64,000 nt of DNA, taken from Acidimicrobiales bacterium (GTDB lineage Bacteria > Actinomycetota > Acidimicrobiia > Acidimicrobiales > Aldehydirespiratoraceae). How positions within the stretch are numbered: position 1 is the stretch's first letter; every line of letters starts with the position of its first letter. Shown here piece by piece: positions 1 to 64,000 of this stretch. Position numbers and translations under genes: made by a program. Where the stretch lies: NCBI GenBank assembly GCA_029263175.1, contig JAJCXZ010000049.1:124001-188000 (forward strand), read 5' to 3'. Under the pieces are notes generated by a model that did no database searches, had not been told where the DNA came from, and was given only the letters and a program-made list of their open reading frames with translations.

Positions 1-1
1 T

Positions 2-226
2 GTGCCCGACCAGAGATGGGGGTCGGCGGTCACCGCCGTTGTTCAGCTCGCGGCTGGGGCCGAGCTCGGAGACCAAGAGATGATCGACAGCCTCCGCACG
101 GCGCTGTCCGGCTACAAACTGCCGAAGAACATCGTGAGGGTCGACACGGTCTTCCGCGGCCCCAACGGCAAAGCCGACTACAAGTGGGCGACGGCAACTG
201 CGCTGGAGGCGCTGGCTCTGGCGTGA
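2..226 (+). CDS. Acyl-CoA synthetase, C-terminal end (partial)
   Basis: This is the last ~74 codons of an AMP-forming acyl-CoA ligase that starts left of the window. The visible part matches the mobile C-terminal domain of the adenylate-forming family: LSGYKLPKNI followed by a GPNGKADYKW segment. The lysine just after the G-x-x-x-G-K motif is normally the adenylation catalytic residue. Such enzymes activate carboxylates to CoA thioesters using ATP, which fits the acyl-CoA genes that follow. The GTG at 2 is only the first in-frame codon, not a true start. Substrate cannot be told from this piece. Confidence 0.8.
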   Translation: MPDQRWGSAVTAVVQLAAGAELGDQEMIDSLRTALSGYKLPKNIVRVDTVFRGPNGKADYKWATATALEALALA

Positions 227-236
227 TCCGTCGCGC

Positions 237-659
237 TCAGCCGTCGATTCGAGCGGAGGCGGTGCCGGTGACAACAGCGGCGCCATGTTGGTTGGTGGTG
301 GTGATGGCGAGGTCGACGACGTGCTCGCCATCCTCCTCACGAATGGCCGTGACCTCCGCCGATCCGGTGAGCGTGTCGCCGGGCCAGACCTGGTTCACGA
401 AGCGAACGCCGTACCTCGTGAGATTCCCATCGCCGACCCAGTCGGTGAGCAGCGTGGCGGTGATGCCCATGGTGAGCATGCCGTGGGCGAACACGCCGGG
501 GTAACCGGCGACCTCGCGGGTGTAGAGCTCGTCGTGGTGGAGCGGGTTGTAGTCGCCCGAGGCCCCCGCGTACTGGACGAGCTGGGTTCGCTTGAGGTCT
601 TCGACCAGGACCGCCGTGCGGGTCTCGCCGATGGTGAGTTCAGCTGCGCTGAGGGTCAT
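237..659 (-). CDS. MaoC-family hot-dog dehydratase (hydratase subunit)
   Basis: A 140-residue single hot-dog protein of the MaoC/(R)-specific enoyl-CoA hydratase family. The hydratase-2 motif is visible: D36, N38, P39, H41 (GDYNPLHHD), then HGM at 59-61. It should hydrate trans-2-enoyl-CoA to (R)-3-hydroxyacyl-CoA. Its start is preceded by a GAGGAG ribosome site. It lies 9 bases after the companion MaoC gene (669-1160, same strand), so the two probably form the heteromeric dehydratase seen in actinobacteria (HadAB-like), in which this chain carries the complete catalytic motif. Confidence 0.85.
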   Translation of the reverse strand: MTLSAAELTIGETRTAVLVEDLKRTQLVQYAGASGDYNPLHHDELYTREVAGYPGVFAHGMLTMGITATLLTDWVGDGNLTRYGVRFVNQVWPGDTLTGSAEVTAIREEDGEHVVDLAITTTNQHGAAVVTGTASARIDG

Positions 660-668
660 GGCGTCTCC

Positions 669-1160
669 TCAGTTCTCGACGGGCTTCTCGGTGCGGACGC
701 CCACCCCGCGAGCGGTGATGACGAGTTCGCCGTCCTGGTCGTGAAACTCGGTGATGGTTTCGCTGAACGTGAGCGTGCCGGCTCGCTTGCTCTGCTTCTC
801 CCAGGTCTCTCCGGGGCGAACCGTGAGGGTGAGCACGTCGCCGGGCTTCAGGTGGCGGTGGTACTCGAAGTGCTGCTCGGCATGGAGCCCACCGCCCCCT
901 CCGGAACCGACCTCGCTGTTCGTTTCGACTCCGGTTGGTGTGGCACCGGAGCCGAACCAGGGCCTGCCCACCTGCGGACGAAGCCGATAGGTCGCGTTGA
1001 ACTGGGCCTGCGCCTGCGGGAACGTCGGCGGGGCGATGATGTGCCCGATCTCGGTCCCGGCCGCGTACTCAGCGTCGTGGTAGATCGGATTGTCGTCGCC
1101 TACTGAACGGGCGAACATCATGATGTGGCCGGCTTCCACCGGGAATCGATCCGTGGGCAT
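669..1160 (-). CDS. MaoC-like dehydratase, N-terminal-type partner subunit
   Basis: A 163-residue protein of the FAS1-like dehydratase (MaoC N-terminal) family. It has a D-D-N-P-I-Y-H-D stretch near residues 22-29 but no HGM element, as expected for the structural or substrate-binding half of a two-chain hydratase. A glycine-rich run lies near residues 84-90. An AAGGAG ribosome site sits 5 bases before the ATG at 1160. It is the first gene of the two-gene MaoC operon and is divergent from the CrtC-like gene at 1208. The partnership with the downstream hydratase is inferred from adjacency and family habit. Confidence 0.8.
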   Translation of the reverse strand: MPTDRFPVEAGHIMMFARSVGDDNPIYHDAEYAAGTEIGHIIAPPTFPQAQAQFNATYRLRPQVGRPWFGSGATPTGVETNSEVGSGGGGGLHAEQHFEYHRHLKPGDVLTLTVRPGETWEKQSKRAGTLTFSETITEFHDQDGELVITARGVGVRTEKPVEN

Positions 1161-1207
1161 CGGTGCTCCTTTTTCGAAGTTCGCGAGGTGCGTGCGAGAG
1201 TAGTGCC

Positions 1208-2332
1208 ATGCTCAATCGTCTCGACGACTTCCCGGTTCACCAGACGCCCGAGCCGCTTGCTCAGCCCTTCACCTCCGATCCGAACTTCTACGACCGCACG
1301 TGGTTCAACGGGTACAGCGACGACGGCACCCGCTACTTCGGCCTCGGCATGGCCGTGTACCCACACCGGCACATCCTCGACTGTCACTTCAGCACGATCG
1401 AGGCCGGCGGGCGTCAGCATTGTTTCTACGGCTCTCGTCGCGCCCCGCAAGAACGCACCGACATGTCGGTCGGGCCGTTTCGGCTCGAGATCACGGAGCC
1501 GCTGCGCAGGGCGCGGGTGATCCTCGATGAGAACGAGAGCGGCGTGGCGTGCGACCTCACGTTCTCGGCGCGTACCTCGGCGATCCAAGAAGCCCGTCAG
1601 GTCCTGTGGGACGACCAGCGCAAGGTCATGGACGCCACCCGATTCGCCCAGTTCGGGCGATGGTCGGGCACGATCAGTCATCCTGATGGTGAGTTCGCCG
1701 TCGACCAGGACACCTGGCGCGGGACCAAGGATCGATCATGGGGTGTGCGTGGAGTCGGCGAGCGGATTCCCATCGGTGCTCCGACGCCCCCGAAGGGTGC
1801 GTTCTTCCTGTGGGCACCTCTGCAATGGGATGACCACATCAGTCACGCCGTCTTCTTCGATGGCAAGGACGGCGAGGCCCTGGTGCGCGAGGCGCTCACG
1901 GCACCGCTGTACGACTCGGAGAATGACATCCCTGCTGAGCTCATGGATGTCGACACGCCCATGGCCACCGCCGTGCATCGCATCGATTATCACCCAGGCA
2001 CTCGGTGGGCGAAGCGAGCCGAACTCGACCTCGTCGATCTAAGCGGTGAAGTCCGCACAATCACGCTCGAGCCACAGTTGCGGTTCCAGTTCAAGGGCCT
2101 CGGTTACGGGCATCCCACATGGAAGCAGGGGATGTGGAAAGGCGAGCTCGAGCTCGGCGGCGAGAGTTTCGATCCGTCGGACCTCGACCCTCTGGCCCCT
2201 GAGAACATTCACATCCAGCAGGTCGTGAAGGTCAGCGACGGAGTACGGACCGGCATCGGAGCGCTCGAACAGATCGTGATCGGCCCCTATCGTCCGGCCG
2301 GCTTCACCGAGTTCTTCGACGGCGCGAAGTGA
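1208..2332 (+). CDS. Hydroxyneurosporene synthase (CrtC)-like protein of unknown function
   Basis: A 374-residue protein. The ATG at 1208 is chosen because the residues encoded upstream of it are not protein-like. It resembles the CrtC/DUF7064-DUF7065 beta-barrel (lipocalin-like) group that in actinobacteria is repeatedly encoded beside APH-type kinases and acyl-CoA dehydrogenases. Tryptophan- and aspartate-rich stretches (TWRGTKDRSWGVRG, WAPLQWDD) are visible and no signal peptide is seen. Its stop overlaps the GTG of the kinase-like gene, so the two are translationally coupled. The function is unknown; hydration or cyclisation of a lipid or terpenoid is only a family-based guess. Confidence 0.65.
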   Translation: MLNRLDDFPVHQTPEPLAQPFTSDPNFYDRTWFNGYSDDGTRYFGLGMAVYPHRHILDCHFSTIEAGGRQHCFYGSRRAPQERTDMSVGPFRLEITEPLRRARVILDENESGVACDLTFSARTSAIQEARQVLWDDQRKVMDATRFAQFGRWSGTISHPDGEFAVDQDTWRGTKDRSWGVRGVGERIPIGAPTPPKGAFFLWAPLQWDDHISHAVFFDGKDGEALVREALTAPLYDSENDIPAELMDVDTPMATAVHRIDYHPGTRWAKRAELDLVDLSGEVRTITLEPQLRFQFKGLGYGHPTWKQGMWKGELELGGESFDPSDLDPLAPENIHIQQVVKVSDGVRTGIGALEQIVIGPYRPAGFTEFFDGAK

Positions 2333-3399
2333 GCGACGGCTCGCCGACGATCGGACTCGACCCGGCGTGGATCGCCGGGCAGCTCATGGCTGCGGACCGA
2401 ACACCGACGTCAGTCGAGTTTGCGGGCTTCATCGGAACCGGCCAGATGAGTCGCAACGCCCGTTTCGCCATCGCGTGGGAGGACGACTCCGGACCGAAAT
2501 CGGTGGTCGTGAAAGTGCCGTCGTCGGTGCCGGCCACCCGTGCCGTCTCGTTCGAGCACGGGATCTATCAGAAGGAATGCGACTTCTATCGTTCGATCGC
2601 ACCCCTCGTCGACGTGTCCGTGCCGCGGGCTCTCGGGGTGCACTACGACGCGGTCGGCCAGGATTTTGCCATCGTCTTGGAGGATCTCACGGGTTCGGAG
2701 CAAGGAGATCAGTTCACCGAACCCAGCCCCGAGCAACTCGGTATGGCCGTGGCCCAGGCCGCGGCGCTTCAGGCCCCGGTGTGGGGCAAGACCGACGGTC
2801 CGGCATTCGCTTCGTATCGCGATGACATGGGGAGACGAGCAGCCATCGGTGGCGAGATGATTCCCGTCTTCCTCGAAGCCGTCTTCGAGCGGTTGGGTCC
2901 TGACCTCGACGACGGCATCGGCGAAATGCTCCAACGGTTCGCGTCCGTCGCCGGGGTTTGGATCCAGCGCAAGAGCGTGCCCACCACACTTGTCCACGGT
3001 GACTTCCGGCCCGACAACTTCATGTTCGGCGTCGAGGCCGGTGCCCCTCCGATGGTGGTTGTCGACTGGCAGACGCTGACGCTCGGCCTCGGGGTCACCG
3101 ATGTCGGCTACCTGCTGGCCGGTGCCCTCGAGCCGGAGAATCGCCGAGCCGTCGAACACGAACTCCTGGCGGCGTACATCGTCGAACTCGGAACGCGCGG
3201 CGTCGTGTATTCCATGGAGCAGTGTCTTGCCGACTACGCGCTCGGGTCGCTTCACGGCGTGGTGATCGCGGTCACCGCGACAACGATGGCGGATCAGACG
3301 GAACGCGGCGATGCTCTCTTCACGCTGATGATCAATCGTCATGGCCGTCATGCGCTCGACTTCGGGATCCTCGATCGCCTCGAGCGAGAGCTGAACTGA
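2329..3399 (+). CDS. Aminoglycoside phosphotransferase (APH)-family kinase-like protein
   Basis: A 356-residue protein kinase-fold phosphotransferase. The catalytic loop is seen as LVHGDFRPDNFMF and the metal-binding segment as VVVDWQ. GTG at 2329 overlaps the upstream stop (GTGA). Homologues of this branch sit next to acyl-CoA dehydrogenases, as in ACAD10/11-type pairs that phosphorylate 4-hydroxyacyl-CoA before elimination. The acyl-CoA dehydrogenase 1 kb downstream fits that role. Antibiotic resistance is unlikely. The acyl substrate is inferred from context. Confidence 0.8.
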   Translation: MSDGSPTIGLDPAWIAGQLMAADRTPTSVEFAGFIGTGQMSRNARFAIAWEDDSGPKSVVVKVPSSVPATRAVSFEHGIYQKECDFYRSIAPLVDVSVPRALGVHYDAVGQDFAIVLEDLTGSEQGDQFTEPSPEQLGMAVAQAAALQAPVWGKTDGPAFASYRDDMGRRAAIGGEMIPVFLEAVFERLGPDLDDGIGEMLQRFASVAGVWIQRKSVPTTLVHGDFRPDNFMFGVEAGAPPMVVVDWQTLTLGLGVTDVGYLLAGALEPENRRAVEHELLAAYIVELGTRGVVYSMEQCLADYALGSLHGVVIAVTATTMADQTERGDALFTLMINRHGRHALDFGILDRLERELN

Positions 3400-3436
3400 A
3401 ACAGAACTGAACAGAACCGAACCAGGGGAGAACACG

Positions 3437-4375
3437 ATGGGACATCTTGATGGACGAGTGATTGTCGTCACCGGAGCGGGTCGCGGCGTCGGACGAGAAC
3501 ATGCGCTGCGCTTCGCCGAGGAGGGCGCGAGCGTCGTCGTCAACGACCTCGGCGGCGAGCAGGATGGCAGTGGCGGAAACGTCGGGCCGGCCCAGGAAGT
3601 GGTGGACGAGATTGCGGCGATGGGCGGCAAGGCAGTCGCCAACGGGGAGTCAGTCGCCACGTGGGACGGATCGAAGGCCATCATCGATTGTGCGATCGAG
3701 ACTTTCGGAGATCTGCACGGCCTGGTGAACAACGCCGGCATTCTCCGCGATCGCATGTTGGTCTCGATGAGCGAGGAGGACTTCGACTCGGTCATCAACG
3801 TTCACCTCAAGGGCACGTGGCTCATGATGAAGCACGCGTCGGCTCATTGGCGGGAGAAGGCCAAGGCCGGGGAAGAGGTCAAGGCATCGATCGTCAATAC
3901 CTCGTCGACCTCGGGGTTGCATTCAAATATCGGCCAGGGCAACTACGGGCCGGCCAAGTCCGCGATCGCCACCCTCTCGATCATCGGCGCCCGTGAGCTC
4001 GGCCGCTATGGCGTTCGTGTCAACGCGTTCGCGCCGTCGGCCCGCACCCGAATGACACTCAGCACACCCGGGCTCGGGGAGCGGATCGCCGAACCCGAGG
4101 ACGGCTCGTTCGATCAGTGGGACCCGGCCAACATCTCCCCGCTCATTGCGTGGCTCCTCACGGAGAACTGCCAGGCCACGGCCCAGGTGTACTGGGTCGG
4201 CGGCAACGAGATTGCCCGCTACCTCGAGTGGTCACGGGCAGATGTCGCCAAGACCGACGGCCGCTGGGAGATCGACGACATCGACAGGGTTGTCGGTGGG
4301 TGGGAGACCAGTCATGTCGAGTCACGGTCGATACTGGTGACTGACACCGAGCCTTATGTGCGCGGCGTGGACTGA
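3437..4375 (+). CDS. Short-chain dehydrogenase/reductase, multifunctional-enzyme-2 type
   Basis: A 312-residue NAD(P)-dependent SDR. The cofactor motif TGAGRGVG lies at 12-19, NNAG at 98-101, and the catalytic residues are Ser157, Tyr170 and Lys174. The opening GREHALRFAEEGASVVVNDLG is typical of the dehydrogenase domain of peroxisomal MFE-2 / HSD17B4-like proteins, which oxidise (R)-3-hydroxyacyl-CoA. That pairs well with the MaoC hydratases at 237-1160. A GGGGAG ribosome site precedes ATG 3437. Its stop overlaps the start of the acyl-CoA dehydrogenase by one base. Confidence 0.88.
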   Translation: MGHLDGRVIVVTGAGRGVGREHALRFAEEGASVVVNDLGGEQDGSGGNVGPAQEVVDEIAAMGGKAVANGESVATWDGSKAIIDCAIETFGDLHGLVNNAGILRDRMLVSMSEEDFDSVINVHLKGTWLMMKHASAHWREKAKAGEEVKASIVNTSSTSGLHSNIGQGNYGPAKSAIATLSIIGARELGRYGVRVNAFAPSARTRMTLSTPGLGERIAEPEDGSFDQWDPANISPLIAWLLTENCQATAQVYWVGGNEIARYLEWSRADVAKTDGRWEIDDIDRVVGGWETSHVESRSILVTDTEPYVRGVD

Positions 4376-5619
4376 TGGCCGACGCCACCGAGGCCGATAT
4401 TCGAGGGCGGGTGCTCGACTGGTTCCACGAGACGTGGGATCCCGACGTGTCTCTGATCGAGTGGCGCACCCGGCTGCTCGACTCCGGGTGGGCTGTGCCG
4501 TCGTGGTCGACGGACTGGTTCGGCCAGGACTTGCCGGCATGGGCCGACGGAGTCGCCCACTCGACCATCCGTCAGGCGGGTGGTGTCGCGCTTCCTCTGG
4601 GTGCCGCTTCCAGCCTGGCGGCACCCACTCTCCATGAACACGCGAGCGATGAACTGAAGGGACGAGTGCTTCGCCCGGCGCTCACGGGCGAGCAAACGTG
4701 GTGCCAGCTCTTCAGCGAACCGGGTGCAGGGTCCGATCTTGCCGGCCTCAAGTCGACCGCGGTGCGCGATGGCGACACGTGGATTGTCAATGGTCAGAAG
4801 GTGTGGAACACGAGCGCCGATCACGCGGACATGGCCATCCTGGTCGCCCGTCATGATTGGGACGCGGTGAAACACGCGGGGCTCACCTACTTCGTCCTCG
4901 ACATGCATCAGGAGGGGGTGGAGGTGCGCCCGATCGAGCAGATGAACTACCACCACTCATTCATGGAGGTCTTCATGACCGACGCTCGGGTCCCGCACGC
5001 CAACATGGTTGGTGGGATCGGCGATGGCTGGCGCGTGGCGCGGGCGACGTTGGCCCACGAGCGGCGCTACGCAGGGGAGCGTCGCCTCAGCTTTGCCCCG
5101 GGAGCGAAGGGCCGGGTTGTGGAGGAGGCCAGGGCCGAAGCGGCGATCTACAACGAGACCTACAAGTGGTATCCGCAGCGCATGGGCCGGCCCGATCTCG
5201 TGACCGACCGCGCTCGTGTCGCCGGTCGTGACGATGACCCAGTGCTGCGCGACGACATGATGAAGCTGCACAGCCTCGAGAAGGCATCGCAGTGGACGGC
5301 GGAGCGGGCGAAGGCCAGTCGGGCGCTGGGCCGTCCGCCCGGGTCGGAGGGCTCGATCGGCAAGTTGGCCACGTCGGAAGTGGCCCGTCGCGCAAACGCA
5401 CTCCACACCCGTATCGCCGGCGCCGAAGGGATGCTGAGGTCGACCACCGACCCGGTCCACGAGACCGTCGCCGAGGTGCTCGTGTCGACGCCGGCGCAAT
5501 CCATCGCGGGCGGTACCGACGAGATCCAGCACAACATCTTGGGCGAGAGTTTCCTCGGCCTTCCCAAGGAACCGGGCGCGGATCGCGGCATTCCCTATCG
5601 CGACGTCGGGCGCAGCTAG
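4375..5619 (+). CDS. Acyl-CoA dehydrogenase
   Basis: A 414-residue FAD-dependent acyl-CoA dehydrogenase of normal length. The middle-domain signature QLFSEPGAGSDLAGL and a C-terminal GTDEIQHNILGE segment are both clear. It introduces the alpha,beta double bond in acyl-CoA beta-oxidation. It is the third gene in a coupled run (kinase-like, SDR, ACAD), overlapping the SDR stop by one base. It belongs to the FadE group common in actinobacterial lipid and steroid catabolism. Chain-length preference is not apparent. Confidence 0.9.
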   Translation: MADATEADIRGRVLDWFHETWDPDVSLIEWRTRLLDSGWAVPSWSTDWFGQDLPAWADGVAHSTIRQAGGVALPLGAASSLAAPTLHEHASDELKGRVLRPALTGEQTWCQLFSEPGAGSDLAGLKSTAVRDGDTWIVNGQKVWNTSADHADMAILVARHDWDAVKHAGLTYFVLDMHQEGVEVRPIEQMNYHHSFMEVFMTDARVPHANMVGGIGDGWRVARATLAHERRYAGERRLSFAPGAKGRVVEEARAEAAIYNETYKWYPQRMGRPDLVTDRARVAGRDDDPVLRDDMMKLHSLEKASQWTAERAKASRALGRPPGSEGSIGKLATSEVARRANALHTRIAGAEGMLRSTTDPVHETVAEVLVSTPAQSIAGGTDEIQHNILGESFLGLPKEPGADRGIPYRDVGRS

Positions 5620-5645
5620 CGCAGCCGTCCCCAGCAGGAGAGATC

Positions 5646-6698
5646 ATGAAGATCGGAACCGGAATCAACTACGCCAGCGACTTCCACACCTCAGTCGCAC
5701 AGATCGTCGAGCTCGAGAGGGCCGGCCTGGACCTGGTGTGGGTGTCGGAGGCCTACAGCGTCGATGCCGTCAGCCGCGTCGGTTACCTGGCAGCGGCGAC
5801 GGACACCGTCGAGATCGGCACCGGCATCCTCAATGTGTACTCCCGGTCGGCCGGCGCCATCGCCCAGACCGCGGCGGGATGCGACTACGTCAGCAGGGGC
5901 CGGTTCATTCTCGGCCTGGGCGCCAGCGGTCCCCAGGTGATCGAGGGGTTCCACGGGATCGCCTACGACAAGCCGGTCAAGCGGATTCGTGAATACATCG
6001 AGGTCACGCGAATGGCATTGAGGCGCGAGCGCCTCGAGTACGACGGCGAAACCGTGCATCTTCCGCTCCCCGAGGGGGAGGGCACAGGCCTCGGCAAGGC
6101 GCTGAAGCTGATCAACCATCCGGTGAGGAACGAAGTTCCGATCTGGTGGGCATCGCTGATGCCCTATGCCATCCGCGAGACCGCCCGGCTCGCCAATGGT
6201 TGGATCCCGACCCAGTTCCTTCCCGAGCACATCACGACTGTCTGGGGCGATGACCTGGCCAAGGGAATGGCCGACCGACCGGCGGAACTCGGCCCGCTCG
6301 AGATCTCCAAGGGAGCGACGGTCGCCATCGGCGACGATCTCGTCGGCGAGGCGACCGACCCGTTCCTCGATCGCAATCGGCCGCACACGGCGCTCTACTG
6401 GGGTGGCATGGGCGCTCGGGAGAAGAACTTCTACAACGCCATCGCCCGGCAGCAGGGTTACGAGGAAGAAGCCGCGAAGATCCAGGACCTGTACCTCGAC
6501 GGCCACAAGGACGAGGCTGCCGCCGCGGTGCCTCGAGACTTCCTCGACCGTGCCAACCTCGTTGGCCCGGAGTCGGTGATCAGGGAACGTCTGGCCGGCT
6601 GGAAGGACGCGGGGGTAACGCACCTCAACGTCAGTCTTCCCGGTCCGGACCCGGCAGCCACGTTGGGGAAGCTGCGCGAGATCCTCGCCGATGTCTGA
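5646..6698 (+). CDS. Luciferase-like (LLM) F420-dependent oxidoreductase
   Basis: A 350-residue TIM-barrel oxidoreductase of the luciferase-like superfamily. ATG 5646 is preceded by a CAGGAGAG ribosome site, whereas an upstream in-frame start at 5292 would run through the acyl-CoA dehydrogenase. The N-terminus GTGINYA and the GRFILGLGASGPQVIEG segment are typical of actinobacterial F420-binding members. It probably oxidises or reduces a substrate of the surrounding catabolic cluster using coenzyme F420. It overlaps the next gene by 8 bases, suggesting one transcript. FMN use instead of F420 cannot be excluded. Confidence 0.8.
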   Translation: MKIGTGINYASDFHTSVAQIVELERAGLDLVWVSEAYSVDAVSRVGYLAAATDTVEIGTGILNVYSRSAGAIAQTAAGCDYVSRGRFILGLGASGPQVIEGFHGIAYDKPVKRIREYIEVTRMALRRERLEYDGETVHLPLPEGEGTGLGKALKLINHPVRNEVPIWWASLMPYAIRETARLANGWIPTQFLPEHITTVWGDDLAKGMADRPAELGPLEISKGATVAIGDDLVGEATDPFLDRNRPHTALYWGGMGAREKNFYNAIARQQGYEEEAAKIQDLYLDGHKDEAAAAVPRDFLDRANLVGPESVIRERLAGWKDAGVTHLNVSLPGPDPAATLGKLREILADV

Positions 6699-7569
6699 AG
6701 TCGTCGTCCACCAACCAGAACCGGCCGACTCGCTGACCTGGCAGGTGGGCAACGTCACGGTGCAGCGCTGTCTCGAAACAGTCACCGAGATGTCGCCGCG
6801 ATACCTCCTGCCCGGACTATCCCGCGAGCTCGTGGCATCACTGCCTGACTGGACGGCACCGTTCTTCACCCCCGAGGGGATGATGCTGTTGTCGGTGCAC
6901 AGCTTCGTCGTGCAGAGCGGGGGCCTCACCGTGGTGGTCGACACGTGCATCGCCGACCACTCCGACCACCCGCTCCCGGGGGATGCCGAGTTCGCCAACC
7001 GACTGGCCGCAGCGATCCCGGGAGGGCTGGAAGCCGTCGACTACGTCGTGTGCACCCACATGCATTTCGACCATGTGGGCTGGAACACCCGACTGGTGGA
7101 TGGCGAGTGGGTGCCCACGTTCCCCAACGCTCGCTACCTCGTGAGCAAGGACGAACTCGCCGGAACCCAGGCGAATGATTCGATGGGGGTGATGGAGCCC
7201 AGCATCACGCCGTTGATCGAACGGGGGATGCTCGATGCGGTCGAGTCTGACCACCGCATCGATGAGAATCTGAGCCTCGTCCCCTCGGCGGGCCACAGCC
7301 CCGGCCACGTGTGTGTGATGATCGAGTCTGCCGGTGAGCACGCGTTGATCACCGGCGACTCGTTTCACAGCCCTGCTCAACTCGCCCACCCTGAGGTCTC
7401 GGCAACCTACGCCGACACCGACTCGGCTGCGGCGACCGCCACCCGACACCGGCTGCTCGAACGGTTCACCGACACGGACACCCTCGTGCTCGGCACGCAC
7501 TTTGCTCGCCCCACCGCCGGCCGCATTCGCTCAGGCACGGATCGAGTGTGGTTCGACACCGATCTCTAG
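6691..7569 (+). CDS. MBL-fold metallo-hydrolase
   Basis: A 292-residue metallo-beta-lactamase-fold hydrolase. The di-metal motif is H123-x-H125-x-D127-H128 (THMHFDHVGW), followed by HSPGH and ITGDSFH elements that give the remaining metal ligands. It resembles the lactonase/esterase-type MBL proteins rather than beta-lactamases, and no signal peptide is present. Its start lies 8 bases inside the preceding oxidoreductase gene. Hydrolysis of a lactone or thioester made in this pathway is a reasonable but unproved role. Confidence 0.85.
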   Translation: MSEVVVHQPEPADSLTWQVGNVTVQRCLETVTEMSPRYLLPGLSRELVASLPDWTAPFFTPEGMMLLSVHSFVVQSGGLTVVVDTCIADHSDHPLPGDAEFANRLAAAIPGGLEAVDYVVCTHMHFDHVGWNTRLVDGEWVPTFPNARYLVSKDELAGTQANDSMGVMEPSITPLIERGMLDAVESDHRIDENLSLVPSAGHSPGHVCVMIESAGEHALITGDSFHSPAQLAHPEVSATYADTDSAAATATRHRLLERFTDTDTLVLGTHFARPTAGRIRSGTDRVWFDTDL

Positions 7570-7714
7570 GCTCGGGCCGAGCTGATCGGATCACCCAACC
7601 AAACCCCGAGTCGGACCCACCCGCCAGCCTGGGCCGCCTAGCTGAATCGCGAGCGCTGCTGCCCCGAGAACTACTCTCGAATCAAGATTCACGTTCGTCG
7701 GGAGAAGGTGTCCA

Positions 7715-7741
7715 ATGTCAGACGAATTCCACGGTGAGTGA
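7715..7741 (+). other. Possible 8-codon leader peptide ahead of the enoyl-CoA hydratase
   Basis: A GGAGAAGG ribosome site at 7701-7708 is placed correctly for ATG 7715, which opens MSDEFHGE and a stop at 7739-7741. The hydratase reading frame, by contrast, has only GTG 7734 with no site of its own. The tiny frame ends inside the first codons of the hydratase, so it could be a coupling leader, or it could be the original start separated by a frameshift. Either reading is inference. Confidence 0.3.
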
Positions 7742-8480
7742 CGCACCGCTCGTCATCCGCTCCGACGACGATGGCGTGGCCACCCTGTCGCTCAACCGAC
7801 CTGACGCACTGAACGCGCTTTCCCCGGCCCTGTTCGTCGAGTTGCGATCGTTCGTCGACCAACTCGCCACCGACGACAGTGTCCGAGTCGTTGTGGAGCG
7901 AGGCGAGGGGCGGAGCTTCTGTGCAGGCAATGACTTGAAGGCCATCGCGGCCGGCGAACGCGCACCGACCGTCCATTTCCAGGCGGAGACGATCGACGCC
8001 ATCGAGGCGCTTGCCCAAGCAGTGATCGTGTCCGTGCGCGGCCACTGTTTCACCGGAGGTCTCGAGCTCGCGCTGAGCAGCGATCTGATCATCGCCTCGG
8101 ATACGGCCATGTTCAGCGACACCCATGGTCGCTTCGCCATGGTGCCGACGTGGGGCATGACCACGCGGCTCCCGGCTCGAATCGGACGGAGCCGTGCCCG
8201 AGACATGATGTTCACCGGTCGTCGAGTCCTGGCCGAGGAGGCTCTTCAGTTTGGTCTCGCCAACCGGGTCGTGGCCGATGCCGAGCTCGATCAGGCGACG
8301 GCCGAGATGGCGCGCCAGATCGCGGACCAGTCGCCGTGGACCATCGGCCACGAGAAGGCGTTGATGGCCGAGACCGCCGGAATGGGCCCTGGGGCAGGCG
8401 CATTGTGGGAGCGGGAGAACGGCCCCGGTCGCGGTCCGGACTCTGCTGAGCGGGTCGCTGATTTCTCTCGCCGGGGGTGA
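7734..8480 (+). CDS. Enoyl-CoA hydratase/isomerase family protein
   Basis: A 248-residue crotonase-fold protein. The oxyanion-hole segments are GRSFCAGNDLKAI and VRGHCFTGGLELALSSD. It should hydrate or isomerise enoyl-CoA in beta-oxidation. GTG 7734 is chosen because homology begins right after it (DAPLVIRSDDDGVATLSLNRP); sequence further upstream in the same frame is not protein-like. The strong ribosome site at 7701 does not match this frame at normal spacing. It closes the catabolic cluster and is followed by a 210-base gap. Confidence 0.85.
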   Translation: MSDAPLVIRSDDDGVATLSLNRPDALNALSPALFVELRSFVDQLATDDSVRVVVERGEGRSFCAGNDLKAIAAGERAPTVHFQAETIDAIEALAQAVIVSVRGHCFTGGLELALSSDLIIASDTAMFSDTHGRFAMVPTWGMTTRLPARIGRSRARDMMFTGRRVLAEEALQFGLANRVVADAELDQATAEMARQIADQSPWTIGHEKALMAETAGMGPGAGALWERENGPGRGPDSAERVADFSRRG

Positions 8481-8619
8481 ACGGCTAAAGGGAATTTCGG
8501 TTCAAGTTTTCCAGAAAGTAATGGGTGCTGGCTGGACCTAAGGGTTCGGAGTCTGCCAACATGACGCCTCACACCCGGCTGTGACGCCGGACACATCTTT
8601 TCCTGGGGAGGACAACGCG

Positions 8620-8694
8620 TTGAGTACCGTCAAGCAGTCGCGACTACTTGTACCCACAGGTGATGGTGCGCGGCCGCAGGCAGTGGCGTTGTGA
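8620..8694 (+). other. Possible 24-codon leader ORF before the ABC importer operon
   Basis: TTG 8620 lies 7 bases after GGGGAGGA (8605-8612), the best ribosome site in this gap, and opens a 24-codon frame ending LVPTGDGARPQAVAL. Its TGA (8692-8694) overlaps the GTG start (8691) of the first transporter gene in a GTGA arrangement, while that GTG has no ribosome site. This fits a leader peptide that translationally couples entry into the operon. No homology is claimed. Confidence 0.35.
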
Positions 8695-9782
8695 CTGCCC
8701 AACACGCTCTCGTCGTCAAGGATCTCCGCACCCACTTCACGGTGGCTGCGGGAGATGTCAAGGCCGTGGACGGAGTTTCGTTCACTCTCGATCGGGGCAA
8801 GACGCTCGGTGTCGTGGGTGAGTCCGGCTCGGGCAAGACGGTGCTCTCCCGTTCGGTGATGGGTCTGAACATCGCTTCGAACTCGAAGACCACCGGCTCG
8901 GTCGTCTACGAAGGCAAAGAGCTCGTCGGAATGTCGCCCAAGGAGATGAAGCATCTCTGGGGCACCGAGATGGCCATGGTCTTCCAGGATCCGATGACCT
9001 CGCTCAACCCAGTCGTGAAGGTCGGGCGCCAACTCACCGAGCACGTTCGGATTCATCTCGACGTTTCGAAGACCGAGGCTCGTGCCCTGGGCGTCGAGCT
9101 CCTGCGTTCTGTGCGAATCCCGGAAGCGGATGAACGCTTTGACGTGTACCCGCACGAGATGTCAGGCGGGATGCGCCAGCGTGTCTGTATCGCAATGGCG
9201 CTGGCGTGTAGCCCCGAGATGCTCTTTGCCGACGAGCCCACCACGGCACTCGACGTCACTGTGCAGCACCAGATTCTGAACCTCTTGAACACCCAGCAGC
9301 GCGACCGCAACATGGCGATGATCCTCGTCACGCACGACCTCGGCGTCGTGGCCGGCCGCGCCGACGAGATCGCGGTCATGTACGCCGGCAAGGTGGTGGA
9401 GAAGGCGCCGACCAAGACGCTCTTCAAGGAAATGCACCATCCCTACACGCAGGCGCTGCTCTGGTCGATCCCGAAGACCGCTCAGCCGAAGCACACCCGC
9501 CTCAGCGCAATCGCCGGGCGCCCCCCCGACCTCATCAATCCCCCGAGCGGCTGCTCATTCTCGCCGCGCTGCCCCTACGCCCGCCCCATCTGTCGCGAGG
9601 AGGAGCCGGTGCTGATCTCCGGTGTCGGAGACGACCACTCCTATGCGTGTCATCACCCGGTCGGCAGTCCTGCCGGCCAGGAGGCTTTCGACAAGAATCT
9701 CGAAGAGGGTTTGCCGCAGACGCTCGTGGCGGCGGGCCGTATTCAGGCCACCGAAGACCTACCCACGACCTGGGAGGACTGA
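8691..9782 (+). CDS. Oligopeptide/dipeptide ABC transporter ATPase (OppD/DppD type)
   Basis: A 363-residue ABC ATPase. Walker A is GESGSGKT (43-50), the signature is MSGGMRQRV, Walker B is LFADEPTTALD, and the C-terminal oligo_HPY extension has its cysteine-rich loop (FSPRCPYARPIC). These features mark the OppD/DppD branch that powers peptide or related solute uptake. It is the first gene of a five-gene importer (8691-14727). Its start overlaps the stop of a possible leader ORF, and its own stop overlaps the next ATPase by one base. Confidence 0.93.
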   Translation: MTAQHALVVKDLRTHFTVAAGDVKAVDGVSFTLDRGKTLGVVGESGSGKTVLSRSVMGLNIASNSKTTGSVVYEGKELVGMSPKEMKHLWGTEMAMVFQDPMTSLNPVVKVGRQLTEHVRIHLDVSKTEARALGVELLRSVRIPEADERFDVYPHEMSGGMRQRVCIAMALACSPEMLFADEPTTALDVTVQHQILNLLNTQQRDRNMAMILVTHDLGVVAGRADEIAVMYAGKVVEKAPTKTLFKEMHHPYTQALLWSIPKTAQPKHTRLSAIAGRPPDLINPPSGCSFSPRCPYARPICREEEPVLISGVGDDHSYACHHPVGSPAGQEAFDKNLEEGLPQTLVAAGRIQATEDLPTTWED

Positions 9783-10804
9783 TGGCCGGTTCCGGTACTG
9801 CACACCTGCGCCCCCTCGATGAGACGCTGCTACGGATCGAAGACCTCGTGGTCGAATTCCCGCTCGGTGGTGGACGGGTCGTCCACGCCGTGAGCGGCAT
9901 CAGTTTCGACATTGCCAAGGGTGAGACGATCGGCCTGGTCGGCGAGTCGGGTTGTGGCAAGTCCACCACCGGACGAGCGATCCTCCAGTTGCCGAAGCCC
10001 ACGTCGGGTGCGGTCGTTCTCAATGGCCAGAACCTCGCCGGGATCGGCAACGAACGGATGCGGGAGCTGCGCACCGATGTGCAGATGATCTTCCAGGACC
10101 CGATCTCCTCGCTCAACCCGCGTCGCGCGGTTGGTGAAGTCGTGGCCGAACCACTCCACGTGTGGGGTCCGGCCGAGAAGGACGCGCAGTGGGAGAAAGT
10201 CGCCAAGATGCTCGACGCTGTCGGCATCGATCCTGATGTCGCCCGCTACAAGTTCCCCCACGAGTTCTCCGGCGGCCAGTGCCAGCGCATCTCGATCGCC
10301 CGAGCCTTGGTGCTCGAACCAGAGCTGATCATCTGTGACGAGCCGGTTTCGGCGCTCGATGTGTCGGTGCAGGCCCAGATTCTCAATCTGCTCGAGGACC
10401 TGAAGGCGCAGTACGGGCTCACCCTCGTCTTCATTGCCCATGACCTGGCCGTGGTGAAGAACATCAGCGATCGAGTTGTGGTGATGTATCTCGGCAAGAT
10501 GTGCGAGATGTCCGAATCCGACGAGCTGTACGCCAACCCGGCGCATCCTTACACCCAACTGTTGCTCGAATCGCTCCCGATCCCTGATCCCGATGTTGTG
10601 CTCGACAGGGCCGTGAGCGAGCACGATGAGCTTCCTTCACCGATCAACCCGCCGTCGGGTTGTCGCTTCCGCACCCGCTGCCCGCACGCAGATCAGATCT
10701 GCACCGATGTCGAACCGACCATGCGGCGCGTCAACGACGATCACTTCGTGGCCTGTCATCATCCACTCGTACCTGTCGAAGAGGTCGCTGTCGGCGTCAA
10801 CTAG
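9782..10804 (+). CDS. Oligopeptide/dipeptide ABC transporter ATPase (OppF/DppF type)
   Basis: A 340-residue second ATPase of the importer. Walker A is GESGCGKS (54-61), the signature is FSGGQCQRI, Walker B is LIICDEPVSALD, and the C-terminal oligo_HPY loop contains FRTRCPHADQIC. ATG 9782 is chosen because it overlaps the upstream stop by one base (TGATG-type coupling). It forms the heterodimeric ATP-binding pair with the gene before it. A 95-base gap separates it from the binding-protein gene. Confidence 0.93.
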   Translation: MAGSGTAHLRPLDETLLRIEDLVVEFPLGGGRVVHAVSGISFDIAKGETIGLVGESGCGKSTTGRAILQLPKPTSGAVVLNGQNLAGIGNERMRELRTDVQMIFQDPISSLNPRRAVGEVVAEPLHVWGPAEKDAQWEKVAKMLDAVGIDPDVARYKFPHEFSGGQCQRISIARALVLEPELIICDEPVSALDVSVQAQILNLLEDLKAQYGLTLVFIAHDLAVVKNISDRVVVMYLGKMCEMSESDELYANPAHPYTQLLLESLPIPDPDVVLDRAVSEHDELPSPINPPSGCRFRTRCPHADQICTDVEPTMRRVNDDHFVACHHPLVPVEEVAVGVN

Positions 10805-10899
10805 ACAGGTAAGCATTGCCAGTTCGAACAAATTCTGTCCCCGCCAATCGGTTGAGACGGTAATGAGGGGCTCCGGCCCACAATCCCAGGAGGGAAACC

Positions 10900-12732
10900 A
10901 TGAAACTGAGAAGCTTGTACAAGCTCCTCGCTCTGTTGTTGGTCTTCGGAATGTTCGCTGCCGCGTGCGGTAGCGACGATGACGACGGAAGTGATTCCAC
11001 TGTCGTAGACGACACCACAGACGACACCACAGACGACACCACCGAAGACGACGGCGTAGCCGACGCTGGCGATGTCGCTGAAGACGCCGAGACGACCGAG
11101 GTCGTTGAGGACGAATCGACCCGAAACTTCGGTGGCGAAATCGCCGTCGGTCTCGAGGCAGAGACCACCGGTATGCGACCGTGGGAAGAAACGTGTTCGT
11201 CGCCTTGCTACAACATGTGGGACGCGATGTACGACCGCCTGATGGAGCCGACAGCCGACGGTAACGTCGGAGGCAACGTCTATGAGTCCATCTCATCCAA
11301 CGAGGACTTCACCGTCTGGGTCGCCGTTCTGCGCGATGGCATCACCTTCCACAACGGCAAGGTCCTCGATGCCCAGAACATCGCCGACATGTTCCCGGTT
11401 CAGCAAGCTGGCGCCGCTGGCGCCGGTCACGTCTCGGCATCCAACCTGATCGATGTTCAGGCCACGGGCGCCCTCGAGGTCACCTACACCTTGAGCCAGT
11501 CGAACTCGGCGTTCCCGTCCTTCCTGACCCGCGCTCCGATCGGCATGGTGTTTGACGCCGAACTCGCTGCCGCGGACCCGGATGGTTACAACGAGAACCC
11601 AGTCGGCACTGGTGCGTTCCAGTTCGAGAGTCGTGACATCGACAACGAAACTGTCTTCGTCAAGTACGACGGTTACTGGCGCATGGATGCCGAGGGCAAC
11701 CAGCTGCCATACCTGGACAAGGTCTCGTTCCGACCGATCCCCGATGAGGGAACCCGTCTTGACGCAACCCTGTCCGGTACCACGCAGGCCGCACAAACGC
11801 TGCGCCAGGGCACGATCCGTGACGCTCGCGCCGAGCGTGATGACGGCGCCGACATCTTCCTGTTCGAGTTCCAGGGCAGCAACACCGGCGGAGGCATGTA
11901 CAACGTGCTCGTCCCACCGTTCGACGATGTTCGAGTCCGTCGCGGCCTGACCATGATGAACTCGCAGGACAACGTCATCGAGGCGCTCGGTGGCACCGGC
12001 ATTTCGTTGCCCGCCACCCAGTGGTTCAGCCCGGACTCCCCGTGGTACTCCGAGACCGTGGCCGCAGCATGGCCACAGTTCGACTTCGACGCCGGCAAGG
12101 CTTCGCTGCAGGAGTACGTCGACGATCCGGAGCGCTCCGACGGCAAGGCCGCCGGAGAGCCCATCGATGCAGAGCTCTCCTGCCCGCCTGACCCGACCCT
12201 GATCGCGGCCATGCAGGTCATCGAGCAGACTTGGACCGCAAGTGGCCTGGTCAACGTGAACCTCACCAACTTCGACCAGCAAACCCACATCGGCTACGCC
12301 CTTGGCAGCCCCGATGATGGCTTTGTCGGCAGCCACGGCGCCCATTGCTGGCGCTGGTCGGACGATGACGATCCGTCAACGAATCTGAACAGCGAGTTCG
12401 CGCCGCCCACTGCAGCGGTTGCGGAGGCTGCAGGGATTCCTGACATCGTGTCCCCGATCAACTTCTCCAACTACTTCTCTGGCACCATCTTCCAGGCCTT
12501 GGTTGCGGCAACGCAGACCGACGTGTTCGACGAGCGGTACGCACTCTACGAAGGAGTCATGCTGGAGCTCGCTGATCAGGTGCCGATTTGGTACTCAGGC
12601 CACACAGCCACGGCGATCATCGTTGACCCAGCCATCCAAGGCCTCGCCAGCTGGGTTCTGCCCGATGGCACCCTTGGCGCTGGCCTGCCCAACGCAGAAG
12701 GTCGCTGGGCCAACGCGTGGCTCGCCAGCTGA
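10900..12732 (+). CDS. Peptide/nickel-type ABC substrate-binding lipoprotein (SBP family 5)
   Basis: A 610-residue extracellular binding protein. The signal peptide (MKLRSLYKLLALLLVFGMF) ends in lipobox AAAC|G, so it is lipid-anchored. A very acidic, Thr/Asp-rich linker (about residues 26-75, with repeated TDD units) connects to the mature SBP_bac_5 domain. Family motifs include WVAVLRDGITFHNGK and YNENPVGTGAFQF. It delivers substrate to the permeases encoded just downstream. The ribosome site is AGGAGGGA. The long acidic tether suggests a surface anchor reaching through a thick envelope, which is inference. Confidence 0.92.
   Translation: MKLRSLYKLLALLLVFGMFAAACGSDDDDGSDSTVVDDTTDDTTDDTTEDDGVADAGDVAEDAETTEVVEDESTRNFGGEIAVGLEAETTGMRPWEETCSSPCYNMWDAMYDRLMEPTADGNVGGNVYESISSNEDFTVWVAVLRDGITFHNGKVLDAQNIADMFPVQQAGAAGAGHVSASNLIDVQATGALEVTYTLSQSNSAFPSFLTRAPIGMVFDAELAAADPDGYNENPVGTGAFQFESRDIDNETVFVKYDGYWRMDAEGNQLPYLDKVSFRPIPDEGTRLDATLSGTTQAAQTLRQGTIRDARAERDDGADIFLFEFQGSNTGGGMYNVLVPPFDDVRVRRGLTMMNSQDNVIEALGGTGISLPATQWFSPDSPWYSETVAAAWPQFDFDAGKASLQEYVDDPERSDGKAAGEPIDAELSCPPDPTLIAAMQVIEQTWTASGLVNVNLTNFDQQTHIGYALGSPDDGFVGSHGAHCWRWSDDDDPSTNLNSEFAPPTAAVAEAAGIPDIVSPINFSNYFSGTIFQALVAATQTDVFDERYALYEGVMLELADQVPIWYSGHTATAIIVDPAIQGLASWVLPDGTLGAGLPNAEGRWANAWLAS
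11008..11043 (+). repeat. Three tandem 12-bp units in the lipoprotein linker
   Basis: The unit GACGACACCACA occurs twice and then once with a final C, encoding repeated Asp-Asp-Thr-Thr in the acidic linker just after the lipid anchor. In-frame 12-bp units can expand or contract without disturbing the frame, so linker length may vary between strains. Confidence 0.85.
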
Positions 12733-12764
12733 GTTGAATTGTGCTTCGGGAGGAGTGACGTCTG

Positions 12765-13721
12765 ATGGGAAGAGTTCTAGCAGCCCGCCTTGCGCGGTTG
12801 GTTGCAACATTGTTTGCGGTGACCTTGCTGTCCTTTCTATTGACGTCGCTCCTCCCGGGCGACCCTGCAGTGGCCGTCCTTGGCCAAGACAACATCCAGA
12901 ATCCCGAGCTCCTGGCGGAAGTACGTGAGGAGCTCGGGCTCAACGACCCCATCCCGGTCCGCTATGTGAAGTGGCTCGGCGACGCCGTCCGGTTCGATCT
13001 CGGCGAGTCCTATATCAACAGGGGACAAGAGGTCTCCGACACCATCAAGCAGCGGCTTCCGGTCACGGCTCAGCTCGCGGTCATGGCGATCGGTATCGCC
13101 CTTGTGCTCGCGGTCCCCCTCGGTGTCATCGGTGCCTACAAGGAAGGGAAGTGGCAGGACTCGACGACGTCCGCCGCCGCCCAAGTCGCCTTGTCGGTGC
13201 CCAACTTCATCACCGGCATCTTCTTGATCTGGCTCTTCGCGGTGAAGCTCGACTTATTACCGGCCTCCAACTGGAACCGAATTAGTGACAAAGGGCTCAG
13301 CGCCAACCTCAAAACGGCGATCCTGCCGGCCACGGCGCTGGCCACAACGCAGATGGCGATCTTCTCGCGGCTCGTGCGAGCCGACATGATCGCCACCCTG
13401 AAAGAGAACTACATCCTGTCGGCACGAGCCAAGGGCCTCGGCGACAGATACATCCTCATGCGTCACGCGCTCCGACCGAGCTCGTTGAGTCTGATGACCA
13501 TCGTCGGCATCAATTTCGGTGCGCTCTTGGGTGGCACGGTCGTGATCGAGACCCTCTTCGCAGTTCCCGGTCTCGGCTTCCGCCTCATCAATGCCATCAA
13601 CCAGCGCGACATCCTGGTCATCCAAGGCATCACGGTGTTCGTCGCCGTCGTCTACGTCGTGATCAACACTGTGGTCGACCTGCTCTACGCGGTCGTCGAC
13701 CCACGGATCCGGAGAGGCTGA
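12765..13721 (+). CDS. ABC transporter permease (OppB/DppB type)
   Basis: A 318-residue inner-membrane permease with an N-terminal helix, an extracytoplasmic loop containing LGLNDPIPVRYVKWLGD, and the BPD_transp_1 core. The cytoplasmic coupling EAA-like loop is seen as LSARAKGLGDRYILMRHALRP. A GGGAGGAG ribosome site precedes ATG 12765. It pairs with the DppC-like permease one base downstream to form the channel. Confidence 0.92.
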   Translation: MGRVLAARLARLVATLFAVTLLSFLLTSLLPGDPAVAVLGQDNIQNPELLAEVREELGLNDPIPVRYVKWLGDAVRFDLGESYINRGQEVSDTIKQRLPVTAQLAVMAIGIALVLAVPLGVIGAYKEGKWQDSTTSAAAQVALSVPNFITGIFLIWLFAVKLDLLPASNWNRISDKGLSANLKTAILPATALATTQMAIFSRLVRADMIATLKENYILSARAKGLGDRYILMRHALRPSSLSLMTIVGINFGALLGGTVVIETLFAVPGLGFRLINAINQRDILVIQGITVFVAVVYVVINTVVDLLYAVVDPRIRRG

Positions 13722-13722
13722 C

Positions 13723-14727
13723 ATGTCGACAACTGGCGGAGCACCGCACACCCCCGATTTTCCGAGCGATCGTCTGACGCGGGTATCGACATCTGGTCAG
13801 ATCGACTCCGGCTCCACGGGCAAGCCGAGGCGCGCAACGCTGCGCGAGGTCATCGGCGAGATGCCCGTCCTCGTCAAGATCTCAGCTCTGTGGCTGACGC
13901 TCGTGGTCTTCGGCGCCATCTACGCCAAGCTCGACTCAACCGTTTTCAACGGCGCTCTCCCGTTGCAGGATCCCAACCTTCAGACCAACAACTTCGACGT
14001 CAACACCGGCGCGTTCGGTACCGGTGACCCGCTCGAGAGTCCATCGTTCACGCACTTCCTCGGCACCGATGCCATTGCCCGTGACACATTTTCTCGCATT
14101 GTGCACGGCGCTTGGGTGAGTCTGATCGTCGCCGGGGTGTCGGCCTCCTTCGGCATCATCGTCGGTGGCTTCTTCGGGTCTCTGGTGGGTTTTGTCCGCG
14201 GCCGCACCGAGGCGGTGGTCATGGCGGGAATCGATGTCATCCTGGCCTTCCCCGCATTGATCCTGCTCCTGGCCCTCGTTTCGATTTTCGAGGTTCGAAG
14301 CCTGACCTTGATCAGTCTCGTGATCGGTGTGTTGTCGATCCCCGCATACACGCGGGTCGCCCGAGCCAACAGCCTCGCCATCTCCAACCGAGAGTTCGTG
14401 TTGGCGGCGCGCGCCATCGGTACCAAATCGCGCACGATTCTGTTCCGAGAGGTCATCCCCAACGTGATGCCCACGCTGATCGCCTATGCCATGGTTTCGG
14501 CTGCGTTCGTCATCGTGGTCGAGGGCTCGCTGTCGTTCCTCGGTCTGAGTGTGCAGCTTCCCCAGTCGACGTGGGGCAACATGATCAATCAGGCCCGTAG
14601 GGACATCAAGTCCAACACTGCTCAGGTGATCTGGCCATCGTTGGCGCTCTCCGTCACTGTGCTATCGCTGAACCAGGTCGGTGACTTCTTCCAGCGGCGC
14701 GGGTCCAACCGCGACGCTGCGTTGTAG
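13723..14727 (+). CDS. ABC transporter permease (OppC/DppC type)
   Basis: A 334-residue permease. A long N-terminal cytoplasmic segment (about 45 residues) is followed by one helix, a periplasmic loop with the family motif HFLGTDAIARDTFSRIVHGA, and the transport core with the coupling loop VLAARAIGTKSRTILFREVIPN. The gene starts one base after the OppB-type stop. It completes the importer, with gene order ATPase-ATPase-SBP-permease-permease. Confidence 0.92.
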   Translation: MSTTGGAPHTPDFPSDRLTRVSTSGQIDSGSTGKPRRATLREVIGEMPVLVKISALWLTLVVFGAIYAKLDSTVFNGALPLQDPNLQTNNFDVNTGAFGTGDPLESPSFTHFLGTDAIARDTFSRIVHGAWVSLIVAGVSASFGIIVGGFFGSLVGFVRGRTEAVVMAGIDVILAFPALILLLALVSIFEVRSLTLISLVIGVLSIPAYTRVARANSLAISNREFVLAARAIGTKSRTILFREVIPNVMPTLIAYAMVSAAFVIVVEGSLSFLGLSVQLPQSTWGNMINQARRDIKSNTAQVIWPSLALSVTVLSLNQVGDFFQRRGSNRDAAL

Positions 14728-14738
14728 CCGGTGGGCGC

Positions 14739-15362
14739 ATGGCGCACTGGATCACTGAAGCACCGGATCACCGCGACGTTGCGGACTTCGTTCCCGGGCC
14801 TGGCATCGCCCGTCTCGACCAGCCGCGGGTAGATCTCGGGCTGCTTCGATCCGCGCTCACCGAAGTGCTGCAGCGCGTCGACTACGACGACACCAATGGC
14901 AAGTGGGGCTTTGGTGTTCTTCCGGTCACTCGACGCCCGGGAACCGGCGGCCGGGCGCCCGTCGACCTGTCCGGCCGTTTCTGGATCCGCCCGGACGACA
15001 GCTATGTCGAGATACGCCGTGAGGATCTCGTCGATGAGGCCGGCTACACCGAACTCTTTCCCGAGTTCGCCGGCACCTACATCGAAGAGGTCGTCGACCT
15101 GTTGCGCATGGAAGTGGGCATCGGGAGGGTGCGGATCAATCTGAAAGAGCCGTTCAACGCAAACTCATGGCATCGCGACCCGGAGCCCCGGCTTCATGTG
15201 CCGATCCACACCAATCCGGGGTGCCTCTTCGTGGTCAACCACCACTGCACCCATCTGCCGGCCGACGGATCCGTCTACTTCACCGACACTCGCGGCTATC
15301 ACACAGCACTGAACGGCGGAGATACGCCCCGAGTGCACCTGGTGGCGGCGATCACCGGCTGA
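14739..15362 (+). CDS. Aspartyl/asparaginyl beta-hydroxylase-like protein
   Basis: A 207-residue protein whose C-terminal half resembles the Asp/Arg beta-hydroxylase jelly-roll family of Fe(II)/2-oxoglutarate oxygenases. It has EPRLHVPIHTNPGCLFVV, then TDTRGYHTALNGGDTPRVHLV, which supply candidate ligands His (LHVPI), His (YHTALN) and a C-terminal Arg for 2-oxoglutarate. It begins 12 bases after the last transporter gene on the same strand and is probably cotranscribed. A role in modifying an imported amino acid or peptide is only a guess. Confidence 0.6.
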   Translation: MAHWITEAPDHRDVADFVPGPGIARLDQPRVDLGLLRSALTEVLQRVDYDDTNGKWGFGVLPVTRRPGTGGRAPVDLSGRFWIRPDDSYVEIRREDLVDEAGYTELFPEFAGTYIEEVVDLLRMEVGIGRVRINLKEPFNANSWHRDPEPRLHVPIHTNPGCLFVVNHHCTHLPADGSVYFTDTRGYHTALNGGDTPRVHLVAAITG

Positions 15363-15767
15363 TCAATCGGCCGCCATGTAGGGCTTCATGACCTCGATCA
15401 TTTCGGCGGGGAAGCGGGTGGGCCTGCCTTCGAGCGTGATCATGGCGGCGCGGAGTTCCTGCGTGGCGATCAACTCGTCACCGCGCAGAATGCGCTGGCG
15501 CCACTTCGACGTGACCCGGCGAAACTCGAGTATGTCGGTCTCGATGGTGAGCACATCGCTCTCCTCCGCGGAGGCGATGAATCTCGTCGAGATCTCCGAA
15601 ACCACGATCGACAGACCATCGGCGCGCATGGATGCGAGGGAGAACCCGACCTCGTCGAGCAACTCGACGCGGGCCGTCTCGAAGTACTGGATGTAGACCG
15701 AGTGGTTGACATGGTTGTACGGATCGAGCTCGTAGAACCGGACGCGGAGTTGTGTCGTATGCGGCAT
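15363..15767 (-). CDS. Acyl-CoA thioesterase, YbgC/4HBT family
   Basis: A 134-residue hot-dog thioesterase. ATG 15767 is chosen because homology starts there (RVRFYELDPYNHVNHSVYIQ). The active-site region is YELDPYNHVNH, with the usual catalytic Asp and following HVNH. It hydrolyses acyl-CoA thioesters in the cytoplasm. It is divergent from the small membrane protein at 15807 and tail-to-tail with the beta-hydroxylase-like gene. Confidence 0.85.
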   Translation of the reverse strand: MPHTTQLRVRFYELDPYNHVNHSVYIQYFETARVELLDEVGFSLASMRADGLSIVVSEISTRFIASAEESDVLTIETDILEFRRVTSKWRQRILRGDELIATQELRAAMITLEGRPTRFPAEMIEVMKPYMAAD

Positions 15768-15793
15768 CGAGAGGTGACGATATGCGACAGCCG

Positions 15794-15799
15794 TACGCT
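15794..15799 (+). promoter_or_regulatory. Predicted -10 box (TACGCT) of a leaderless start
   Basis: TACGCT lies 7 bases before ATG 15807, so transcription would begin at or next to the start codon. No convincing -35 is seen. Confidence 0.4.
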
Positions 15800-15806
15800 C
15801 GGCATC

Positions 15807-15992
15807 ATGGAAGATCAGAAGTGGACAAGCGACGACCGCTACCAGGCAGTTGGCCTCGCCGGTTTCGTGCTGTCCGGCATCATCTTCTTGATCGCGGGCA
15901 TCCGAGCTGGCGATCCGCTCACCATTGCTGGCAGTCTGGCGTGGACCCTGTCCTGCGGCGTCTGGGCGTTTCCATCGTTCCGGCGGCGCTGA
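15807..15992 (+). CDS. Small two-helix membrane protein
   Basis: A 61-residue protein beginning MEDQKWTSDDRYQAVG, with two hydrophobic segments (about residues 15-28 and 37-52) and a terminal RRR. I do not recognise a family beyond a generic small integral membrane protein. The ATG at 15807 sits 7 bases after a TACGCT -10 box. It precedes the TauD-type dioxygenase by 25 bases and is likely on the same mRNA. Confidence 0.55.
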   Translation: MEDQKWTSDDRYQAVGLAGFVLSGIIFLIAGIRAGDPLTIAGSLAWTLSCGVWAFPSFRRR

Positions 15993-16017
15993 GGCCAACC
16001 GAGCGGAGAGCATCGTC

Positions 16018-16872
16018 GTGACCATCGAGATCACCCCGAGTGGAGAGGCGTGTGGTGCGACGGTGCGGAATGTCGACTTGCGCGAGATCAGCGATTCGAC
16101 AGTTGCCGAGATCCGCGCCGCCTGGCTCGACCACAAGGTGCTCGCCTTTCCCGATCAGGCATTGACCGACGACGATCTCGAGCGAGTCACGTTGCACTTC
16201 GGGCCGTTCGGGCACGACCCGTTCTTTGCGCCGATCGATGGCCACTCGCACATCGCCGCCATCGAACGACGAGCCGACGAGATGTCGTCACTCTTCGCCG
16301 AGAACTGGCACTCCGACTGGAGCTTCCAGGAGTACCCGCCGGACGGCACCTGTTTGTACAGCAAGGTGGTGCCGCCGATCGGCGGCGACACCCTCTACGT
16401 GAACCAGGAGGCGGCATTGGCCGCGATGCCGGCGGAACTCCGTTCTCGAATCGAGGGCAAGAGTGCCGTGCACTCGGCTCGCGGCGGCTACGCCCCGGAC
16501 GGTGCCTATGGCGCCGACGATGCCGATGATCGGTCGATGCGCATCCGACCGAGCGCCGAGGCCTACGCCACCCAGATGCATCCGCTGATCCGCACCCACC
16601 GCGAGACAGGGGCCGAGACATTGTTCTCCGTCCTCGGCTACATCATCGGCATCGACGGCATGGATGACGACGAGGCCCGAGCACTACTCGGGGAGGTCTA
16701 CGCCTGGGAGACCCGTGACGAGTTCCAATATCGGCATCGTTGGGAGCCCGACATGTTGGTGATGTGGGACAACCGTTGTGTGCTGCATCGCGCCACCGGC
16801 GGTTACGACGGCCACCATCGACTCCTGCATCGCACGACCATCGGCTACAACGCCGAGATGGGTGTGACCTAG
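16018..16872 (+). CDS. TauD/TfdA-family Fe(II)/2-oxoglutarate dioxygenase
   Basis: A 284-residue dioxygenase. The iron ligands are H98-x-D100 (ENWHSDW) and H257 (CVLHRATG), and R272 (LLHRTTI) is the likely 2-oxoglutarate partner. It uses oxygen and 2-oxoglutarate to hydroxylate a small acid, sulfonate or quaternary amine, with decay of the product. GTG 16018 is chosen because homology starts there (GEACGATVRNVDLREI). Its stop overlaps the stop of the convergent MFS gene. The substrate is unknown; 2,4-D and taurine are only the family type examples. Confidence 0.85.
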   Translation: MTIEITPSGEACGATVRNVDLREISDSTVAEIRAAWLDHKVLAFPDQALTDDDLERVTLHFGPFGHDPFFAPIDGHSHIAAIERRADEMSSLFAENWHSDWSFQEYPPDGTCLYSKVVPPIGGDTLYVNQEAALAAMPAELRSRIEGKSAVHSARGGYAPDGAYGADDADDRSMRIRPSAEAYATQMHPLIRTHRETGAETLFSVLGYIIGIDGMDDDEARALLGEVYAWETRDEFQYRHRWEPDMLVMWDNRCVLHRATGGYDGHHRLLHRTTIGYNAEMGVT

Positions 16873-18143
16873 CCGACTGCGTTCGGGTGCTTTGGCGGTG
16901 TGGCCAGGACCCAGAAGATGGTGCCGGCGAACGCTGCGCACGCGATGACCGTGAAACCGAGCTTGTAGTTGCCGGTGGAGTCGGCGAGGATCCCGGCCAG
17001 CAGAGGCCCCGACACCGACCCGAGGGTGATCACGATCGCCGACCACCCCATGATGCGGGCGAACGACGTGGTGCCGAAGTAGTCCGCCCGGATGGCCTGC
17101 ATCTGTGGTCCGCGTACACCCCACGCCATGCCGTGCAGGACGACGAACGCACCGATCGCCAGTGAGCTCTCGATCCAGGTGAGGATGAGAAGGCCGACGG
17201 CATGCGCCGACATGGCCACCCCGGCGATCAGACGCTTGTTCACCCGGTCGCCGAGGAAGCCGCCGACCGCAGTGCCCAGAAACTGGAAGACGGGTACGAT
17301 CCCGGCGATGAGAGCGGCTCGTCCGGCACTGAAGCCGCGATCCTCGGTCAAGTAAAGGGCGAGGTGCGCCATTGATGCGCCCACCACGAGCAGCGCCGAA
17401 CCGTGGCCCAACGAGATCATCCAGAACGCTCGGGTGCGGACGGCCTCGGCCAAGGTGAAGTGGTCATCGCTGACCCCCTCCGCAGATCGCTCGCCAACGG
17501 TGGTTTCCGGATCGAGTCCGTCCATGGGTTCATCGGTCGAGTCAGGCGAGCGCCCGATGCGACCCGACGCCAGCCAGGCAGCGCCGCCGAGCAGGATGCC
17601 GGCACAGCCAACGGTCCAACGCCAGCCGATCGTGGCGAACCCGAGCACGAGCAGGGGACCGGCAAAACCGCCGACCGCGAAGCCCATCGTCTGGATGGAC
17701 AACGCACGGGCGCGACGTCGTTCAAACCATCGAACCGTGGCCGTGGTGAGGGTCAGGAAGCCCATCAGGCTGGAGCCCAGCGAGGCCACGATCATGACCA
17801 CCACGAACTCGCCGCGATTGTCGATCTGTGACAACCCGACGAAGCCGAGCATGGTCAGTACTGCCCCGACGCGCATGACGGTCGTGATACCCCGACGCTC
17901 GATCGCCCGCCCGTGGAGAGGCCCGATCAGCGCCCCGAGAGCACGCGTGGCCGCGTAGACGATCGACAGGAACGTTTTGGACCAGTCGAATCGGTTGCGA
18001 AGTTCGACCGCCAGGTTGCCGTAGCCCTGAACCCAGAGCATGGACTGCAGGGCCCAGAGCACCGACGTGGTCGCGACGATCTTCCAGCCGGTGTAGACGG
18101 GCCTCTTTCGTTGTTCCTGGAGGCTTGCGATCGGGCTCTGCAA
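16869..18143 (-). CDS. Major facilitator superfamily transporter
   Basis: A 424-residue MFS permease with about twelve hydrophobic segments split by a central cytoplasmic loop (around residues 195-235). The helix 2-3 loop GPLHGRAIERRGITTVMRVG and the equivalent GGFLGDRVNKRLIAG in the second half are visible. It resembles the monocarboxylate-porter/OFA group of exporters or importers. It overlaps the dioxygenase stop by four bases (CTAG). Its start lies 8 bases after the FadJ-like gene's stop on the same strand, so the two may be cotranscribed. Confidence 0.82.
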   Translation of the reverse strand: MQSPIASLQEQRKRPVYTGWKIVATTSVLWALQSMLWVQGYGNLAVELRNRFDWSKTFLSIVYAATRALGALIGPLHGRAIERRGITTVMRVGAVLTMLGFVGLSQIDNRGEFVVVMIVASLGSSLMGFLTLTTATVRWFERRRARALSIQTMGFAVGGFAGPLLVLGFATIGWRWTVGCAGILLGGAAWLASGRIGRSPDSTDEPMDGLDPETTVGERSAEGVSDDHFTLAEAVRTRAFWMISLGHGSALLVVGASMAHLALYLTEDRGFSAGRAALIAGIVPVFQFLGTAVGGFLGDRVNKRLIAGVAMSAHAVGLLILTWIESSLAIGAFVVLHGMAWGVRGPQMQAIRADYFGTTSFARIMGWSAIVITLGSVSGPLLAGILADSTGNYKLGFTVIACAAFAGTIFWVLATPPKHPNAVG

Positions 18144-18151
18144 GAGCCGGC

Positions 18152-20221
18152 TCAGCCGGCGTCGCTGAAGGACTTACCCTCGGCGGCCAGCTTGGTGATG
18201 AGCGCGGCGGGTTTCCAATGGTCGCCGTCGGACGCCGCCAGCTCGGTGAGGCGAGCGGCAACGGTGTCGAGACCCTGCAAATCGGCCCAGAACATCGGGC
18301 CGCCGCGGTAGCGAGGCCAGTTGTAGCCGTGTACCCAGATCACGTCGATGTCAGACGAGCGGATCGCCATGCCTTCTTCGAGGATCCTGGCGCCCTCGTT
18401 GACCATGCCCAGCACAAGCCGCTCGACGATCTCATCGGGGGTCCAGTCGCGGGGCTCAAAGCCCGCCTGGGCTGCGAACCGCTTCACGATCTCCTCGGTG
18501 ATCGGCGACGGCGTCGGGACGCGGTTCTCGTCGTAGTCGTAGTAGCCGGCGCCCGTCTTTTGACCGCGCCGATCGAGCTCACAAAGGCACTCACGGATGG
18601 TGGAGCTGGTGGACTCCTCCTTCACCCAGCCGAGGTCGAGTCCGGCGAGATCGGACATCTGGAATGGCCCCATGGCGAAGCCGAAGTCGAACATCGCCTT
18701 GTCGATCTCCCACGGCATTGCGCCCTGGTCCATGAGGTTGTCGGCGACACGGCGGCGGGCGGCGAGGATGCGGTTGCCCACGAAACCAGGGCAGACGCGC
18801 ACGAGGGCGGCGACCTTGCCGATGCGCTTGGAGATCTGCATGGTGGTGTTGATCACCGGGATCGACGTCTTGTCGGCTCGCACGACCTCCACCAGTTTCA
18901 TGACGTTGGCAGGGGAGAAGAAGTGCATGCCGATCACCCATTCGGGGCGAGTGGTGGCCGACGCGATCTCGTCGATGTCGAGGGCACTGGTGTTGGTGGC
19001 GAGGATGGCGCCGGGCTTGCAGATCTTGTCGAGGCGTCCGAATATGTCCTTCTTCACGTCCATGCGCTCGAACACGGCTTCGACGACCATGTCGACCTCG
19101 GCAAGATCATTCATGTCGAGCGATGGGGTGATGCGAGCAATGCGCGCCTCGGCTTCCTCCATGGAGAACCGGCCGCGCTTGGCGCTGCGCTCGTAGTTGG
19201 CCCTGACGACGCCGAGGCCCCGATCGATGGCCTCCTGGCTCGTCTCGATGATCGTCACCGGGATGCCCGCATTCGCGTAGTTCATGGCGATGCCGCCGCC
19301 CATCGTGCCCGCACCGATGATGCCGACTGACTCGACCGGGATGAGTTTGGTGTCCCTGGGAACATCGGGAATCTTCCAGGCCTGCCGTTCGGCGAAGAAG
19401 AGATGGCGCTGAGCCTTCGACTGGTTGCCCGACATCAGACCGGTGAAGAGCTCACGCTCGACGGCCATGCCGTCGCCGAACGAGGCGCTCACCGCGGCTT
19501 CGACACACTTGATGATCGCCTCTGGTGCTTCGAAGCCGCGGAACTTCTTCGCGTTGGCTGCCCGAAAGGCGGCGAACACCTGAGCGTCGGCCACGAGCTT
19601 GTCGTTCAGATCGCTGATCTTGGCGAGCGGCCGACCCTCGGCCACGATGCGGCGGGCGTAGGCGAGAGCGTCGTCGAGGAGCTTCCCTTCGGACGCCATC
19701 TCGTCGACGAGTCCCATGGCGTGGCAGTCAGCGGCCGGGACATGATCGCCGAAGGCGATCATCTGGAGTGCCTTCTCCACACCGACGATGCGGGGGAGGC
19801 GTTGGGTGCCACCGGCACCGGGCAGGAGGCCGAGATTGACCTCGGGAAGGCCACATTTCGCGCTCGGCACCGCGATTCGGTAGTGGGCGCACAGGGCGAG
19901 TTCGAGCCCGCCACCCAGTGCGGTGCCGTGAATCGCGGCCACGACCGGGACCGGTGAGTCCTCGAGCGTGTCCTGCACGTCGCGCAATGACGGACCCTTG
20001 GCCGCGCCACCGAATTCGGTGATGTCGGCACCAGCGATGAATGTGCGGCCCGCGCAGATCAACACAATGGCGGCGACGTCGGACTCGTTGGCCTGCTTGA
20101 CGGCGGTGTCGATGCCCGCCCGAACGTTGAAGCTGAGGGCGTTGACCGGTGGGGAGTCGACGGTGACAACGGCGATGTTGCCGTCGAGAGTGAGGTCGGT
20201 TACTTCATTGATGGCAGCCAT
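18152..20221 (-). CDS. Bifunctional enoyl-CoA hydratase / 3-hydroxyacyl-CoA dehydrogenase
   Basis: A 689-residue FadB/FadJ-like fusion. The crotonase domain occupies about residues 1-190, with catalytic Glu107 (GGGLELAL) and Glu127 ([15 protein letters not shown]). The NAD-binding domain starts at GAGTMGGG (303-310), with the [13 protein letters not shown] segment and the C-terminal dimerisation domain following. It converts enoyl-CoA through 3-hydroxyacyl-CoA to 3-ketoacyl-CoA. Start ATG 20221 sits 7 bases behind a TATTGT -10 box. No thiolase partner is adjacent; one lies at 46986. Confidence 0.92.
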
Positions 20222-20228
20222 GCCGCCG

Positions 20229-20234
20229 ACAATA
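20229..20234 (-). promoter_or_regulatory. Predicted -10 box (TATTGT) of a leaderless start
   Basis: On the minus strand TATTGT ends 7 bases before the ATG of the FadJ-like gene, so the mRNA is predicted to start at or beside the initiation codon. Confidence 0.45.
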
Positions 20235-20236
20235 GG

Positions 20237-20986
20237 TCAGCGGGTCGCGAGGGGCGCTACTGAAAGACCGACCGAGTTGTGGGTTTCGATCAGGTCGGCG
20301 ACGACACCCGATGCCTTCGCCGCTTCGACGAACTGGTGCAGGTACTCGAGGCCGGCCGGGTGGCGGCCTTTCGGGGTGCCGATGGCCTGCTGTACCGCCG
20401 AGAACTTGCCCTCCAGGACCCTCGAGCCCGGTAGCCGTTCGGCATCAGCGACGAGGCGGGGGCGGAGTCCGGCCAGCGCGTCGAGTTGCTGGTCGACGAA
20501 CACGTCGAACGAGCTGTCGAGGGATTCGGACTGGACGAGTGTGGCGTGTTCGAGGCTACGTTCGAGCCACAATGCGTAGGCCGCCCGCTCCTTGACGGAG
20601 ATTCGGATACCGGGCTGATCGGCATCGGCAAACGAAGAGATGGGTGACCCAGCCGGGACGAGATAGGTGCTCTCGATTTCGGCGTAGGCGGCGCTGAAGT
20701 CGATGAATTCGGCTCGGGCCGGCTCGGCCCCGATGTTGCCGATGTCCCAAGTTCCGGTCCGGGCCGCGTCCGCAACGTCGCCGGGGTTCGGGTAGGTCTG
20801 GTACTCGATATCGACACCGAGCGCCGTGGCGAGCGCGCCGGCCAGGTCGGGAGATACCCCGATCGGCCGTCCGTCGTCGGTGATCGACGAGACGAGGAGG
20901 AAGTTGCTGAGGTTTATCGCGGCGCGAAGCGTGCCTGTCGGGGCAAGCGCCGTGACGGCCATGGCGTTGGGGGTCGGGAAACTCAT
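20237..20986 (-). CDS. Amino-acid-type ABC substrate-binding protein without a signal peptide
   Basis: About 249 residues of SBP_bac_3 type: APTGTLRAAINLSNF, ...GRPIGVSPDLAGALATALGV and the TGTWDIGNIGAEPARAEFIDF segment are hallmark elements. Unusually, there is no hydrophobic signal sequence or lipobox; the fold begins within about 15 residues of the start. No permease or ATPase is adjacent. ATG 20986 is preferred over GTG 20989 because a TAGTCT -10 box lies 8 bases upstream. It may be a cytoplasmic ligand-binding or enzymatic derivative (cyclohexadienyl-dehydratase-like proteins share the fold). Confidence 0.72.
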   Translation of the reverse strand: MSFPTPNAMAVTALAPTGTLRAAINLSNFLLVSSITDDGRPIGVSPDLAGALATALGVDIEYQTYPNPGDVADAARTGTWDIGNIGAEPARAEFIDFSAAYAEIESTYLVPAGSPISSFADADQPGIRISVKERAAYALWLERSLEHATLVQSESLDSSFDVFVDQQLDALAGLRPRLVADAERLPGSRVLEGKFSAVQQAIGTPKGRHPAGLEYLHQFVEAAKASGVVADLIETHNSVGLSVAPLATR

Positions 20987-20994
20987 CACCCAGG

Positions 20995-21000
20995 AGACTA
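20995..21000 (-). promoter_or_regulatory. Predicted -10 box (TAGTCT) of a leaderless start
   Basis: Minus-strand TAGTCT lies 8 bases before ATG 20986 of the binding-protein gene. The plus-strand box of the divergent amidase (21007-21012) is only 6 bases away, so the two promoters are back to back. Confidence 0.4.
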
Positions 21001-21006
21001 GGGATC

Positions 21007-21012
21007 TACCAT
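21007..21012 (+). promoter_or_regulatory. Predicted -10 box (TACCAT) of the amidase gene
   Basis: TACCAT lies 9 bases before ATG 21022, predicting a leaderless or near-leaderless amidase mRNA. Confidence 0.35.
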
Positions 21013-21021
21013 TCGTGCTGC

Positions 21022-22473
21022 ATGGACATCACCTTGGCAAGCGCGCTGGACCAGGCCGCCGCGATCCGCTCCGGAGCCATCTCGGCCATCGAGCTCCTCG
21101 ACGCCACGATTGACCGCTACGAGCGTTTCAACCCGGTGCTGAACGCCGTCGTCGTGGAACGCATCGACGAGGCTCGCGTCCGAGCGGGGGAGGCCGATGC
21201 GGCTTTTGCAGCAGGCGAGTCGTGGGGCCCACTGCACGGGATCCCCATGACCATCAAGGAGGCCTGGGTCTGGATGGGAACGCCGTCGACATCCGGGCAT
21301 CCACACCTCGCGGACTGGCGTCCGGAGAAGAACGACGAGGCGGTCCAACGACTGCTTGACGCCGGCGCTGTCATCTACGGCAAGACGAACCTGCCGGTGT
21401 CGATGGCTGACTGGCAGACGTTCAACCCGGTCTATGGCACGACGTCGAACCCCTGGAACCCTGATCTGACCCCCGGTGGCTCGTCGGGTGGCGCGGCCGC
21501 GGCGCTCGCCAGCGGCATGACGGCCTTGGAGCTTGGATCCGATATCGGCGCGTCGATCCGTAATCCTGCGCACTTCTGTGGGGTCTTCGGCCACAAGCCG
21601 ACCTTCGGCATCGTTCCCATCGCCGGCCACGGAGCGCCCGGCGACCCGACCACGCTCGACATCGGCGTCGGCGGACCGATGGCTCGAACCGCGGCAGACC
21701 TCCGAATGGGTCTTGACATCGTTGCCGGAGCGGGCGGCCTCGACGCGGTCGGCTGGCGACTCGACCTGCCCGAGCCCCGCTGGCAACGCCCGGATCAGAT
21801 TCGTGCCGCGGTGATGCTCGTGAGCCCTTGCGTTGTGCAGGACGACGAGCTCACCGACCAACTGGCGGCCACGATCGAGTCGCTCGCCTCTCTTGGGGTG
21901 CAGATCGACGACGCGGCTCGTCCCGACATCGACCTCGAGCGCAGCCACGAGATCTACCTGGCCCTCCTTCGGGCCGCGACGGGCACCGGGTATCCCGAGG
22001 ACGCCCTGCCGGAGCAGAGGACCCAGGCCGATCGCTTCGCGGCCGGGGCGCGTGACTATCGAGCTGTCATCGGCCGCGGTGTCACTTTGTCCCACTGGGA
22101 GTGGGCCGCCTTCCATCGTGAGCGTGAACACGAACGCCTCGCCTGGGCCGCCTTCTTCGAGGACTACGACCTGCTGCTGTGCCCGACGGCGGCGTCGGCC
22201 GCCACTCCCCATGATCAGGAAGGCGAACGCCCGGACCGCACGATCACGGTGAACGGCACGCAACAGCCGGCCACCGATCAGCTCTTCTGGGCCGGCTACT
22301 CGTGCGGCGTCTACCTTCCCGGCACAGTCGCTCCCGCCGGGCTGACTCGTTCCGGTTTGCCGTGCGGACTTCAGATCGTCGCCCCGCATCTTCGCGACTA
22401 CGAGTCCATCGCTTTCGCCGGCATCATGGAGCGCGAGCTCGGCGGCTACCAGGCTCCTCCCGGTTACGGCTAG
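21022..22473 (+). CDS. Amidase (amidase signature family)
   Basis: A 483-residue amidase. The Ser-cisSer-Lys triad is Lys79 (MTIKEAW), Ser154 (PGGSSGG) and Ser178 (DIGASIRNPA). It hydrolyses a carboxamide to acid and ammonia; substrate is not evident. It is too divergent in context from a GatABC operon to be GatA. It is divergent from the binding-protein gene and 6-9 bases ahead of the VOC gene. Such amidases often serve nitrogen salvage, and guanine deaminase is nearby. Confidence 0.88.
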   Translation: MDITLASALDQAAAIRSGAISAIELLDATIDRYERFNPVLNAVVVERIDEARVRAGEADAAFAAGESWGPLHGIPMTIKEAWVWMGTPSTSGHPHLADWRPEKNDEAVQRLLDAGAVIYGKTNLPVSMADWQTFNPVYGTTSNPWNPDLTPGGSSGGAAAALASGMTALELGSDIGASIRNPAHFCGVFGHKPTFGIVPIAGHGAPGDPTTLDIGVGGPMARTAADLRMGLDIVAGAGGLDAVGWRLDLPEPRWQRPDQIRAAVMLVSPCVVQDDELTDQLAATIESLASLGVQIDDAARPDIDLERSHEIYLALLRAATGTGYPEDALPEQRTQADRFAAGARDYRAVIGRGVTLSHWEWAAFHREREHERLAWAAFFEDYDLLLCPTAASAATPHDQEGERPDRTITVNGTQQPATDQLFWAGYSCGVYLPGTVAPAGLTRSGLPCGLQIVAPHLRDYESIAFAGIMERELGGYQAPPGYG

Positions 22474-22482
22474 AACGAAGTG

Positions 22483-23178
22483 ATGCTCCGACTGCGTCAA
22501 CTCGTTCTCGTCGCCCGCGACCTCCGCCCGGTCGAACAGCAGCTGATCGACGGATTGGGTCTGGAGGTCTGCTACCGAGATCCGGGGGTCGGGCACTTCG
22601 GCTTGCGCCACGGGCTCTACACGATCGGTGATCAGCTGCTCGAGGTGGTGTCACCAAAGCAAGCCGGTACGACCGCCGAGCGGTACCTCGACCGGCGGGG
22701 CGGTGACGGCGGCTACATGGTGCTCGTGCAGGTTGACAATCTTGATGCGCAGAGGGCCCGCATGGCCGATCTCGGCATCCGGATTGCGTTCGAGGCAGCG
22801 ACCGACGGGCTTCGCGGGTTCCATCTCCACCCGGCCGATGTCGGTGGCGCGATCCTTTCGCTCGATCAGGCAGATCCCCCCGAGAGTTGGGCGTGGGCTG
22901 GTCCTGACTGGCCGTATCACTCGTCCACCTCGGTTGCGGGAATGACGGCGGCGGAGATCCAGTCTGACGATCCAACTGCGTTGGCCAACCGGTGGTCGAC
23001 CGTCCTCGACCGGCCGGTGACCGATGGCTCCATCGAATGTGACAACGCCACGATCCGCTTCGTGCAGGCCGCCGACGGCCGCGGTGATGGACTCGCGGCG
23101 ATCGATGTGTTCGTCGTTGACCGGGACCGCGCCGGTGAGACGCTGCTCATCGGTGGGGTCCGCTTCAACCTCGTCTAG
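22483..23178 (+). CDS. VOC-family (glyoxalase/bleomycin-resistance fold) protein
   Basis: About 231 residues. The N-terminal VOC module is clear: RLRQLVLVARDLRPVEQQLIDGLGLE followed by GDQLLEVVSPK. A second, weaker module covers about residues 140-231. Metal-binding residues are not certain. The enzyme could be a lyase, isomerase or dioxygenase, or a binding protein. It follows the amidase directly and converges on guanine deaminase, overlapping it by 14 bases. A GTG three bases upstream (22480) is an alternative start. Confidence 0.72.
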   Translation: MLRLRQLVLVARDLRPVEQQLIDGLGLEVCYRDPGVGHFGLRHGLYTIGDQLLEVVSPKQAGTTAERYLDRRGGDGGYMVLVQVDNLDAQRARMADLGIRIAFEAATDGLRGFHLHPADVGGAILSLDQADPPESWAWAGPDWPYHSSTSVAGMTAAEIQSDDPTALANRWSTVLDRPVTDGSIECDNATIRFVQAADGRGDGLAAIDVFVVDRDRAGETLLIGGVRFNLV

Positions 23179-24505
23179 AGACTGGTCCAGAGCTGTGCTC
23201 GCCAACGAGACGCCCACCGACCCAGACGTGACGTATCTCTCGTGCGGTTGCGCCGCGCACGATCTTCTCGAACGTTCGTGCCCATTCGTCTCCATCCCAG
23301 CGCCGTACTCGGCTCTGTTCGCCGATGTCGACCGCGATGGCGTCGAAGACCCGACCACGAGCCAGCAGCCCGGCATTGATGCCGAGCAGGTCGGCGCCGC
23401 CGCCGGTGGCGAGGTAGAACGCGGTGACGGCGTCGATCCGTGAACCGCCGACGCCGCGGTCGTCGCTGCGAGTCGCGTCCACGCCGGTTTCAAGCATCTG
23501 CGACGAGGTCACGGCATGTTGGCACTGGGCGAGCAGCGACGATTCCGGTCCGCCCGCGATGTCGGTACCCAAACCGACTCGAACCCCGGCGTCGATGGCT
23601 CGGCGGGTCGAGAACACGGCATTGGAGAAATAGCTGTTCGACAGCGGGCAGTGGGCGACCCCGGCGCCGGTACGGGCGAGCAGCGAGCGGTCGTCGTCGG
23701 TGAGATGGGTCGCGTGGGCAAGGACGGTGTGATCGGCGATCAATCCGAAGCCGTCGAGCGCGTGCGCATCGGTGTGCCCACACCGATCGAGCACATGGCC
23801 GTGTTCCCAATCGCTCTCCGAGCAGTGGGTCTGGATCCTGGTTTCGGTGGCGTGGGCGAGCTCGCCCAGCCCCATGAGCGCGGCGTCAGAGCACGCAGGG
23901 ATGAAGCGCGGCGTGACGATCGGTTCCACAAGCCCCGGGGCTCCGGGTAGCGTCCGGATCGCCTCGATCGACCGCTGACTGGCCGACACTGCAGCTGTTG
24001 CGCCCTGGTCGCGGTACCAGTCCGGGGTGCCGTCGGGATGGTCCATGGCCACTCGGCCCACGAATGCTCGCTGTCCGTGGCGCACACACGCTTCGGCGAG
24101 TGCGACGGTGGCCGGCTCGTGAACCGAGCCGTAGTAGACGGCGGTGGTGGTGCCCTCCCTCAGAAGTGACGGCACCATGTGCGACCAGACGGCCTCGGCG
24201 AAGTCGAGGTTCTCGAAGCGGGATTCGAGCGGGAACGTGTAGTCGAGGAGCCATTTCTCCAGTGGGAGATCGAGTCCGGTCCCGAGCTGGGGCCACTGCG
24301 GCGCGTGAATGTGCGTGTCGATCAACCCGGGCAGCAGCACCATCTCGGTGCCGAGTTCGACATCGACGTCCGCTTCTGATCGGGAGCCATCGACGATCGA
24401 CTCGATGGTGCCCTCGTCGTCGACGGTGAGAATTTGGTCCGAGAGCAGCTCGAACGAGTCGGGGCTCGGGGTTTGCAGAATTGTGCCGCGGATGGTTTGG
24501 GCCAT
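23165..24505 (-). CDS. guaD: Guanine deaminase
   Basis: A 446-residue amidohydrolase. The metal site begins H65-x-H67 in LPGLIDTHIHAPQ, followed by the guanine-deaminase-specific LPLEKWLLDYTFPLESRF. Further ligands come from THCSESDWEHGHVLD and LGTDIAGGPESSLLAQ. It deaminates guanine to xanthine and ammonia in purine salvage. Its ATG lies 8 bases behind a TACCGT -10 box. It is divergent from the deacetylase lipoprotein gene. Confidence 0.9.
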   Translation of the reverse strand: MAQTIRGTILQTPSPDSFELLSDQILTVDDEGTIESIVDGSRSEADVDVELGTEMVLLPGLIDTHIHAPQWPQLGTGLDLPLEKWLLDYTFPLESRFENLDFAEAVWSHMVPSLLREGTTTAVYYGSVHEPATVALAEACVRHGQRAFVGRVAMDHPDGTPDWYRDQGATAAVSASQRSIEAIRTLPGAPGLVEPIVTPRFIPACSDAALMGLGELAHATETRIQTHCSESDWEHGHVLDRCGHTDAHALDGFGLIADHTVLAHATHLTDDDRSLLARTGAGVAHCPLSNSYFSNAVFSTRRAIDAGVRVGLGTDIAGGPESSLLAQCQHAVTSSQMLETGVDATRSDDRGVGGSRIDAVTAFYLATGGGADLLGINAGLLARGRVFDAIAVDIGEQSRVRRWDGDEWARTFEKIVRGATAREIRHVWVGGRLVGEHSSGPVSRRG

Positions 24506-24513
24506 TGAGAGCG

Positions 24514-24519
24514 ACGGTA
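24514..24519 (-). promoter_or_regulatory. Predicted -10 box (TACCGT) of guaD
   Basis: Minus-strand TACCGT lies 8 bases before the guanine deaminase ATG, consistent with a leaderless mRNA. Confidence 0.4.
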
Positions 24520-24557
24520 GTCGCGCGACGAGTGCAGGCGGGACTGGGATCGGTTGG

Positions 24558-24563
24558 TACCTT
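24558..24563 (+). promoter_or_regulatory. Predicted -10 box (TACCTT) of the deacetylase gene
   Basis: TACCTT lies 8 bases before ATG 24572, predicting a leaderless mRNA and supporting that ATG over the GTG at 24554. Confidence 0.4.
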
Positions 24564-24571
24564 GGGGCGGA

Positions 24572-25615
24572 ATGGCATTGCGCAACGTCCTCGGGGCGAT
24601 CGTTCTACTGGCGGCGGCATGTACCTCGGACCCTGTTGATCTGGGAATCACTGCAGGTACGAGTTCGTCAACGACCACCGTGACGGTGGTCGAAACCTCT
24701 GCGCCCACATCCGCTCCTGAGCTCACGATCGCGCCATGGAACGGCCATCACATGGCGCTCAGCTGGACGTTCGACGACGGCGATCCGTCGCATCTCCGAA
24801 CAGTTGTTCCGCTGCTCGATGCTGCGGGTATCCCGGGCACCTTCTACCCGACCTGCGGCGAGATCGCGCCGGATCTGGTTGCATGGCTCGCCGTCGCCGA
24901 GGCAGGCGTTCACGAGATCGCCAACCACACGGTCAACCATGTCGACGCCGACGGCGGAGACGACGTGACCGAGATCGCCGATTGTGATGTGTACCTCGCC
25001 GACACCGTTGGTGTCGAGGTCTCGACGTTCGCCTACCCGGCGGCAGTCGTCGATGAGCCCTATGTCAGCTACGGCGCCGATCGCTACGTGGCATCGCGTG
25101 CCGGTTGGGCCTTTGTCACCATCGTGCGATCGTCCACCGCTCCGGACTGGACAGCGGTGCCGTCGGTCTTTGTCGGTGACCTCGGGGAGGCCCCCGACGA
25201 TGAAGGGCCGCTCGACTGGCCCTTGCGGGCAGTCAGCGACACTGCCGCTGAGGCAGGTTGGCTCACACTGACGTTTCATTCCGTCGGCACCGGCCTCGGT
25301 TTTGGCCCGGTCTCGACGGCCGAGCTCGAGCAGATGATCGAACATTCCGCGCAATACGACGTATGGCACGCGACGTTCGCCGATGTCGCCAGCTATCACC
25401 GCGGACGGTTGGCCTTGATGAACACGCTCCCGGTCGCTTCGGAGTCCGAGGGCTGGATCTGGCGGTGGGACGTGGCACCGGGAATGACCGACGTGCCCCT
25501 GCTCGTCAGCGTTGACGACGGCGAACTCCGCCAGCAAGGAAGAGTCGTGCCGAGAGATACGAGCGGACGGTTCAGGGTCGATCCCACCCGGGGTGAAGTC
25601 GAGTGGCGGCCGTGA
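24572..25615 (+). CDS. Polysaccharide deacetylase (NodB-type) lipoprotein
   Basis: A 347-residue secreted lipoprotein. A very short signal ends in lipobox LLAAAC with Cys17, and a Ser/Thr-rich linker follows (about residues 27-50). The deacetylase domain shows the metal-binding Asp pair in SWTFDDGD and the two histidines in HEIANHTVNH. It would remove acetyl groups from a cell-wall or extracellular glycan at the cell surface. The domain is followed by a ~70-residue C-terminal extension. Its stop overlaps the next gene's GTG region by 13 bases. Confidence 0.82.
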   Translation: MALRNVLGAIVLLAAACTSDPVDLGITAGTSSSTTTVTVVETSAPTSAPELTIAPWNGHHMALSWTFDDGDPSHLRTVVPLLDAAGIPGTFYPTCGEIAPDLVAWLAVAEAGVHEIANHTVNHVDADGGDDVTEIADCDVYLADTVGVEVSTFAYPAAVVDEPYVSYGADRYVASRAGWAFVTIVRSSTAPDWTAVPSVFVGDLGEAPDDEGPLDWPLRAVSDTAAEAGWLTLTFHSVGTGLGFGPVSTAELEQMIEHSAQYDVWHATFADVASYHRGRLALMNTLPVASESEGWIWRWDVAPGMTDVPLLVSVDDGELRQQGRVVPRDTSGRFRVDPTRGEVEWRP

Positions 25616-26748
25616 TTCTTCCCGACTCGCTTCTCGAGCTGGCGGACGACCGATCGGCCGCCGGTGAGCAGGCCCGTTCCCTGCACCCAGATGTGTTTCG
25701 CGCCCTCGCCGAGGGTGGCGTGCTGCGGGGCTGGGTGGCCGAGGAGTTCGGAGGGCGAGCCGCCACGATCGTGGAGGTCCTTGCTGACATCGAAGCGGTG
25801 AGTGTCGCCGATGGGGCGGCCGGTTGGTCAGTGATGATCGGCAACACCACGGCGTTGAACTCGCACCGGCTGCCGACTGAGTGGGCCGAACTCATCTACC
25901 GAGACCCGCTGGGATGTACCGGCGGCTTCGGCATGCCTGCGGCCATCGGCACAGTCGTCGATGGTGGGATTCGTGTGACCGGACGGTGGAGCTGGGGCTC
26001 GGGCACCAACCACTGCACGTTCATCGGTGGGGGAGTGCGCATCGTCGACGAGGCCGGGGAGTCTGCCAGGACCCCAGACGGAGCGTCGACTCCATTCGTG
26101 TACTTCGACCCGGATCAGATCGAGCTGCTCGACACCTGGCAGGTCGTTGGGCTCAAGGGCACGGCTTCCACCGACTACTCGGCCGCCGATGCCTTCGTAC
26201 CCTCGGGGCGCTGGACCCAACTCGTCGGCAACGAGCCGTTGATCGACACGACGCTCGGTCGATTCCCGTTCTTCTCCGCTCTCGCTTGTGGAGTCGCGGC
26301 GGTCACGATCGGACTCGGCGTTCGGGCGATCGAGGAAGTGATCGTGCTGGGGGAGCGGAAGTTCGCCGGTTCTTCCACCGCCTTGGCGAACCGAGCGCCG
26401 GCCCAGGCCGATCTCGCCATGGCCATCGCCAACGTGGGCCAGGCCCGGTCGTACCTGCACGACTCGGTCAATCGAGTCTGGGACCAGATCGCCGAAGGCG
26501 GCGAAGCCGCGGATGACCAGCGCGTCGAGCTCCGTATCGCAGCGGCAGCGGCAGCACAGCGGTCGGTTGAGGCTGTCGACCTCTGCTATCACGCCGTCGG
26601 CGGTGCAGCCATCTTTGAATCAAGCCCCCTGCAGCGGGTGTTCAGGGATGTACACGTCGCTATCACTCACGGGATGATCAACCCTCGAATTCTCGAGCCG
26701 CTCGGTCGTTTCCACTTCGGTCTCCCGACCAACACCCAGCTGTTCTAG
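25603..26748 (+). CDS. Acyl-CoA dehydrogenase-fold flavin monooxygenase (HsaA/class D type)
   Basis: A 381-residue protein with the acyl-CoA dehydrogenase fold in the group of FMNH2-dependent hydroxylases (HpaB/HsaA-like). The N-terminus VFRALAEGGVLRGWVAEEFGG, the GWSVMIGNTTALNS helix and the GTASTDYSAADAFVPSGR motif are typical. It would hydroxylate an aromatic or related substrate with reduced flavin from a separate reductase; no reductase gene is adjacent. GTG 25603 overlaps the preceding gene by 13 bases. A true acyl-CoA dehydrogenase is the alternative. Confidence 0.75.
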   Translation: MAAVILPDSLLELADDRSAAGEQARSLHPDVFRALAEGGVLRGWVAEEFGGRAATIVEVLADIEAVSVADGAAGWSVMIGNTTALNSHRLPTEWAELIYRDPLGCTGGFGMPAAIGTVVDGGIRVTGRWSWGSGTNHCTFIGGGVRIVDEAGESARTPDGASTPFVYFDPDQIELLDTWQVVGLKGTASTDYSAADAFVPSGRWTQLVGNEPLIDTTLGRFPFFSALACGVAAVTIGLGVRAIEEVIVLGERKFAGSSTALANRAPAQADLAMAIANVGQARSYLHDSVNRVWDQIAEGGEAADDQRVELRIAAAAAAQRSVEAVDLCYHAVGGAAIFESSPLQRVFRDVHVAITHGMINPRILEPLGRFHFGLPTNTQLF

Positions 26749-26776
26749 GTCGCGCGCTCCTGCTGCCGCGGCGACG

Positions 26777-26782
26777 TATCCT
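26777..26782 (+). promoter_or_regulatory. Predicted -10 box (TATCCT) of the aldolase gene
   Basis: TATCCT lies 7 bases before ATG 26790, predicting leaderless transcription of the aldolase. Confidence 0.45.
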
Positions 26783-26789
26783 TGTCTGC

Positions 26790-27677
26790 ATGAACCAGGA
26801 AATGCTCGACAAGATCCGCAACGAGAACGGCTTCATTGCAGCCCTCGATCAGAGCGGTGGCAGCAGCCCCAAGGCACTGGCGCTCTACGGCATCGGCGAG
26901 GGCGAATACAGCGGCGATGATGAGATGTTCGATCTCATTCATGGCATGCGTTCGCGCATCTGCACGAGCAGCTCGTTCAACGGTGACCGCGTTCTCGGGG
27001 CCATCCTCTTCGAGATGACGATGGATCGTGAGATCGCCGGCCGACCATCGGCCTCCTACCTCTGGGAAGAGAAGAGGGTCGTGCCGTTCCTCAAGGTCGA
27101 CAAGGGCCTCGCTGACGAGGAGAACGATGCTCAGGTCATGAAACCGATGCCCGAACTCGACGCGCTGCTCGACCGGGCGAACTCCGCCGGCGTCTTCGGC
27201 ACCAAGATGCGCTCGGTCATCAAGGGCGCGAACGCCGACGGCGTCGATGCAGTTGTCGACCAGCAGTTCGACGTTGGCCGCCAGATCCTGGCCAGGGGTC
27301 TGATGCCGATCATCGAGCCCGAGGTGGATATCCACTCCGCCACGAAGGCCGAGGCTGAGGATCTCCTCAAGGCGGCGATTCTGCGCAACCTCGATGGAAT
27401 TGCCGACGGCCAGCAGATCATGCTGAAGCTCACCCTGCCGGAGCAGGACGGCTTCTACGACGAGCTCGTCGGTCATCCGAAGGTTCTCAAGGTTGTCGCG
27501 CTGTCCGGCGGCTATCCCCGTGACGAGGCCAACGACCGCTTGTCGCGCCAGCCCGGAATGATCGCCAGTTTCTCCCGTGCGCTCACGGAGGGACTCAGCG
27601 CCAAGCAGACCGATGCGGAGTTCGACGCCATGCTCGATGCCTCCATCGGCGGCATCGCTGCGGCCTCAGCCACCTGA
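26790..27677 (+). CDS. Fructose-bisphosphate aldolase, class I
   Basis: A 295-residue Schiff-base aldolase of the bacterial/animal-like class I family. The start MNQEMLDKIRNENGFIAALDQSGGS and the GVFGTKMRSVIK and PIIEPEVDIHS segments are diagnostic. The Schiff-base lysine is expected in QIMLKLTLPEQ. It splits fructose 1,6-bisphosphate in glycolysis or gluconeogenesis and needs no metal. It stands alone, with its own -10 box at 26777. Confidence 0.9.
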   Translation: MNQEMLDKIRNENGFIAALDQSGGSSPKALALYGIGEGEYSGDDEMFDLIHGMRSRICTSSSFNGDRVLGAILFEMTMDREIAGRPSASYLWEEKRVVPFLKVDKGLADEENDAQVMKPMPELDALLDRANSAGVFGTKMRSVIKGANADGVDAVVDQQFDVGRQILARGLMPIIEPEVDIHSATKAEAEDLLKAAILRNLDGIADGQQIMLKLTLPEQDGFYDELVGHPKVLKVVALSGGYPRDEANDRLSRQPGMIASFSRALTEGLSAKQTDAEFDAMLDASIGGIAAASAT

Positions 27678-27683
27678 GCTGAC

Positions 27684-27689
27684 TAGCGT
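27684..27689 (+). promoter_or_regulatory. Predicted -10 box (TAGCGT) of the alpha/beta hydrolase gene
   Basis: TAGCGT lies 7 bases before ATG 27697, just after the aldolase stop, consistent with a leaderless start. Confidence 0.35.
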
Positions 27690-27696
27690 CTCGGGC

Positions 27697-28449
27697 ATGA
27701 CCCGGGTATTCGTTCACGGCAATCCGGAGACCGCCGCCATTTGGGGCCCTCTCCTCGACGCGCTTCGGCATCGAGGTGAGTCCGATGTGGTGTGCCTTTC
27801 GGCTCCCGGCTTCGGCGCGCCGAGACCCGATGGCTTCGCTGCAAGCCCGGCGTCCTACGTCGGTTGGTTGACCGGTGAGCTGGAACAGGTCGATGGCCCG
27901 ATTGATCTGGTCGGCCACGACTGGGGCGCCGGGCATGTCTTCGGGCTGCTTGGCGTTCGCCCCGATCTCATCCGCTCCTGGGCGGCGGACTGCGCCGGCC
28001 TGGTCCACCGTGACTATGTCTGGCACGACATGGCGCAGGCCTGGCAGACCCCTGAGGTGGGCGAGCAGGTCGTGGCCGCGATGGTGGAGACGCCGGCAGA
28101 GGAGCGGGTCGCCATGTATGTCGGGCTGGGAATCTCTGACCCCATCGCGCGCGCTCTCGTGAGCGAAATGGATCCTTCACTCGGTGCGTGCATCCTCGCT
28201 CTCTACCGCGGCGCTGCTCAGCCGATGATGGCGGACCTTGGCCGAAGCCTTCTGGCCGCTGATCTTCCTCCCGGTCTTGTGCTCGACGCCACCAACGATG
28301 CATATTCCCAGCCTGCGCTGGGCCGCGAGATGGCCGGACAGCTCGGCGCAGACGTCTTCACGATGGAGGGCGAGGGACATTGGTGGATGTGCTCGGTTGC
28401 GGATGCTGCAGCCGACGGTCTCATTGAATTCTGGTCGACTCTCACGTGA
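27697..28449 (+). CDS. Alpha/beta hydrolase, epoxide hydrolase/haloalkane dehalogenase-like
   Basis: A 250-residue alpha/beta hydrolase. ATG 27697 begins the fold directly (TRVFVHGNPETAAIW, with the HGNP oxyanion motif). The nucleophile elbow is VGHDWGAGH with Asp75, an aspartate as in epoxide hydrolases and dehalogenases rather than a serine esterase. The C-terminal EGEGHWW supplies the catalytic histidine. The oxidoreductase gene follows 16 bases downstream. The substrate is unknown. Confidence 0.82.
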   Translation: MTRVFVHGNPETAAIWGPLLDALRHRGESDVVCLSAPGFGAPRPDGFAASPASYVGWLTGELEQVDGPIDLVGHDWGAGHVFGLLGVRPDLIRSWAADCAGLVHRDYVWHDMAQAWQTPEVGEQVVAAMVETPAEERVAMYVGLGISDPIARALVSEMDPSLGACILALYRGAAQPMMADLGRSLLAADLPPGLVLDATNDAYSQPALGREMAGQLGADVFTMEGEGHWWMCSVADAAADGLIEFWSTLT

Positions 28450-28465
28450 TCCATCGGGACTCGCG

Positions 28466-29431
28466 GTGAAAGGTTGGCTGGTCCGGCAAAAGGGCATCGC
28501 CGAGTTCGTTGCCGACCTGCCCGAGCCCGAACTCGTTGGCGAGTCGATGATCGTTCGCGTTGATGCCGCGACGGCGAACTTCGCTGATCGACTGCTCATC
28601 GACGGCAAGCATCAGATCCGCCCCAAGCGTCCGTTCACCGCTGGTTTGGAAGCCGCGGGCACCGTGGTCGAATCATCGAGCGATCGGCATCCGGTGGGCG
28701 CGCGGGTGATGGGACTCGTCGAGCCCGGCGTCGGCTCATGGGCCGAGCTCTGTCGCTGCCTGCCGCACAACGTGATCAGCATCCCCGATGGTGTCGACTC
28801 CGTCGCCGGGGTGGCGATCCATCTCAATGCGGAAACGGTGTGGCTCGCTCTGCACCACCGGGCTCGGATCACGGCTGGAGAGGTGGTCCTGGTCCACGCC
28901 GCGGCGGGTGGCCTCGGCACCATGGCGATCCAACTGGCCGTGGCCGCCGGGGCCACCGTGCTGGCCACGTGCTCAGCGGGCAAGGCGGCCGTGCCTCTGC
29001 GGCTCGGCGCGACGGCTGTCGTCGACAACCGGGCCGACGATTGGCACGATCAGGTCGCCGAGCACGCTCCTGATGGCGTGGACATCGTTGTCGATCCGGT
29101 CGGCGGCGACCTCTTCGAACGGTCGTTGAAGCTGCTTCGGTTCGAGGGTCGTCTGATCACGTTGGGATTCGCGTCCGGCGAGATCCCGTCGCTGCCGGCC
29201 AATTACGCCTTGGTGAAGAATCTTTCCCTGATCGGTGTGTTCTGGGAGCCGTACGCGGCGCGGCGTCCGTCGCTGGTCGATCAGGCGGCGCAGGAGATCT
29301 TCGCCCTCCACGCCGCGGGTAGAATTGATCCGTGCATCACCGTGGTCGACGACATCTCGAACGCTGTCGACCGCGTCAACGATGTCGCTGCCGGCGTCAC
29401 GGTGGGCAAGACCGTGCTCGTCTGGCAGTAG
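28466..29431 (+). CDS. Zinc-independent NADPH:quinone oxidoreductase (MDR family)
   Basis: A 321-residue medium-chain reductase. GTG 28466 begins the family N-terminus (KGWLVRQKGIAEFV). The catalytic domain contains NFADRLLIDGKHQ and GLEAAGTV; the cofactor fold has HAAAGGLGTMAIQLAVAAGA. No structural zinc cysteine cluster is seen, so it is quinone-oxidoreductase-like rather than a zinc alcohol dehydrogenase. It probably reduces an enone or quinone with NADPH. It ends at the edge of the rhodanese remnant encoded on the other strand. Confidence 0.85.
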   Translation: MKGWLVRQKGIAEFVADLPEPELVGESMIVRVDAATANFADRLLIDGKHQIRPKRPFTAGLEAAGTVVESSSDRHPVGARVMGLVEPGVGSWAELCRCLPHNVISIPDGVDSVAGVAIHLNAETVWLALHHRARITAGEVVLVHAAAGGLGTMAIQLAVAAGATVLATCSAGKAAVPLRLGATAVVDNRADDWHDQVAEHAPDGVDIVVDPVGGDLFERSLKLLRFEGRLITLGFASGEIPSLPANYALVKNLSLIGVFWEPYAARRPSLVDQAAQEIFALHAAGRIDPCITVVDDISNAVDRVNDVAAGVTVGKTVLVWQ

Positions 29432-29635
29432 CCGACTAGCTCCGGAGCGGGTGGCCGTCTGTCCGCTTCGGTTCCCGGAGCGGCAATAGATTACGTAGGG
29501 AACGGTCGGGTCGAGATCGGCGAGCCGGTCGGAAAAGTCGGCCGCGTAGAAGTCGATCAGTTGTGAGTCGGCGATGTGCCCCTCGGCAAATTCCTCCGGC
29601 GTACGAACGTCGAGGATGACCAGATCGTCGGCGGA
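29432..29635 (-). pseudogene. Rhodanese domain remnant, in frame after the TlpA-like stop
   Basis: Minus-strand translation directly after the TlpA-like TGA (29636-29638) gives SADDLVILDVRTPEEFAEGH, then a loop, then VIYCRSGNRSGQT. This is a recognisable rhodanese domain with the active-site CRSGNR loop. It has no start codon or ribosome site of its own, shares the reading frame of the TlpA-like gene across the stop, and loses similarity after GQT. There it runs into the end of the oxidoreductase gene on the other strand. It is most simply a decayed, 3'-truncated rhodanese gene; a once-fused domain or stop readthrough is a less likely alternative. Confidence 0.7.
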
Positions 29636-30340
29636 TCAGCGAGAAGCGGTGCCGACGGATGCTGCCGCCTGGTCGAGGAGGTCGCGGAACATGGCCTCAG
29701 AGAGTTCGCCGGTGGCGCGGAACAGCACGGCGTCGTCGGCGTCGACGGCGACCCAGAACGGGAATGCAGTGAGCCCGTAGCCGAGGGCGAGGTCTCCGGC
29801 TTCGCTGTCGACCACGGTGGTGCCGGTCCAGCCTTCCCGTTCGAGCCATGCCGACGGGGGATAGTTGTCCGCGGTGGCGCTCACCGATGTCGAAATCACG
29901 ACGATGTCCACGCCGTCGGGGACCTCGGTGCCGTCCATCCATGAGACGAGGTTTGGTACCTCACGTTGGCAGTGCGGGCACCAGTGTGCGACGAACGCAT
30001 AGATGCGTGCGACTCCGTCGTTTCCGAACTGGACCCGGTCGCCGTCGAAGGTGCTGGCCACAATGGAGGGTGCTGTGGCCCCGATGGCCGTATCCGGATC
30101 GGTGAAGCGGGCAAGAGGGGTGCCGATGACCTCCGCGAATCCCGTCTCTTGTCCGGTGGCGGGCGCGTCGCTGTTGTTGACGGCGAGGAGCCCGGTCACC
30201 ACGGCGACGATGAGTACGAAGGCGATGACCCAGAGAAGCGGTGATTGCCAGAATGGCTTCGGCCCCGGAGTCGCCGGCTGAGGACCCTGCGCGGTCCTGG
30301 TCGAGGCCTTGTTCCGGTTTGGATTCGGACGGTTGCTCAT
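29636..30340 (-). CDS. Membrane-anchored thioredoxin-like protein (TlpA/DsbE type)
   Basis: A 234-residue protein. A basic, proline-rich N-terminus and one transmembrane helix (about residues 32-53) precede an extracytoplasmic thioredoxin fold. The active site is CPHC (121-124, AHWCPHCQREVP) and the cis-proline region is LTAFPFWVAVD. ATG 30340 overlaps the DsbB-like stop (ATGA), so the pair forms an operon for disulfide or thiol chemistry outside the membrane. Further upstream codons in this frame are not protein-like. A rhodanese remnant follows its stop in frame. Confidence 0.88.
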   Translation of the reverse strand: MSNRPNPNRNKASTRTAQGPQPATPGPKPFWQSPLLWVIAFVLIVAVVTGLLAVNNSDAPATGQETGFAEVIGTPLARFTDPDTAIGATAPSIVASTFDGDRVQFGNDGVARIYAFVAHWCPHCQREVPNLVSWMDGTEVPDGVDIVVISTSVSATADNYPPSAWLEREGWTGTTVVDSEAGDLALGYGLTAFPFWVAVDADDAVLFRATGELSEAMFRDLLDQAAASVGTASR

Positions 30341-30864
30341 TGCTGCTCCTGGGGGTGGGGCGTGGTGGGCACGGCGGGCGACGCAAGGGTCAACAAGCCG
30401 ATGATGAGAATGAACGCGACGGCCGACATCTGAGGGATGGTCATCCAACCAAAGGCCTCGACCCAGCGTCCGCTGCAGGGATTGGTGATGTCGCAGCTCG
30501 AACTCTGCTCGGGAAACCACTGCAGTTGCACGTGGTACACCGCCAACGCCAGGCCGGTACCCGCGAGTGCGAGCGCATACGGACGAATCCACCAATCGCC
30601 GCGCCCGGCGGCGATGGGCAGTATGACGGCGAGCGGATACATGGCGATCCGTTGGTACCAGCAGAAATCGCACGGCACGAAGTCGGCGATCTCGGAGAAG
30701 GCAAGGCTGCCGAGCATCGCGGCCATGGCGACGAGGGCGGCGAGGGGGAGTGCACTCTCTGCAACGCGCTGTCGAAGTGACCGGTTGGCGAACGTGGCGA
30801 TCAACCCGACAATCCCTCCCAGTTCGAGCAGGGCGAAGAAGCGCGCCATTGTCTCCGGTTCCAT
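30337..30864 (-). CDS. DsbB-family disulfide bond formation protein
   Basis: A 175-residue four-helix membrane protein. The quinone-proximal redox pair is C65-x-x-C68 (VPCDFCWYQR) and the second pair is C124/C130 in SSSCDITNPC, the pattern of DsbB/BdbC. It reoxidises a thiol-disulfide partner and passes electrons to quinone. The partner is probably the overlapping TlpA-like protein. Its ATG lies 6 bases behind a TAGACT -10 box and faces the GntR gene. Confidence 0.9.
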   Translation of the reverse strand: MEPETMARFFALLELGGIVGLIATFANRSLRQRVAESALPLAALVAMAAMLGSLAFSEIADFVPCDFCWYQRIAMYPLAVILPIAAGRGDWWIRPYALALAGTGLALAVYHVQLQWFPEQSSSCDITNPCSGRWVEAFGWMTIPQMSAVAFILIIGLLTLASPAVPTTPHPQEQQ

Positions 30865-30870
30865 GTCAGC

Positions 30871-30876
30871 AGTCTA
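30871..30876 (-). promoter_or_regulatory. Predicted -10 box (TAGACT) of the dsbB-like operon
   Basis: Minus-strand TAGACT lies 6 bases before ATG 30864, predicting a leaderless mRNA for the two-gene disulfide operon. Confidence 0.4.
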
Positions 30877-30930
30877 GAGTGGTGAATGTACGGACAAACG
30901 GAGATCGGGCATTTCGGAGGAAATGACCGG

Positions 30931-30936
30931 TACTCT
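30931..30936 (+). promoter_or_regulatory. Predicted -10 box (TACTCT) of the gntR gene
   Basis: TACTCT lies 8 bases before ATG 30945 of the GntR-family regulator, consistent with leaderless transcription. Confidence 0.4.
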
Positions 30937-30944
30937 CTCTCGCT

Positions 30945-31715
30945 ATGGCGCTGACACCACTCGATCGACACAGCCCGATGCCGCTTTGGGCGCAGCTCGA
31001 GGAGAATCTTCGATCGAGGCTCGATGCCGGAGAGTTCGATGAGGGCTTCCCGACCGATCTCCAACTCACCGCTGAATACGAGGTCAGTCGCCACACCGTC
31101 CGTGAGGCGGTTCGGCACCTCAACAAGACAGGGCTGCTCAAGCGCGAACGTGGGCGGGGCACGGTCATCAATCGTGCGGAGTTCGAACAGTCGCTCGGCA
31201 CGCTCTACTCGCTGTTTCAGTCCGTCGAGTCCGCCGGGGTGGAACAAACCAGCCAGGTTCTTCGTCTCGAGATCGTCACCGACTCAGTCGCTGCATCTCA
31301 CCTCGAAGTTCCCGAAGACACCGAGTTTCTCCTGCTCGAGCGGCTTCGTCTCGCGGGGGGTGTGCCCCTTGCGGTTGATCGTGCGTGGATCCCCGGCGAG
31401 AAGGCTCGGACGTTGCTCGATGTCGATTGGTCACATACCGCGCTCTATGCCGAGCTGGCACAGGCAGGGGCGCCTGTCCCGAACCAGGGATGGGAACGAC
31501 TCACCCCGATGACGCCTTCGGCCGCTGATCGCAAGCTGCTCGAACTCCGAAAGACCGACGCCGTCTTCTTCCTCGAGCGCCTCGGTTCTCGTGATGGCGC
31601 ACCGATCGAATGGCGGACCACGATCATTCGTGGTGATCGCTACCGCTTTGTCTCGGACTGGACCACGGGCGAGCGCAGCGAACTCCGACCCACCGCCGCG
31701 CCTGGCATCAACTGA
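30945..31715 (+). CDS. GntR-family regulator, HutC/UTRA subfamily
   Basis: A 256-residue transcription factor. The N-terminal winged helix (about residues 10-75) shows FPTDLQLTAEYEVSRHTVREAVRHL followed by the wing RGRGTVI. The C-terminal UTRA ligand domain (about 100-245) contains FLLLERLRLAGGVPLAVDRAWI. It probably responds to a small metabolite. It is divergent from the dsbB-like operon and convergent with the CsoR-family gene (8-base overlap). Its own targets are not obvious. Confidence 0.88.
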   Translation: MALTPLDRHSPMPLWAQLEENLRSRLDAGEFDEGFPTDLQLTAEYEVSRHTVREAVRHLNKTGLLKRERGRGTVINRAEFEQSLGTLYSLFQSVESAGVEQTSQVLRLEIVTDSVAASHLEVPEDTEFLLLERLRLAGGVPLAVDRAWIPGEKARTLLDVDWSHTALYAELAQAGAPVPNQGWERLTPMTPSAADRKLLELRKTDAVFFLERLGSRDGAPIEWRTTIIRGDRYRFVSDWTTGERSELRPTAAPGIN

Positions 31716-31953
31716 GTTTCAAGAACAGCTTTTCCAGCTCGGCCGGGTCACTGTCGGGGTCTTGGTTCGCCATTGCGGCTGCCATCAACCGGAATCCGAC
31801 GCGGTCGAGTGCGCCCTTTGCGGCCGAGAGTTGGGTGACGATCTCGCGGCACTGGTCGCGTTCCTCGATCATGCGCTGAAGCCCTCGAATCTGACCTTCG
31901 AGCCTTCGGAGGCGCTTGATGACGTCTTCGCTGGTGTCCTCGGGGAACTGCAT
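31708..31953 (-). CDS. CsoR/CstR-family (DUF156) repressor with a single cysteine
   Basis: An 81-residue all-helical repressor. The family core RLRRLEGQIRGLQRMIEE is followed by Cys35 (DQCREIVTQLSA). The usual second ligand positions (His and Cys of the CsoR H-x3-C) read AAAMANQ here, so neither copper ligation nor a standard two-cysteine persulfide switch is possible within one chain. ATG 31953 lies 7 bases behind a TAAAGT -10 box. The dyad ATACCCC-TA-GGGGTAT overlaps its promoter. Its neighbours (SulP, rhodanese, MBL-rhodanese) argue for reactive-sulfur sensing. Confidence 0.85.
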   Translation of the reverse strand: MQFPEDTSEDVIKRLRRLEGQIRGLQRMIEERDQCREIVTQLSAAKGALDRVGFRLMAAAMANQDPDSDPAELEKLFLKLS

Positions 31954-31970
31954 GTCGATCACTTTATCAA

Positions 31971-31986
31971 ATACCCCTAGGGGTAT
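31971..31986. promoter_or_regulatory. CsoR/CstR-type operator 1
   Basis: A perfect 16-bp palindrome, ATACCCCTAGGGGTAT, in the divergent gap between the CsoR-family gene and the SulP transporter. It covers the spacer and -35 zone of the repressor's own promoter and abuts the -35 (31988) of the SulP promoter. The ATACCC/GGGTAT halves match the operators known for CstR-type repressors. The same half-sites recur at 34721-34736. Confidence 0.75.
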
Positions 31987-31987
31987 G

Positions 31988-32016
31988 TTGACGATCCGTC
32001 TATATGTCCGTATATT
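31988..32016 (+). promoter_or_regulatory. Promoter of the SulP-carbonic anhydrase-rhodanese operon
   Basis: TTGACG (31988-31993), a 17-base spacer and TATATT (32011-32016) form a good sigma-70 promoter. The -10 box ends 7 bases before ATG 32024, so the operon mRNA is predicted to be leaderless. Operator 1 lies immediately upstream. Confidence 0.6.
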
Positions 32017-32023
32017 CGTACAT

Positions 32024-32035
32024 ATGTCCGGACAT
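32024..32035. promoter_or_regulatory. 12-bp palindrome over the SulP start codon
   Basis: ATGTCCGGACAT is a perfect dyad starting on the initiation codon. The related half ATATGTCCG also occurs 20 bp upstream at 32002-32010, and TACGGACA occurs before the gntR gene (30889-30896). It could be an operator for a second regulator, possibly the GntR protein. It may also be coincidence of coding sequence. Confidence 0.3.
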
Positions 32036-33742
32036 TTTCGACTCCTCCCGATCATGGGCTGGTTGCCTCGCTACCAGCGCATCGATCTGCGCAGCGACCT
32101 CGCGGCCGGTATGACCGTCGGTGCCATGCTTGTTCCCCAGGCGATGGCCTATGCCCTGCTGGCCGGTCTCCCGCCCGAGGTCGGGCTCTACGCCGCAACG
32201 ATCCCGGTGATCATCTACGCATTGTTCGGTACGTCTCGCCAGCTCGCGGTCGGTCCTGTCGCCATCGTGTCGCTCATGACGGCGTCGGCTCTGGCATCGG
32301 TCGTCGAGGAGGGCTCGGCGGAATACCTCGAAGCCGCAGCACTGCTGGCCCTCATGGTCGGCGTTGTGCACTTGATCCTCGGTGGCGGTCGCCTCGGCTT
32401 CCTGGTCGACTTTCTCTCTCATTCGGTTCTTGTCGGGTTCACGGCGGCTGCGGCGCTGATCATCGGCTTCTCGCAGGTCAAACACGTGCTCGGAATCTCG
32501 GTGCCTCGACAGGAGCATTTCATCGACACGGTTCGAGAGGTCGTCTCCGCCGCCAGTGAAACCCACGGTGCCACTGCTGTCCTCGGCACCGCCGCTCTCA
32601 TCGTTCTCTTGGTGCTCAAGAGGGCGGCACCTCGATTTCCCGCGGCCCTGCTTGTGGTGGCCGGCTCGGTCGTCGCCGTGCGGCTCTTCGACCTCGAAGA
32701 CAATGGTGTGAGCGTCGTCGGCGACATCCCGGACTCGTTGCCCGCCTTCGGCCTGCCTGAGCTCAGCGGCTCGTTGATCAGTGATCTCGCCGTTACTGCG
32801 GTCGTGATCACGATCGTCGGCTTCATGGAGTCGATCGCGGTCGCCAAGGTCTATGCCCGGCGTCATCGCTACGACGTGGAGCCCAACAGTGAGCTCATCG
32901 GTCTCGGTGCTGCCAACGTCGCCGCCGGCCTCTTCGGTGGCTATCCGATCACCGGCGGCTTCTCCCGTACCGCCGTGAATGACAGCGCGGGTGCGCGCAC
33001 GCCACTGGCCTCGCTGGTCACCGCCGCCATCGTGTTGGCCACCATCGCCTTCTTGACGCCGTTGCTGACCTCGCTCCCAAATGCCGCGCTCGGCGCGATT
33101 ATCATCGTGGCGGTCGTCGGTCTGATCGATATCGCCGAGATGCGTCACATCGTGGCCGTGAAGCGGTCGGATCTCATTGGTCTGTCGGTCGCCTTCATCG
33201 CGACCCTGGTGTTGGGTATCGAGATCGGCATCGGGGTGGCTGTGGTTGCCTCGATGCTCGTCGTGTTCGCCCGGATGTCGACTCCGCACACCGCTGTACT
33301 CGGCCACGTCGACGGCACGACGACCTACCGCAACGTCGCCCGTTTCCCCGAGGTCGACACCGATGACGGCATTCGCATCGTCCGCATCGATGCCGCAGTC
33401 TCGTTCGTCAACGCTTCCAAGATGAAGCGCCTTGTCACCGAACACGCCCAATCGCTGACTCGAGAACCCCGTGCCCTCATTCTCGATGCCGGGGGTATCA
33501 ACGACCTCGACGCGACCGGTGCGGAGATGCTCGCCGAGCTCATCCCCGAAATCGAGGCGCTCGACGTTGCGTTTCACCTTGCCGAGGTGAAGGGCCCGGT
33601 CCGCGATGTCATGCATCGTGCTGGTCTCTGGGGCCAGTTCGGCGACCGCATCCATGCATCGACCCACGATGCGGTGCTGTCAGTGTCCGGCGAGACGCCG
33701 CCCGCTCCGCATCGTCGCCTTCTGGGGGTCGACGAGCGATGA
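32024..33742 (+). CDS. SulP-family anion transporter with STAS domain
   Basis: A 572-residue SLC26/SulP transporter. The membrane core begins DLAAGMTVGAMLVPQAMAYALLAG, contains the GLFGGYPITGGFSRTAVN consensus, and ends with a cytoplasmic STAS domain (about residues 440-550). Substrate may be sulfate, sulfite or bicarbonate. The next gene is a beta-carbonic anhydrase, a pairing usually read as bicarbonate uptake, but the operator and flanking rhodaneses point to sulfur. ATG 32024 is the predicted leaderless start; its stop overlaps the next ATG (ATGA). Confidence 0.88.
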   Translation: MSGHFRLLPIMGWLPRYQRIDLRSDLAAGMTVGAMLVPQAMAYALLAGLPPEVGLYAATIPVIIYALFGTSRQLAVGPVAIVSLMTASALASVVEEGSAEYLEAAALLALMVGVVHLILGGGRLGFLVDFLSHSVLVGFTAAAALIIGFSQVKHVLGISVPRQEHFIDTVREVVSAASETHGATAVLGTAALIVLLVLKRAAPRFPAALLVVAGSVVAVRLFDLEDNGVSVVGDIPDSLPAFGLPELSGSLISDLAVTAVVITIVGFMESIAVAKVYARRHRYDVEPNSELIGLGAANVAAGLFGGYPITGGFSRTAVNDSAGARTPLASLVTAAIVLATIAFLTPLLTSLPNAALGAIIIVAVVGLIDIAEMRHIVAVKRSDLIGLSVAFIATLVLGIEIGIGVAVVASMLVVFARMSTPHTAVLGHVDGTTTYRNVARFPEVDTDDGIRIVRIDAAVSFVNASKMKRLVTEHAQSLTREPRALILDAGGINDLDATGAEMLAELIPEIEALDVAFHLAEVKGPVRDVMHRAGLWGQFGDRIHASTHDAVLSVSGETPPAPHRRLLGVDER

Positions 33743-34110
33743 GCGATGTCTGGACAGAACTCCTCGGGGCCCATGAAACGGCCCGTCGCGCCGATCGGGG
33801 ACTCGTCCCCCAACACAAGCCGAATGCTGCGGTGCTCTCTTGCTCGGACGCTCGAGTCCCGCCCTCGGTCGTCTTCGGACAGGTCCATGGCGATCTTTTC
33901 GTCGTCCGCAATGCGGGCAACAACGCCACGCCGGCCGCCGTCGCCAGCCTTGACTTCGCCGTCGGCGAACTCGACGTCGACCTCATCATCGTGATGGGCC
34001 ACACCGAGTGTGGGGCCGTCGCCGCGCTCTACGACCTTGCCACCGATTCCCTCAGCGAACTCCATGATCCCAACGTCCCCCAAACAGAAATTGCCCAGGA
34101 GGCACCATGA
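33739..34110 (+). CDS. Short beta-carbonic anhydrase-like protein
   Basis: A 123-residue protein carrying the full beta-carbonic anhydrase zinc site: C35-x-D37-x-R39 (SCSDARV) and H88-x-x-C91 (GHTECGAV). At 123 residues it is much shorter than the usual 165-220, lacking the C-terminal helices. The end is not an obvious frameshift because the stop overlaps the next start (ATGA) neatly. It is coupled to SulP upstream. It may be a minimal active enzyme or an accessory domain; activity is not certain. Confidence 0.8.
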   Translation: MSDVWTELLGAHETARRADRGLVPQHKPNAAVLSCSDARVPPSVVFGQVHGDLFVVRNAGNNATPAAVASLDFAVGELDVDLIIVMGHTECGAVAALYDLATDSLSELHDPNVPQTEIAQEAP

Positions 34111-34700
34111 CCCCCTCAGCGGTCCCGGCGGCAAACGCCGTCTCCCCATCCGAACTGCAGCACCTCCTGGCGCTGCATCCCCAATTACGGATTCTCGATG
34201 TCCGCACCTCGGGCGAGTTCCAGGGCAATCACATCCCGGGCTCGTTCAATGTGCCCCTCGATACGCTCGGCGAGCACGTGAAAGACCTCGCCGATGTGGA
34301 CCATCCAGTGGCGCTGATCTGCCAGTCCGGTGGGAGGGCGACCAGGGCCCATGAGCAACTCGGCGCTGCAGGCAAACACTCGCTCCACGTTCTCACCGGC
34401 GGTATGGCCGCATGGACCGCGGCCGGTGGCGAAACCACCAGCACCGCTCCTGACCGGTGGGCCCTCGATCGCCAGGTCCGGTTTGTCGCCGGTCTGCTCG
34501 TGTTGATCGGCATTGTGGTCGGCCAACTCGTGGCGCCAATGATCTGGTTGGCGGGGGCCGTCGGCTTCGGCCTCGCATTCTCGGCCATCACCAACACCTG
34601 CGCTATGGGCATGATGCTCGCCAAGCTGCCGTACAACAGGGGCCCGCGATGCAACATCGACCAGGTTCTCACCGACTTGCGTAAAGAGGTGAGCCGATGA
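34107..34700 (+). CDS. Rhodanese-membrane protein (YgaP-like, DUF2892)
   Basis: A 197-residue protein. A rhodanese domain (about residues 13-110) with active-site Cys72 (ALICQSGGRATR) is followed by two transmembrane helices (about 124-165) and a short cytoplasmic tail, as in YgaP. It would carry sulfane sulfur as a cysteine persulfide at the membrane. An AGGAGG ribosome site inside the carbonic anhydrase gene serves ATG 34107. It is the third gene of the SulP operon. Confidence 0.87.
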   Translation: MTPSAVPAANAVSPSELQHLLALHPQLRILDVRTSGEFQGNHIPGSFNVPLDTLGEHVKDLADVDHPVALICQSGGRATRAHEQLGAAGKHSLHVLTGGMAAWTAAGGETTSTAPDRWALDRQVRFVAGLLVLIGIVVGQLVAPMIWLAGAVGFGLAFSAITNTCAMGMMLAKLPYNRGPRCNIDQVLTDLRKEVSR

Positions 34701-34711
34701 CTCTTCGCCGG

Positions 34712-34739
34712 TTGACAGAGATACCCCAGGGGGTATAAT
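34712..34739 (+). promoter_or_regulatory. Consensus promoter with CsoR/CstR operator 2 in its spacer
   Basis: TTGACA (34712-34717), a 16-base spacer and TATAAT (34734-34739) are both perfect consensus. The dyad ATACCCC-AG-GGGGTAT (34721-34736) fills the spacer and overlaps the -10 box. A repressor bound there would block RNA polymerase directly. It drives the MBL-rhodanese gene and shares its half-sites with operator 1 at 31971-31986. Confidence 0.85.
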
Positions 34740-34775
34740 GTACGTACAAAGTGTCCCACGAACGGGAGTTTCGAA

Positions 34776-36146
34776 ATGATCTTCACCCAGTACTACCTCG
34801 ACTGCCTTTCCCAGGCCTCGTATCTGATCGGGGACGAGTCCACCGGCCGTGCCGTTGTGGTTGATCCTCGTCGTGACATCAACGAATACGTGCGGGATGC
34901 TGAGGCCGCCGACCTGAGCATCGAGCTGATTCTCGAGACCCACTTTCACGCCGACTTCCTCTCGGGTCACCTCGAGCTGGCCAAGGCCACGGGCGCTGCC
35001 ATCGGATTGTCCGATGTCGCGGCGCCGGAGTTCGACGTCCGCTCGTTCGCAGACGGCGAGAAGTACTCCCTCGGCGAGGTTGAGTTGGAGATCCTCCAGA
35101 CCCCGGGCCACACGCCCGAGTCGATCAGCATCGTCGTGCGGGAGCAGGCTGATGCCGAGCCGTGGGGTGTCCTCACCGGCGACACGTTGTTCATCGGCGA
35201 TGTCGGACGCCCCGACCTCCTGGCGTCCATCGGCTTTGAGCGCGACGATCTCGCCGAGATGCTCTACGACAGCCTCCACAACAAGCTGATGCCGCTGCCC
35301 GACGCCACCCGTGTCTACCCGGCCCACGGCGCCGGTTCGGCGTGTGGCAAGAACTTGTCGAGTGAAACCTCGTCCACCATGGGTGAGCAGAAGGCAGGCA
35401 ACTACGCGCTGCTCGCTCCGGACAAGCAGACGTTCATCGACCTGGTCACCGAGGGTCAGGCCCCGGCTCCCGGCTACTTCGTCTACGACGCCATCCTCAA
35501 CCGCAAGGACCGCGAGCTTCTCGACGAGGACGCGCCGATCGATGCGCTCGACCTCCCCCAGGTCGAGGCGTTGGTCTCAGGCGGAGCGATGCTCATCGAC
35601 GGTCGTGACCCCGACGAGTTCGGCAACGGTCACCTCATCGGCTCGGTCAACGTGGGTCTCGATGGCCGCTATGCCGAGTTCGCGGGGTCGGTGGTGCCGA
35701 GCGATCAGGACATCGTCCTGGTGGTCGAGCCGGGTCGCGAGCTCGAAGCTCGCAACCGTCTTGCCCGCATCGGCTTCGACCGGGTGGTCGGCCATCTCAA
35801 CGCCCCCTTCAAGGTCATGGTCGAACAGCCGGAGAAGGTGCAGCGGGCATCGCGCCTCACGGCGCGAGAACTCGCCGAACGACTCCAGTCGGTCGAGGGT
35901 CTGCAGTTGGTCGACATTCGCAACCCCGGCGAGTTTGCGCTCGGTGCCATTGACGGCGCCGCGGCCATGCCGGTCGGCCAGATGCCCGACCGCATCAGCG
36001 AGCTCGACCCGGCCAAACCGACGGTCGTCTATTGCGCCGGCGGCTACCGCTCGTCGGTCGCAGCCAGCTATCTGCGCAACCACGGCTTCGGGGATGTCTC
36101 TGACCTCCTCGGTGGCTACGGAGCCTGGGTTCCCGTCCCCGCCTAG
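34776..36146 (+). CDS. MBL-fold/rhodanese fusion (persulfide dioxygenase type)
   Basis: A 456-residue protein. The N-terminal metallo-beta-lactamase domain (1-~240) has the ETHE1-like metal motif THFHADFLSGH (H56, H58, D60) and a GDTLFIGDVGRPDL segment. Two rhodanese domains follow: the first (about 255-350) has lost its cysteine, the second carries Cys420 (VVYCAGGYRSS). This layout matches CstB-like enzymes that oxidise persulfide sulfur to sulfite/thiosulfate. A GGGAG ribosome site precedes ATG 34776. It has its own repressible promoter (34712-34739). Confidence 0.9.
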   Translation: MIFTQYYLDCLSQASYLIGDESTGRAVVVDPRRDINEYVRDAEAADLSIELILETHFHADFLSGHLELAKATGAAIGLSDVAAPEFDVRSFADGEKYSLGEVELEILQTPGHTPESISIVVREQADAEPWGVLTGDTLFIGDVGRPDLLASIGFERDDLAEMLYDSLHNKLMPLPDATRVYPAHGAGSACGKNLSSETSSTMGEQKAGNYALLAPDKQTFIDLVTEGQAPAPGYFVYDAILNRKDRELLDEDAPIDALDLPQVEALVSGGAMLIDGRDPDEFGNGHLIGSVNVGLDGRYAEFAGSVVPSDQDIVLVVEPGRELEARNRLARIGFDRVVGHLNAPFKVMVEQPEKVQRASRLTARELAERLQSVEGLQLVDIRNPGEFALGAIDGAAAMPVGQMPDRISELDPAKPTVVYCAGGYRSSVAASYLRNHGFGDVSDLLGGYGAWVPVPA

Positions 36147-36155
36147 TGTGAAGCC

Positions 36156-36590
36156 GTGGAGACCACGGCATCGATCACCATCGACCGCCCGGCGGCGGAG
36201 GTATTCGCCTTCATCGCCGACATGGCCAACAACACGGCCTGGCAGAACGGTCAACAGAGTTGTGTTTGGACATCGAGCCCACCCCATGGGGTGGGCTCGA
36301 CCTATGACCAAGTGGCGAAGTTCCTCGGCATGACGATCACCTCGTCGTTCGAGGTCACGGAGTTCGAGGACGGTCACAAGATCCGAATCGAGACCACGAG
36401 CGGCACGATGCCGATCGACGTGACTCGCACGGTCATCGACCGCGACGGCGTGTCCGAAGTCACCGCGCTCGTGACCGGCACACCGCCACTGGTGATGCGC
36501 TCGCTTGGCCCGGTCAATCGGTGGATTGTCGGCGCCAGCGTGCGAAAGGACTACAAACGGCTCAAGGCGCTGCTCGAGTCGGGTAGCTGA
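36156..36590 (+). CDS. SRPBCC-family polyketide cyclase/dehydrase-like protein
   Basis: A 144-residue START-like protein: ITIDRPAAEVFAFIADMANN at the N-terminus and NRWIVGASVRKDYKRLKALLE as the C-terminal helix. It probably binds a hydrophobic ligand in the cytoplasm; the function is unknown. GTG 36156 lies 9 bases after the MBL-rhodanese stop. A 28-bp perfect palindrome (36273-36300) lies within the gene, encoding SSPPHGVGS. The 3' end overlaps the convergent DUF899 gene by 29 bases. Confidence 0.75.
   Translation: METTASITIDRPAAEVFAFIADMANNTAWQNGQQSCVWTSSPPHGVGSTYDQVAKFLGMTITSSFEVTEFEDGHKIRIETTSGTMPIDVTRTVIDRDGVSEVTALVTGTPPLVMRSLGPVNRWIVGASVRKDYKRLKALLESGS
36273..36300. repeat. 28-bp perfect palindrome inside a coding sequence
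   Basis: The sequence from 36273 to 36300 is identical to its own reverse complement over all 28 bases, with arm TCGAGCCCACCCCA and centre CATG. It has no loop, so it could extrude as a cruciform or fold into a very stable RNA hairpin within the SRPBCC message. It is not part of a recognisable mobile element. Confidence 0.9.
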
Positions 36591-37227
36591 GTCCGGGCGT
36601 CCAATCGCCGCGGCCCTGGCGGGTGACGTCGAGGAAGTGCCATACCGGCGAGAACAAATCGACGCCGCGCCAATGGTTGTCGACGATGTGGGCGCCGCCC
36701 GACCAGCTCAGCCGGGGCCCATCGTCGCTCGACTCGTAGGCGCTCATGAACGGCATCTGGTTGCCCTGCTCGTCCTCACCACCGATGTCGGCCTTGAACG
36801 TGTTGTCCGCCGCGCTCAGCCAGCGGAGACTGCTCCATCCCCGTTCATCGGCCAAGGCCAGCGTCTCGTCGATCGGTGCGGCGGAGACCATCGCAAAGTC
36901 GACATTCTGGGTGATGTGATGGTCGACGGCGGCCCATCCGTCGGCCCACATCGAGCACATCGGACAGGGCACGGTCTGCGCCTTGCCGTACATGAAGTGG
37001 TAGAGCACGACCGGCCGATCGGGGGCGGAGAAGAGTTCGCTCAGCCGTACGTCGCCGTCGGGCGAACCGAAGATGTAGTCCTCCACGATGGGGCCGGGTG
37101 GAAGCGAGCGGCGCATCTCGGCCACCCGTTCTCGTTCGAGCATGAGTCCGAGTTCGGCCTGCCGCAGGGACTCGCGTGCATCTTCGTAGTTGGTCATGTT
37201 GTAGTTGGTCTTGTCGTAGATGGTCAT
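36562..37227 (-). CDS. DUF899 family thioredoxin-like protein
   Basis: A 221-residue protein of the DUF899 group. A coiled N-terminal segment (ARESLRQAELGLMLERERVAEMRR) precedes YIFGSPDGDVRLSELF and FMYGKAQTVPCPMCSMWADG, which contains a CPMC dithiol. It is thought to be a cytoplasmic thioredoxin-fold protein; no enzymatic role is established. ATG 37227 overlaps the AHSA1-like stop (ATGA), placing it last in the ArsR operon. Confidence 0.8.
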   Translation of the reverse strand: MTIYDKTNYNMTNYEDARESLRQAELGLMLERERVAEMRRSLPPGPIVEDYIFGSPDGDVRLSELFSAPDRPVVLYHFMYGKAQTVPCPMCSMWADGWAAVDHHITQNVDFAMVSAAPIDETLALADERGWSSLRWLSAADNTFKADIGGEDEQGNQMPFMSAYESSDDGPRLSWSGGAHIVDNHWRGVDLFSPVWHFLDVTRQGRGDWTPGLSYPTRAAP

Positions 37228-37679
37228 GAGGACTCCTCCGGGGACTCGGCGATCTGCGATACATCGACTGGTGGATTGGTGCGGCCGGTAGCGGCGATGG
37301 TGAGACGGTCGGTGAAATAGACCCAGCCGCGGCGATGGCCGGCAACAGCGTCCTCGGGCAAGCCGACGTGGGTGAGGACGAGATCGGTGCCCTCGGCGGT
37401 GGCGGTCAGTTCGATGGTGACGGTGGACGATCCCGGAGGCACGCCATCGTTGTCTTCCCATCCCCAGGTGAACGACACCCGTTTGTCGGGCACAACGTCG
37501 AGATACGCGCCACGCGCGACATCGCCTCCCGTGATGTCGACCCGGAAGATGCCCCCTGGCTGTGGATCCATCTCTGCACTGATCCCGAGCCAACGAAGGA
37601 GCAGTTCGGGCTCGGTGAGAAACTCGAAGACGACTGTCGGCGGTGCATCGATCGTCTGGGTGAGGACGAGCTCGGTCAT
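37224..37679 (-). CDS. AHSA1-type SRPBCC protein
   Basis: A 151-residue START-fold protein of the activator-of-Hsp90-like group (QTIDAPPTVVFEFLTEPELLLRWLG; FTWGWEDNDGVPPGSSTVTIEL; VYFTDRLTIA). Such genes very commonly follow an ArsR repressor, as here, in an ATGA-coupled operon. They bind small hydrophobic ligands; the physiological role is unknown. Confidence 0.85.
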   Translation of the reverse strand: MTELVLTQTIDAPPTVVFEFLTEPELLLRWLGISAEMDPQPGGIFRVDITGGDVARGAYLDVVPDKRVSFTWGWEDNDGVPPGSSTVTIELTATAEGTDLVLTHVGLPEDAVAGHRRGWVYFTDRLTIAATGRTNPPVDVSQIAESPEESS

Positions 37680-38017
37680 TGGCCTTCTCCCTGCCGGGTC
37701 CGGACTCGATGTTCGGATTCGGCGGCGACCCGGAGGTCATCGAGCGCGCTCGTCCAGAACCTGCCCATCCATTCGTGGAGTTCAGTGAGGCCCTCGGGGC
37801 GGGCCCGATACAGATGCTGGCGCCCGGCTCGTCGGGTCGAGACGAGGCCGGCGTCGCGCAGCACTCCGAGATGCTGGCTGATCGCGGGTCGGCTGACGTC
37901 GAAGTGCGCGGCTATGGCGCCGGCCGCCTTCTCCTCGGCCCGTACGATCTCGAGGATCCGGCGGCGGGTGGGATCGGTCAACGCGTGGGTGGCGCGGTCA
38001 AGTTTGAGTGTTGGCAC
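37676..38017 (-). CDS. ArsR-family transcriptional repressor
   Basis: A 113-residue winged-helix repressor: ALTDPTRRRILEIVRAEEKAAGAIAAHFDVSRPAISQHLGVLRDAGLVSTRRAGRQ is the complete HTH and wing region. No cysteine pair for arsenic or metal binding is visible, so it is the autorepressor (SdpR-like) subtype. GTG 38017 is chosen because codons upstream are not protein-like. It heads the operon ArsR-AHSA1-DUF899 and is divergent from the second SulP gene. A dyad at 38039-38054 is a candidate operator. Confidence 0.87.
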   Translation of the reverse strand: MPTLKLDRATHALTDPTRRRILEIVRAEEKAAGAIAAHFDVSRPAISQHLGVLRDAGLVSTRRAGRQHLYRARPEGLTELHEWMGRFWTSALDDLRVAAESEHRVRTRQGEGQ

Positions 38018-38038
38018 CCCACCAGTGTATGACGATGT

Positions 38039-38054
38039 GTAAGCAATAGCTAAC
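38039..38054. promoter_or_regulatory. Candidate ArsR operator
   Basis: GTAAGCAATAGCTAAC is an imperfect palindrome (12 of 16 positions symmetric) lying between the divergent arsR and SulP genes. Spacing and symmetry fit the short AT-containing sites of ArsR-family autorepressors. Confidence 0.45.
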
Positions 38055-38097
38055 GCATGCTCCTCGGGTGTGGGCCAACGTTCTCTACAGTGGGGGT

Positions 38098-39612
38098 GTG
38101 GATCCATGGGGGCGACTGTCGAAGCCGAGCGCGGGTGATGTGATCGCCGGCATCAGCGTGGCGTTGGTGGCAATTCCGCAATCATTGGCCTACGCCGAGC
38201 TCGCGGGACTCCCCGCTCAGTTCGGGTTGTACGCCACCGCACTGCCATCGCTGCTGGCCGCCATCTTCGTGTCGTCGAAGTACCTGCAGACCGGCCCCGT
38301 GGCGCTGACGGCACTTCTGACCTTTGGCGCCCTCGAGTCGCTCGCCGAGCCGTACTCCGTCGATTACATTTCCATGGCGGCGTTGCTCGCCCTGCTCGTC
38401 GGACTCATGCGAGTCGCCCTCGGACTGCTCCGATTGGGTGGCGTCGCCTACCTGTTGTCGGAACCGGTCCTGATGGGTTTCACCACCGGGGCGGCAATCC
38501 TGATCCTGTCGTCGCAGCTGCCGAAGGTGTTCGACGTCGCCGCCGCCGGCGATGGTGTGCTCCAGGACGCTTGGCAGGCGTTGACTTCGCCGAACGAGTG
38601 GCAGTGGCAGGCGCTCGCCTTCTCGGCGATGACAGTCGTGTTGATGTTCGGCGGCCGGCGACTCCACAGGCTCTTCCCGGGCATCCTCGTCGCCGTGATC
38701 GTGGGCGTGATCATCAGCGGAGCCGGAGACTACGGCGGTTCGATCGTGGGCGACCTCGACGGGGGGTTCATCTCGCTTCACTTCGACTTCCCCTGGGACT
38801 CGCTCACTGACCTGCTCCTGCCCGCCTTGGCGATCGCTCTCGTCGGGTTCGCGGAACCGTCCTCGATTGCCCGCACCATGGCAGCGGAGGAGCGGCTGGC
38901 GTGGAATGCCAACCGGGAGATGGTGTCCCAGGGTGTGGCCAACCTCGCCTCCGCGCTCTCGGGAGCGTTCCCGGTCGGTGGATCGTTCTCTCGCAGCTCG
39001 CTCAACCGGTTGGCCGGCGCCACGTCGCCGTGGGCCGGGGCGATCTCGGGCGCGTTTGTCCTGCTGGCCCTCCCGCTCACGCCGATGGTGGAGAACCTGC
39101 CTCGCGCGATCCTCGGCGCGATCGTCGTTGGTGCCGTGCTGAAGCTCGTCAACTGGCGTGGTCTCTACGGCCTACTCCACGAGTCCCGGCCGCAAGCCGT
39201 GGTGGGCATCGGCACTCTCGTCGCCACGCTGGCGTCGGCGCCTCGGGTCGAACGCGGGGTTCTCGTCGGGATCGTGCTCGCCCTCGGGGCGCATCTGTTC
39301 CGCGAGATGACGGTGTCGGCCGAGAGCGGTCGTGACGGCGACACGCTTACCGTCACCCCCCACGGGGTGCTCTGGTTCGCATCGGTGCCACAGGTCGAAC
39401 GGAGCATCCGGCAGCAACTCGCGGAGCACGCGGAGGTCTCGCACGTCGTGGTCGATCTCCACGCGGTCAGCCGTCTCGACTACAGCGGTGCGGCCAGCCT
39501 GGCGCGAATCGTCGAGGAGCTCCGCAGCGCCGCTGTGCGGGTCGAGATCATCAACGTGAACCCCGGTGCCCGACGCGGCGTACGAGTGCACATCGAGGGA
39601 CTCGACGATTGA
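38098..39612 (+). CDS. Second SulP-family transporter with STAS domain
   Basis: About 504 residues. Core motifs are DVIAGISVALVAIPQSLAYAELAG, NLASALSGAFPVGGSFSRSSLN and a C-terminal STAS domain (about residues 415-500) with VVVDLHAVSRLDYSGAASLA. It shares architecture with the SulP at 32024 but is shorter and divergent in sequence, so the two are not recent duplicates. GTG 38098 and GTG 38068 are both possible starts and neither has a ribosome site. It is divergent from the ArsR operon and probably shares its control region. The anion is unknown. Confidence 0.85.
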   Translation: MDPWGRLSKPSAGDVIAGISVALVAIPQSLAYAELAGLPAQFGLYATALPSLLAAIFVSSKYLQTGPVALTALLTFGALESLAEPYSVDYISMAALLALLVGLMRVALGLLRLGGVAYLLSEPVLMGFTTGAAILILSSQLPKVFDVAAAGDGVLQDAWQALTSPNEWQWQALAFSAMTVVLMFGGRRLHRLFPGILVAVIVGVIISGAGDYGGSIVGDLDGGFISLHFDFPWDSLTDLLLPALAIALVGFAEPSSIARTMAAEERLAWNANREMVSQGVANLASALSGAFPVGGSFSRSSLNRLAGATSPWAGAISGAFVLLALPLTPMVENLPRAILGAIVVGAVLKLVNWRGLYGLLHESRPQAVVGIGTLVATLASAPRVERGVLVGIVLALGAHLFREMTVSAESGRDGDTLTVTPHGVLWFASVPQVERSIRQQLAEHAEVSHVVVDLHAVSRLDYSGAASLARIVEELRSAAVRVEIINVNPGARRGVRVHIEGLDD

Positions 39613-39615
39613 CGA

Positions 39616-40830
39616 CTAGGACAGAAGTTCGGCGACCGCGGGGGAATGGGCAACCACGAAGTCGTTGACGTAGGAGATGTGGTTGTCGGCCAACTGATCG
39701 GGGTCGTAGAGATAGTTGACGAGCATGCCGTAGCTCTCGGCGCGCCCCTTGTCGGACCGGTCTCCGCCCCAGTTGATCCGTTCGATCCGGGCTCCGTTGC
39801 GCAAGTGGAACCGAGCCACCGGATCGGCCGGTAGCACCCGCCGCTTGGCGTGCAGCAGGTAGTACGCGCAGGAGGTCAGGACCGCCTCGCGGGCGTTGTC
39901 GTCGATCGGCGTGTCGCCATGCAGCACGAGCCGTTGGAGTTCCGGTGAGAGGCGACCACCGGTGATCTCGACCCACTGCGTGTAGCCGGGGATGGGTGAG
40001 AGTGTGCAGAACGTCTCGATCTGGGGTAGTTCAGCCTGCAACTCCTCGGTGACCTGCTTGATCAGCATGCTGCCCAGGGGAATGCCGGTCAGGCCGGGCT
40101 GGCAATTGGTGATCGAATAGAAGACGGCGGTGTCGACATCCGGGTCGAGATCGGCACTCGCTGCCGCCTGGGTGAGGACCTCCTGGATCGATCCCGCCAG
40201 TCCGACGGTCAGAGCGATCTCGATGAAGATCAGAGGTTCGCCCGGTAGCGCTGGATGGAAGAACCCGAAGCAACGCCGATCCGCCGCAAGGCGCCGTTGA
40301 AGGTCCTCCCATCCGTCGATCTCGTGCACGGCTTCGTATTCGATCAGTTTCTCCAGCACGGCGGCCGGCGTTTGCCAGTCGATGCAGCGGAGTTCCAGGA
40401 AGCCTCGATTGAACCAACTGGTGAGGAGATGAGCGGAGTCGTGGTCGACCACAGTGAGCGCCGGGAGGTCCCGCACAGCAGTGAGGCAGTCGGCGCGCAT
40501 CCGCATCACTGCCGCGGTGCCACCCGGAGCGGTGTTGATCGCCCGGAAGAGTGCTTGGCGTGGCGCCTCGGTGGCGTCACCCAGCGCTTGTGCCGTTTGC
40601 GGGCCAGGACTCGTTGTGTAGGCGGCGATGGCAGCGGCCACCACAGCCGAGTCGGGGCTCAACTCGTCCACGAGCCAGACGAGAAATTCCCGCCGCGCAT
40701 CGGCATCGAGTGCGTCGTAGCGGCGGGCCACCTGCGTCGCCAGATTGACCGTCGATTCGTCGCCGCGGATAGCGAGCAGGGCCCGGCAGGTCTGCTGGAG
40801 TACCGAAAGGATCGGCGACGGAGAACTCAC
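39616..40830 (-). CDS. Malonyl-CoA decarboxylase
   Basis: A 404-residue protein of the malonyl-CoA decarboxylase family. The helical N-terminal domain is followed by the acyltransferase-like catalytic domain with CFGFFHPALPGEPLIFIEIAL, YSITNCQPGLTGIPLGSMLI and a C-terminal YLYDPDQLADNHISYVND. It converts malonyl-CoA to acetyl-CoA and carbon dioxide, either in malonate use or to relieve inhibition of fatty-acid oxidation. No malonyl-CoA ligase or malonate transporter is adjacent. It converges on the SulP gene. Confidence 0.9.
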   Translation of the reverse strand: MSSPSPILSVLQQTCRALLAIRGDESTVNLATQVARRYDALDADARREFLVWLVDELSPDSAVVAAAIAAYTTSPGPQTAQALGDATEAPRQALFRAINTAPGGTAAVMRMRADCLTAVRDLPALTVVDHDSAHLLTSWFNRGFLELRCIDWQTPAAVLEKLIEYEAVHEIDGWEDLQRRLAADRRCFGFFHPALPGEPLIFIEIALTVGLAGSIQEVLTQAAASADLDPDVDTAVFYSITNCQPGLTGIPLGSMLIKQVTEELQAELPQIETFCTLSPIPGYTQWVEITGGRLSPELQRLVLHGDTPIDDNAREAVLTSCAYYLLHAKRRVLPADPVARFHLRNGARIERINWGGDRSDKGRAESYGMLVNYLYDPDQLADNHISYVNDFVVAHSPAVAELLS

Positions 40831-40869
40831 CGTGCCATTGTGGCGTAGCCAATTGTGATTGTGGCGCGG

Positions 40870-41445
40870 TTACTTCGCGGCGTGGACCTTCAGCGACAGG
40901 AATCTGATCGGAAGCACCATGAGTTCCGTCGGGCCGTGGGCAACCTCGCCTCGCAGTTGCATTGTGTCGCCGGCGCGAAGCTCGTAGCGCTTCGATCCGT
41001 AGCCGTACTCCATGGCTCCCTCGAGCATGTGAATGAACTCGACCCCACTGTGCTGGAAGAGCGGGAAGACCTCGTCGGGCTGGGTGATGGTCACGAGCAC
41101 GGGTTCGATCTCTCGATGGGCGCCTCGCAGGGAGCCGAGATCGTGGTAGCTCCGCCCGGGTCCATCACCTTCATGGGAGATCTCCAGACCTCCGCCGGCG
41201 GGGACGATGATGGCGTCGTGCTCCTCATCGAGCCCGCGAAAGAACGCGGTGAACGGCACGCCCGCGGCGTTGGCGAGGCTGGTCAGGGTGCTGAAACTGG
41301 GGGAGGTCTGGCCATTCTCGACCTTCGACAGCATGCCGATCGAGAGCCCGGCGGAGTCGGCGAACTGCTCCATCGTGACGCCGAGGTCCTGGCGGAACTC
41401 GCGGACTCGCTCGCCGACGACTCGCGTGATCTCTTCGGGGGTCAC
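40870..41445 (-). CDS. XRE-family regulator with cupin sensor domain
   Basis: A 191-residue regulator. An N-terminal helix-turn-helix (about residues 10-65: GVTMEQFADSAGLSIGMLSKVENGQTSPSFSTL) is linked to a C-terminal cupin (about 110-180: HSGVEFIHMLEGAMEYGYG...LRAGDTMQLRGEVAHGP). Such proteins commonly control amine and glutamine-synthetase-like gene clusters (PuuR type). It lies 10 bases after the gmaS-like gene on the same strand, so it is a likely local regulator binding the dyad at 42861-42877. GTG 41445 is chosen because homology starts there. Confidence 0.85.
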   Translation of the reverse strand: MTPEEITRVVGERVREFRQDLGVTMEQFADSAGLSIGMLSKVENGQTSPSFSTLTSLANAAGVPFTAFFRGLDEEHDAIIVPAGGGLEISHEGDGPGRSYHDLGSLRGAHREIEPVLVTITQPDEVFPLFQHSGVEFIHMLEGAMEYGYGSKRYELRAGDTMQLRGEVAHGPTELMVLPIRFLSLKVHAAK

Positions 41446-41455
41446 CGCGGCACGT

Positions 41456-42814
41456 CTAGAAGAGGGTGAGATACTGGTCGATCTCGCCGGCGGTGACCTC
41501 ATGGTGGTGTGCCAGGAACTCCGCTCGCTTCGTGGCCGCGAAGTAGTGGCTGTAGGGCCCGGTCGGCGTAGCGCCGAGTCCGTCGGCGATCACGTCGTTG
41601 CCCACGAGATTGTCGGCAGCGTGCATGAGGGTCGGAGGCAGGGTGACGATGCCTCGGGCTGCGACCTCCGCAGCAGGCAGGGTGAAGAGGTTGGCGGTGT
41701 TGACCTCTCCGGGATCGAGCTGGTTGTCGATCCCGTCCATACCGCACGCAAGCATCGCCGCGAACATCAGGTACGGGTTGGCCGCGCCGTCGCCCAAACG
41801 AACCTCGAGACGGTCGGGCTCGGGCACACGGATCATCTGGGTGCGGTTGTTCCCACCGAACGCGGCGTAGGCGGGCGCCCAGGTTGCACCAGACGTCGGG
41901 GCGCCCACGCCCATGCGCTTGTACGAGTTGACGATCGGGCAGGCGATGGCGACCAGCGAGGTTGCGTGGGCGATCAAGCCGCCGGCGAAGTGGTATGCCA
42001 TCTCGCTGAGGCCGAGTTCCTTGGAGTCGGGCTCAGCGCCGCCGATGAACAGCGGCTCGTCGGCGTCGTTCCACAAGCTGATGTGGGCATGGAGTCCGTT
42101 GCCGGCTTTGTCGGCGAACGGCTTCGGCATGAAGGTGGCGTAGCGGCCGTCACGTTGGGCCATCGTGTGGATCATGAGCCGGAAGAGGATCGTCCGGTCG
42201 GCTGTGGTCATGGCGTCGGCGTACTGCCAGTTCTGTTCGAACTGGCCGTTGGCGTCCTCATGGTCGTTGGCGTAGTTGCCCCAGCCCATGGCGTTGAGAT
42301 TCTTCGAGACGCCGATGAGGTGGGGCAGCATCCGCGTCAGGCCCTTGGCGTCGTAGCAGGGGAGGACATCGGTGTCGCGTTCGTCGGCCACCGCGATGGA
42401 GCCATCATCGTGCTTCACTACCAGCGAGTACTCGGCCTCGACGCCGGTTTTCATCACCAGCCCACGTTCGGCGAGCTTGTTCAGAGCGTTCCGCAGGATC
42501 ACACGCGGGGCGTAGGGCCACAGCTCGCCCTCGACGGTGGGGTCGCACTGCATGGCGGCGACGTTGGGTTGCCATGGCATCTGGGTGTAGGTCGACGGAT
42601 CGGGGATGCAGAGCATGTCTGGGCTGGATGGGTCCTGGCCCATGGGGCCCGATGCGAAACCGGCGAACCCGGCACCGTCGGCCATCAGGCCTTCGAGCGC
42701 TTCGACCGGCACGAGCTTGGCACACGCCCGACCGTGCATCTCCACGAACATGGCGTAGATGTATTCGACGCCGTCGTTCTCGACTCGTGCCTTGATCTCC
42801 TCGTATGCGCCCAT
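41456..42814 (-). CDS. gmaS: Glutamine synthetase-like ligase, gamma-glutamylmethylamide synthetase type
   Basis: A 452-residue glutamine synthetase fold enzyme of the GlnT/GMAS group. Metal and ATP-binding elements are visible: GVEAEYSLVV, GNGLHAHISLWND and RVPEPDRLEVRLGDGAANPYL. It ligates glutamate to ammonia or, in GMAS, to methylamine, giving gamma-glutamylmethylamide. The divergent partners at 42909-45804 match the three subunits of N-methylglutamate synthase, which is why GMAS is favoured over an ordinary glutamine synthetase. A GGGGGA ribosome site precedes the ATG. Confidence 0.78.
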   Translation of the reverse strand: MGAYEEIKARVENDGVEYIYAMFVEMHGRACAKLVPVEALEGLMADGAGFAGFASGPMGQDPSSPDMLCIPDPSTYTQMPWQPNVAAMQCDPTVEGELWPYAPRVILRNALNKLAERGLVMKTGVEAEYSLVVKHDDGSIAVADERDTDVLPCYDAKGLTRMLPHLIGVSKNLNAMGWGNYANDHEDANGQFEQNWQYADAMTTADRTILFRLMIHTMAQRDGRYATFMPKPFADKAGNGLHAHISLWNDADEPLFIGGAEPDSKELGLSEMAYHFAGGLIAHATSLVAIACPIVNSYKRMGVGAPTSGATWAPAYAAFGGNNRTQMIRVPEPDRLEVRLGDGAANPYLMFAAMLACGMDGIDNQLDPGEVNTANLFTLPAAEVAARGIVTLPPTLMHAADNLVGNDVIADGLGATPTGPYSHYFAATKRAEFLAHHHEVTAGEIDQYLTLF

Positions 42815-42860
42815 GAGTCCCCCGATTCAGTGTTTCTGGACGGTCAGCGTCTTTACTCTA

Positions 42861-42877
42861 GGTGAAACTGCTTCACC
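42861..42877. promoter_or_regulatory. Dyad operator in the gmaS/mgsA divergent promoter
   Basis: GGTGAA-ACTGC-TTCACC is a perfect 6-bp inverted repeat with a 5-base spacer. On the minus strand it sits between a perfect TTGACA (42880-42885) and TAGAGT (42855-42860), a long 19-base spacer. On the plus strand its right arm overlaps the -35 position of the mgsA-like gene. It could control both directions; the XRE-cupin protein is the obvious candidate. Confidence 0.6.
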
Positions 42878-42894
42878 AATGTCAAAACTCTCGC

Positions 42895-42900
42895 TACAGT
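42895..42900 (+). promoter_or_regulatory. Predicted -10 box (TACAGT) of the mgsA-like gene
   Basis: TACAGT lies 8 bases before ATG 42909, predicting a leaderless mRNA for the three-gene synthase operon. The dyad arm TTCACC is 17 bases upstream in the -35 position. Confidence 0.45.
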
Positions 42901-42908
42901 GCCACAGT

Positions 42909-43808
42909 ATGTGTGGAATCGTCGGACTGTTCTTGAAGACGGATCGCTACCGAGACCGACTCGGCGAGCTCACGGCGGTGATGCTGCACGAGATGCGGGA
43001 GCGGGGTCCTGACAGCGCCGGCTTCGCCGTCTACGACGAGGGTCGACCCGGGCGCACCCGGGTCACCGTTTTGGCCGAACGCTCGACCCCGGAGTGGGGG
43101 CAGGTCGCGGCGTCGCTCGAGGCGCAGCTCGGTGCCGCCGTCACGGTGCGATCCATCCGGGATCACGCCGTGTTCGAGACCGACGGCGATGGTCGCGCCG
43201 CTCGACAATGGTTGATCGATCACGGTCCCGATGTCGACGTGCTCAGCTACGGCAATCAGATCGAGCTCTACAAGTCGGTGGGTGACCCTGATCTGGTGGC
43301 CATCAACTACGACCTGGCCAGCCGCTCCGGCACCCACGCCATCGCCCACACCCGCATGGCCACCGAGTCGGCCGTCACCACCAACGGCTCACACCCGTTC
43401 GTGACAGGTGCCGACACCTGCCTCGTGCACAACGGCTCGTTCTCCAATCACAACCAGCTGCGTGAACGCCTGGTGCAGCGCGGTGAGTCGTTCCAAACCG
43501 AGAACGACACCGAAGTCGCCGCCGGCTATCTCTCGTGGCGCCTCCGTGAAGGCGACACCATCGAGCAGGCGCTCGAGCAGGCCCTTGTCGACCTCGACGG
43601 CTTCTACACGCTCGCCATCGGGATCGAGAGCGGCTTCGCCATCCTGCGTGACCCGATCTCGTGCAAGCCGGCGGTGGTGGCCGAGACCGACGACTGGGTC
43701 GCGATGTCATCGGAATACCGGGCGATTGCCCGGCTTCCGGGCGTGGAGCACGCAGAGGTCTTCGAGCCCGAGCCCTCGCGGATCTACACCTGGAGCCTCG
43801 CCTCATGA
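42909..43808 (+). CDS. Class II glutamine amidotransferase subunit (MgsA-like)
   Basis: A 299-residue Ntn-type amidotransferase beginning MCGIVGLF, so Cys2 becomes the N-terminal nucleophile after methionine removal. HTRMATESAVTTNGSHPF and VHNGSFSNHNQLRERL are the glutamine-site motifs. In N-methylglutamate synthase this subunit is MgsA and pairs with the GXGXG and FMN subunits encoded next. A glutamate-synthase-like role is the alternative. It is coupled to the following gene by an ATGA overlap. Confidence 0.82.
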   Translation: MCGIVGLFLKTDRYRDRLGELTAVMLHEMRERGPDSAGFAVYDEGRPGRTRVTVLAERSTPEWGQVAASLEAQLGAAVTVRSIRDHAVFETDGDGRAARQWLIDHGPDVDVLSYGNQIELYKSVGDPDLVAINYDLASRSGTHAIAHTRMATESAVTTNGSHPFVTGADTCLVHNGSFSNHNQLRERLVQRGESFQTENDTEVAAGYLSWRLREGDTIEQALEQALVDLDGFYTLAIGIESGFAILRDPISCKPAVVAETDDWVAMSSEYRAIARLPGVEHAEVFEPEPSRIYTWSLAS

Positions 43809-44506
43809 ACCCTGGTTCCGAGAGCACCATCCTTGACATGGAGATCACGACCCTGCGCGAGCTCAACGCCGCGCTGCATGAGGCCGACTCCGGCGACTTC
43901 GTCGTCCGCAATCCGCGTGGTGCCCATGCGGTGGCCGCCGGGATCAACTCCCCCGTGGCCGTCACTGTGGAAGGCTCCGTCGGCTACTACTGCGCCGGCA
44001 TGCACCAGGTCGGTCGCGTGCTGGTTCACGGCAACGCCAGCACCGGACTGGCCGAGAACATCATGTCCGGCGAAGTCCGAATCACCGGCAGCGCCACCAT
44101 GTCGGCCGGTGCGACCGGTCACGGCGGGCTGCTCGTGATCGAGGGCAACTCGGGTGCGCGCTGCGGGATCTCGATGAAGGGCGTCGACATCGTGGTGGGC
44201 GGCAACGTCGGCCACATGAGCGCCTTCATGGCCCAGGCCGGCTCACTTGTCGTTCTCGGCGACGCCGCCGACGATCTCGGTGACTCGATCTATGAGGCGC
44301 AGGTGTTCGTGCGCGGCGATGTGGCCTCGCTCGGCGCCGACTGCATCGAGAAGGAAGTGCGTCCCGAACACATCGAGATTGTCACCGGCTTGCTGGCCGC
44401 CTCGTCGATGCAGGCCGATCCTGCCGACTTCCGGCGCTACGGCTCGGCTCGTCAGCTCTACAACTTCCACGTGGACGATATTGATGCCGAGGTGGCAGCC
44501 CGATGA
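43805..44506 (+). CDS. GXGXG-domain subunit (MgsB-like)
   Basis: A 233-residue right-handed beta-helix protein of the glutamate synthase GXGXG/FwdC type: GNASTGLAENIMSGEVRITGSAT, GNSGARCGISMKGVDIVVGGNVGHMSAFM. It corresponds to the C-terminal alpha-subunit domain of glutamate synthase, here encoded alone as in MgsB. It presumably scaffolds ammonia or amine transfer between the flanking subunits. ATGA overlaps join it to both neighbours. Confidence 0.85.
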   Translation: MNPGSESTILDMEITTLRELNAALHEADSGDFVVRNPRGAHAVAAGINSPVAVTVEGSVGYYCAGMHQVGRVLVHGNASTGLAENIMSGEVRITGSATMSAGATGHGGLLVIEGNSGARCGISMKGVDIVVGGNVGHMSAFMAQAGSLVVLGDAADDLGDSIYEAQVFVRGDVASLGADCIEKEVRPEHIEIVTGLLAASSMQADPADFRRYGSARQLYNFHVDDIDAEVAAR

Positions 44507-45804
44507 GCAACGAGTCACACACGTTCGATCGCAGTGTCATCGCCGAGATCCACCGAGCCGCGAACACCGGCATCTATCGGATCCGCGGATTCGGGGCCAA
44601 GCGCAAACTCCCGACGCTCGACGAGCTCGTCTTCCTCGGTGCCTCGATGTCGCGCTACCCGCTCGAGGGCTACCGCGAGGCCTGCGGCACCGATGTGGTC
44701 ATCGGTGAAGGTCGCGCCGAGCGCCCGGTGCGGCTCGACATCCCGATCACCATCGCAGGAATGAGTTTCGGGTCGCTGTCGGCGCAGGCCAAGGAAGCGC
44801 TCGGCCGCGGGGCGAACGCGGCGGGAACTTCGACGACCACCGGTGATGGGGGCATGACCGCCGAGGAGCGCGAGCACTCATCCACACTCGTCTACCAATA
44901 CCTTCCCTCGCGTTACGGCATGAACCCGGACGATCTCCGCAAGGCCGATGCCATCGAAGTCGTGGTCGGGCAGGGCGCCAAGCCCGGTGGCGGCGGAATG
45001 CTTCTCGGTCAGAAGATCACCGAGCGCGTCGGCAAGATGCGTACGTTGCCCGAGGGCATCGATCAGCGTTCGGCGTGTCGGCACCCGGACTGGACCGGCC
45101 CCGACGATCTCGAGATCAAGATCATCGAACTCCGCGAGATCACCGGTTGGCAGGTGCCCGTGTACGTGAAGGTCGGGGCCGCTCGCCCGTACTACGACAC
45201 CGCACTCGCGGTGAAGGCCGGCGCCGACGCGATTGTCGTGGATGGCATGCAGGGCGGTACAGCGGCCACGCAGGACGTCTTCATCGAGCATGTCGGCATC
45301 CCGACGATCGCGGCCATTCCCGAAGCCGTTCGTGCGCTCAAGGAGCTCGGCGTGCACCGTGAGGTGAAGCTGATTGCGGCCGGCGGTATTCGGACGGGCG
45401 CCGATGTCGGCAAGGCCATCGCTCTCGGTGCCGATGCCGTCTCGATCGGCACCGCTGCACTGATCGCCATCGGTGACCAGAATCCAGCACTCGAAGCCGA
45501 GTACCAGGCGCTCGGCACATCGGCCGGATCGTGGGAGGACTACCAGGCCGGCACTGATCCTGCCGGCATCACGACCCAGGACCCGGCGCTCGCCGGTCGC
45601 CTCGACCCGGTGATCGCCGGTCGTCGTCTCGCCAACTATCTTCAGGTGCTCACGCTCGAGGTGCAGACGCTGGCCCGTGCCAACGGCAAATCCCACGTGC
45701 ACAACCTGGAGCCCGAAGATCTCGCCGCGCTGACGGTCGAGGCTGCCGCCATGGCCAAGGTGCCGTTGGCCGGCACGAACTGGATACCCGGCGTCACGGG
45801 CTGA
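44503..45804 (+). CDS. FMN-binding glutamate synthase-domain subunit (MgsC-like)
   Basis: A 433-residue protein equivalent to the FMN/Fe-S core of glutamate synthase: MSFGSLSAQAKEALGRGANAAG, TGDGGMTAEER, GQGAKPGGGGMLLGQKI and GGIRTGADVGKAIALGADAVSIGTAAL. In N-methylglutamate synthase this is MgsC, which forms N-methylglutamate from glutamate and methylamine-derived nitrogen. It ends by overlapping the convergent MFS gene by 11 bases. The three split subunits reproduce the domain order of a single glutamate synthase chain. Confidence 0.85.
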   Translation: MSNESHTFDRSVIAEIHRAANTGIYRIRGFGAKRKLPTLDELVFLGASMSRYPLEGYREACGTDVVIGEGRAERPVRLDIPITIAGMSFGSLSAQAKEALGRGANAAGTSTTTGDGGMTAEEREHSSTLVYQYLPSRYGMNPDDLRKADAIEVVVGQGAKPGGGGMLLGQKITERVGKMRTLPEGIDQRSACRHPDWTGPDDLEIKIIELREITGWQVPVYVKVGAARPYYDTALAVKAGADAIVVDGMQGGTAATQDVFIEHVGIPTIAAIPEAVRALKELGVHREVKLIAAGGIRTGADVGKAIALGADAVSIGTAALIAIGDQNPALEAEYQALGTSAGSWEDYQAGTDPAGITTQDPALAGRLDPVIAGRRLANYLQVLTLEVQTLARANGKSHVHNLEPEDLAALTVEAAAMAKVPLAGTNWIPGVTG

Positions 45805-46978
45805 TGGCAGGTCGGGTGCCTCGGAATCGGAGTGCACCGAGCATCACGACGGAGAAACTGAAGAGTCCGGTGGCGAGCCATGCAACCCCTTCCCCGTACC
45901 GGTCAAAGAGCAAGGCGGCCGGAAGCGCGGTGAGGGCAGCACCGAGAACTTCGATCGCGCCCATCAAGCCGAGTGCGGCGGCCTGACGGTCTTCGGGCAC
46001 CGAGCGGGAGACGGCGACCTGGGCGGCGGTGAAGCCATAAGCATCGGAGACACCGAAGAAGAGCATCATCACGGCCGGCCAGAACAGACCGGGCACGAGA
46101 CCGAGGAAGCTGCACGCCAGTGAGACGAGTCCGGTGCCTATCACCGCGACCTTTGGCGGCCCAACCCGGTCGGCAAAGCGACCGGCTCGCCGAGACAGGA
46201 GGAGAACCGGGAGTGAAATCAGCGTGAATGTGATCCCGACCTCCAGCGCCCCACCACCTCGATTCTGATACATGCCAGGGAGTACGGACTCCCAGGCTCC
46301 GATGATCGCGAAGTAGCCGCCGACGACCAGCAACGCTCCCTGTAGCCGGCGGGTGCGAAGAAGCGTGAGGGCCGACCGACCGCTGGTGTCGATTGCCCCG
46401 GCGTCCGCGGGAAGCCGAAGCACGAACGGGAGGAAGAGCACCATGCCGCCGGCAAAGGCGAAGAAGGGAGCGCGCACGCCGAAGGCTTCTGCGAGGCCGG
46501 CCGCCACGATCGGTCCGGCGAGGAAACCGCCAACCTCACCCACGATGAGGCGGCCCAGGTTTTCGCCCACCTTCTTCGGGTCGAGCACGGTGGCGGCCCG
46601 CCTGAGTCCAGGCAGTGCGAGTCCCCCGGCGAATCCCAGCATGCCCCGGGCGATGAACCACCACGTCATCTCGTCGACCAGTCCCATGATCAGGAGGGAG
46701 ACCGCTGAGAGGGCGACGCCAACGCTCGCCATGAGTCGCCCGTGGCCGCGATCGGCATAGCGGGCGAGTGTTATCTGGGAGATGAACGCCGCCGCGAAGC
46801 CGGCGGTGACGATGATGCCGATCTCGGAATCGCGGAAACCGAGCTCGTCGCGCAATTCCCCGAGCACCGCGACAATGCCCGCGATCGATGCCGAGATGAC
46901 CCCCATGACGATCTGGAACGGGAGAAGGCTCGGGGTCGATTTGCGCTCAGCTGATGCGGGCTCGCCGCGATCGATCAT
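45794..46978 (-). CDS. Major facilitator superfamily transporter
   Basis: A 394-residue MFS permease. ATG 46978 follows a non-protein-like upstream stretch. The cytoplasmic loop LARYADRGHGRLMASVGVAL and its second-half counterpart SRRAGRFADRVGPPKVAVIG mark the two halves. It lies 7 bases after the thiolase stop on the same strand and may be cotranscribed with the TetR/ligase/thiolase operon. Substrate is unknown. Confidence 0.82.
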   Translation of the reverse strand: MIDRGEPASAERKSTPSLLPFQIVMGVISASIAGIVAVLGELRDELGFRDSEIGIIVTAGFAAAFISQITLARYADRGHGRLMASVGVALSAVSLLIMGLVDEMTWWFIARGMLGFAGGLALPGLRRAATVLDPKKVGENLGRLIVGEVGGFLAGPIVAAGLAEAFGVRAPFFAFAGGMVLFLPFVLRLPADAGAIDTSGRSALTLLRTRRLQGALLVVGGYFAIIGAWESVLPGMYQNRGGGALEVGITFTLISLPVLLLSRRAGRFADRVGPPKVAVIGTGLVSLACSFLGLVPGLFWPAVMMLFFGVSDAYGFTAAQVAVSRSVPEDRQAAALGLMGAIEVLGAALTALPAALLFDRYGEGVAWLATGLFSFSVVMLGALRFRGTRPAISP

Positions 46979-46985
46979 GCGCCGC

Positions 46986-48245
46986 CTAGTCGACCGATTC
47001 GACGATGAAGCTCGCAGTTGTTGCCGTGCTGCCGCCGATGTTGAGCGTGGCCGCACGACGGGCACCCGCGACCTGGTAGTCGCCGGCGGTACCGGTGACC
47101 TGCTTCAACGCGTCGACGAGCATCCGAGCACCGGTGGCGCCGACGGGGTGGCCGCCGCCGATGAGTCCGCCGCTGGGGTTGACCGGGATCGACCCGTCGC
47201 GCTCGAGACGACCGTCCTCAACGGCCTTCCAGCTCTCGCCGGGAGCGGTGATGCCGAAGTGATCGATGGCCATGTATTCCGACGGCGTTTGGCAGTCGTG
47301 CGTTTCGATCAGGTCGATGTCGCCGACCCCGCTGATCCCGGCCCGGGCCATGGCGTCGGTGATCGCCTCGCGAACGTGGGGCATCACATACTCGCTGTCG
47401 CTCCCCCGATCGAACTTCTGGCTGATGGGCAGCCCCACGGTGCGATGGCCCCAACCCGCGATCTTCGCCTTCCCTCTTCCAATGCCACCGCGTCCTCTTC
47501 CAACGCTGCCGCGCTCGGCCAGCCAGCGGTCGGACACCAGCACCACGCCGGCGGCGCCATCGGTGATCTGGGTGACGTCGTTGCGGCGGAGACGGCCGTA
47601 CACAACCGGGTTCGCATGGTCGTCGGCCGCGAACGACTCGGGCGTGTACTTCCACAGTCGGGTCTGGGCGTTGGGGTTGTCTTGGGCATTGCGGAGGTTG
47701 ATCTCGCCGATCGCCCGGAGGTGTTCCTCGTCCACGCCGAACCGACGGTCGTACTCATCGGCGATGCGGTCGAAGCAGTACGGCCAGAAGAACTCGACGC
47801 CGTCGGTTTCATGGCCGACCCACGCCGCCGCATTCTGCACGGCTGCCGCCTGCGCCCCGGGCATGTTCTTCTCCTGCTCGACGCCGATCACCAGCACGCA
47901 GTCGTAGCGGCCCGACTCGATCTCGGCCATCGCCGAAAGGGTGGCCATGGAGGCCGACGCACACGCAGCCTCGTGGCGCATGCTCGGGACGCCCCACAGT
48001 TCGGGGATCACCGTGGCAGGCATTGCGCCCATGTGACCCTGGCCGTTGTACAGCTGCCCGAACGCGTTGCCCACATGGATCGACTCGATGGCCTCAGGCC
48101 CGATGCCGGCATCGTCGAGGGTGGCCTCGATTGTCCGCTTGGTGAGGTCGGCGACGTCCTCGTCCTGCTTGGCGATGTTCTGGGCGAAATCGGTCTGGTG
48201 ACCACCGAGAATGGTGACGCTGCTGTTCGAGGGGGACTGGCTCAT
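46986..48245 (-). CDS. Thiolase-family protein (SCP2-thiolase-like)
   Basis: A 419-residue thiolase. The acylated nucleophile is Cys95 (RHEAACASASMA); the C-terminal His motif is GGLIGGGHPVGATGARM, with an HDCQTPSEYMAIDHFG segment. It would cleave 3-ketoacyl-CoA or condense acyl-CoAs. An odd low-complexity stretch, GSVGRGRGGIGRGKAK, is produced by an imperfect 21-bp duplication at 47472-47513. ATG 48245 overlaps the upstream ligase stop (ATGA), so it is part of the TetR-ligase-thiolase operon. Confidence 0.88.
   Translation of the reverse strand: MSQSPSNSSVTILGGHQTDFAQNIAKQDEDVADLTKRTIEATLDDAGIGPEAIESIHVGNAFGQLYNGQGHMGAMPATVIPELWGVPSMRHEAACASASMATLSAMAEIESGRYDCVLVIGVEQEKNMPGAQAAAVQNAAAWVGHETDGVEFFWPYCFDRIADEYDRRFGVDEEHLRAIGEINLRNAQDNPNAQTRLWKYTPESFAADDHANPVVYGRLRRNDVTQITDGAAGVVLVSDRWLAERGSVGRGRGGIGRGKAKIAGWGHRTVGLPISQKFDRGSDSEYVMPHVREAITDAMARAGISGVGDIDLIETHDCQTPSEYMAIDHFGITAPGESWKAVEDGRLERDGSIPVNPSGGLIGGGHPVGATGARMLVDALKQVTGTAGDYQVAGARRAATLNIGGSTATTASFIVESVD
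47472..47513. repeat. Imperfect 21-bp tandem duplication in the thiolase gene
   Basis: Two adjacent 21-bp copies (47472-47492 and 47493-47513) differ at only a few positions. They add a Gly/Arg-rich heptad repeat to the thiolase. The frame is preserved, so it is a neutral or loop-length change rather than a disruption. Confidence 0.75.
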
Positions 48246-49801
48246 GAGTGGCTCCAGAGTTCGCGGAGTTCGGGTTTCACGACCTTGCCCACCGGATTAC
48301 GGGGAAGGACGTCGATCAGTTCGAGGCGTTCGGGGTGCTTGTAGCTCGCCACTTCATGCTCGCGCATGATCGCGGTGATCTCTGCGAGCGTGGGTTGCGC
48401 ATCGGGCGCCGCCACGGCAAAGATGCCGAGCTTCTCGCCGAGATCGTGATCGGGGTAGCCGATCGCGGCGCACTCGACGATGCCGGGATGGCCGCTCACG
48501 ATGGCCTCGACCTCGGCGGCCGAAATGTTCATGCCGCCACGGATGATGATGTCTTTCGCTCGGTCGACGAACTGGAGCAGACGGGGCGGGCGGTCATCAC
48601 CCGTCAGCTGGAAGAGGTCGCCGGTGCGGTAGTAGCCCTCGTCGTCGAACTCTTCGCCCGTGGAGCCGATGTAGCCGTCGAACACGGTGATGCCGCGGAA
48701 GCGAAGTTCGCCGGTCTGGCCGACCTCGTTGATCACCTCGCCAGTCTCGAGATCGACGAGCCGAACCTCGACCCCCTCGCGCTCGGGCACGGGGAAGAAG
48801 CGGGCCCGTTCGGTGGGGTCGGGCACCTTCGCCATCGTGGACAGCAAGGCGGCCCCTTCGTTGGAGCCAAAAACATTGATGATCTCGATGTCTCGGTTCT
48901 GCCAGCCCGCGACCATCCACGGATCGAGGGGCGCCGAGCCCGATGAGATGGCGCGGATGTTGGACAGGTCGAGCGAGTCGAGCAGCGCGTCGTTGCCGAG
49001 CAACATGTTCAGTGCCGCTGGCGGCACGACGGTGTACGAGATCTTCTCGCTCTGCAGTTGGCCGAGGAAGACCTGCAGGTCGAGCGGGTGGTGCATCGCC
49101 ATGAACGCACCGGACTCGACCCAGGGCACGAGCATCCCGCCAATACCCGCCATGTTGACCACCGGGAACGGACACAAGATCTGATCGTCAGCAGTGATCC
49201 CGAGCTCTGCCACCTGAAACGCGGACGACGCCATCCACTGCGCATGTGTCCTCGGCACCCCCTTGGGCGTGCCGGTCGTCCCCGACGTCCAGCAAATCGT
49301 GGCCCGAGATGCCGCGTTTGCTCCGAGGTGTGCTGCATCCGGGTGGCCCCCGGCCCTGAGGTCGGCGATATCGACGACGTCGACGCCGTAGCTCTCGAAG
49401 GCCGTTCGGCAGCTGTCGACCTGATCGGGCCGGTCAGGTCGATCGGCGGTGATCATCAGGTGGAACTTGGCGGTCTCGACCCCGTGGTGGAGTTCGTGGC
49501 TTCGGTGTTGAACGGGGAAAGGAACCGCCACCGCGCCGAGGCGGAAGCAGGCGAGGATCAGAATCGGGAGCTCCACCACGTTGGGAAGCTGCATGGCGAC
49601 CGGCGTCCCCGGGCCGACGTCTTGTGCTGCAAGCGCTGCAGCCATGGCGTCGATCTCGGCATCGACCTCGGACCACGTGAGCCCGCGGGGCTCACCGCCG
49701 AGGATGTCGGCTCGGTTGGGCGCATCAGCCAGAGCGGGGAAGTCGGCTCGCGCGGCGACGGATCGCCGAACGAGTTCGTCGATGGTCTGTGGCTCGGTCA
49801 T
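48242..49801 (-). CDS. AMP-forming acyl-CoA ligase
   Basis: A 519-residue adenylate-forming ligase. The phosphate-binding loop is TICWTSGTTGTPKGVPRTH, followed by INVFGSNEGA, GYYRTGDLFQL, and the C-terminal KDIIIRGGMNISAAEVE and NPVGKVVKPEL with the catalytic lysine. It activates a carboxylic acid to its CoA thioester. ATG 49801 overlaps the TetR stop (ATGA) and its own stop overlaps the thiolase start, a tight three-gene operon. With the divergent cleavage oxygenase, it may activate an apocarotenoid- or stilbene-derived acid. Confidence 0.9.
   Translation of the reverse strand: MTEPQTIDELVRRSVAARADFPALADAPNRADILGGEPRGLTWSEVDAEIDAMAAALAAQDVGPGTPVAMQLPNVVELPILILACFRLGAVAVPFPVQHRSHELHHGVETAKFHLMITADRPDRPDQVDSCRTAFESYGVDVVDIADLRAGGHPDAAHLGANAASRATICWTSGTTGTPKGVPRTHAQWMASSAFQVAELGITADDQILCPFPVVNMAGIGGMLVPWVESGAFMAMHHPLDLQVFLGQLQSEKISYTVVPPAALNMLLGNDALLDSLDLSNIRAISSGSAPLDPWMVAGWQNRDIEIINVFGSNEGAALLSTMAKVPDPTERARFFPVPEREGVEVRLVDLETGEVINEVGQTGELRFRGITVFDGYIGSTGEEFDDEGYYRTGDLFQLTGDDRPPRLLQFVDRAKDIIIRGGMNISAAEVEAIVSGHPGIVECAAIGYPDHDLGEKLGIFAVAAPDAQPTLAEITAIMREHEVASYKHPERLELIDVLPRNPVGKVVKPELRELWSHS
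49314..49337. repeat. 24-bp inverted-repeat partner within the ligase gene
   Basis: The 24 bases here are the exact reverse complement of 51958-51981, about 2.6 kb away. In the ligase they encode part of DAAHLGANA. The other copy lies in the intergenic hairpin between the oxygenase and ileS. Confidence 0.85.
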
Positions 49802-50421
49802 GCTCGGTCTCCTTCTGGCGCGAGCATGCCAGAAATCCCACGGGCCAGCGCAGCCCGTTGTTCCGTCGCTTCTGGTCGCAGCGCCCGTGGATTGTTGATG
49901 CCCTGAGAGGCAATCATGAACGCCTCCGCGAGACCGGTCGGAGTGCCGGCGCGAATATGGCATGACCGCTGGAGGGTGGTGATTGCTAGATCGAGGTGGG
50001 TGAGCATGATCTCTTCGGCGCGACGGTAGGCGGCGCGCAGCGGTTGATGTTCGGGTAGACGGCTCAGCGCGGTGCGGAACACCAGCGATTCGACGCGGAA
50101 GAACTGGGCCTGCCACTCGACGAAGCCGGCGATGGTGGCGCGGAGGCCCACGTTGGTGAACCCGTCGACGTCGAGGCGATCGATCGACCCGTCGACGAGC
50201 TCGTCGAGCGTCTCTTCAAAGGCTGCCGTAAGGGCGTCGTCCTTCGTCCCGAAATGGCTATAGAAGGTGGCCGGCGAGCAACCGGCACCGGCGGCGACGG
50301 TGTCAGCGGTGAAGTGGCCGCTGCTGCGCAGATCGGATCGGACCGCGGCGATGAGCTCGGCCCGCGTGCGGCGACTACGAGCGGTCAAGGTCTGGCTTGT
50401 GCGCGGCGCTGCTGTCATCAT
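49798..50421 (-). CDS. TetR-family transcriptional regulator
   Basis: A 207-residue repressor. The N-terminal helix-turn-helix is FTADTVAAGAGCSPATFYSHFGTKDDALTAAF (about residues 37-68); the C-terminal ligand domain ends GINNPRALRPEATEQRA. It heads the ligase-thiolase operon (ATGA overlap) and is divergent from the carotenoid oxygenase, with a dyad in the 59-base gap. It probably represses both directions until an acyl-CoA or cleavage product binds. A second ATG three bases in (50418) is equally possible as the start. Confidence 0.88.
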   Translation of the reverse strand: MMTAAPRTSQTLTARSRRTRAELIAAVRSDLRSSGHFTADTVAAGAGCSPATFYSHFGTKDDALTAAFEETLDELVDGSIDRLDVDGFTNVGLRATIAGFVEWQAQFFRVESLVFRTALSRLPEHQPLRAAYRRAEEIMLTHLDLAITTLQRSCHIRAGTPTGLAEAFMIASQGINNPRALRPEATEQRAALARGISGMLAPEGDRA

Positions 50422-50436
50422 CGCTTTACATTGGCA

Positions 50437-50465
50437 CAGTTTCTGGAGTACTACTAGTAAAACTG
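50437..50465. promoter_or_regulatory. Candidate TetR operator
   Basis: CAGTTT (50437-50442) and AAACTG (50460-50465) are exact inverted arms around a 17-base centre that itself holds AGTACT. The site lies in the divergent gap and overlaps the likely -10 region of the oxygenase promoter (TTTACA at 50425-50430 as -35). Confidence 0.5.
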
Positions 50466-50480
50466 CTGAAGGAGTTCTGC

Positions 50481-51956
50481 GTGAAGATCGAGCTGTGCAA
50501 CACGGTCGAATCAGGGCTGCCCCCGGGGGACGACCATCCGTATCGCTCGGGCGCCTGGCGACCGCAGTACAACGAATACGATGCGTGGGACCTCGATGTC
50601 GAGGGCCAGATTCCCGACGATCTCGCGGGCGTGTACCTCCGCAACACCGAAACCGCGGTATTCGAGCCGATCAAGCGCTACCACCCGTTTGATGGCGACG
50701 GAATGCTCCACTCGATCGGGTTCGCGAACGGCGAGGCCAAGTACGCCAACCGCTTCGTGCGCACCGAAGGATTCCTTGCTGAACAGGAAGCAAAGGAGAG
50801 CCTGTGGGCCGGAATCACCGAGCATCCGTCGAATGCGAAGGCCGATCACGGCTGGGGCGCCCGCACGATGATGAAGGACAATGCGTCGACCGACGTGATC
50901 GTCCACCGCGGCGAGGCGCTGGCCAACTTCTACCAATGTGGCGAGCTCTACCGTCTCGACCCGCACACGCTCGAAACCAAGGGCACCACGAAGTGGAATG
51001 GTTGGTTCCCGCCCGAGGGCGTGTCGGCACATCCCCGGGTCGATGAGCACACGGGTGAACTGCTCTTCTTCAACTACGGTGCCGCCGCTCCATACATGCA
51101 CTACGGCGTGATCAGTGCCGAGGGCGAGCTCGTGACCTACATCGACATTCCGTTGCCGGGGCCTCGACTCCCGCACGACATGATGTACACCGAGAACTAC
51201 ACGATCCTCAACGATCTGCCGCTGTTCTGGGACCCCGAAGCGCTGGCCAATGGCTTCTACTCCAACGTCTTTCGGCGCGACATGCCGAGCAGGTTCGCAG
51301 TTGTGCCGCGCCACGGTTCGACCGACGACATTCAGTGGTTCGAATCCGATCCCACGTTCGTGCTGCATTGGATCAACGCGTATGAGGAGGGCAACGAGAT
51401 CGTCCTCGACGGCTTCTTCCAGCACAACCCGACTGCTCGTGGTGTTGATCGCAGCGCCAACGCAGATCCGCGGCTCAAGGGGTTCGAGACGCTCGACATG
51501 AATGTCCTGCAGGCCCGCTCCCATCGGTGGCGCTTCAACCTCGTCACTGGGGAGACCCAAGAGGAATCGTTGAGCGATCAGTGCCTCGAGTTCCCGATGA
51601 TCAACGGCCAACACTGGGGTCGCCCGTACCGCTACTCATACAACGCACGCTGCGCCCACGGTCTGTTCGCCTTCGACGGTCTGGTGAAGCACGATCTCGT
51701 CAACGGCACCGAGGAACTCTGGGAGGCGCCCGAGGGCACCTACGTCAGTGAGACGGTGGTCGCACCCAAGCTCGGCTCCACGGGTGAGGACGACGCCTAC
51801 CTGCTGACGTTCTCGTCCGACATCGTCAACGATGTCTCCCACTGCGAGGTCTTCGACGCCAGCGATCCGACAGCTGGCCCCATCGCCCGCGTCAAGCTGC
51901 CGGAACGCATCTCCAGCGGTACCCACGCCACTTGGGCCCCGGCCTCCCAGCTGTAG
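50481..51956 (+). CDS. Carotenoid oxygenase family (carotenoid/stilbene cleavage) protein
   Basis: A 491-residue seven-bladed propeller dioxygenase of the RPE65/lignostilbene family. Histidine-bearing motifs expected to bind Fe(II) are visible: HPFDGDGMLHS, GPRLPHDMMYTENY, FVLHWINAYEEG and the C-terminal SGTHATWAP. It cleaves a conjugated C=C bond, giving aldehydes. GTG 50481 with a GGAG site 8 bases upstream is the start; upstream residues are not protein-like. The divergent TetR-ligase-thiolase operon suggests the product enters CoA-dependent breakdown. Carotenoid versus stilbene substrate is open. Confidence 0.87.
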   Translation: MKIELCNTVESGLPPGDDHPYRSGAWRPQYNEYDAWDLDVEGQIPDDLAGVYLRNTETAVFEPIKRYHPFDGDGMLHSIGFANGEAKYANRFVRTEGFLAEQEAKESLWAGITEHPSNAKADHGWGARTMMKDNASTDVIVHRGEALANFYQCGELYRLDPHTLETKGTTKWNGWFPPEGVSAHPRVDEHTGELLFFNYGAAAPYMHYGVISAEGELVTYIDIPLPGPRLPHDMMYTENYTILNDLPLFWDPEALANGFYSNVFRRDMPSRFAVVPRHGSTDDIQWFESDPTFVLHWINAYEEGNEIVLDGFFQHNPTARGVDRSANADPRLKGFETLDMNVLQARSHRWRFNLVTGETQEESLSDQCLEFPMINGQHWGRPYRYSYNARCAHGLFAFDGLVKHDLVNGTEELWEAPEGTYVSETVVAPKLGSTGEDDAYLLTFSSDIVNDVSHCEVFDASDPTAGPIARVKLPERISSGTHATWAPASQL

Positions 51957-51990
51957 TTGCAGCACACCTCGGAGCAAACGCTGCAACTAC
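51953..51990. terminator. Hairpin between convergent oxygenase and ileS genes
   Basis: GTAGTTGCAGC (51953-51963) and GCTGCAACTAC (51980-51990) form a perfect 11-bp stem with a 16-base loop. It straddles the stop codons of both convergent genes. There is no U-tract, so it would be a bidirectional hairpin without a classic intrinsic-terminator tail, or an mRNA 3'-end stabiliser. Confidence 0.6.
51958..51981. repeat. 24-bp inverted-repeat partner within the intergenic hairpin
   Basis: Exact reverse complement of 49314-49337, which lies inside the acyl-CoA ligase gene. It covers the loop and part of the stem of the hairpin at 51953-51990. A match of this length is unlikely by chance in 64 kb. 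Confidence 0.85.
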
Positions 51991-54900
51991 CGCTGGAGTT
52001 GGAAGCGGAAGGAGGAGCCGTCGATCTTGGCTTCGTGGATGTGGAGGGCGTCGGCGCCGGCGCCGAGCTCGAGACTGGTCGCCAGGACCTCGCCGGCGAT
52101 GTAGGCGCCATGTTCGGCGACAGCGGCGCGGGCGGCATCGCTGGCGACGTCGACCCAGACCTGGATGCGATCGGTGACCACGAGGTCTTCGGCCTTGCGG
52201 GCGTTTTGGATCTCCCGGACGATGTCGCGGGCCAGACCCTCAGCAGCCAGCTCAGGGGTGACCTCGGTGTCGAGGGTGACGACAGCGTCGTTGGACCGCA
52301 GGGCCGCGGCGACCACGCCTTCGGGTGACTCGAGCGCGAGCTCGTACTCGCCCTCGGCGAGCACATGGCCGGCCACAGTGACCGAGCCATCGTCGTTCGA
52401 GGACCAGTCGCCGCTGCGAGCCGCGCCGAACACGGCTTGCACGTCCTTCCCCAGCCGCGGACCGAGGGCCTTGCCATCGGGGCGCAGCACGAATGTGGCC
52501 AGCGAGCCGATCTCTTCGGTGACGTTGACGGCCTTCACGTTGAGTTCGTCGCGCAACAGATCGGCGAACGGCTCGAGCGTGTCGGCGTTTCGGCCCGCGA
52601 CCGTGACCGACGCGAGCGGCAGGCGCACGCGCAGGCCCTGGTCCTCGCGCAGGCGCAGAGCGGTCGACGCAACATCGCGCAAGCGATCCATGGCGGCGAC
52701 GAGATCGGTGTCCGCCGGGTAGTGGGCGACGGAAGGCCAGTCCGAGAGATGGACCGACTCGGGGCGATCGTCGTCGCCTCCGGTCAACCCGGCCCAGATC
52801 TCCTCGGTGATCATCGGGAGGAACGGTGCCGCAACCTGGATGAGGGTGACGAGCACCGTGTAGAGGGTGTCGAGCCCGTTGACATCTGCGCCGGTGTCAC
52901 CCTCTACAGAACCACCGCCCGTACCCCAGAAGCGATCACGCGACCGGCGGATGTACCAGTTGTTGAGCGCGTCGATGAACGACTGGATCTCCGCCGCAGC
53001 ACCCGGGAGGTCGTACTCGTCCATGCACGCTTCCACCGCCCCGATGAGATTGCGGGTCTTGGCCAAAATGTAACGGTCGAGGAGTTCCGGCGAATCGGTT
53101 CTGAAGCTCGCCCGGTGACCCTCGACGTTCGCGTACAACGTGAAGAACGAGTACGCGTTCCAGATCGGGAGGATGACCTGGCGGACGACGTCGTCGATCC
53201 CCTGATCAGAGATGCGTGTGTCGCCGCCCCGCACGATCGGGTTGGCCATGAAGTACCAGCGCAGCGCATCGGAACCCTGCTTGGAGAAGATCTCCTCGGG
53301 CTCGGTGTAGTTGCGCAGCTTCTTCGACAGCTTGGCGCCATCGTCGGCGAGCAGGATGCCATGAACGATCCCGTTCTGGAAGGCCGGGCGATCGAAGAGG
53401 GCTGTGGCGAGCACATGCAGTGTGTAGAACCAACCTCGCGATTGGTTGATGTACTCGACGATGAAGTCGGCGGGGAAGTGTTCGTCGAACCAGTCCTTGT
53501 TCTCGAACGGGTAGTGCACCTGGGCGAACGGCATCGACCCGGATTCGAACCAGCAGTCGAGCACCTCGGGCACGCGGCGCATCATCGATCGACCGGACGG
53601 ATCGTCGGGATTCGGACGTACCAGCTCATCGATGAACGGACGGTGCAGGTTCGTGGGACGAATGCCGAAGTCGGCCGCGAGCTCGTCGAGCGAGCCGTAG
53701 ACATCGGTGCGCGGGAAGTCGGGGTTGTCGCTGATCCACACAGGGATCGGCGAACCCCAGAAACGGTTGCGGCTGATCGACCAGTCGCGAGCACCCTCGA
53801 GCCACTGACCGAAACGGCCGTTCTGAATGTGGTCGGGAACCCAATTGATCTCCTGATTGGTCTCGAGCATCCGGTCACGGATGTCGGTGACCTTCACGTA
53901 CCAACTGGGCATCGCCTTGTAGATGATCGGCGTATCGGTACGCCAGCAGTGGGGATAGTTGTGCGTGTAGCTGTCGTGCCGGACGAGCTGGCCGCTCTCG
54001 CGCAGATGGCGGATGATCCCCGTGTTGGCCTCGAGGACGTTCTCTCCGGCCCAATCGACAACGTCGGGGGTGAAGCGACCGGAGTCGTCCACGGGCACGA
54101 CCATGCCGATGCCGGCCTCGCCGGCGATGCGCTGATCGTCCTCACCGAAGCCGGGCGCCATGTGCACGACGCCAGTACCTTCGGCCGTGTCGATGAAGTC
54201 GCCGGCGAGGATCTGGAACGCCCGCTCGGTGCCGTGGTGCGGCTTCTCGGGATCCACTTCGGCCATGTCGGCGAAGTACGGGAACAGTGGCGTGTACGTC
54301 CGACCCACGAGTTCGCTACCGCGAACGGTGCCGACCTGCTCGGCATTCTCCAGCTGTTTCTCGTACGCCGCGACCGTCTCCGCTCCGAGCACGTAGCGAG
54401 TGCCGTTGGCGTCGAGCATCACCGCGTAGTCGAGATCAGGACCGACCGCGAGCGCCAGGTTCGACGGCAGCGTCCACGGTGTCGTCGTCCACGCCAGCAC
54501 CGCCAACGGCGCAGTGCTGTCGCCGCCGAAGGCGGAGTCCCCGTCCTGCGGATCGAGTGTGAACGCGACGGTGACAGCGGGATCCTGGCGGGGACGGGTG
54601 GCGTCGTCGAGACGGATCTCGTGGTTGGACAGTGGCGTCTCTGCCCCCCAGCTGTACGGCAGTACGCGGTTGGCCTGGTAGATGAGTCCCTTGTCCCACA
54701 GCTGCTTGAACGCCCACATGACCGACTCCATGTAGTCGAGGTCCATGGTCTTGTAGTCATTCTCGAAGTCGACCCAGCGGGCCTGACGGGTGACCGTCTT
54801 CTCCCACTCCTGCGTGTACCTCAGCACCGATGTGCGGCAGTACTCATTGAAGCGTTCGATGCCGTATTCGATGATCGACGCGCGGCCGGCGACCGGGAGC

Positions 54901-55229
54901 TCCTTCTCGGCTTCCATTTCCGCGGGCAGGCCGTGACAGTCCCATCCGAACCGGCGCTCGACCCGCTTGCCCTTCATTGTCTGATAGCGGGGGACGACGT
55001 CCTTCACATAGCCGGTCAGCAGATGCCCGTGGTGAGGGAGTCCGTTGGCGAACGGTGGGCCGTCGTAGAAGACGTACTCGTTGTTTGTCGATCCGATCTC
55101 GTGGGGACGCTGATCGACGCTCTTGCCGAAAACCCCGTGCGCTGACCATGCCGCGAGAATTCGCCGCTCGATGCCCGGAAGATCCGGGCTCTCGACATGC
55201 GGGTACGGCGCCTTCTCTGCGTCAGTCAT
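51987..55229 (-). CDS. ileS: Isoleucyl-tRNA synthetase, type 2
   Basis: A 1080-residue class I synthetase. The HIGH equivalent is HHGH (66-69, GLPHHGHLLTG) and the KMSKS equivalent is KLSKK in DDGAKLSKKLRNY. The editing domain and anticodon-binding helices fill the rest. The length and the HHGH/KLSK forms match type-2 (eukaryote-like) IleRS, the class associated with low mupirocin sensitivity. It charges tRNA-Ile. ATG 55229 lies 8 bases behind a TAGCCT -10 box, supporting this start. Confidence 0.95.
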   Translation of the reverse strand: MTDAEKAPYPHVESPDLPGIERRILAAWSAHGVFGKSVDQRPHEIGSTNNEYVFYDGPPFANGLPHHGHLLTGYVKDVVPRYQTMKGKRVERRFGWDCHGLPAEMEAEKELPVAGRASIIEYGIERFNEYCRTSVLRYTQEWEKTVTRQARWVDFENDYKTMDLDYMESVMWAFKQLWDKGLIYQANRVLPYSWGAETPLSNHEIRLDDATRPRQDPAVTVAFTLDPQDGDSAFGGDSTAPLAVLAWTTTPWTLPSNLALAVGPDLDYAVMLDANGTRYVLGAETVAAYEKQLENAEQVGTVRGSELVGRTYTPLFPYFADMAEVDPEKPHHGTERAFQILAGDFIDTAEGTGVVHMAPGFGEDDQRIAGEAGIGMVVPVDDSGRFTPDVVDWAGENVLEANTGIIRHLRESGQLVRHDSYTHNYPHCWRTDTPIIYKAMPSWYVKVTDIRDRMLETNQEINWVPDHIQNGRFGQWLEGARDWSISRNRFWGSPIPVWISDNPDFPRTDVYGSLDELAADFGIRPTNLHRPFIDELVRPNPDDPSGRSMMRRVPEVLDCWFESGSMPFAQVHYPFENKDWFDEHFPADFIVEYINQSRGWFYTLHVLATALFDRPAFQNGIVHGILLADDGAKLSKKLRNYTEPEEIFSKQGSDALRWYFMANPIVRGGDTRISDQGIDDVVRQVILPIWNAYSFFTLYANVEGHRASFRTDSPELLDRYILAKTRNLIGAVEACMDEYDLPGAAAEIQSFIDALNNWYIRRSRDRFWGTGGGSVEGDTGADVNGLDTLYTVLVTLIQVAAPFLPMITEEIWAGLTGGDDDRPESVHLSDWPSVAHYPADTDLVAAMDRLRDVASTALRLREDQGLRVRLPLASVTVAGRNADTLEPFADLLRDELNVKAVNVTEEIGSLATFVLRPDGKALGPRLGKDVQAVFGAARSGDWSSNDDGSVTVAGHVLAEGEYELALESPEGVVAAALRSNDAVVTLDTEVTPELAAEGLARDIVREIQNARKAEDLVVTDRIQVWVDVASDAARAAVAEHGAYIAGEVLATSLELGAGADALHIHEAKIDGSSFRFQLQR

Positions 55230-55237
55230 AGGCCTCA

Positions 55238-55243
55238 AGGCTA
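55238..55243 (-). promoter_or_regulatory. Predicted -10 box (TAGCCT) of ileS
   Basis: Minus-strand TAGCCT lies 8 bases before ATG 55229, predicting leaderless ileS transcription. No T-box-like leader is therefore possible in front of this gene. Confidence 0.4.
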
Positions 55244-55333
55244 TCGGCGCGACCCCTGGCCGAGGACCGGGTTTCGGCCGCGGTCGGCCCTCGCCTTTCG
55301 TTTGATCCCGTCGGCATGGAAAGATCGTGGGTG

Positions 55334-55708
55334 ATGACCACGAACCTCACGCTCGAGATGGCAAACGTCGTCGGGGAACTCGGCCGTCTCGGGACTGTTC
55401 TCGGGGCTGCCGACGTCAACATCCAAGGTCTCTGTGCGGTGTCACACGGCGGAACGTCCGGTCTGGTTCATCTGCTGGTGGAAGATCCTGAGCCCGCGTA
55501 CAAGGCGCTCGATCTCGCCGGAATCACGATCGACTCTGATGATGAGGTCCTCGTCGTCGAGGTGTTGGACAGGCCCGGAGCGCTCGGCGAGGTGGCAAGG
55601 AAACTCGGCGAAGCGGGTGTCAACATCAACGTCATCTATCTCGCCACGTCGACGCGCCTCGTGATCGGCGCCGATGAGCTCAACAAGGCTCGCTTGGTCC
55701 TCGAGTAG
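55334..55708 (+). CDS. Tandem ACT-domain protein
   Basis: About 124 residues made of two ACT modules: the first opens NVVGELGRLGTVLGAADVNIQGLCAV, the second VLDRPGALGEVARKLGEAGVNINVIYLA. ACT pairs bind amino acids and regulate enzymes. With nothing else in the protein, it is probably a stand-alone allosteric sensor or amino-acid-binding regulator. ATG 55334 or GTG 55331 could be the start. It is divergent from ileS, a context consistent with branched-chain amino acid sensing, which is inference. Confidence 0.75.
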   Translation: MTTNLTLEMANVVGELGRLGTVLGAADVNIQGLCAVSHGGTSGLVHLLVEDPEPAYKALDLAGITIDSDDEVLVVEVLDRPGALGEVARKLGEAGVNINVIYLATSTRLVIGADELNKARLVLE

Positions 55709-55711
55709 GCG

Positions 55712-56551
55712 TCAGGGCACGACCACCAGGGGGATCGCGGCCAACGCCATCCCGACGCCGATCCACTGGACAAGGCGCAACCGTTCGCTGAGCACAAGCC
55801 GAGCGAGCAGCACCGTGCTCACGGGGTAGAAGGCGCCGAGGACTGCAGCCACGGCGAGCGGGCCACGCTGGTAGGCCCACATTGCGAACACATTCGAGAT
55901 GCCTTCGGCGATCCCGGCGGCGATGACAACCGCCCGCAGATCTCTCGGCATGGTGATGTCGCGGCCGAGGGTCAAGGCGATGAGGGCGACGATCGGCACC
56001 GACACGACTCGAGCTGTCACGAGTGGCCAAAGCCCGGCGTCCTGTTGGGTCTCGGCGAGGGCCAGGAAGAACACGGAGAAGCCGAGTCCGGCCAGCAAGG
56101 CGAGCGCGAATGCGAACGGTGGGGTGGCGTCGGCCTCGGCGCCGTCCCTCTCCTGGGTGACCAATGCAAGGGCGATGAGGGCCACGACAATCCCGACGAC
56201 GTTGATCACCGAGAGCGATTCGCCGCGACCCAAGCCGACAAGCGTCGGGATGACTGCTCCAATCGAAGCCGACACAGGTGCCAGCAAGCTGATCTTGCCC
56301 CGAGAGAATGCGGCGTAGAGCGAAACGAACGAGAACGTCCCCGACAGTCCGGCCACCACTCCCGCAGTCAGGTCGACGGTACGGATTTCCGGCGCATCGA
56401 TGAACCAGACGGCGGTGACGATGAGTCCGAGGCTGGCGGCTTGGATCCACGCCGCCACAGCGAACGGCGACTGCCGGCGAGCAGCGACCCCGCCGCCGAA
56501 GTCGGACGCGCCAACGATCAGCGCGCCGATCAACGACAGCAGAGCGGTCAC
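55712..56551 (-). CDS. EamA/DMT-family transporter
   Basis: A 279-residue drug/metabolite transporter with about ten helices in two EamA repeats (LIGALIVGASDFGGGVAAR...; VTARVVSVPIVALIALTLGRD...). It probably exports or imports a small metabolite. ATG 56551 overlaps the P450 stop (ATGA), making it the last gene of the glutamine-synthetase-P450-EamA operon, so it may carry the amine substrate or product. Confidence 0.82.
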   Translation of the reverse strand: MTALLSLIGALIVGASDFGGGVAARRQSPFAVAAWIQAASLGLIVTAVWFIDAPEIRTVDLTAGVVAGLSGTFSFVSLYAAFSRGKISLLAPVSASIGAVIPTLVGLGRGESLSVINVVGIVVALIALALVTQERDGAEADATPPFAFALALLAGLGFSVFFLALAETQQDAGLWPLVTARVVSVPIVALIALTLGRDITMPRDLRAVVIAAGIAEGISNVFAMWAYQRGPLAVAAVLGAFYPVSTVLLARLVLSERLRLVQWIGVGMALAAIPLVVVP

Positions 56552-57708
56552 TCGGGCGCAGACGTCAGGACATGCACCGCTCGGGGGCCGCGGAATTCAA
56601 ACCCGTGCAGCTCAACGGCGTGCGCCGGATCGAGGCGAAGGTCGGGGAAACGGGCGAGCAGACGCTCCACGCCGACTCGCACTTCCTGGCGCCCCAGCCA
56701 TTCGCCGAGGCATCGGTGGGCGCCGAGTGCGAACGCCGCGTGCGAGCCCTCGCGTCGAGCGAGGTCGATCTCGGTGGGATTGCTCCAGTGGGACTCATCG
56801 AGGTTGATCGACCGCAGGACGCCGCTGACCAGCTCGCCCTCGGCAATCGCGGTGCCCGCGAGTTCGAGATCCCGGGTGGCCTGGCGGGTGACCGTGCCGA
56901 CGGGTGAGTAGACGCGGAACACCTCCTCGATGAGGCGTCGCATCTTGGTGGGCTCGGCATCGACCGCCGTTCGTAGTTCGGGCTGCGTCAACAGCACCCA
57001 GATCACCATGCCGATGCCATCGCGGGGCTCGTTGATTCCACCCGAGATCATCAGGCGGACGTTGTTGACGATCTCCTCCGGCGTGGCGCCTTCCTGGACG
57101 AACCAGGAGATGGCCGAGTCGTCATCGCCGGCCGATTCGATGCGCTGGGCGAGGACCGCGCCCAGATCCGCTTTGGCGCGAGCACCGATGGCGGCCAGTT
57201 CGGGGTCATTCTCGAAGTTGGCGAGATCGGCGCACAGGCCCTCGCACCATCCCCACATGCGGTCGAAGCCATGAGCGTCGAGGCCGAGCACCGTGGCCAA
57301 AGACCCGGCCGACAATGGTTGGGCGTAGTCGGCCATCAGGTCGAAGCCGGTCGGATCGACATGATCCAGCAGCTGGTCGGCGATCGTCACGAGCTCATCG
57401 GCCACGAACCGACCACTGCGCCCGCCGGGGGTGAACGGTGGCTGCAGGATCGTCTGCAGCCGGGTGTGCTCCGGCGGATCGCACGTGAGCATGTTGTCGC
57501 CGAGAGTGCGGGCCAGAAACGAGGGTTCCGTCGCCGCCGAGAACAGCTCCGGGTGCTCCTCCATGTAGACGACATCGTCCCAGCGGGTCACGAGCCACAT
57601 CTCCATCGCCGGGACCCACGACACCGGTTCCTCGGCGCGCAGCTGAGCGAGGACGGGTTCGGGATGTCGTTCGAGATCGCCGAGATTGACGTCAGCGCCG
57701 AGTGTCAT
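56548..57708 (-). CDS. Cytochrome P450 with an atypical oxygen-activation motif
   Basis: A 386-residue bacterial P450. The heme-binding loop is FALGAHRCLGEW with Cys333, and EEVFR supplies the ExxR motif. The I-helix reads SGGINEPRDG instead of the usual AG-x-D/E-T, so the acid-alcohol pair is altered. Similar GG-x-x-EP I-helices occur, to my knowledge, in CYP151-type secondary-amine monooxygenases encoded next to a glutamine-synthetase-like gene (pip/mor clusters). The immediate neighbour upstream is exactly such a gene, 10 bases away. No ferredoxin gene is seen here. Confidence 0.88.
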   Translation of the reverse strand: MTLGADVNLGDLERHPEPVLAQLRAEEPVSWVPAMEMWLVTRWDDVVYMEEHPELFSAATEPSFLARTLGDNMLTCDPPEHTRLQTILQPPFTPGGRSGRFVADELVTIADQLLDHVDPTGFDLMADYAQPLSAGSLATVLGLDAHGFDRMWGWCEGLCADLANFENDPELAAIGARAKADLGAVLAQRIESAGDDDSAISWFVQEGATPEEIVNNVRLMISGGINEPRDGIGMVIWVLLTQPELRTAVDAEPTKMRRLIEEVFRVYSPVGTVTRQATRDLELAGTAIAEGELVSGVLRSINLDESHWSNPTEIDLARREGSHAAFALGAHRCLGEWLGRQEVRVGVERLLARFPDLRLDPAHAVELHGFEFRGPRAVHVLTSAPE

Positions 57709-57718
57709 CGTTCGTCTC

Positions 57719-59032
57719 CTAGTGGAACATCAGGTACTGATCGAGCTCCCATTGGGTGGCCACGTCGCCTTCGACATGCTCACCGACGGCCCCGATGTAG
57801 CGATCCCACTCGGCCGCCTTGTTGGCGAGAAAGTTGGCGCAGACATCGGTGCCGACGGCTTCCTGGAGCACCTCATCGGCCGCCAGGTCGGCCAGGGCTG
57901 CGTTGAGATTGCGGGCGCTGTGAACATCGGTGTTCACTTCCTCGAAGCCGTCCTCGACCATCGCGTCGGGGCACACGTAGCCCTTGACCACCCCGAGCCG
58001 AGCGGCCTGCAGAACAGTCGCCACGGTGAGGTGAAGGTTGGCTGATCCATCGGCCAGGCGGCTCTCGATCCGGGTGCTCGGTCCGCCGGCGACGGCGATG
58101 CGGTTGGCGACGCCCCGGTGATCGAATCCCCAGTTGGCCCAGTATCCGTTGAGTTCGCCCGGCTGAAGACGCCGGTACGCGTTGACGGTCGGACAGCAGA
58201 GCGGGGTCATCGCGAGGTGATGTTTGATGAGTCCGGCGAGGCACCCCTTGGCCAACTCGGAGAGGTTGTCACCGGTTGTCGCGTCGACGAGAGCGTTGTT
58301 GCCGTGCTCATCGACGAGTGAGAAGTTGACGTGCACACCGGTCCCGGCGACACCGGGGAACGGCTTGCCGAGGAAGGTCATGTCGTAGCCCATCTCGAGC
58401 GCCACTTCGCGAGCCATCACACGGAACAGGAATGCGTCGTCGACCGCCTGCAGGGCATCGTCGTACTCGAGCGTGAGCTCGAACTGGGCCTGGTCGAACT
58501 CGGCGTTGATCGACTCGATCTTGAAGTTCGACCGGTCCGCGGTTCGCATGATGGCGTCGATGACACCGGTCGGGTCGGCGAGTCGACCCGTGGCGTAGAC
58601 GTAGGAGCGTGGCATCTTGGCCCGCTCCCACGTGCCGTCCTCCGCGAGCTCCATGACATAGCCCTCGAGCTCGAGCCCGACCTTGGGGTGATAGCCGAGA
58701 TCCTCCCACTGGCTGATCGCCCGCTGAAGGGCGTAGCGGCTCGAGTACCGATACGGCTGACCCTCGAAGTCGAGATGACCGACGGCGACGCCGGTGGCGT
58801 CGTCCTCCCAACCGGGCCGTACACCCTCGGGGTCGAACGTGGAGTGGACGTCTCGCAGACCTTCGAGAAGGAAACCGCCCGGCGCCGGGATGAGGCTGTT
58901 GTCGTAGCCCTGCGCGAACGTCGTTGCGCAGTGGCCGGTGCCTTTGTGGGCGAGGCGTGCGGGGAGGTACTTGCCGCGAGCGAGACCCAGATGGTCGGGC
59001 CACATCACTCGGATTCGATCGTAGGCAGTCAT
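57719..59032 (-). CDS. Glutamine synthetase-like ligase (PuuA/PipC-like gamma-glutamyl-amine ligase)
   Basis: A 437-residue glutamine synthetase fold protein, distinct in sequence from the gmaS-like one at 41456. Elements include GLELEGYVMEL, FDQAQFELTLEYDDALQAVDD, GVHVNFSLVDEHG and STRIESRLADGSANLHL. It probably ligates glutamate to an organic amine. It heads an operon with P450 and EamA and is divergent from a gamma-glutamyl hydrolase (59090), a combination suggesting a gamma-glutamylated amine pathway. ATG 59032 has a TATGGT -10 box 7 bases upstream. Confidence 0.8.
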   Translation of the reverse strand: MTAYDRIRVMWPDHLGLARGKYLPARLAHKGTGHCATTFAQGYDNSLIPAPGGFLLEGLRDVHSTFDPEGVRPGWEDDATGVAVGHLDFEGQPYRYSSRYALQRAISQWEDLGYHPKVGLELEGYVMELAEDGTWERAKMPRSYVYATGRLADPTGVIDAIMRTADRSNFKIESINAEFDQAQFELTLEYDDALQAVDDAFLFRVMAREVALEMGYDMTFLGKPFPGVAGTGVHVNFSLVDEHGNNALVDATTGDNLSELAKGCLAGLIKHHLAMTPLCCPTVNAYRRLQPGELNGYWANWGFDHRGVANRIAVAGGPSTRIESRLADGSANLHLTVATVLQAARLGVVKGYVCPDAMVEDGFEEVNTDVHSARNLNAALADLAADEVLQEAVGTDVCANFLANKAAEWDRYIGAVGEHVEGDVATQWELDQYLMFH

Positions 59033-59047
59033 GGCCGAGACCATAGT

Positions 59048-59063
59048 CGTTCGGTACCAAACG
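59048..59063. promoter_or_regulatory. Dyad between the divergent glutamyl-amine genes
   Basis: CGTTCGGTACCAAACG is a 16-bp palindrome with one mismatched pair (positions 5/12), centred on GGTACC. It lies between the -10 boxes of the divergent synthetase (TATGGT) and hydrolase (TACATT, 59076-59081) and could control both. The bound regulator is not encoded adjacently. Confidence 0.5.
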
Positions 59064-59089
59064 GATCAGATCCTGTACATTCAGACCCC

Positions 59090-59809
59090 ATGACCAGTGC
59101 TCCCCTCATCGGCCTGTGTGGTCGCCGCAAGCTTGGCTCCCAAATCGTCGGTCAACCCGAGTCGTTGCACGACATCGAGGTTGAGCTCTTCTACCGCGAC
59201 TACGCCCGAGGAATCATCGAAGCCGGTGGATTCGCGGTGAACCTTCCCCTCGACCTCGACCCCGCCGACGCGGTTGCCCGCTGCGATGGAATCCTTCTCA
59301 GCGGTGGTGCCGACATCGACCCCGCTCGCTACGGCCACGAGCCCGAGACCGACATGTTTCCGCCCGAGGTTGCTCGTGATGACTTCGAGCTGGCACTGAT
59401 GGATGCGGCGGCGACGCGGGGTACACCCGTTCTCGGCATCTGTCGCGGCCTGCAGATCATCAACGTGCATGGCGGCGGCACCCTCCACCAGCACGTTGAA
59501 CCACACGCCCGATTCGACGTCGTGCCCGATACCGAGGCCCACGAGGTCGCCATGATCGCCGACTCAACGCTCGGCGGGTTGTACGGCGACCGTCGTTCGG
59601 TCAACTCACTCCATCATCAAGCAGTTGCCGACGTTGCGTCGGACTACATCGTGACGGCCCGCTCCGACGACGGCACCGTCGAGGGTCTGGAGCACAAGGA
59701 ACTGCCGATCATCAGTGTGCAGTGGCACCCGGAGATGATGAGCACTCGCAGTGGCGATCCCGTTTTCGGGTGGTTGGTGGAGGCCGCACTACGCTTCCGC
59801 GATGGCTGA
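59090..59809 (+). CDS. Gamma-glutamyl hydrolase, class I glutamine amidotransferase-like (PuuD type)
   Basis: A 239-residue protein of the peptidase C26 family. The nucleophile is Cys118 (VLGICRGLQI) and the His/Glu pair is H213/E215 (VQWHPEMM); LLSGGADIDPARYG is the family glycine-rich strand. PuuD-type enzymes release gamma-aminobutyrate from gamma-glutamyl-GABA. Here it would hydrolyse the gamma-glutamylated product of the divergent ligase pathway. ATG 59090 lies 8 bases after a TACATT -10 box. It overlaps the next gene by 8 bases. Confidence 0.88.
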   Translation: MTSAPLIGLCGRRKLGSQIVGQPESLHDIEVELFYRDYARGIIEAGGFAVNLPLDLDPADAVARCDGILLSGGADIDPARYGHEPETDMFPPEVARDDFELALMDAAATRGTPVLGICRGLQIINVHGGGTLHQHVEPHARFDVVPDTEAHEVAMIADSTLGGLYGDRRSVNSLHHQAVADVASDYIVTARSDDGTVEGLEHKELPIISVQWHPEMMSTRSGDPVFGWLVEAALRFRDG

Positions 59810-60728
59810 GCTCCCCCCGATCCGTCTCGGCGTTTCCACCGGCCTCGGCCTCTGGCACCGATCGCTTGACGAACGCCGGGGCCTGCTCGGTCAGATCGCT
59901 GATTCGGGCATCGACCACGTGTTCTTTGCCGACCATGTGAGCTTCCACGATGGCAGCGGGAAAGACGGAATGGTGCAGGCCACGGGTCTCGCCAACCTGC
60001 ACGACACGCTCGGCGTCTACGCAGGCGTCTACTTGTTGGCGCTGCGTCACCCGGTGACGGTTGCCCGCCAGATCTGCGACATAGCCGTCATGGCCCCCGG
60101 TCGGTTCACTTTCGGCGTTGGCGTCGGCGGCGAGGACCGCCATGAGGTCGAAGTCTGCGGCATCGATCCATCGACCCGCGGTCGGCGCACCGATGCGGCG
60201 CTCGACATCGTCGTGCGATTGCTGAGCGGCGAGACGGTGGATCACGAGAGCGAGTTCTTCTCCATCGACCAGGCCAACGTCGTCCCCGCGCCGAGCGAGC
60301 CAGTGCCGATCATGGTCGGGGGTCGGTCTGATGCGGCGGTCCTGCGGGCCGGAAGGTTCGGTGACGGGTGGCTGGCGAGTTGGTGTTCCAGCCGCCGCTT
60401 CGCAGAGGCCGTCGCCATCTTTGATGAGGCTGCCATCGATCGCTCGCCCTCGAATGACCACGGCCTGCAGGTATGGGCCGGGTTCGCCGAGACTGGAGAC
60501 GCGGCTCGTACGAACGTCGCTGACGCGATGGAGGACTTCTACAAGGTGCCGTTCGCCGCCTTCGAGAAGTACACGCCGTGGGGGAGCCCGGCCGACGTTG
60601 CCGAGCAACTCGGACCCTATATCGATGCCGGTGCTCGTCACATCAACCTCATGCCCTGCGGTGACTCGCAGGAGCACGGCATCGAGGCCGCGGCGGAAGT
60701 GCGTCGCGCACTGTTGGCGCGCAGATGA
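59802..60728 (+). CDS. Luciferase-like (LLM) F420/flavin-dependent oxidoreductase
   Basis: A 308-residue TIM-barrel oxidoreductase. The N-terminus IRLGVSTGLGLWHRSL, FFADHVSFHDG, and GRFTFGVGVGGEDRHEVE are typical of actinobacterial F420-linked LLM proteins. ATG 59802 overlaps the hydrolase gene by 8 bases, so it belongs to the same operon and may oxidise the amine-derived carbon skeleton. F420 versus FMN is not resolved. Confidence 0.8.
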   Translation: MAELPPIRLGVSTGLGLWHRSLDERRGLLGQIADSGIDHVFFADHVSFHDGSGKDGMVQATGLANLHDTLGVYAGVYLLALRHPVTVARQICDIAVMAPGRFTFGVGVGGEDRHEVEVCGIDPSTRGRRTDAALDIVVRLLSGETVDHESEFFSIDQANVVPAPSEPVPIMVGGRSDAAVLRAGRFGDGWLASWCSSRRFAEAVAIFDEAAIDRSPSNDHGLQVWAGFAETGDAARTNVADAMEDFYKVPFAAFEKYTPWGSPADVAEQLGPYIDAGARHINLMPCGDSQEHGIEAAAEVRRALLARR

Positions 60729-61192
60729 CCATCGCCTTCGAGGGCTACCACCTGGCCCAGATCAACATCGCCAAGATCCGTCACCCGCCGGGTGACCCGC
60801 GGGTGGCGGGATTCATCGACAATCTCGACAAGATCAACACGCTGGGGACCGAGTCGCCGGGCTTCGTCTGGATCTACACCGACGAGAGCGGCGCGGCCAT
60901 CGAGACCAAGATGTTCGATGACCCGGAGCTTCTCCTCAACCTGACGGTGTGGGAATCGATCGAGGATCTGCAGGACTTCGTGACCAACACCGAGCACGTC
61001 AGTTTCCTGCGCCGCAAGCTCGAATGGTTCGACCGCCCGCCCGACGGACTACCGACGCTCACCCTTTGGTGGGTTCGCCAGGGTGAGCTCCCCACCCCGC
61101 AGGAGGCGGTCGAGCGAGTCCTGTATCTTCGCGAGCATGGCCCGACTCCGTTTGCGTTCACGGTGAAGGATCGGTTCGCACCGGAAGGCTGA
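60725..61192 (+). CDS. DUF3291 family protein
   Basis: A 155-residue protein of the DUF3291 group: YHLAQINIAKIRHPPGDPRVAGFIDNLD at the N-terminus, then SPGFVWIYTDESG and LTVWESIEDLQDFVTNTEH. The fold resembles dimeric alpha-beta barrel monooxygenase-like proteins; the function is unknown. An ATGA overlap couples it to the oxidoreductase. The gene ends 6 bases before the first IclR-type operator. Confidence 0.75.
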   Translation: MTIAFEGYHLAQINIAKIRHPPGDPRVAGFIDNLDKINTLGTESPGFVWIYTDESGAAIETKMFDDPELLLNLTVWESIEDLQDFVTNTEHVSFLRRKLEWFDRPPDGLPTLTLWWVRQGELPTPQEAVERVLYLREHGPTPFAFTVKDRFAPEG

Positions 61193-61197
61193 ATCGA

Positions 61198-61214
61198 CTT
61201 CCGCATCGTGGAAG
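61198..61214. promoter_or_regulatory. IclR-type operator, distal copy
   Basis: CTTCCGCATCGTGGAAG is a quasi-palindrome with CTTCC/GGAAG ends around CGCATCGT, resembling IclR-family sites. Its first 14 bases recur with one mismatch exactly 30 bp downstream (61228), three helical turns apart on the same DNA face. Confidence 0.6.
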
Positions 61215-61219
61215 TGCTC

Positions 61220-61247
61220 TTGGCATGCTTCCGCATTGTGGTACAAC
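61220..61247 (+). promoter_or_regulatory. Promoter of the MmgE/PrpD-IclR-MttB operon
   Basis: TTGGCA, a 16-base spacer and TACAAC. The -10 box ends 6 bases before ATG 61254, so the operon mRNA is predicted to be leaderless. Confidence 0.5.
61228..61244. promoter_or_regulatory. IclR-type operator, promoter-proximal copy
   Basis: CTTCCGCATTGTGGTAC repeats the site at 61198 (13 of 14 bases in the shared core). It fills the spacer between TTGGCA (61220-61225) and TACAAC (61242-61247), so binding would occlude the promoter of the MmgE/PrpD gene. Confidence 0.6.
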
Positions 61248-61253
61248 GTCTTC

Positions 61254-62588
61254 ATGGAGCCCGACCCCGCCATCCTGTCGTTCATCCACGACACGCGCCT
61301 CTCGGACGTTCCCGATGATGTTGTCGCCTTCGGCAGGCGTTGTGTGCTCGATCTCCTCGGCGTCGCCGCGGCCGGGTCGACCACTCCGCTGGCGACGATC
61401 ATCGCCGACCATGTCGTCGAGCAGTTCGCAGCCGGACCCCGGGCAAGTGCCCCAATCTTCTTCGACGGTCGAAGGGTCAGCCCCACCGGCGCCGCGCTGG
61501 CGGGTGGGATGACGATCGACTCGATCGACGCCCACGACGGTCACCGCCTCACCAAGGGACACGCCGGCTGTGGACTCCTGCCCGCCGCGCTCGCATTCGC
61601 CGCGGCCGAGGGAATCGATGATGCAGGAGAGATTCTTGCCGCCCTTGTGGTCGGCTACGAGGTGGCGATCCGCGCCGGAATCGTCCTCCATGAAACCGTG
61701 GACGACTACCACACCAGCGGCGCGTGGGTCGCGGTCGCCACGGCCGCCATGGGAAGCCGGCTGCTCGGTCTCGACCAAGAGGCAACCGGCCATGCGCTCG
61801 GCATCGCCGAGTACCACGGCCCCCGCAGTCAGATGATGCGGGTCATCGACCACCCGACCATGCTGAAAGACGGTTCGGGCTGGGGTGCGATGGCCGGTGT
61901 GTCGGCCACGTATCTGGCCCGGTGCGGATTCACCGGCGCTCCCGCGATCACGGTCGCCGGCCGCGAAGTCACCGAATGGTGGGTTGATCTCGGCTCGGTG
62001 TGGCGAATCACCGAGCAGTACTTCAAGCCGCATCCGGTGTGTCGCTGGGCGCAACCGGCGGTCGAGGCCGCGCTGAGCCTTCGCTCGGCCCATGACATCG
62101 AGCCCGCCGAAGTTGCCCGCATCGAAGTCACCACATTTCACGAAGCCGCCCGCCTGGTCACGCGGCATCCCGCGAACACCGAGCAGGCGCAATACAGCCT
62201 CCCGTTCCCGCTCGGCGCCGCGGTGGTCCGCGGTACGCTGGGGGCAGCCGAGATCTCTGCCGACGCGCTGCATGACCCCGAGATAGCGGCCATGGCCGAC
62301 CTCGTCGTGATTGCCGAGGACGACGATCACAATCGCCTGTTTCCTGGCGAACGATTGGCACGAGTGACGATCGAGCTCGACGACGGGAATCGCCACGAAT
62401 CGCCTGACACCTACGCGTCCGGCGATCCTCACACCGCGTTGTCCGACATGCAGATCCGGGCCAAGTTCCACGAGTTGGCCGACCCTGTCCTCGGCGCGGA
62501 CCGGGCGGATGCGCTCGAGGTGGCTGTCGACGCGATCGGCCAGGGCGTTTCGCTGAGCGGCGTCACCGATCTGATCAGCGGGCGCTGA
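61254..62588 (+). CDS. MmgE/PrpD family protein
   Basis: A 444-residue protein of the 2-methylcitrate dehydratase/aconitate-decarboxylase/isomerase family: CVLDLLGVAAAG near the N-terminus, GTSALAG-equivalent AALAGGMTIDSIDAHDGHRLTKGHAGCG, and KPHPVCRWAQPAVEA. It may dehydrate or racemise a hydroxy- or amino-acid-derived acid. It is the first gene of an operon with IclR and an MttB-family methyltransferase, so a role beyond propionate metabolism is likely. No other methylcitrate-cycle gene is near. ATG 61254 fits the promoter. Confidence 0.85.
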   Translation: MEPDPAILSFIHDTRLSDVPDDVVAFGRRCVLDLLGVAAAGSTTPLATIIADHVVEQFAAGPRASAPIFFDGRRVSPTGAALAGGMTIDSIDAHDGHRLTKGHAGCGLLPAALAFAAAEGIDDAGEILAALVVGYEVAIRAGIVLHETVDDYHTSGAWVAVATAAMGSRLLGLDQEATGHALGIAEYHGPRSQMMRVIDHPTMLKDGSGWGAMAGVSATYLARCGFTGAPAITVAGREVTEWWVDLGSVWRITEQYFKPHPVCRWAQPAVEAALSLRSAHDIEPAEVARIEVTTFHEAARLVTRHPANTEQAQYSLPFPLGAAVVRGTLGAAEISADALHDPEIAAMADLVVIAEDDDHNRLFPGERLARVTIELDDGNRHESPDTYASGDPHTALSDMQIRAKFHELADPVLGADRADALEVAVDAIGQGVSLSGVTDLISGR

Positions 62589-62589
62589 C

Positions 62590-63306
62590 ATGGTCCAAAG
62601 CGTTGCGCGCGCACTTGCGCTACTCGCCGAAGTCGCCGACGAGCCCGCCGGCCTGGCTGTGCTCGCTGCCCGTACCGACCTCGCCTTGTCGACCGCGTCT
62701 CGGCTCTTGGCCACGCTGGAGGACTCCGGTGCGGTGCAGCGCGACGCCGATGGGATGTACCGCGTCGGGCCGACCATTGCCGCGATCCAGCCGTCGATCG
62801 GTGGGTCGAGTCTGCAAGTGGTCGCGCACCCGCACCTCGCGGCCTTGGTGGGCGAACTCGACGAGGCGGTCTGCCTGTCGGTGCTCGCGGATCAGAAGAC
62901 GCAGACGCTGGTCCAGGTCGATGTTCCCCGGCCGGTCCAGGCCCAGGACTGGACGGGTATGAGCTGGCCCCTCGACGCGGGTGGCTCCGGTGTGATCCTG
63001 CTGGCCACCCAGCCCGACGAGCGGCTGGCGCTGTTCGAGAACGCGCCATCATCAGAGATCTTGGCGGCGGCGCGGCGTCGTGGCGTCGCCTGGACCCGAG
63101 ATGGCTACGTCGAAGGCCTGGCGTCGGTCGCGGCGGCCGTTGTCAGCCCCGACGGAATCGGACGAGCTGCGGTGGTGGCCTACGGCCCGACCTACCGGTT
63201 CCCGGTCACCGAAGAGATTCCGAGGATCGAGCGGGCGGTCCGGTCATGCGCCGACGCCATCTCGAGCGAACTCGCAGCCTGTTGGCCGACCGGAGGACGA
63301 TCATGA
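62590..63306 (+). CDS. IclR-family transcriptional regulator
   Basis: A 238-residue regulator. The N-terminal winged helix is VARALALLAEVADEPAGLAVLAARTDLALSTASRLLATLEDSGAV (about residues 4-50) and the effector domain contains MSWPLDAGGSGVILLA and RDGYVEGLASVAAAVV. It begins one base after the MmgE/PrpD stop. It is the natural candidate to bind the paired operators at 61198 and 61228 and so regulate its own operon. Its stop overlaps the methyltransferase start (ATGA). Confidence 0.9.
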   Translation: MVQSVARALALLAEVADEPAGLAVLAARTDLALSTASRLLATLEDSGAVQRDADGMYRVGPTIAAIQPSIGGSSLQVVAHPHLAALVGELDEAVCLSVLADQKTQTLVQVDVPRPVQAQDWTGMSWPLDAGGSGVILLATQPDERLALFENAPSSEILAAARRRGVAWTRDGYVEGLASVAAAVVSPDGIGRAAVVAYGPTYRFPVTEEIPRIERAVRSCADAISSELAACWPTGGRS

Positions 63307-64000
63307 CGCGCCGAGGACGGCGCCGCGCGGTGGCCGCCTCGTCGATTCCGCAACTGCCCTGGCGGAAGGTGACGAACAGTCATGGCACGCTCGATGTGCT
63401 GCGGCCCGAGCAGGTTGACCAGATCCACGAAGCATCGCTGCACGTGCTCGAGACCTGCGGAATCGAGCTGTGGTCAGCGGACGCCCGACGCCTCTTCGAG
63501 GAAGCAGGGGCGATCGTCGATCACGAGACCACGGTGGTTCGCATCGGTCGGGACGTGATCGAGCACGCGCTGGCTCAGGCTCCATCGTTGTTCACGCTGA
63601 CCCCTCGAAACCCCGACCGTTCTGTCGAGTTCGGCGGAAACAATCTCGTCTTCGGTCTCGTTGCCGGGCCGCCTGCAGTCCACGACTGCATCAACGGTCG
63701 GCGTCAGAGCAACATGGCCGACTACGAGAACTTCGTCCGTCTCGGCCAGTACTTCAACGCGATCCACATGCTCGGCAATCAGGTGTCCGCGCCGATCGAG
63801 CTCCCGGCCAACAATCGGCACCTCGACTGCTATCGGGCCAACATCACCTATTCGGATCTCGCCTACCACTGCACGGCAATCGGCCGGGGCCGGGCCCTCG
63901 ACGGCATCAACATGATGGCGATCTCCCGTGGCCTTTCTTTGGAAGAAGTGGCCGAGAGCCCTGGTGTGATCACAGTTGTCAACGTGAACTCGCCGCGCCG
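63303..64000 (+). CDS. Trimethylamine methyltransferase (MttB) family protein, N-terminal part
   Basis: The first 232 codons of an MttB-superfamily cobamide-dependent methyltransferase that continues past the window. Visible motifs include LRPEQVDQIHEASLHVLETCGIEL, FGGNNLVFGLVAGPPAVHD and DLAYHCTAIGRGRALDGINMMA. No amber (TAG) codon occurs in the visible frame, but pyrrolysine normally lies further on, so Pyl and non-Pyl types cannot be separated. Non-Pyl members demethylate glycine betaine, proline betaine or carnitine. An ATGA overlap couples it to IclR. Confidence 0.85.
   Translation, partial: MTRRGRRRAVAASSIPQLPWRKVTNSHGTLDVLRPEQVDQIHEASLHVLETCGIELWSADARRLFEEAGAIVDHETTVVRIGRDVIEHALAQAPSLFTLTPRNPDRSVEFGGNNLVFGLVAGPPAVHDCINGRRQSNMADYENFVRLGQYFNAIHMLGNQVSAPIELPANNRHLDCYRANITYSDLAYHCTAIGRGRALDGINMMAISRGLSLEEVAESPGVITVVNVNSPR

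Follow-up and report, generated by a model that had tools for sequence, protein, structure and literature searches.

A probable remnant of a C-terminal rhodanese domain behind the stop codon of a TlpA-like gene in an Acidimicrobiales bacterium

In the 64,000-nucleotide stretch of DNA analyzed here (the window), a rhodanese core (SADDLVILDVRTPEEFAEGHIADSQLIDFYAADFSDRLADLDPTVPYVIYCRSGNRSGQ, minus strand) lies just past the TGA of a TlpA-like gene and in the same frame as that gene (Table 1). With a probability of about 0.86, we interpret this segment as the remains of a rhodanese domain that once formed the C-terminal part of a TlpA-rhodanese fusion and has recently been lost to ordinary gene decay.

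Table 1. Features at and around the rhodanese segment (window coordinates).
Feature	Position	Strand	Details
PIG3-like NAD(P)H quinone oxidoreductase ORF, convergent	28238..29431	plus	Pfam ADH_zinc_N; TIGR02824 is the best match yet below cut-off
Surviving old C-terminus, GHPLRS-stop	29436..29456	minus	TAG at 29438-29436, now in another frame; GHPLTS-stop in G001
Site of the 76-nt frameshifting deletion	29456..29457	minus	Just past the active-site loop
Retained rhodanese core	29459..29629	minus	57 codons, DDLVILDV...CRSGNRSGQ; PF00581 match
1-nt loss	29631..29632	minus	GATCCGCCCGA in G001, GATCCG-CCGA here; brings the core back into the TlpA frame
TGA stop	29636..29638	minus	Best read as out-of-frame L-A-D codons CTC GCT GAT after the upstream deletion; DNA alignment with G001
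TlpA/ResA-like thioredoxin-fold gene	29636..30340	minus	234 aa, N-terminal membrane anchor, CPHC motif; intact, ends at the TGA
Possible breakpoints of the ~80-nt deletion	29642..29655	minus	Removes the linker end and the first rhodanese strand and helix; split-alignment scan against G001
DsbB gene	30337..30864	minus	PF02600, 61.6 bits; its TGA overlaps the TlpA start (ATGA)
GntR/UTRA regulator, divergent	30945..31715	plus	Conserved in relatives beside dsbB-tlpA or a stand-alone rhodanese gene

Against the Pfam Rhodanese profile (PF00581), the core scored 44.9 bits (gathering cut-off 22.2, E-value 1.7e-11), which excludes a chance match. An earlier note, made from the letters of this DNA, had described a rhodanese core whose CRSGNR loop is intact, read in the TlpA frame beyond a single TGA and without a start codon, and this description was confirmed: the catalytic cysteine and its six-residue loop are intact at the end of the core, and start-type codons occur in the strand only as 2 TTGs inside the core. 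The segment shares the fold core and the cysteine active-site loop with the single-domain rhodaneses GlpE and PspE (PF00581), but in comparison with these the window copy lacks both domain ends. Only positions 12-78 of the 102-position profile are covered, and the complete alpha/beta domain is no longer there: as judged from the Pfam span and a structural model of the intact protein of a relative, the first strand and helix, along with part of the linker, and the last strand and helices are gone. On this model, the remaining segment could not form a complete rhodanese.

The intact form of the gene was found in 2 relatives. In the MAG Acidimicrobiaceae bacterium BH8, a sister species from the same genus (G001), the TlpA reading frame at the same locus continues into a complete rhodanese, giving a fusion protein of 354 aa (L002/L070, JAERSO010000025.1), and the MAG OFTM10, from another genus of the family (G012), carries a complete fusion of 350 aa at the same site (L003/L071). 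Both fusions directly follow DsbB and are flanked by a divergent GntR regulator, and they end in GHPLTS-stop (G001) and LPTTS-stop (G012). A third fusion, in L073, is cut by the contig end. The window resembles G001 in locus, in flanking genes, in its TlpA (75% identity with the TlpA portion of the fusion), in the core (49 of 57 residues identical) and in the C-terminal GHPL-S-stop; it differs in that the G001 frame is complete and that approximately 2 kb of other genes precede the quinone oxidoreductase gene there (L150 12217-14256, C25), including a subtilisin-like protease ORF, a stretch that the window does not have. The TlpA tree places the window protein as sister to its G001 counterpart (SH-aLRT 99), with the window branch the shorter one; the forks that bear on whether the fusion originated once are weakly supported. 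The earlier note had named a full rhodanese gene at this locus in relatives as support for a remnant, and a complete rhodanese does stand at the exact site in both G001 and G012. What it missed is that in these nearest relatives the rhodanese is the C-terminal domain of the TlpA protein and not a separate gene, which explains why the frame is shared and why a start codon is missing.

DNA alignment of the window with G001 showed that a net 81 nt are missing between the end of TlpA and the core, and that 76 nt are missing after CRSGNRSGQ, a loss that shifts the frame; together with the TGA, these are the disabling changes of a pseudogene whose intact homologues occupy the same locus in relatives. 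For the upstream loss, a model of 80 plus 1 nt scored highest under all 5 gap settings. An in-frame loss of 33 nt between CCGACGAT repeats, in which case the TGA would have arisen independently, scored below it in every setting, not absurdly so, and is kept as a possible detail; the division of the upstream 81 nt into events is uncertain. Mapping of the lost stretches onto the structure that AlphaFold predicts for the G001 fusion (mean pLDDT 84.9) showed them to contain strand 250-252, helix 254-262, most of the end of helix 317-329, strand 335-338, and helix 341-347. The match thus does end after the active-site loop, as had been noted, but the neighboring gene is not met there: beyond the 76-nt deletion at 29457/29456, the old C-terminus continues as GHPLRS-TAG in another frame. 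The rhodanese has an internal hole rather than running into the neighbor, and 4 nt separate the stop of the quinone oxidoreductase ORF from that of the old rhodanese.

These observations suggest the following course. The ancestral locus would have encoded a single TlpA-rhodanese fusion protein. Losses of 80 nt and 1 nt upstream of the core would then have removed the start of the domain, the first creating the TGA and the second restoring the TlpA frame; the shared frame would be inherited from the fusion, preserved because the 2 losses sum to a multiple of three. The 76-nt loss past CRSGNRSGQ would have put the old C-terminus out of frame. All these losses appear to be recent and to have occurred on the lineage of this genome. 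Translation would now stop at the TGA, leaving the remainder as an untranslated residue, and the product would be a TlpA protein of normal stand-alone length, encoded beside DsbB; stand-alone TlpA homologues terminate near the same point as the window TlpA. This protein matches the Pfam Redoxin family (PF08534, 29.1 bits, cut-off 26.6) and has a CxxC motif (CPHC), the 2 sequence features by which we predict it to be a TlpA/ResA-like thiol oxidoreductase. Decay of one fused gene would therefore account for the shared frame, the missing start codon, and the abrupt end of the core.

The time of the break was estimated from substitutions. Over the 57 ungapped codons of the core, comparison with G001 gave a dN of 0.074 and a dS of 0.787 (dN/dS of approximately 0.09), resembling the intact neighbors (dN 0.104 and dS 1.16 for the TlpA thioredoxin domain; dN 0.127 and dS 0.97 for DsbB). 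The relaxed selection on the remaining core that is expected of old decay only was not found; purifying selection of the ordinary kind acted on the core through almost the whole period since the divergence from G001, and its low dN/dS indicates that the break is recent. By eye, against G012, L073, L072, L074, and L093, most core differences between the window and G001 fall on the G001 side, and the E to D change in LADLD clearly arose on the window side. By a rough Poisson estimate, selection would have been lifted from the domain over no more than about a quarter of the window branch.

The little-worn core also counts against decay, because an assembly error would look alike. The main rival, which we consider unlikely, is accordingly that the deletions are local artifacts of assembly or consensus and that the living organism has an intact fusion. 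Besides the unworn core, the concentration of 3 indels within approximately 200 bases, one of them a single base in a CCC run, and the draft state of the genome (111 contigs, 4.4 Mb) fit such an error. Against it, losses of 80 and 76 nt are untypical of base-call errors, and the genome contains no second or intact copy. Approximately 19 other genes shared with G001 over about 25 kb align over their full or nearly full length in one frame, which makes general sequence error unlikely; generally poor sequence quality was rejected on this ground.

Much less probable still is that the TGA is read through, or decoded as selenocysteine, to yield an extended TlpA-rhodanese protein. The frame does stay open for 220 codons past the TGA, and the genome encodes UGA-decoding machinery with scores above the cut-offs (tRNA-Sec, 64 bits, with a tca anticodon in ARAGORN; SelB, 278 bits). 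However, with both ends of the rhodanese missing, the product would be a half-domain followed by approximately 160 codons antisense to the quinone oxidoreductase ORF, and TGA functions as a stop here, since DsbB, TlpA, GntR, and other window genes, several of them intact, end in it. After the TGA, neither a SECIS-like hairpin (fold z 0.10, no better than shuffles) nor a match to an Rfam family was found, and neither a Cys nor a redox motif occupies the TGA position in homologues, those in G001 and G012 included. The incomplete domain, the antisense extension, the absent hairpin, and the lack of a Cys in homologues together led us to reject this reading as unlikely. Of the 3 origins that the earlier note had considered, a deletion scar and a decayed gene both apply, together, whereas readthrough is not supported, given the deleted domain ends and the antisense frame. 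As a separate observation, the tRNA-Sec gene lies at C30:11354-11445 (L181) and selB at C75:17477-18538 (L188) of this genome (G000), with a SelA-like stretch, recognized by eye, just upstream of selB; a genome with tRNA-Sec and SelB probably makes selenoproteins.

That a stand-alone rhodanese gene decayed beside TlpA is also very improbable: a separate lipoprotein rhodanese gene does adjoin dsbB-tlpA in the more distant L072, L074, and L093, but G001 and G012, the closest relatives, carry the fused form, and between TlpA and the core there is no trace of a start or a signal peptide.

Decay of a fused domain is set against a varied distribution of this rhodanese. Among 80 loci fetched by TlpA similarity, 3 carry the fusion (L070, L071, and L073) and 3 have a separate rhodanese beside dsbB-tlpA (downstream in L072 and L074, upstream in L093); in more distant relatives, the rhodanese is either such a separate lipoprotein gene or absent from that place. 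A strong match to the subfamily was found in 28 of 397 genomes of the order, and most of the matches read out have a lipoprotein-type signal, several of them adjoining the same GntR regulator. The genome of the window has no other close copy, its remaining rhodanese hits being at most 39% identical. The rhodanese lipoproteins secreted by other Acidimicrobiia (L072, L074, L093, and L153-L180) belong to the same subfamily (approximately 50% to 62% identical to the G001 rhodanese); unlike the window segment, each is encoded by a gene of its own and has a signal peptide and a lipobox, and they often adjoin the same GntR regulator, few of them adjoining DsbB-TlpA. A GntR/UTRA regulator like that of the window adjoins a stand-alone rhodanese lipoprotein gene in L153, L159, L161-L163, L166, and L178, suggesting that the 2 form a conserved regulatory pairing in the order.

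The surroundings had been called a locus full of sulfur-transfer genes, a fair description: a YgaP-like rhodanese, a metallo-beta-lactamase-rhodanese, 2 SulP permeases, and a CsoR-type repressor are encoded a few kb away. The CsoR-type repressor, a SulP permease, and both rhodanese-containing proteins are clustered (window 31708-33742 and 34107-36146) in a way that resembles sulfide/persulfide-handling clusters. Between the SulP permease and YgaP-like rhodanese genes lies a short beta-carbonic anhydrase ORF (123 aa, window 33739-34110, plus strand) that matches just positions 2-75 of the 156-position Pfam profile; DNA comparison showed that G001 lacks most of this stretch.

Our literature searches returned only general papers on terminal domain loss, and nothing useful on a DsbB/TlpA/rhodanese system. 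The locus offers a view of a multidomain protein losing a terminal domain, with related genomes displaying the intact fusion, the separate-gene forms, and the broken form side by side. It also carries a caution: a frame that continues cleanly past a stop codon is not by itself a sign of readthrough, and here 2 losses happen to sum to a multiple of three. We tentatively raise a broader idea, itself rather doubtful, that in Acidimicrobiia DsbB, TlpA, and the rhodanese might act together as an extracytoplasmic relay: the rhodanese would carry sulfane sulfur, and the DsbB-driven TlpA would oxidize or release it. On this idea, the rhodanese would have started as a separate lipoprotein, become a C-terminal fusion, and then been lost in this lineage. 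The loosely conserved DsbB-TlpA-rhodanese neighborhood is a modest lead on extracytoplasmic sulfur chemistry.
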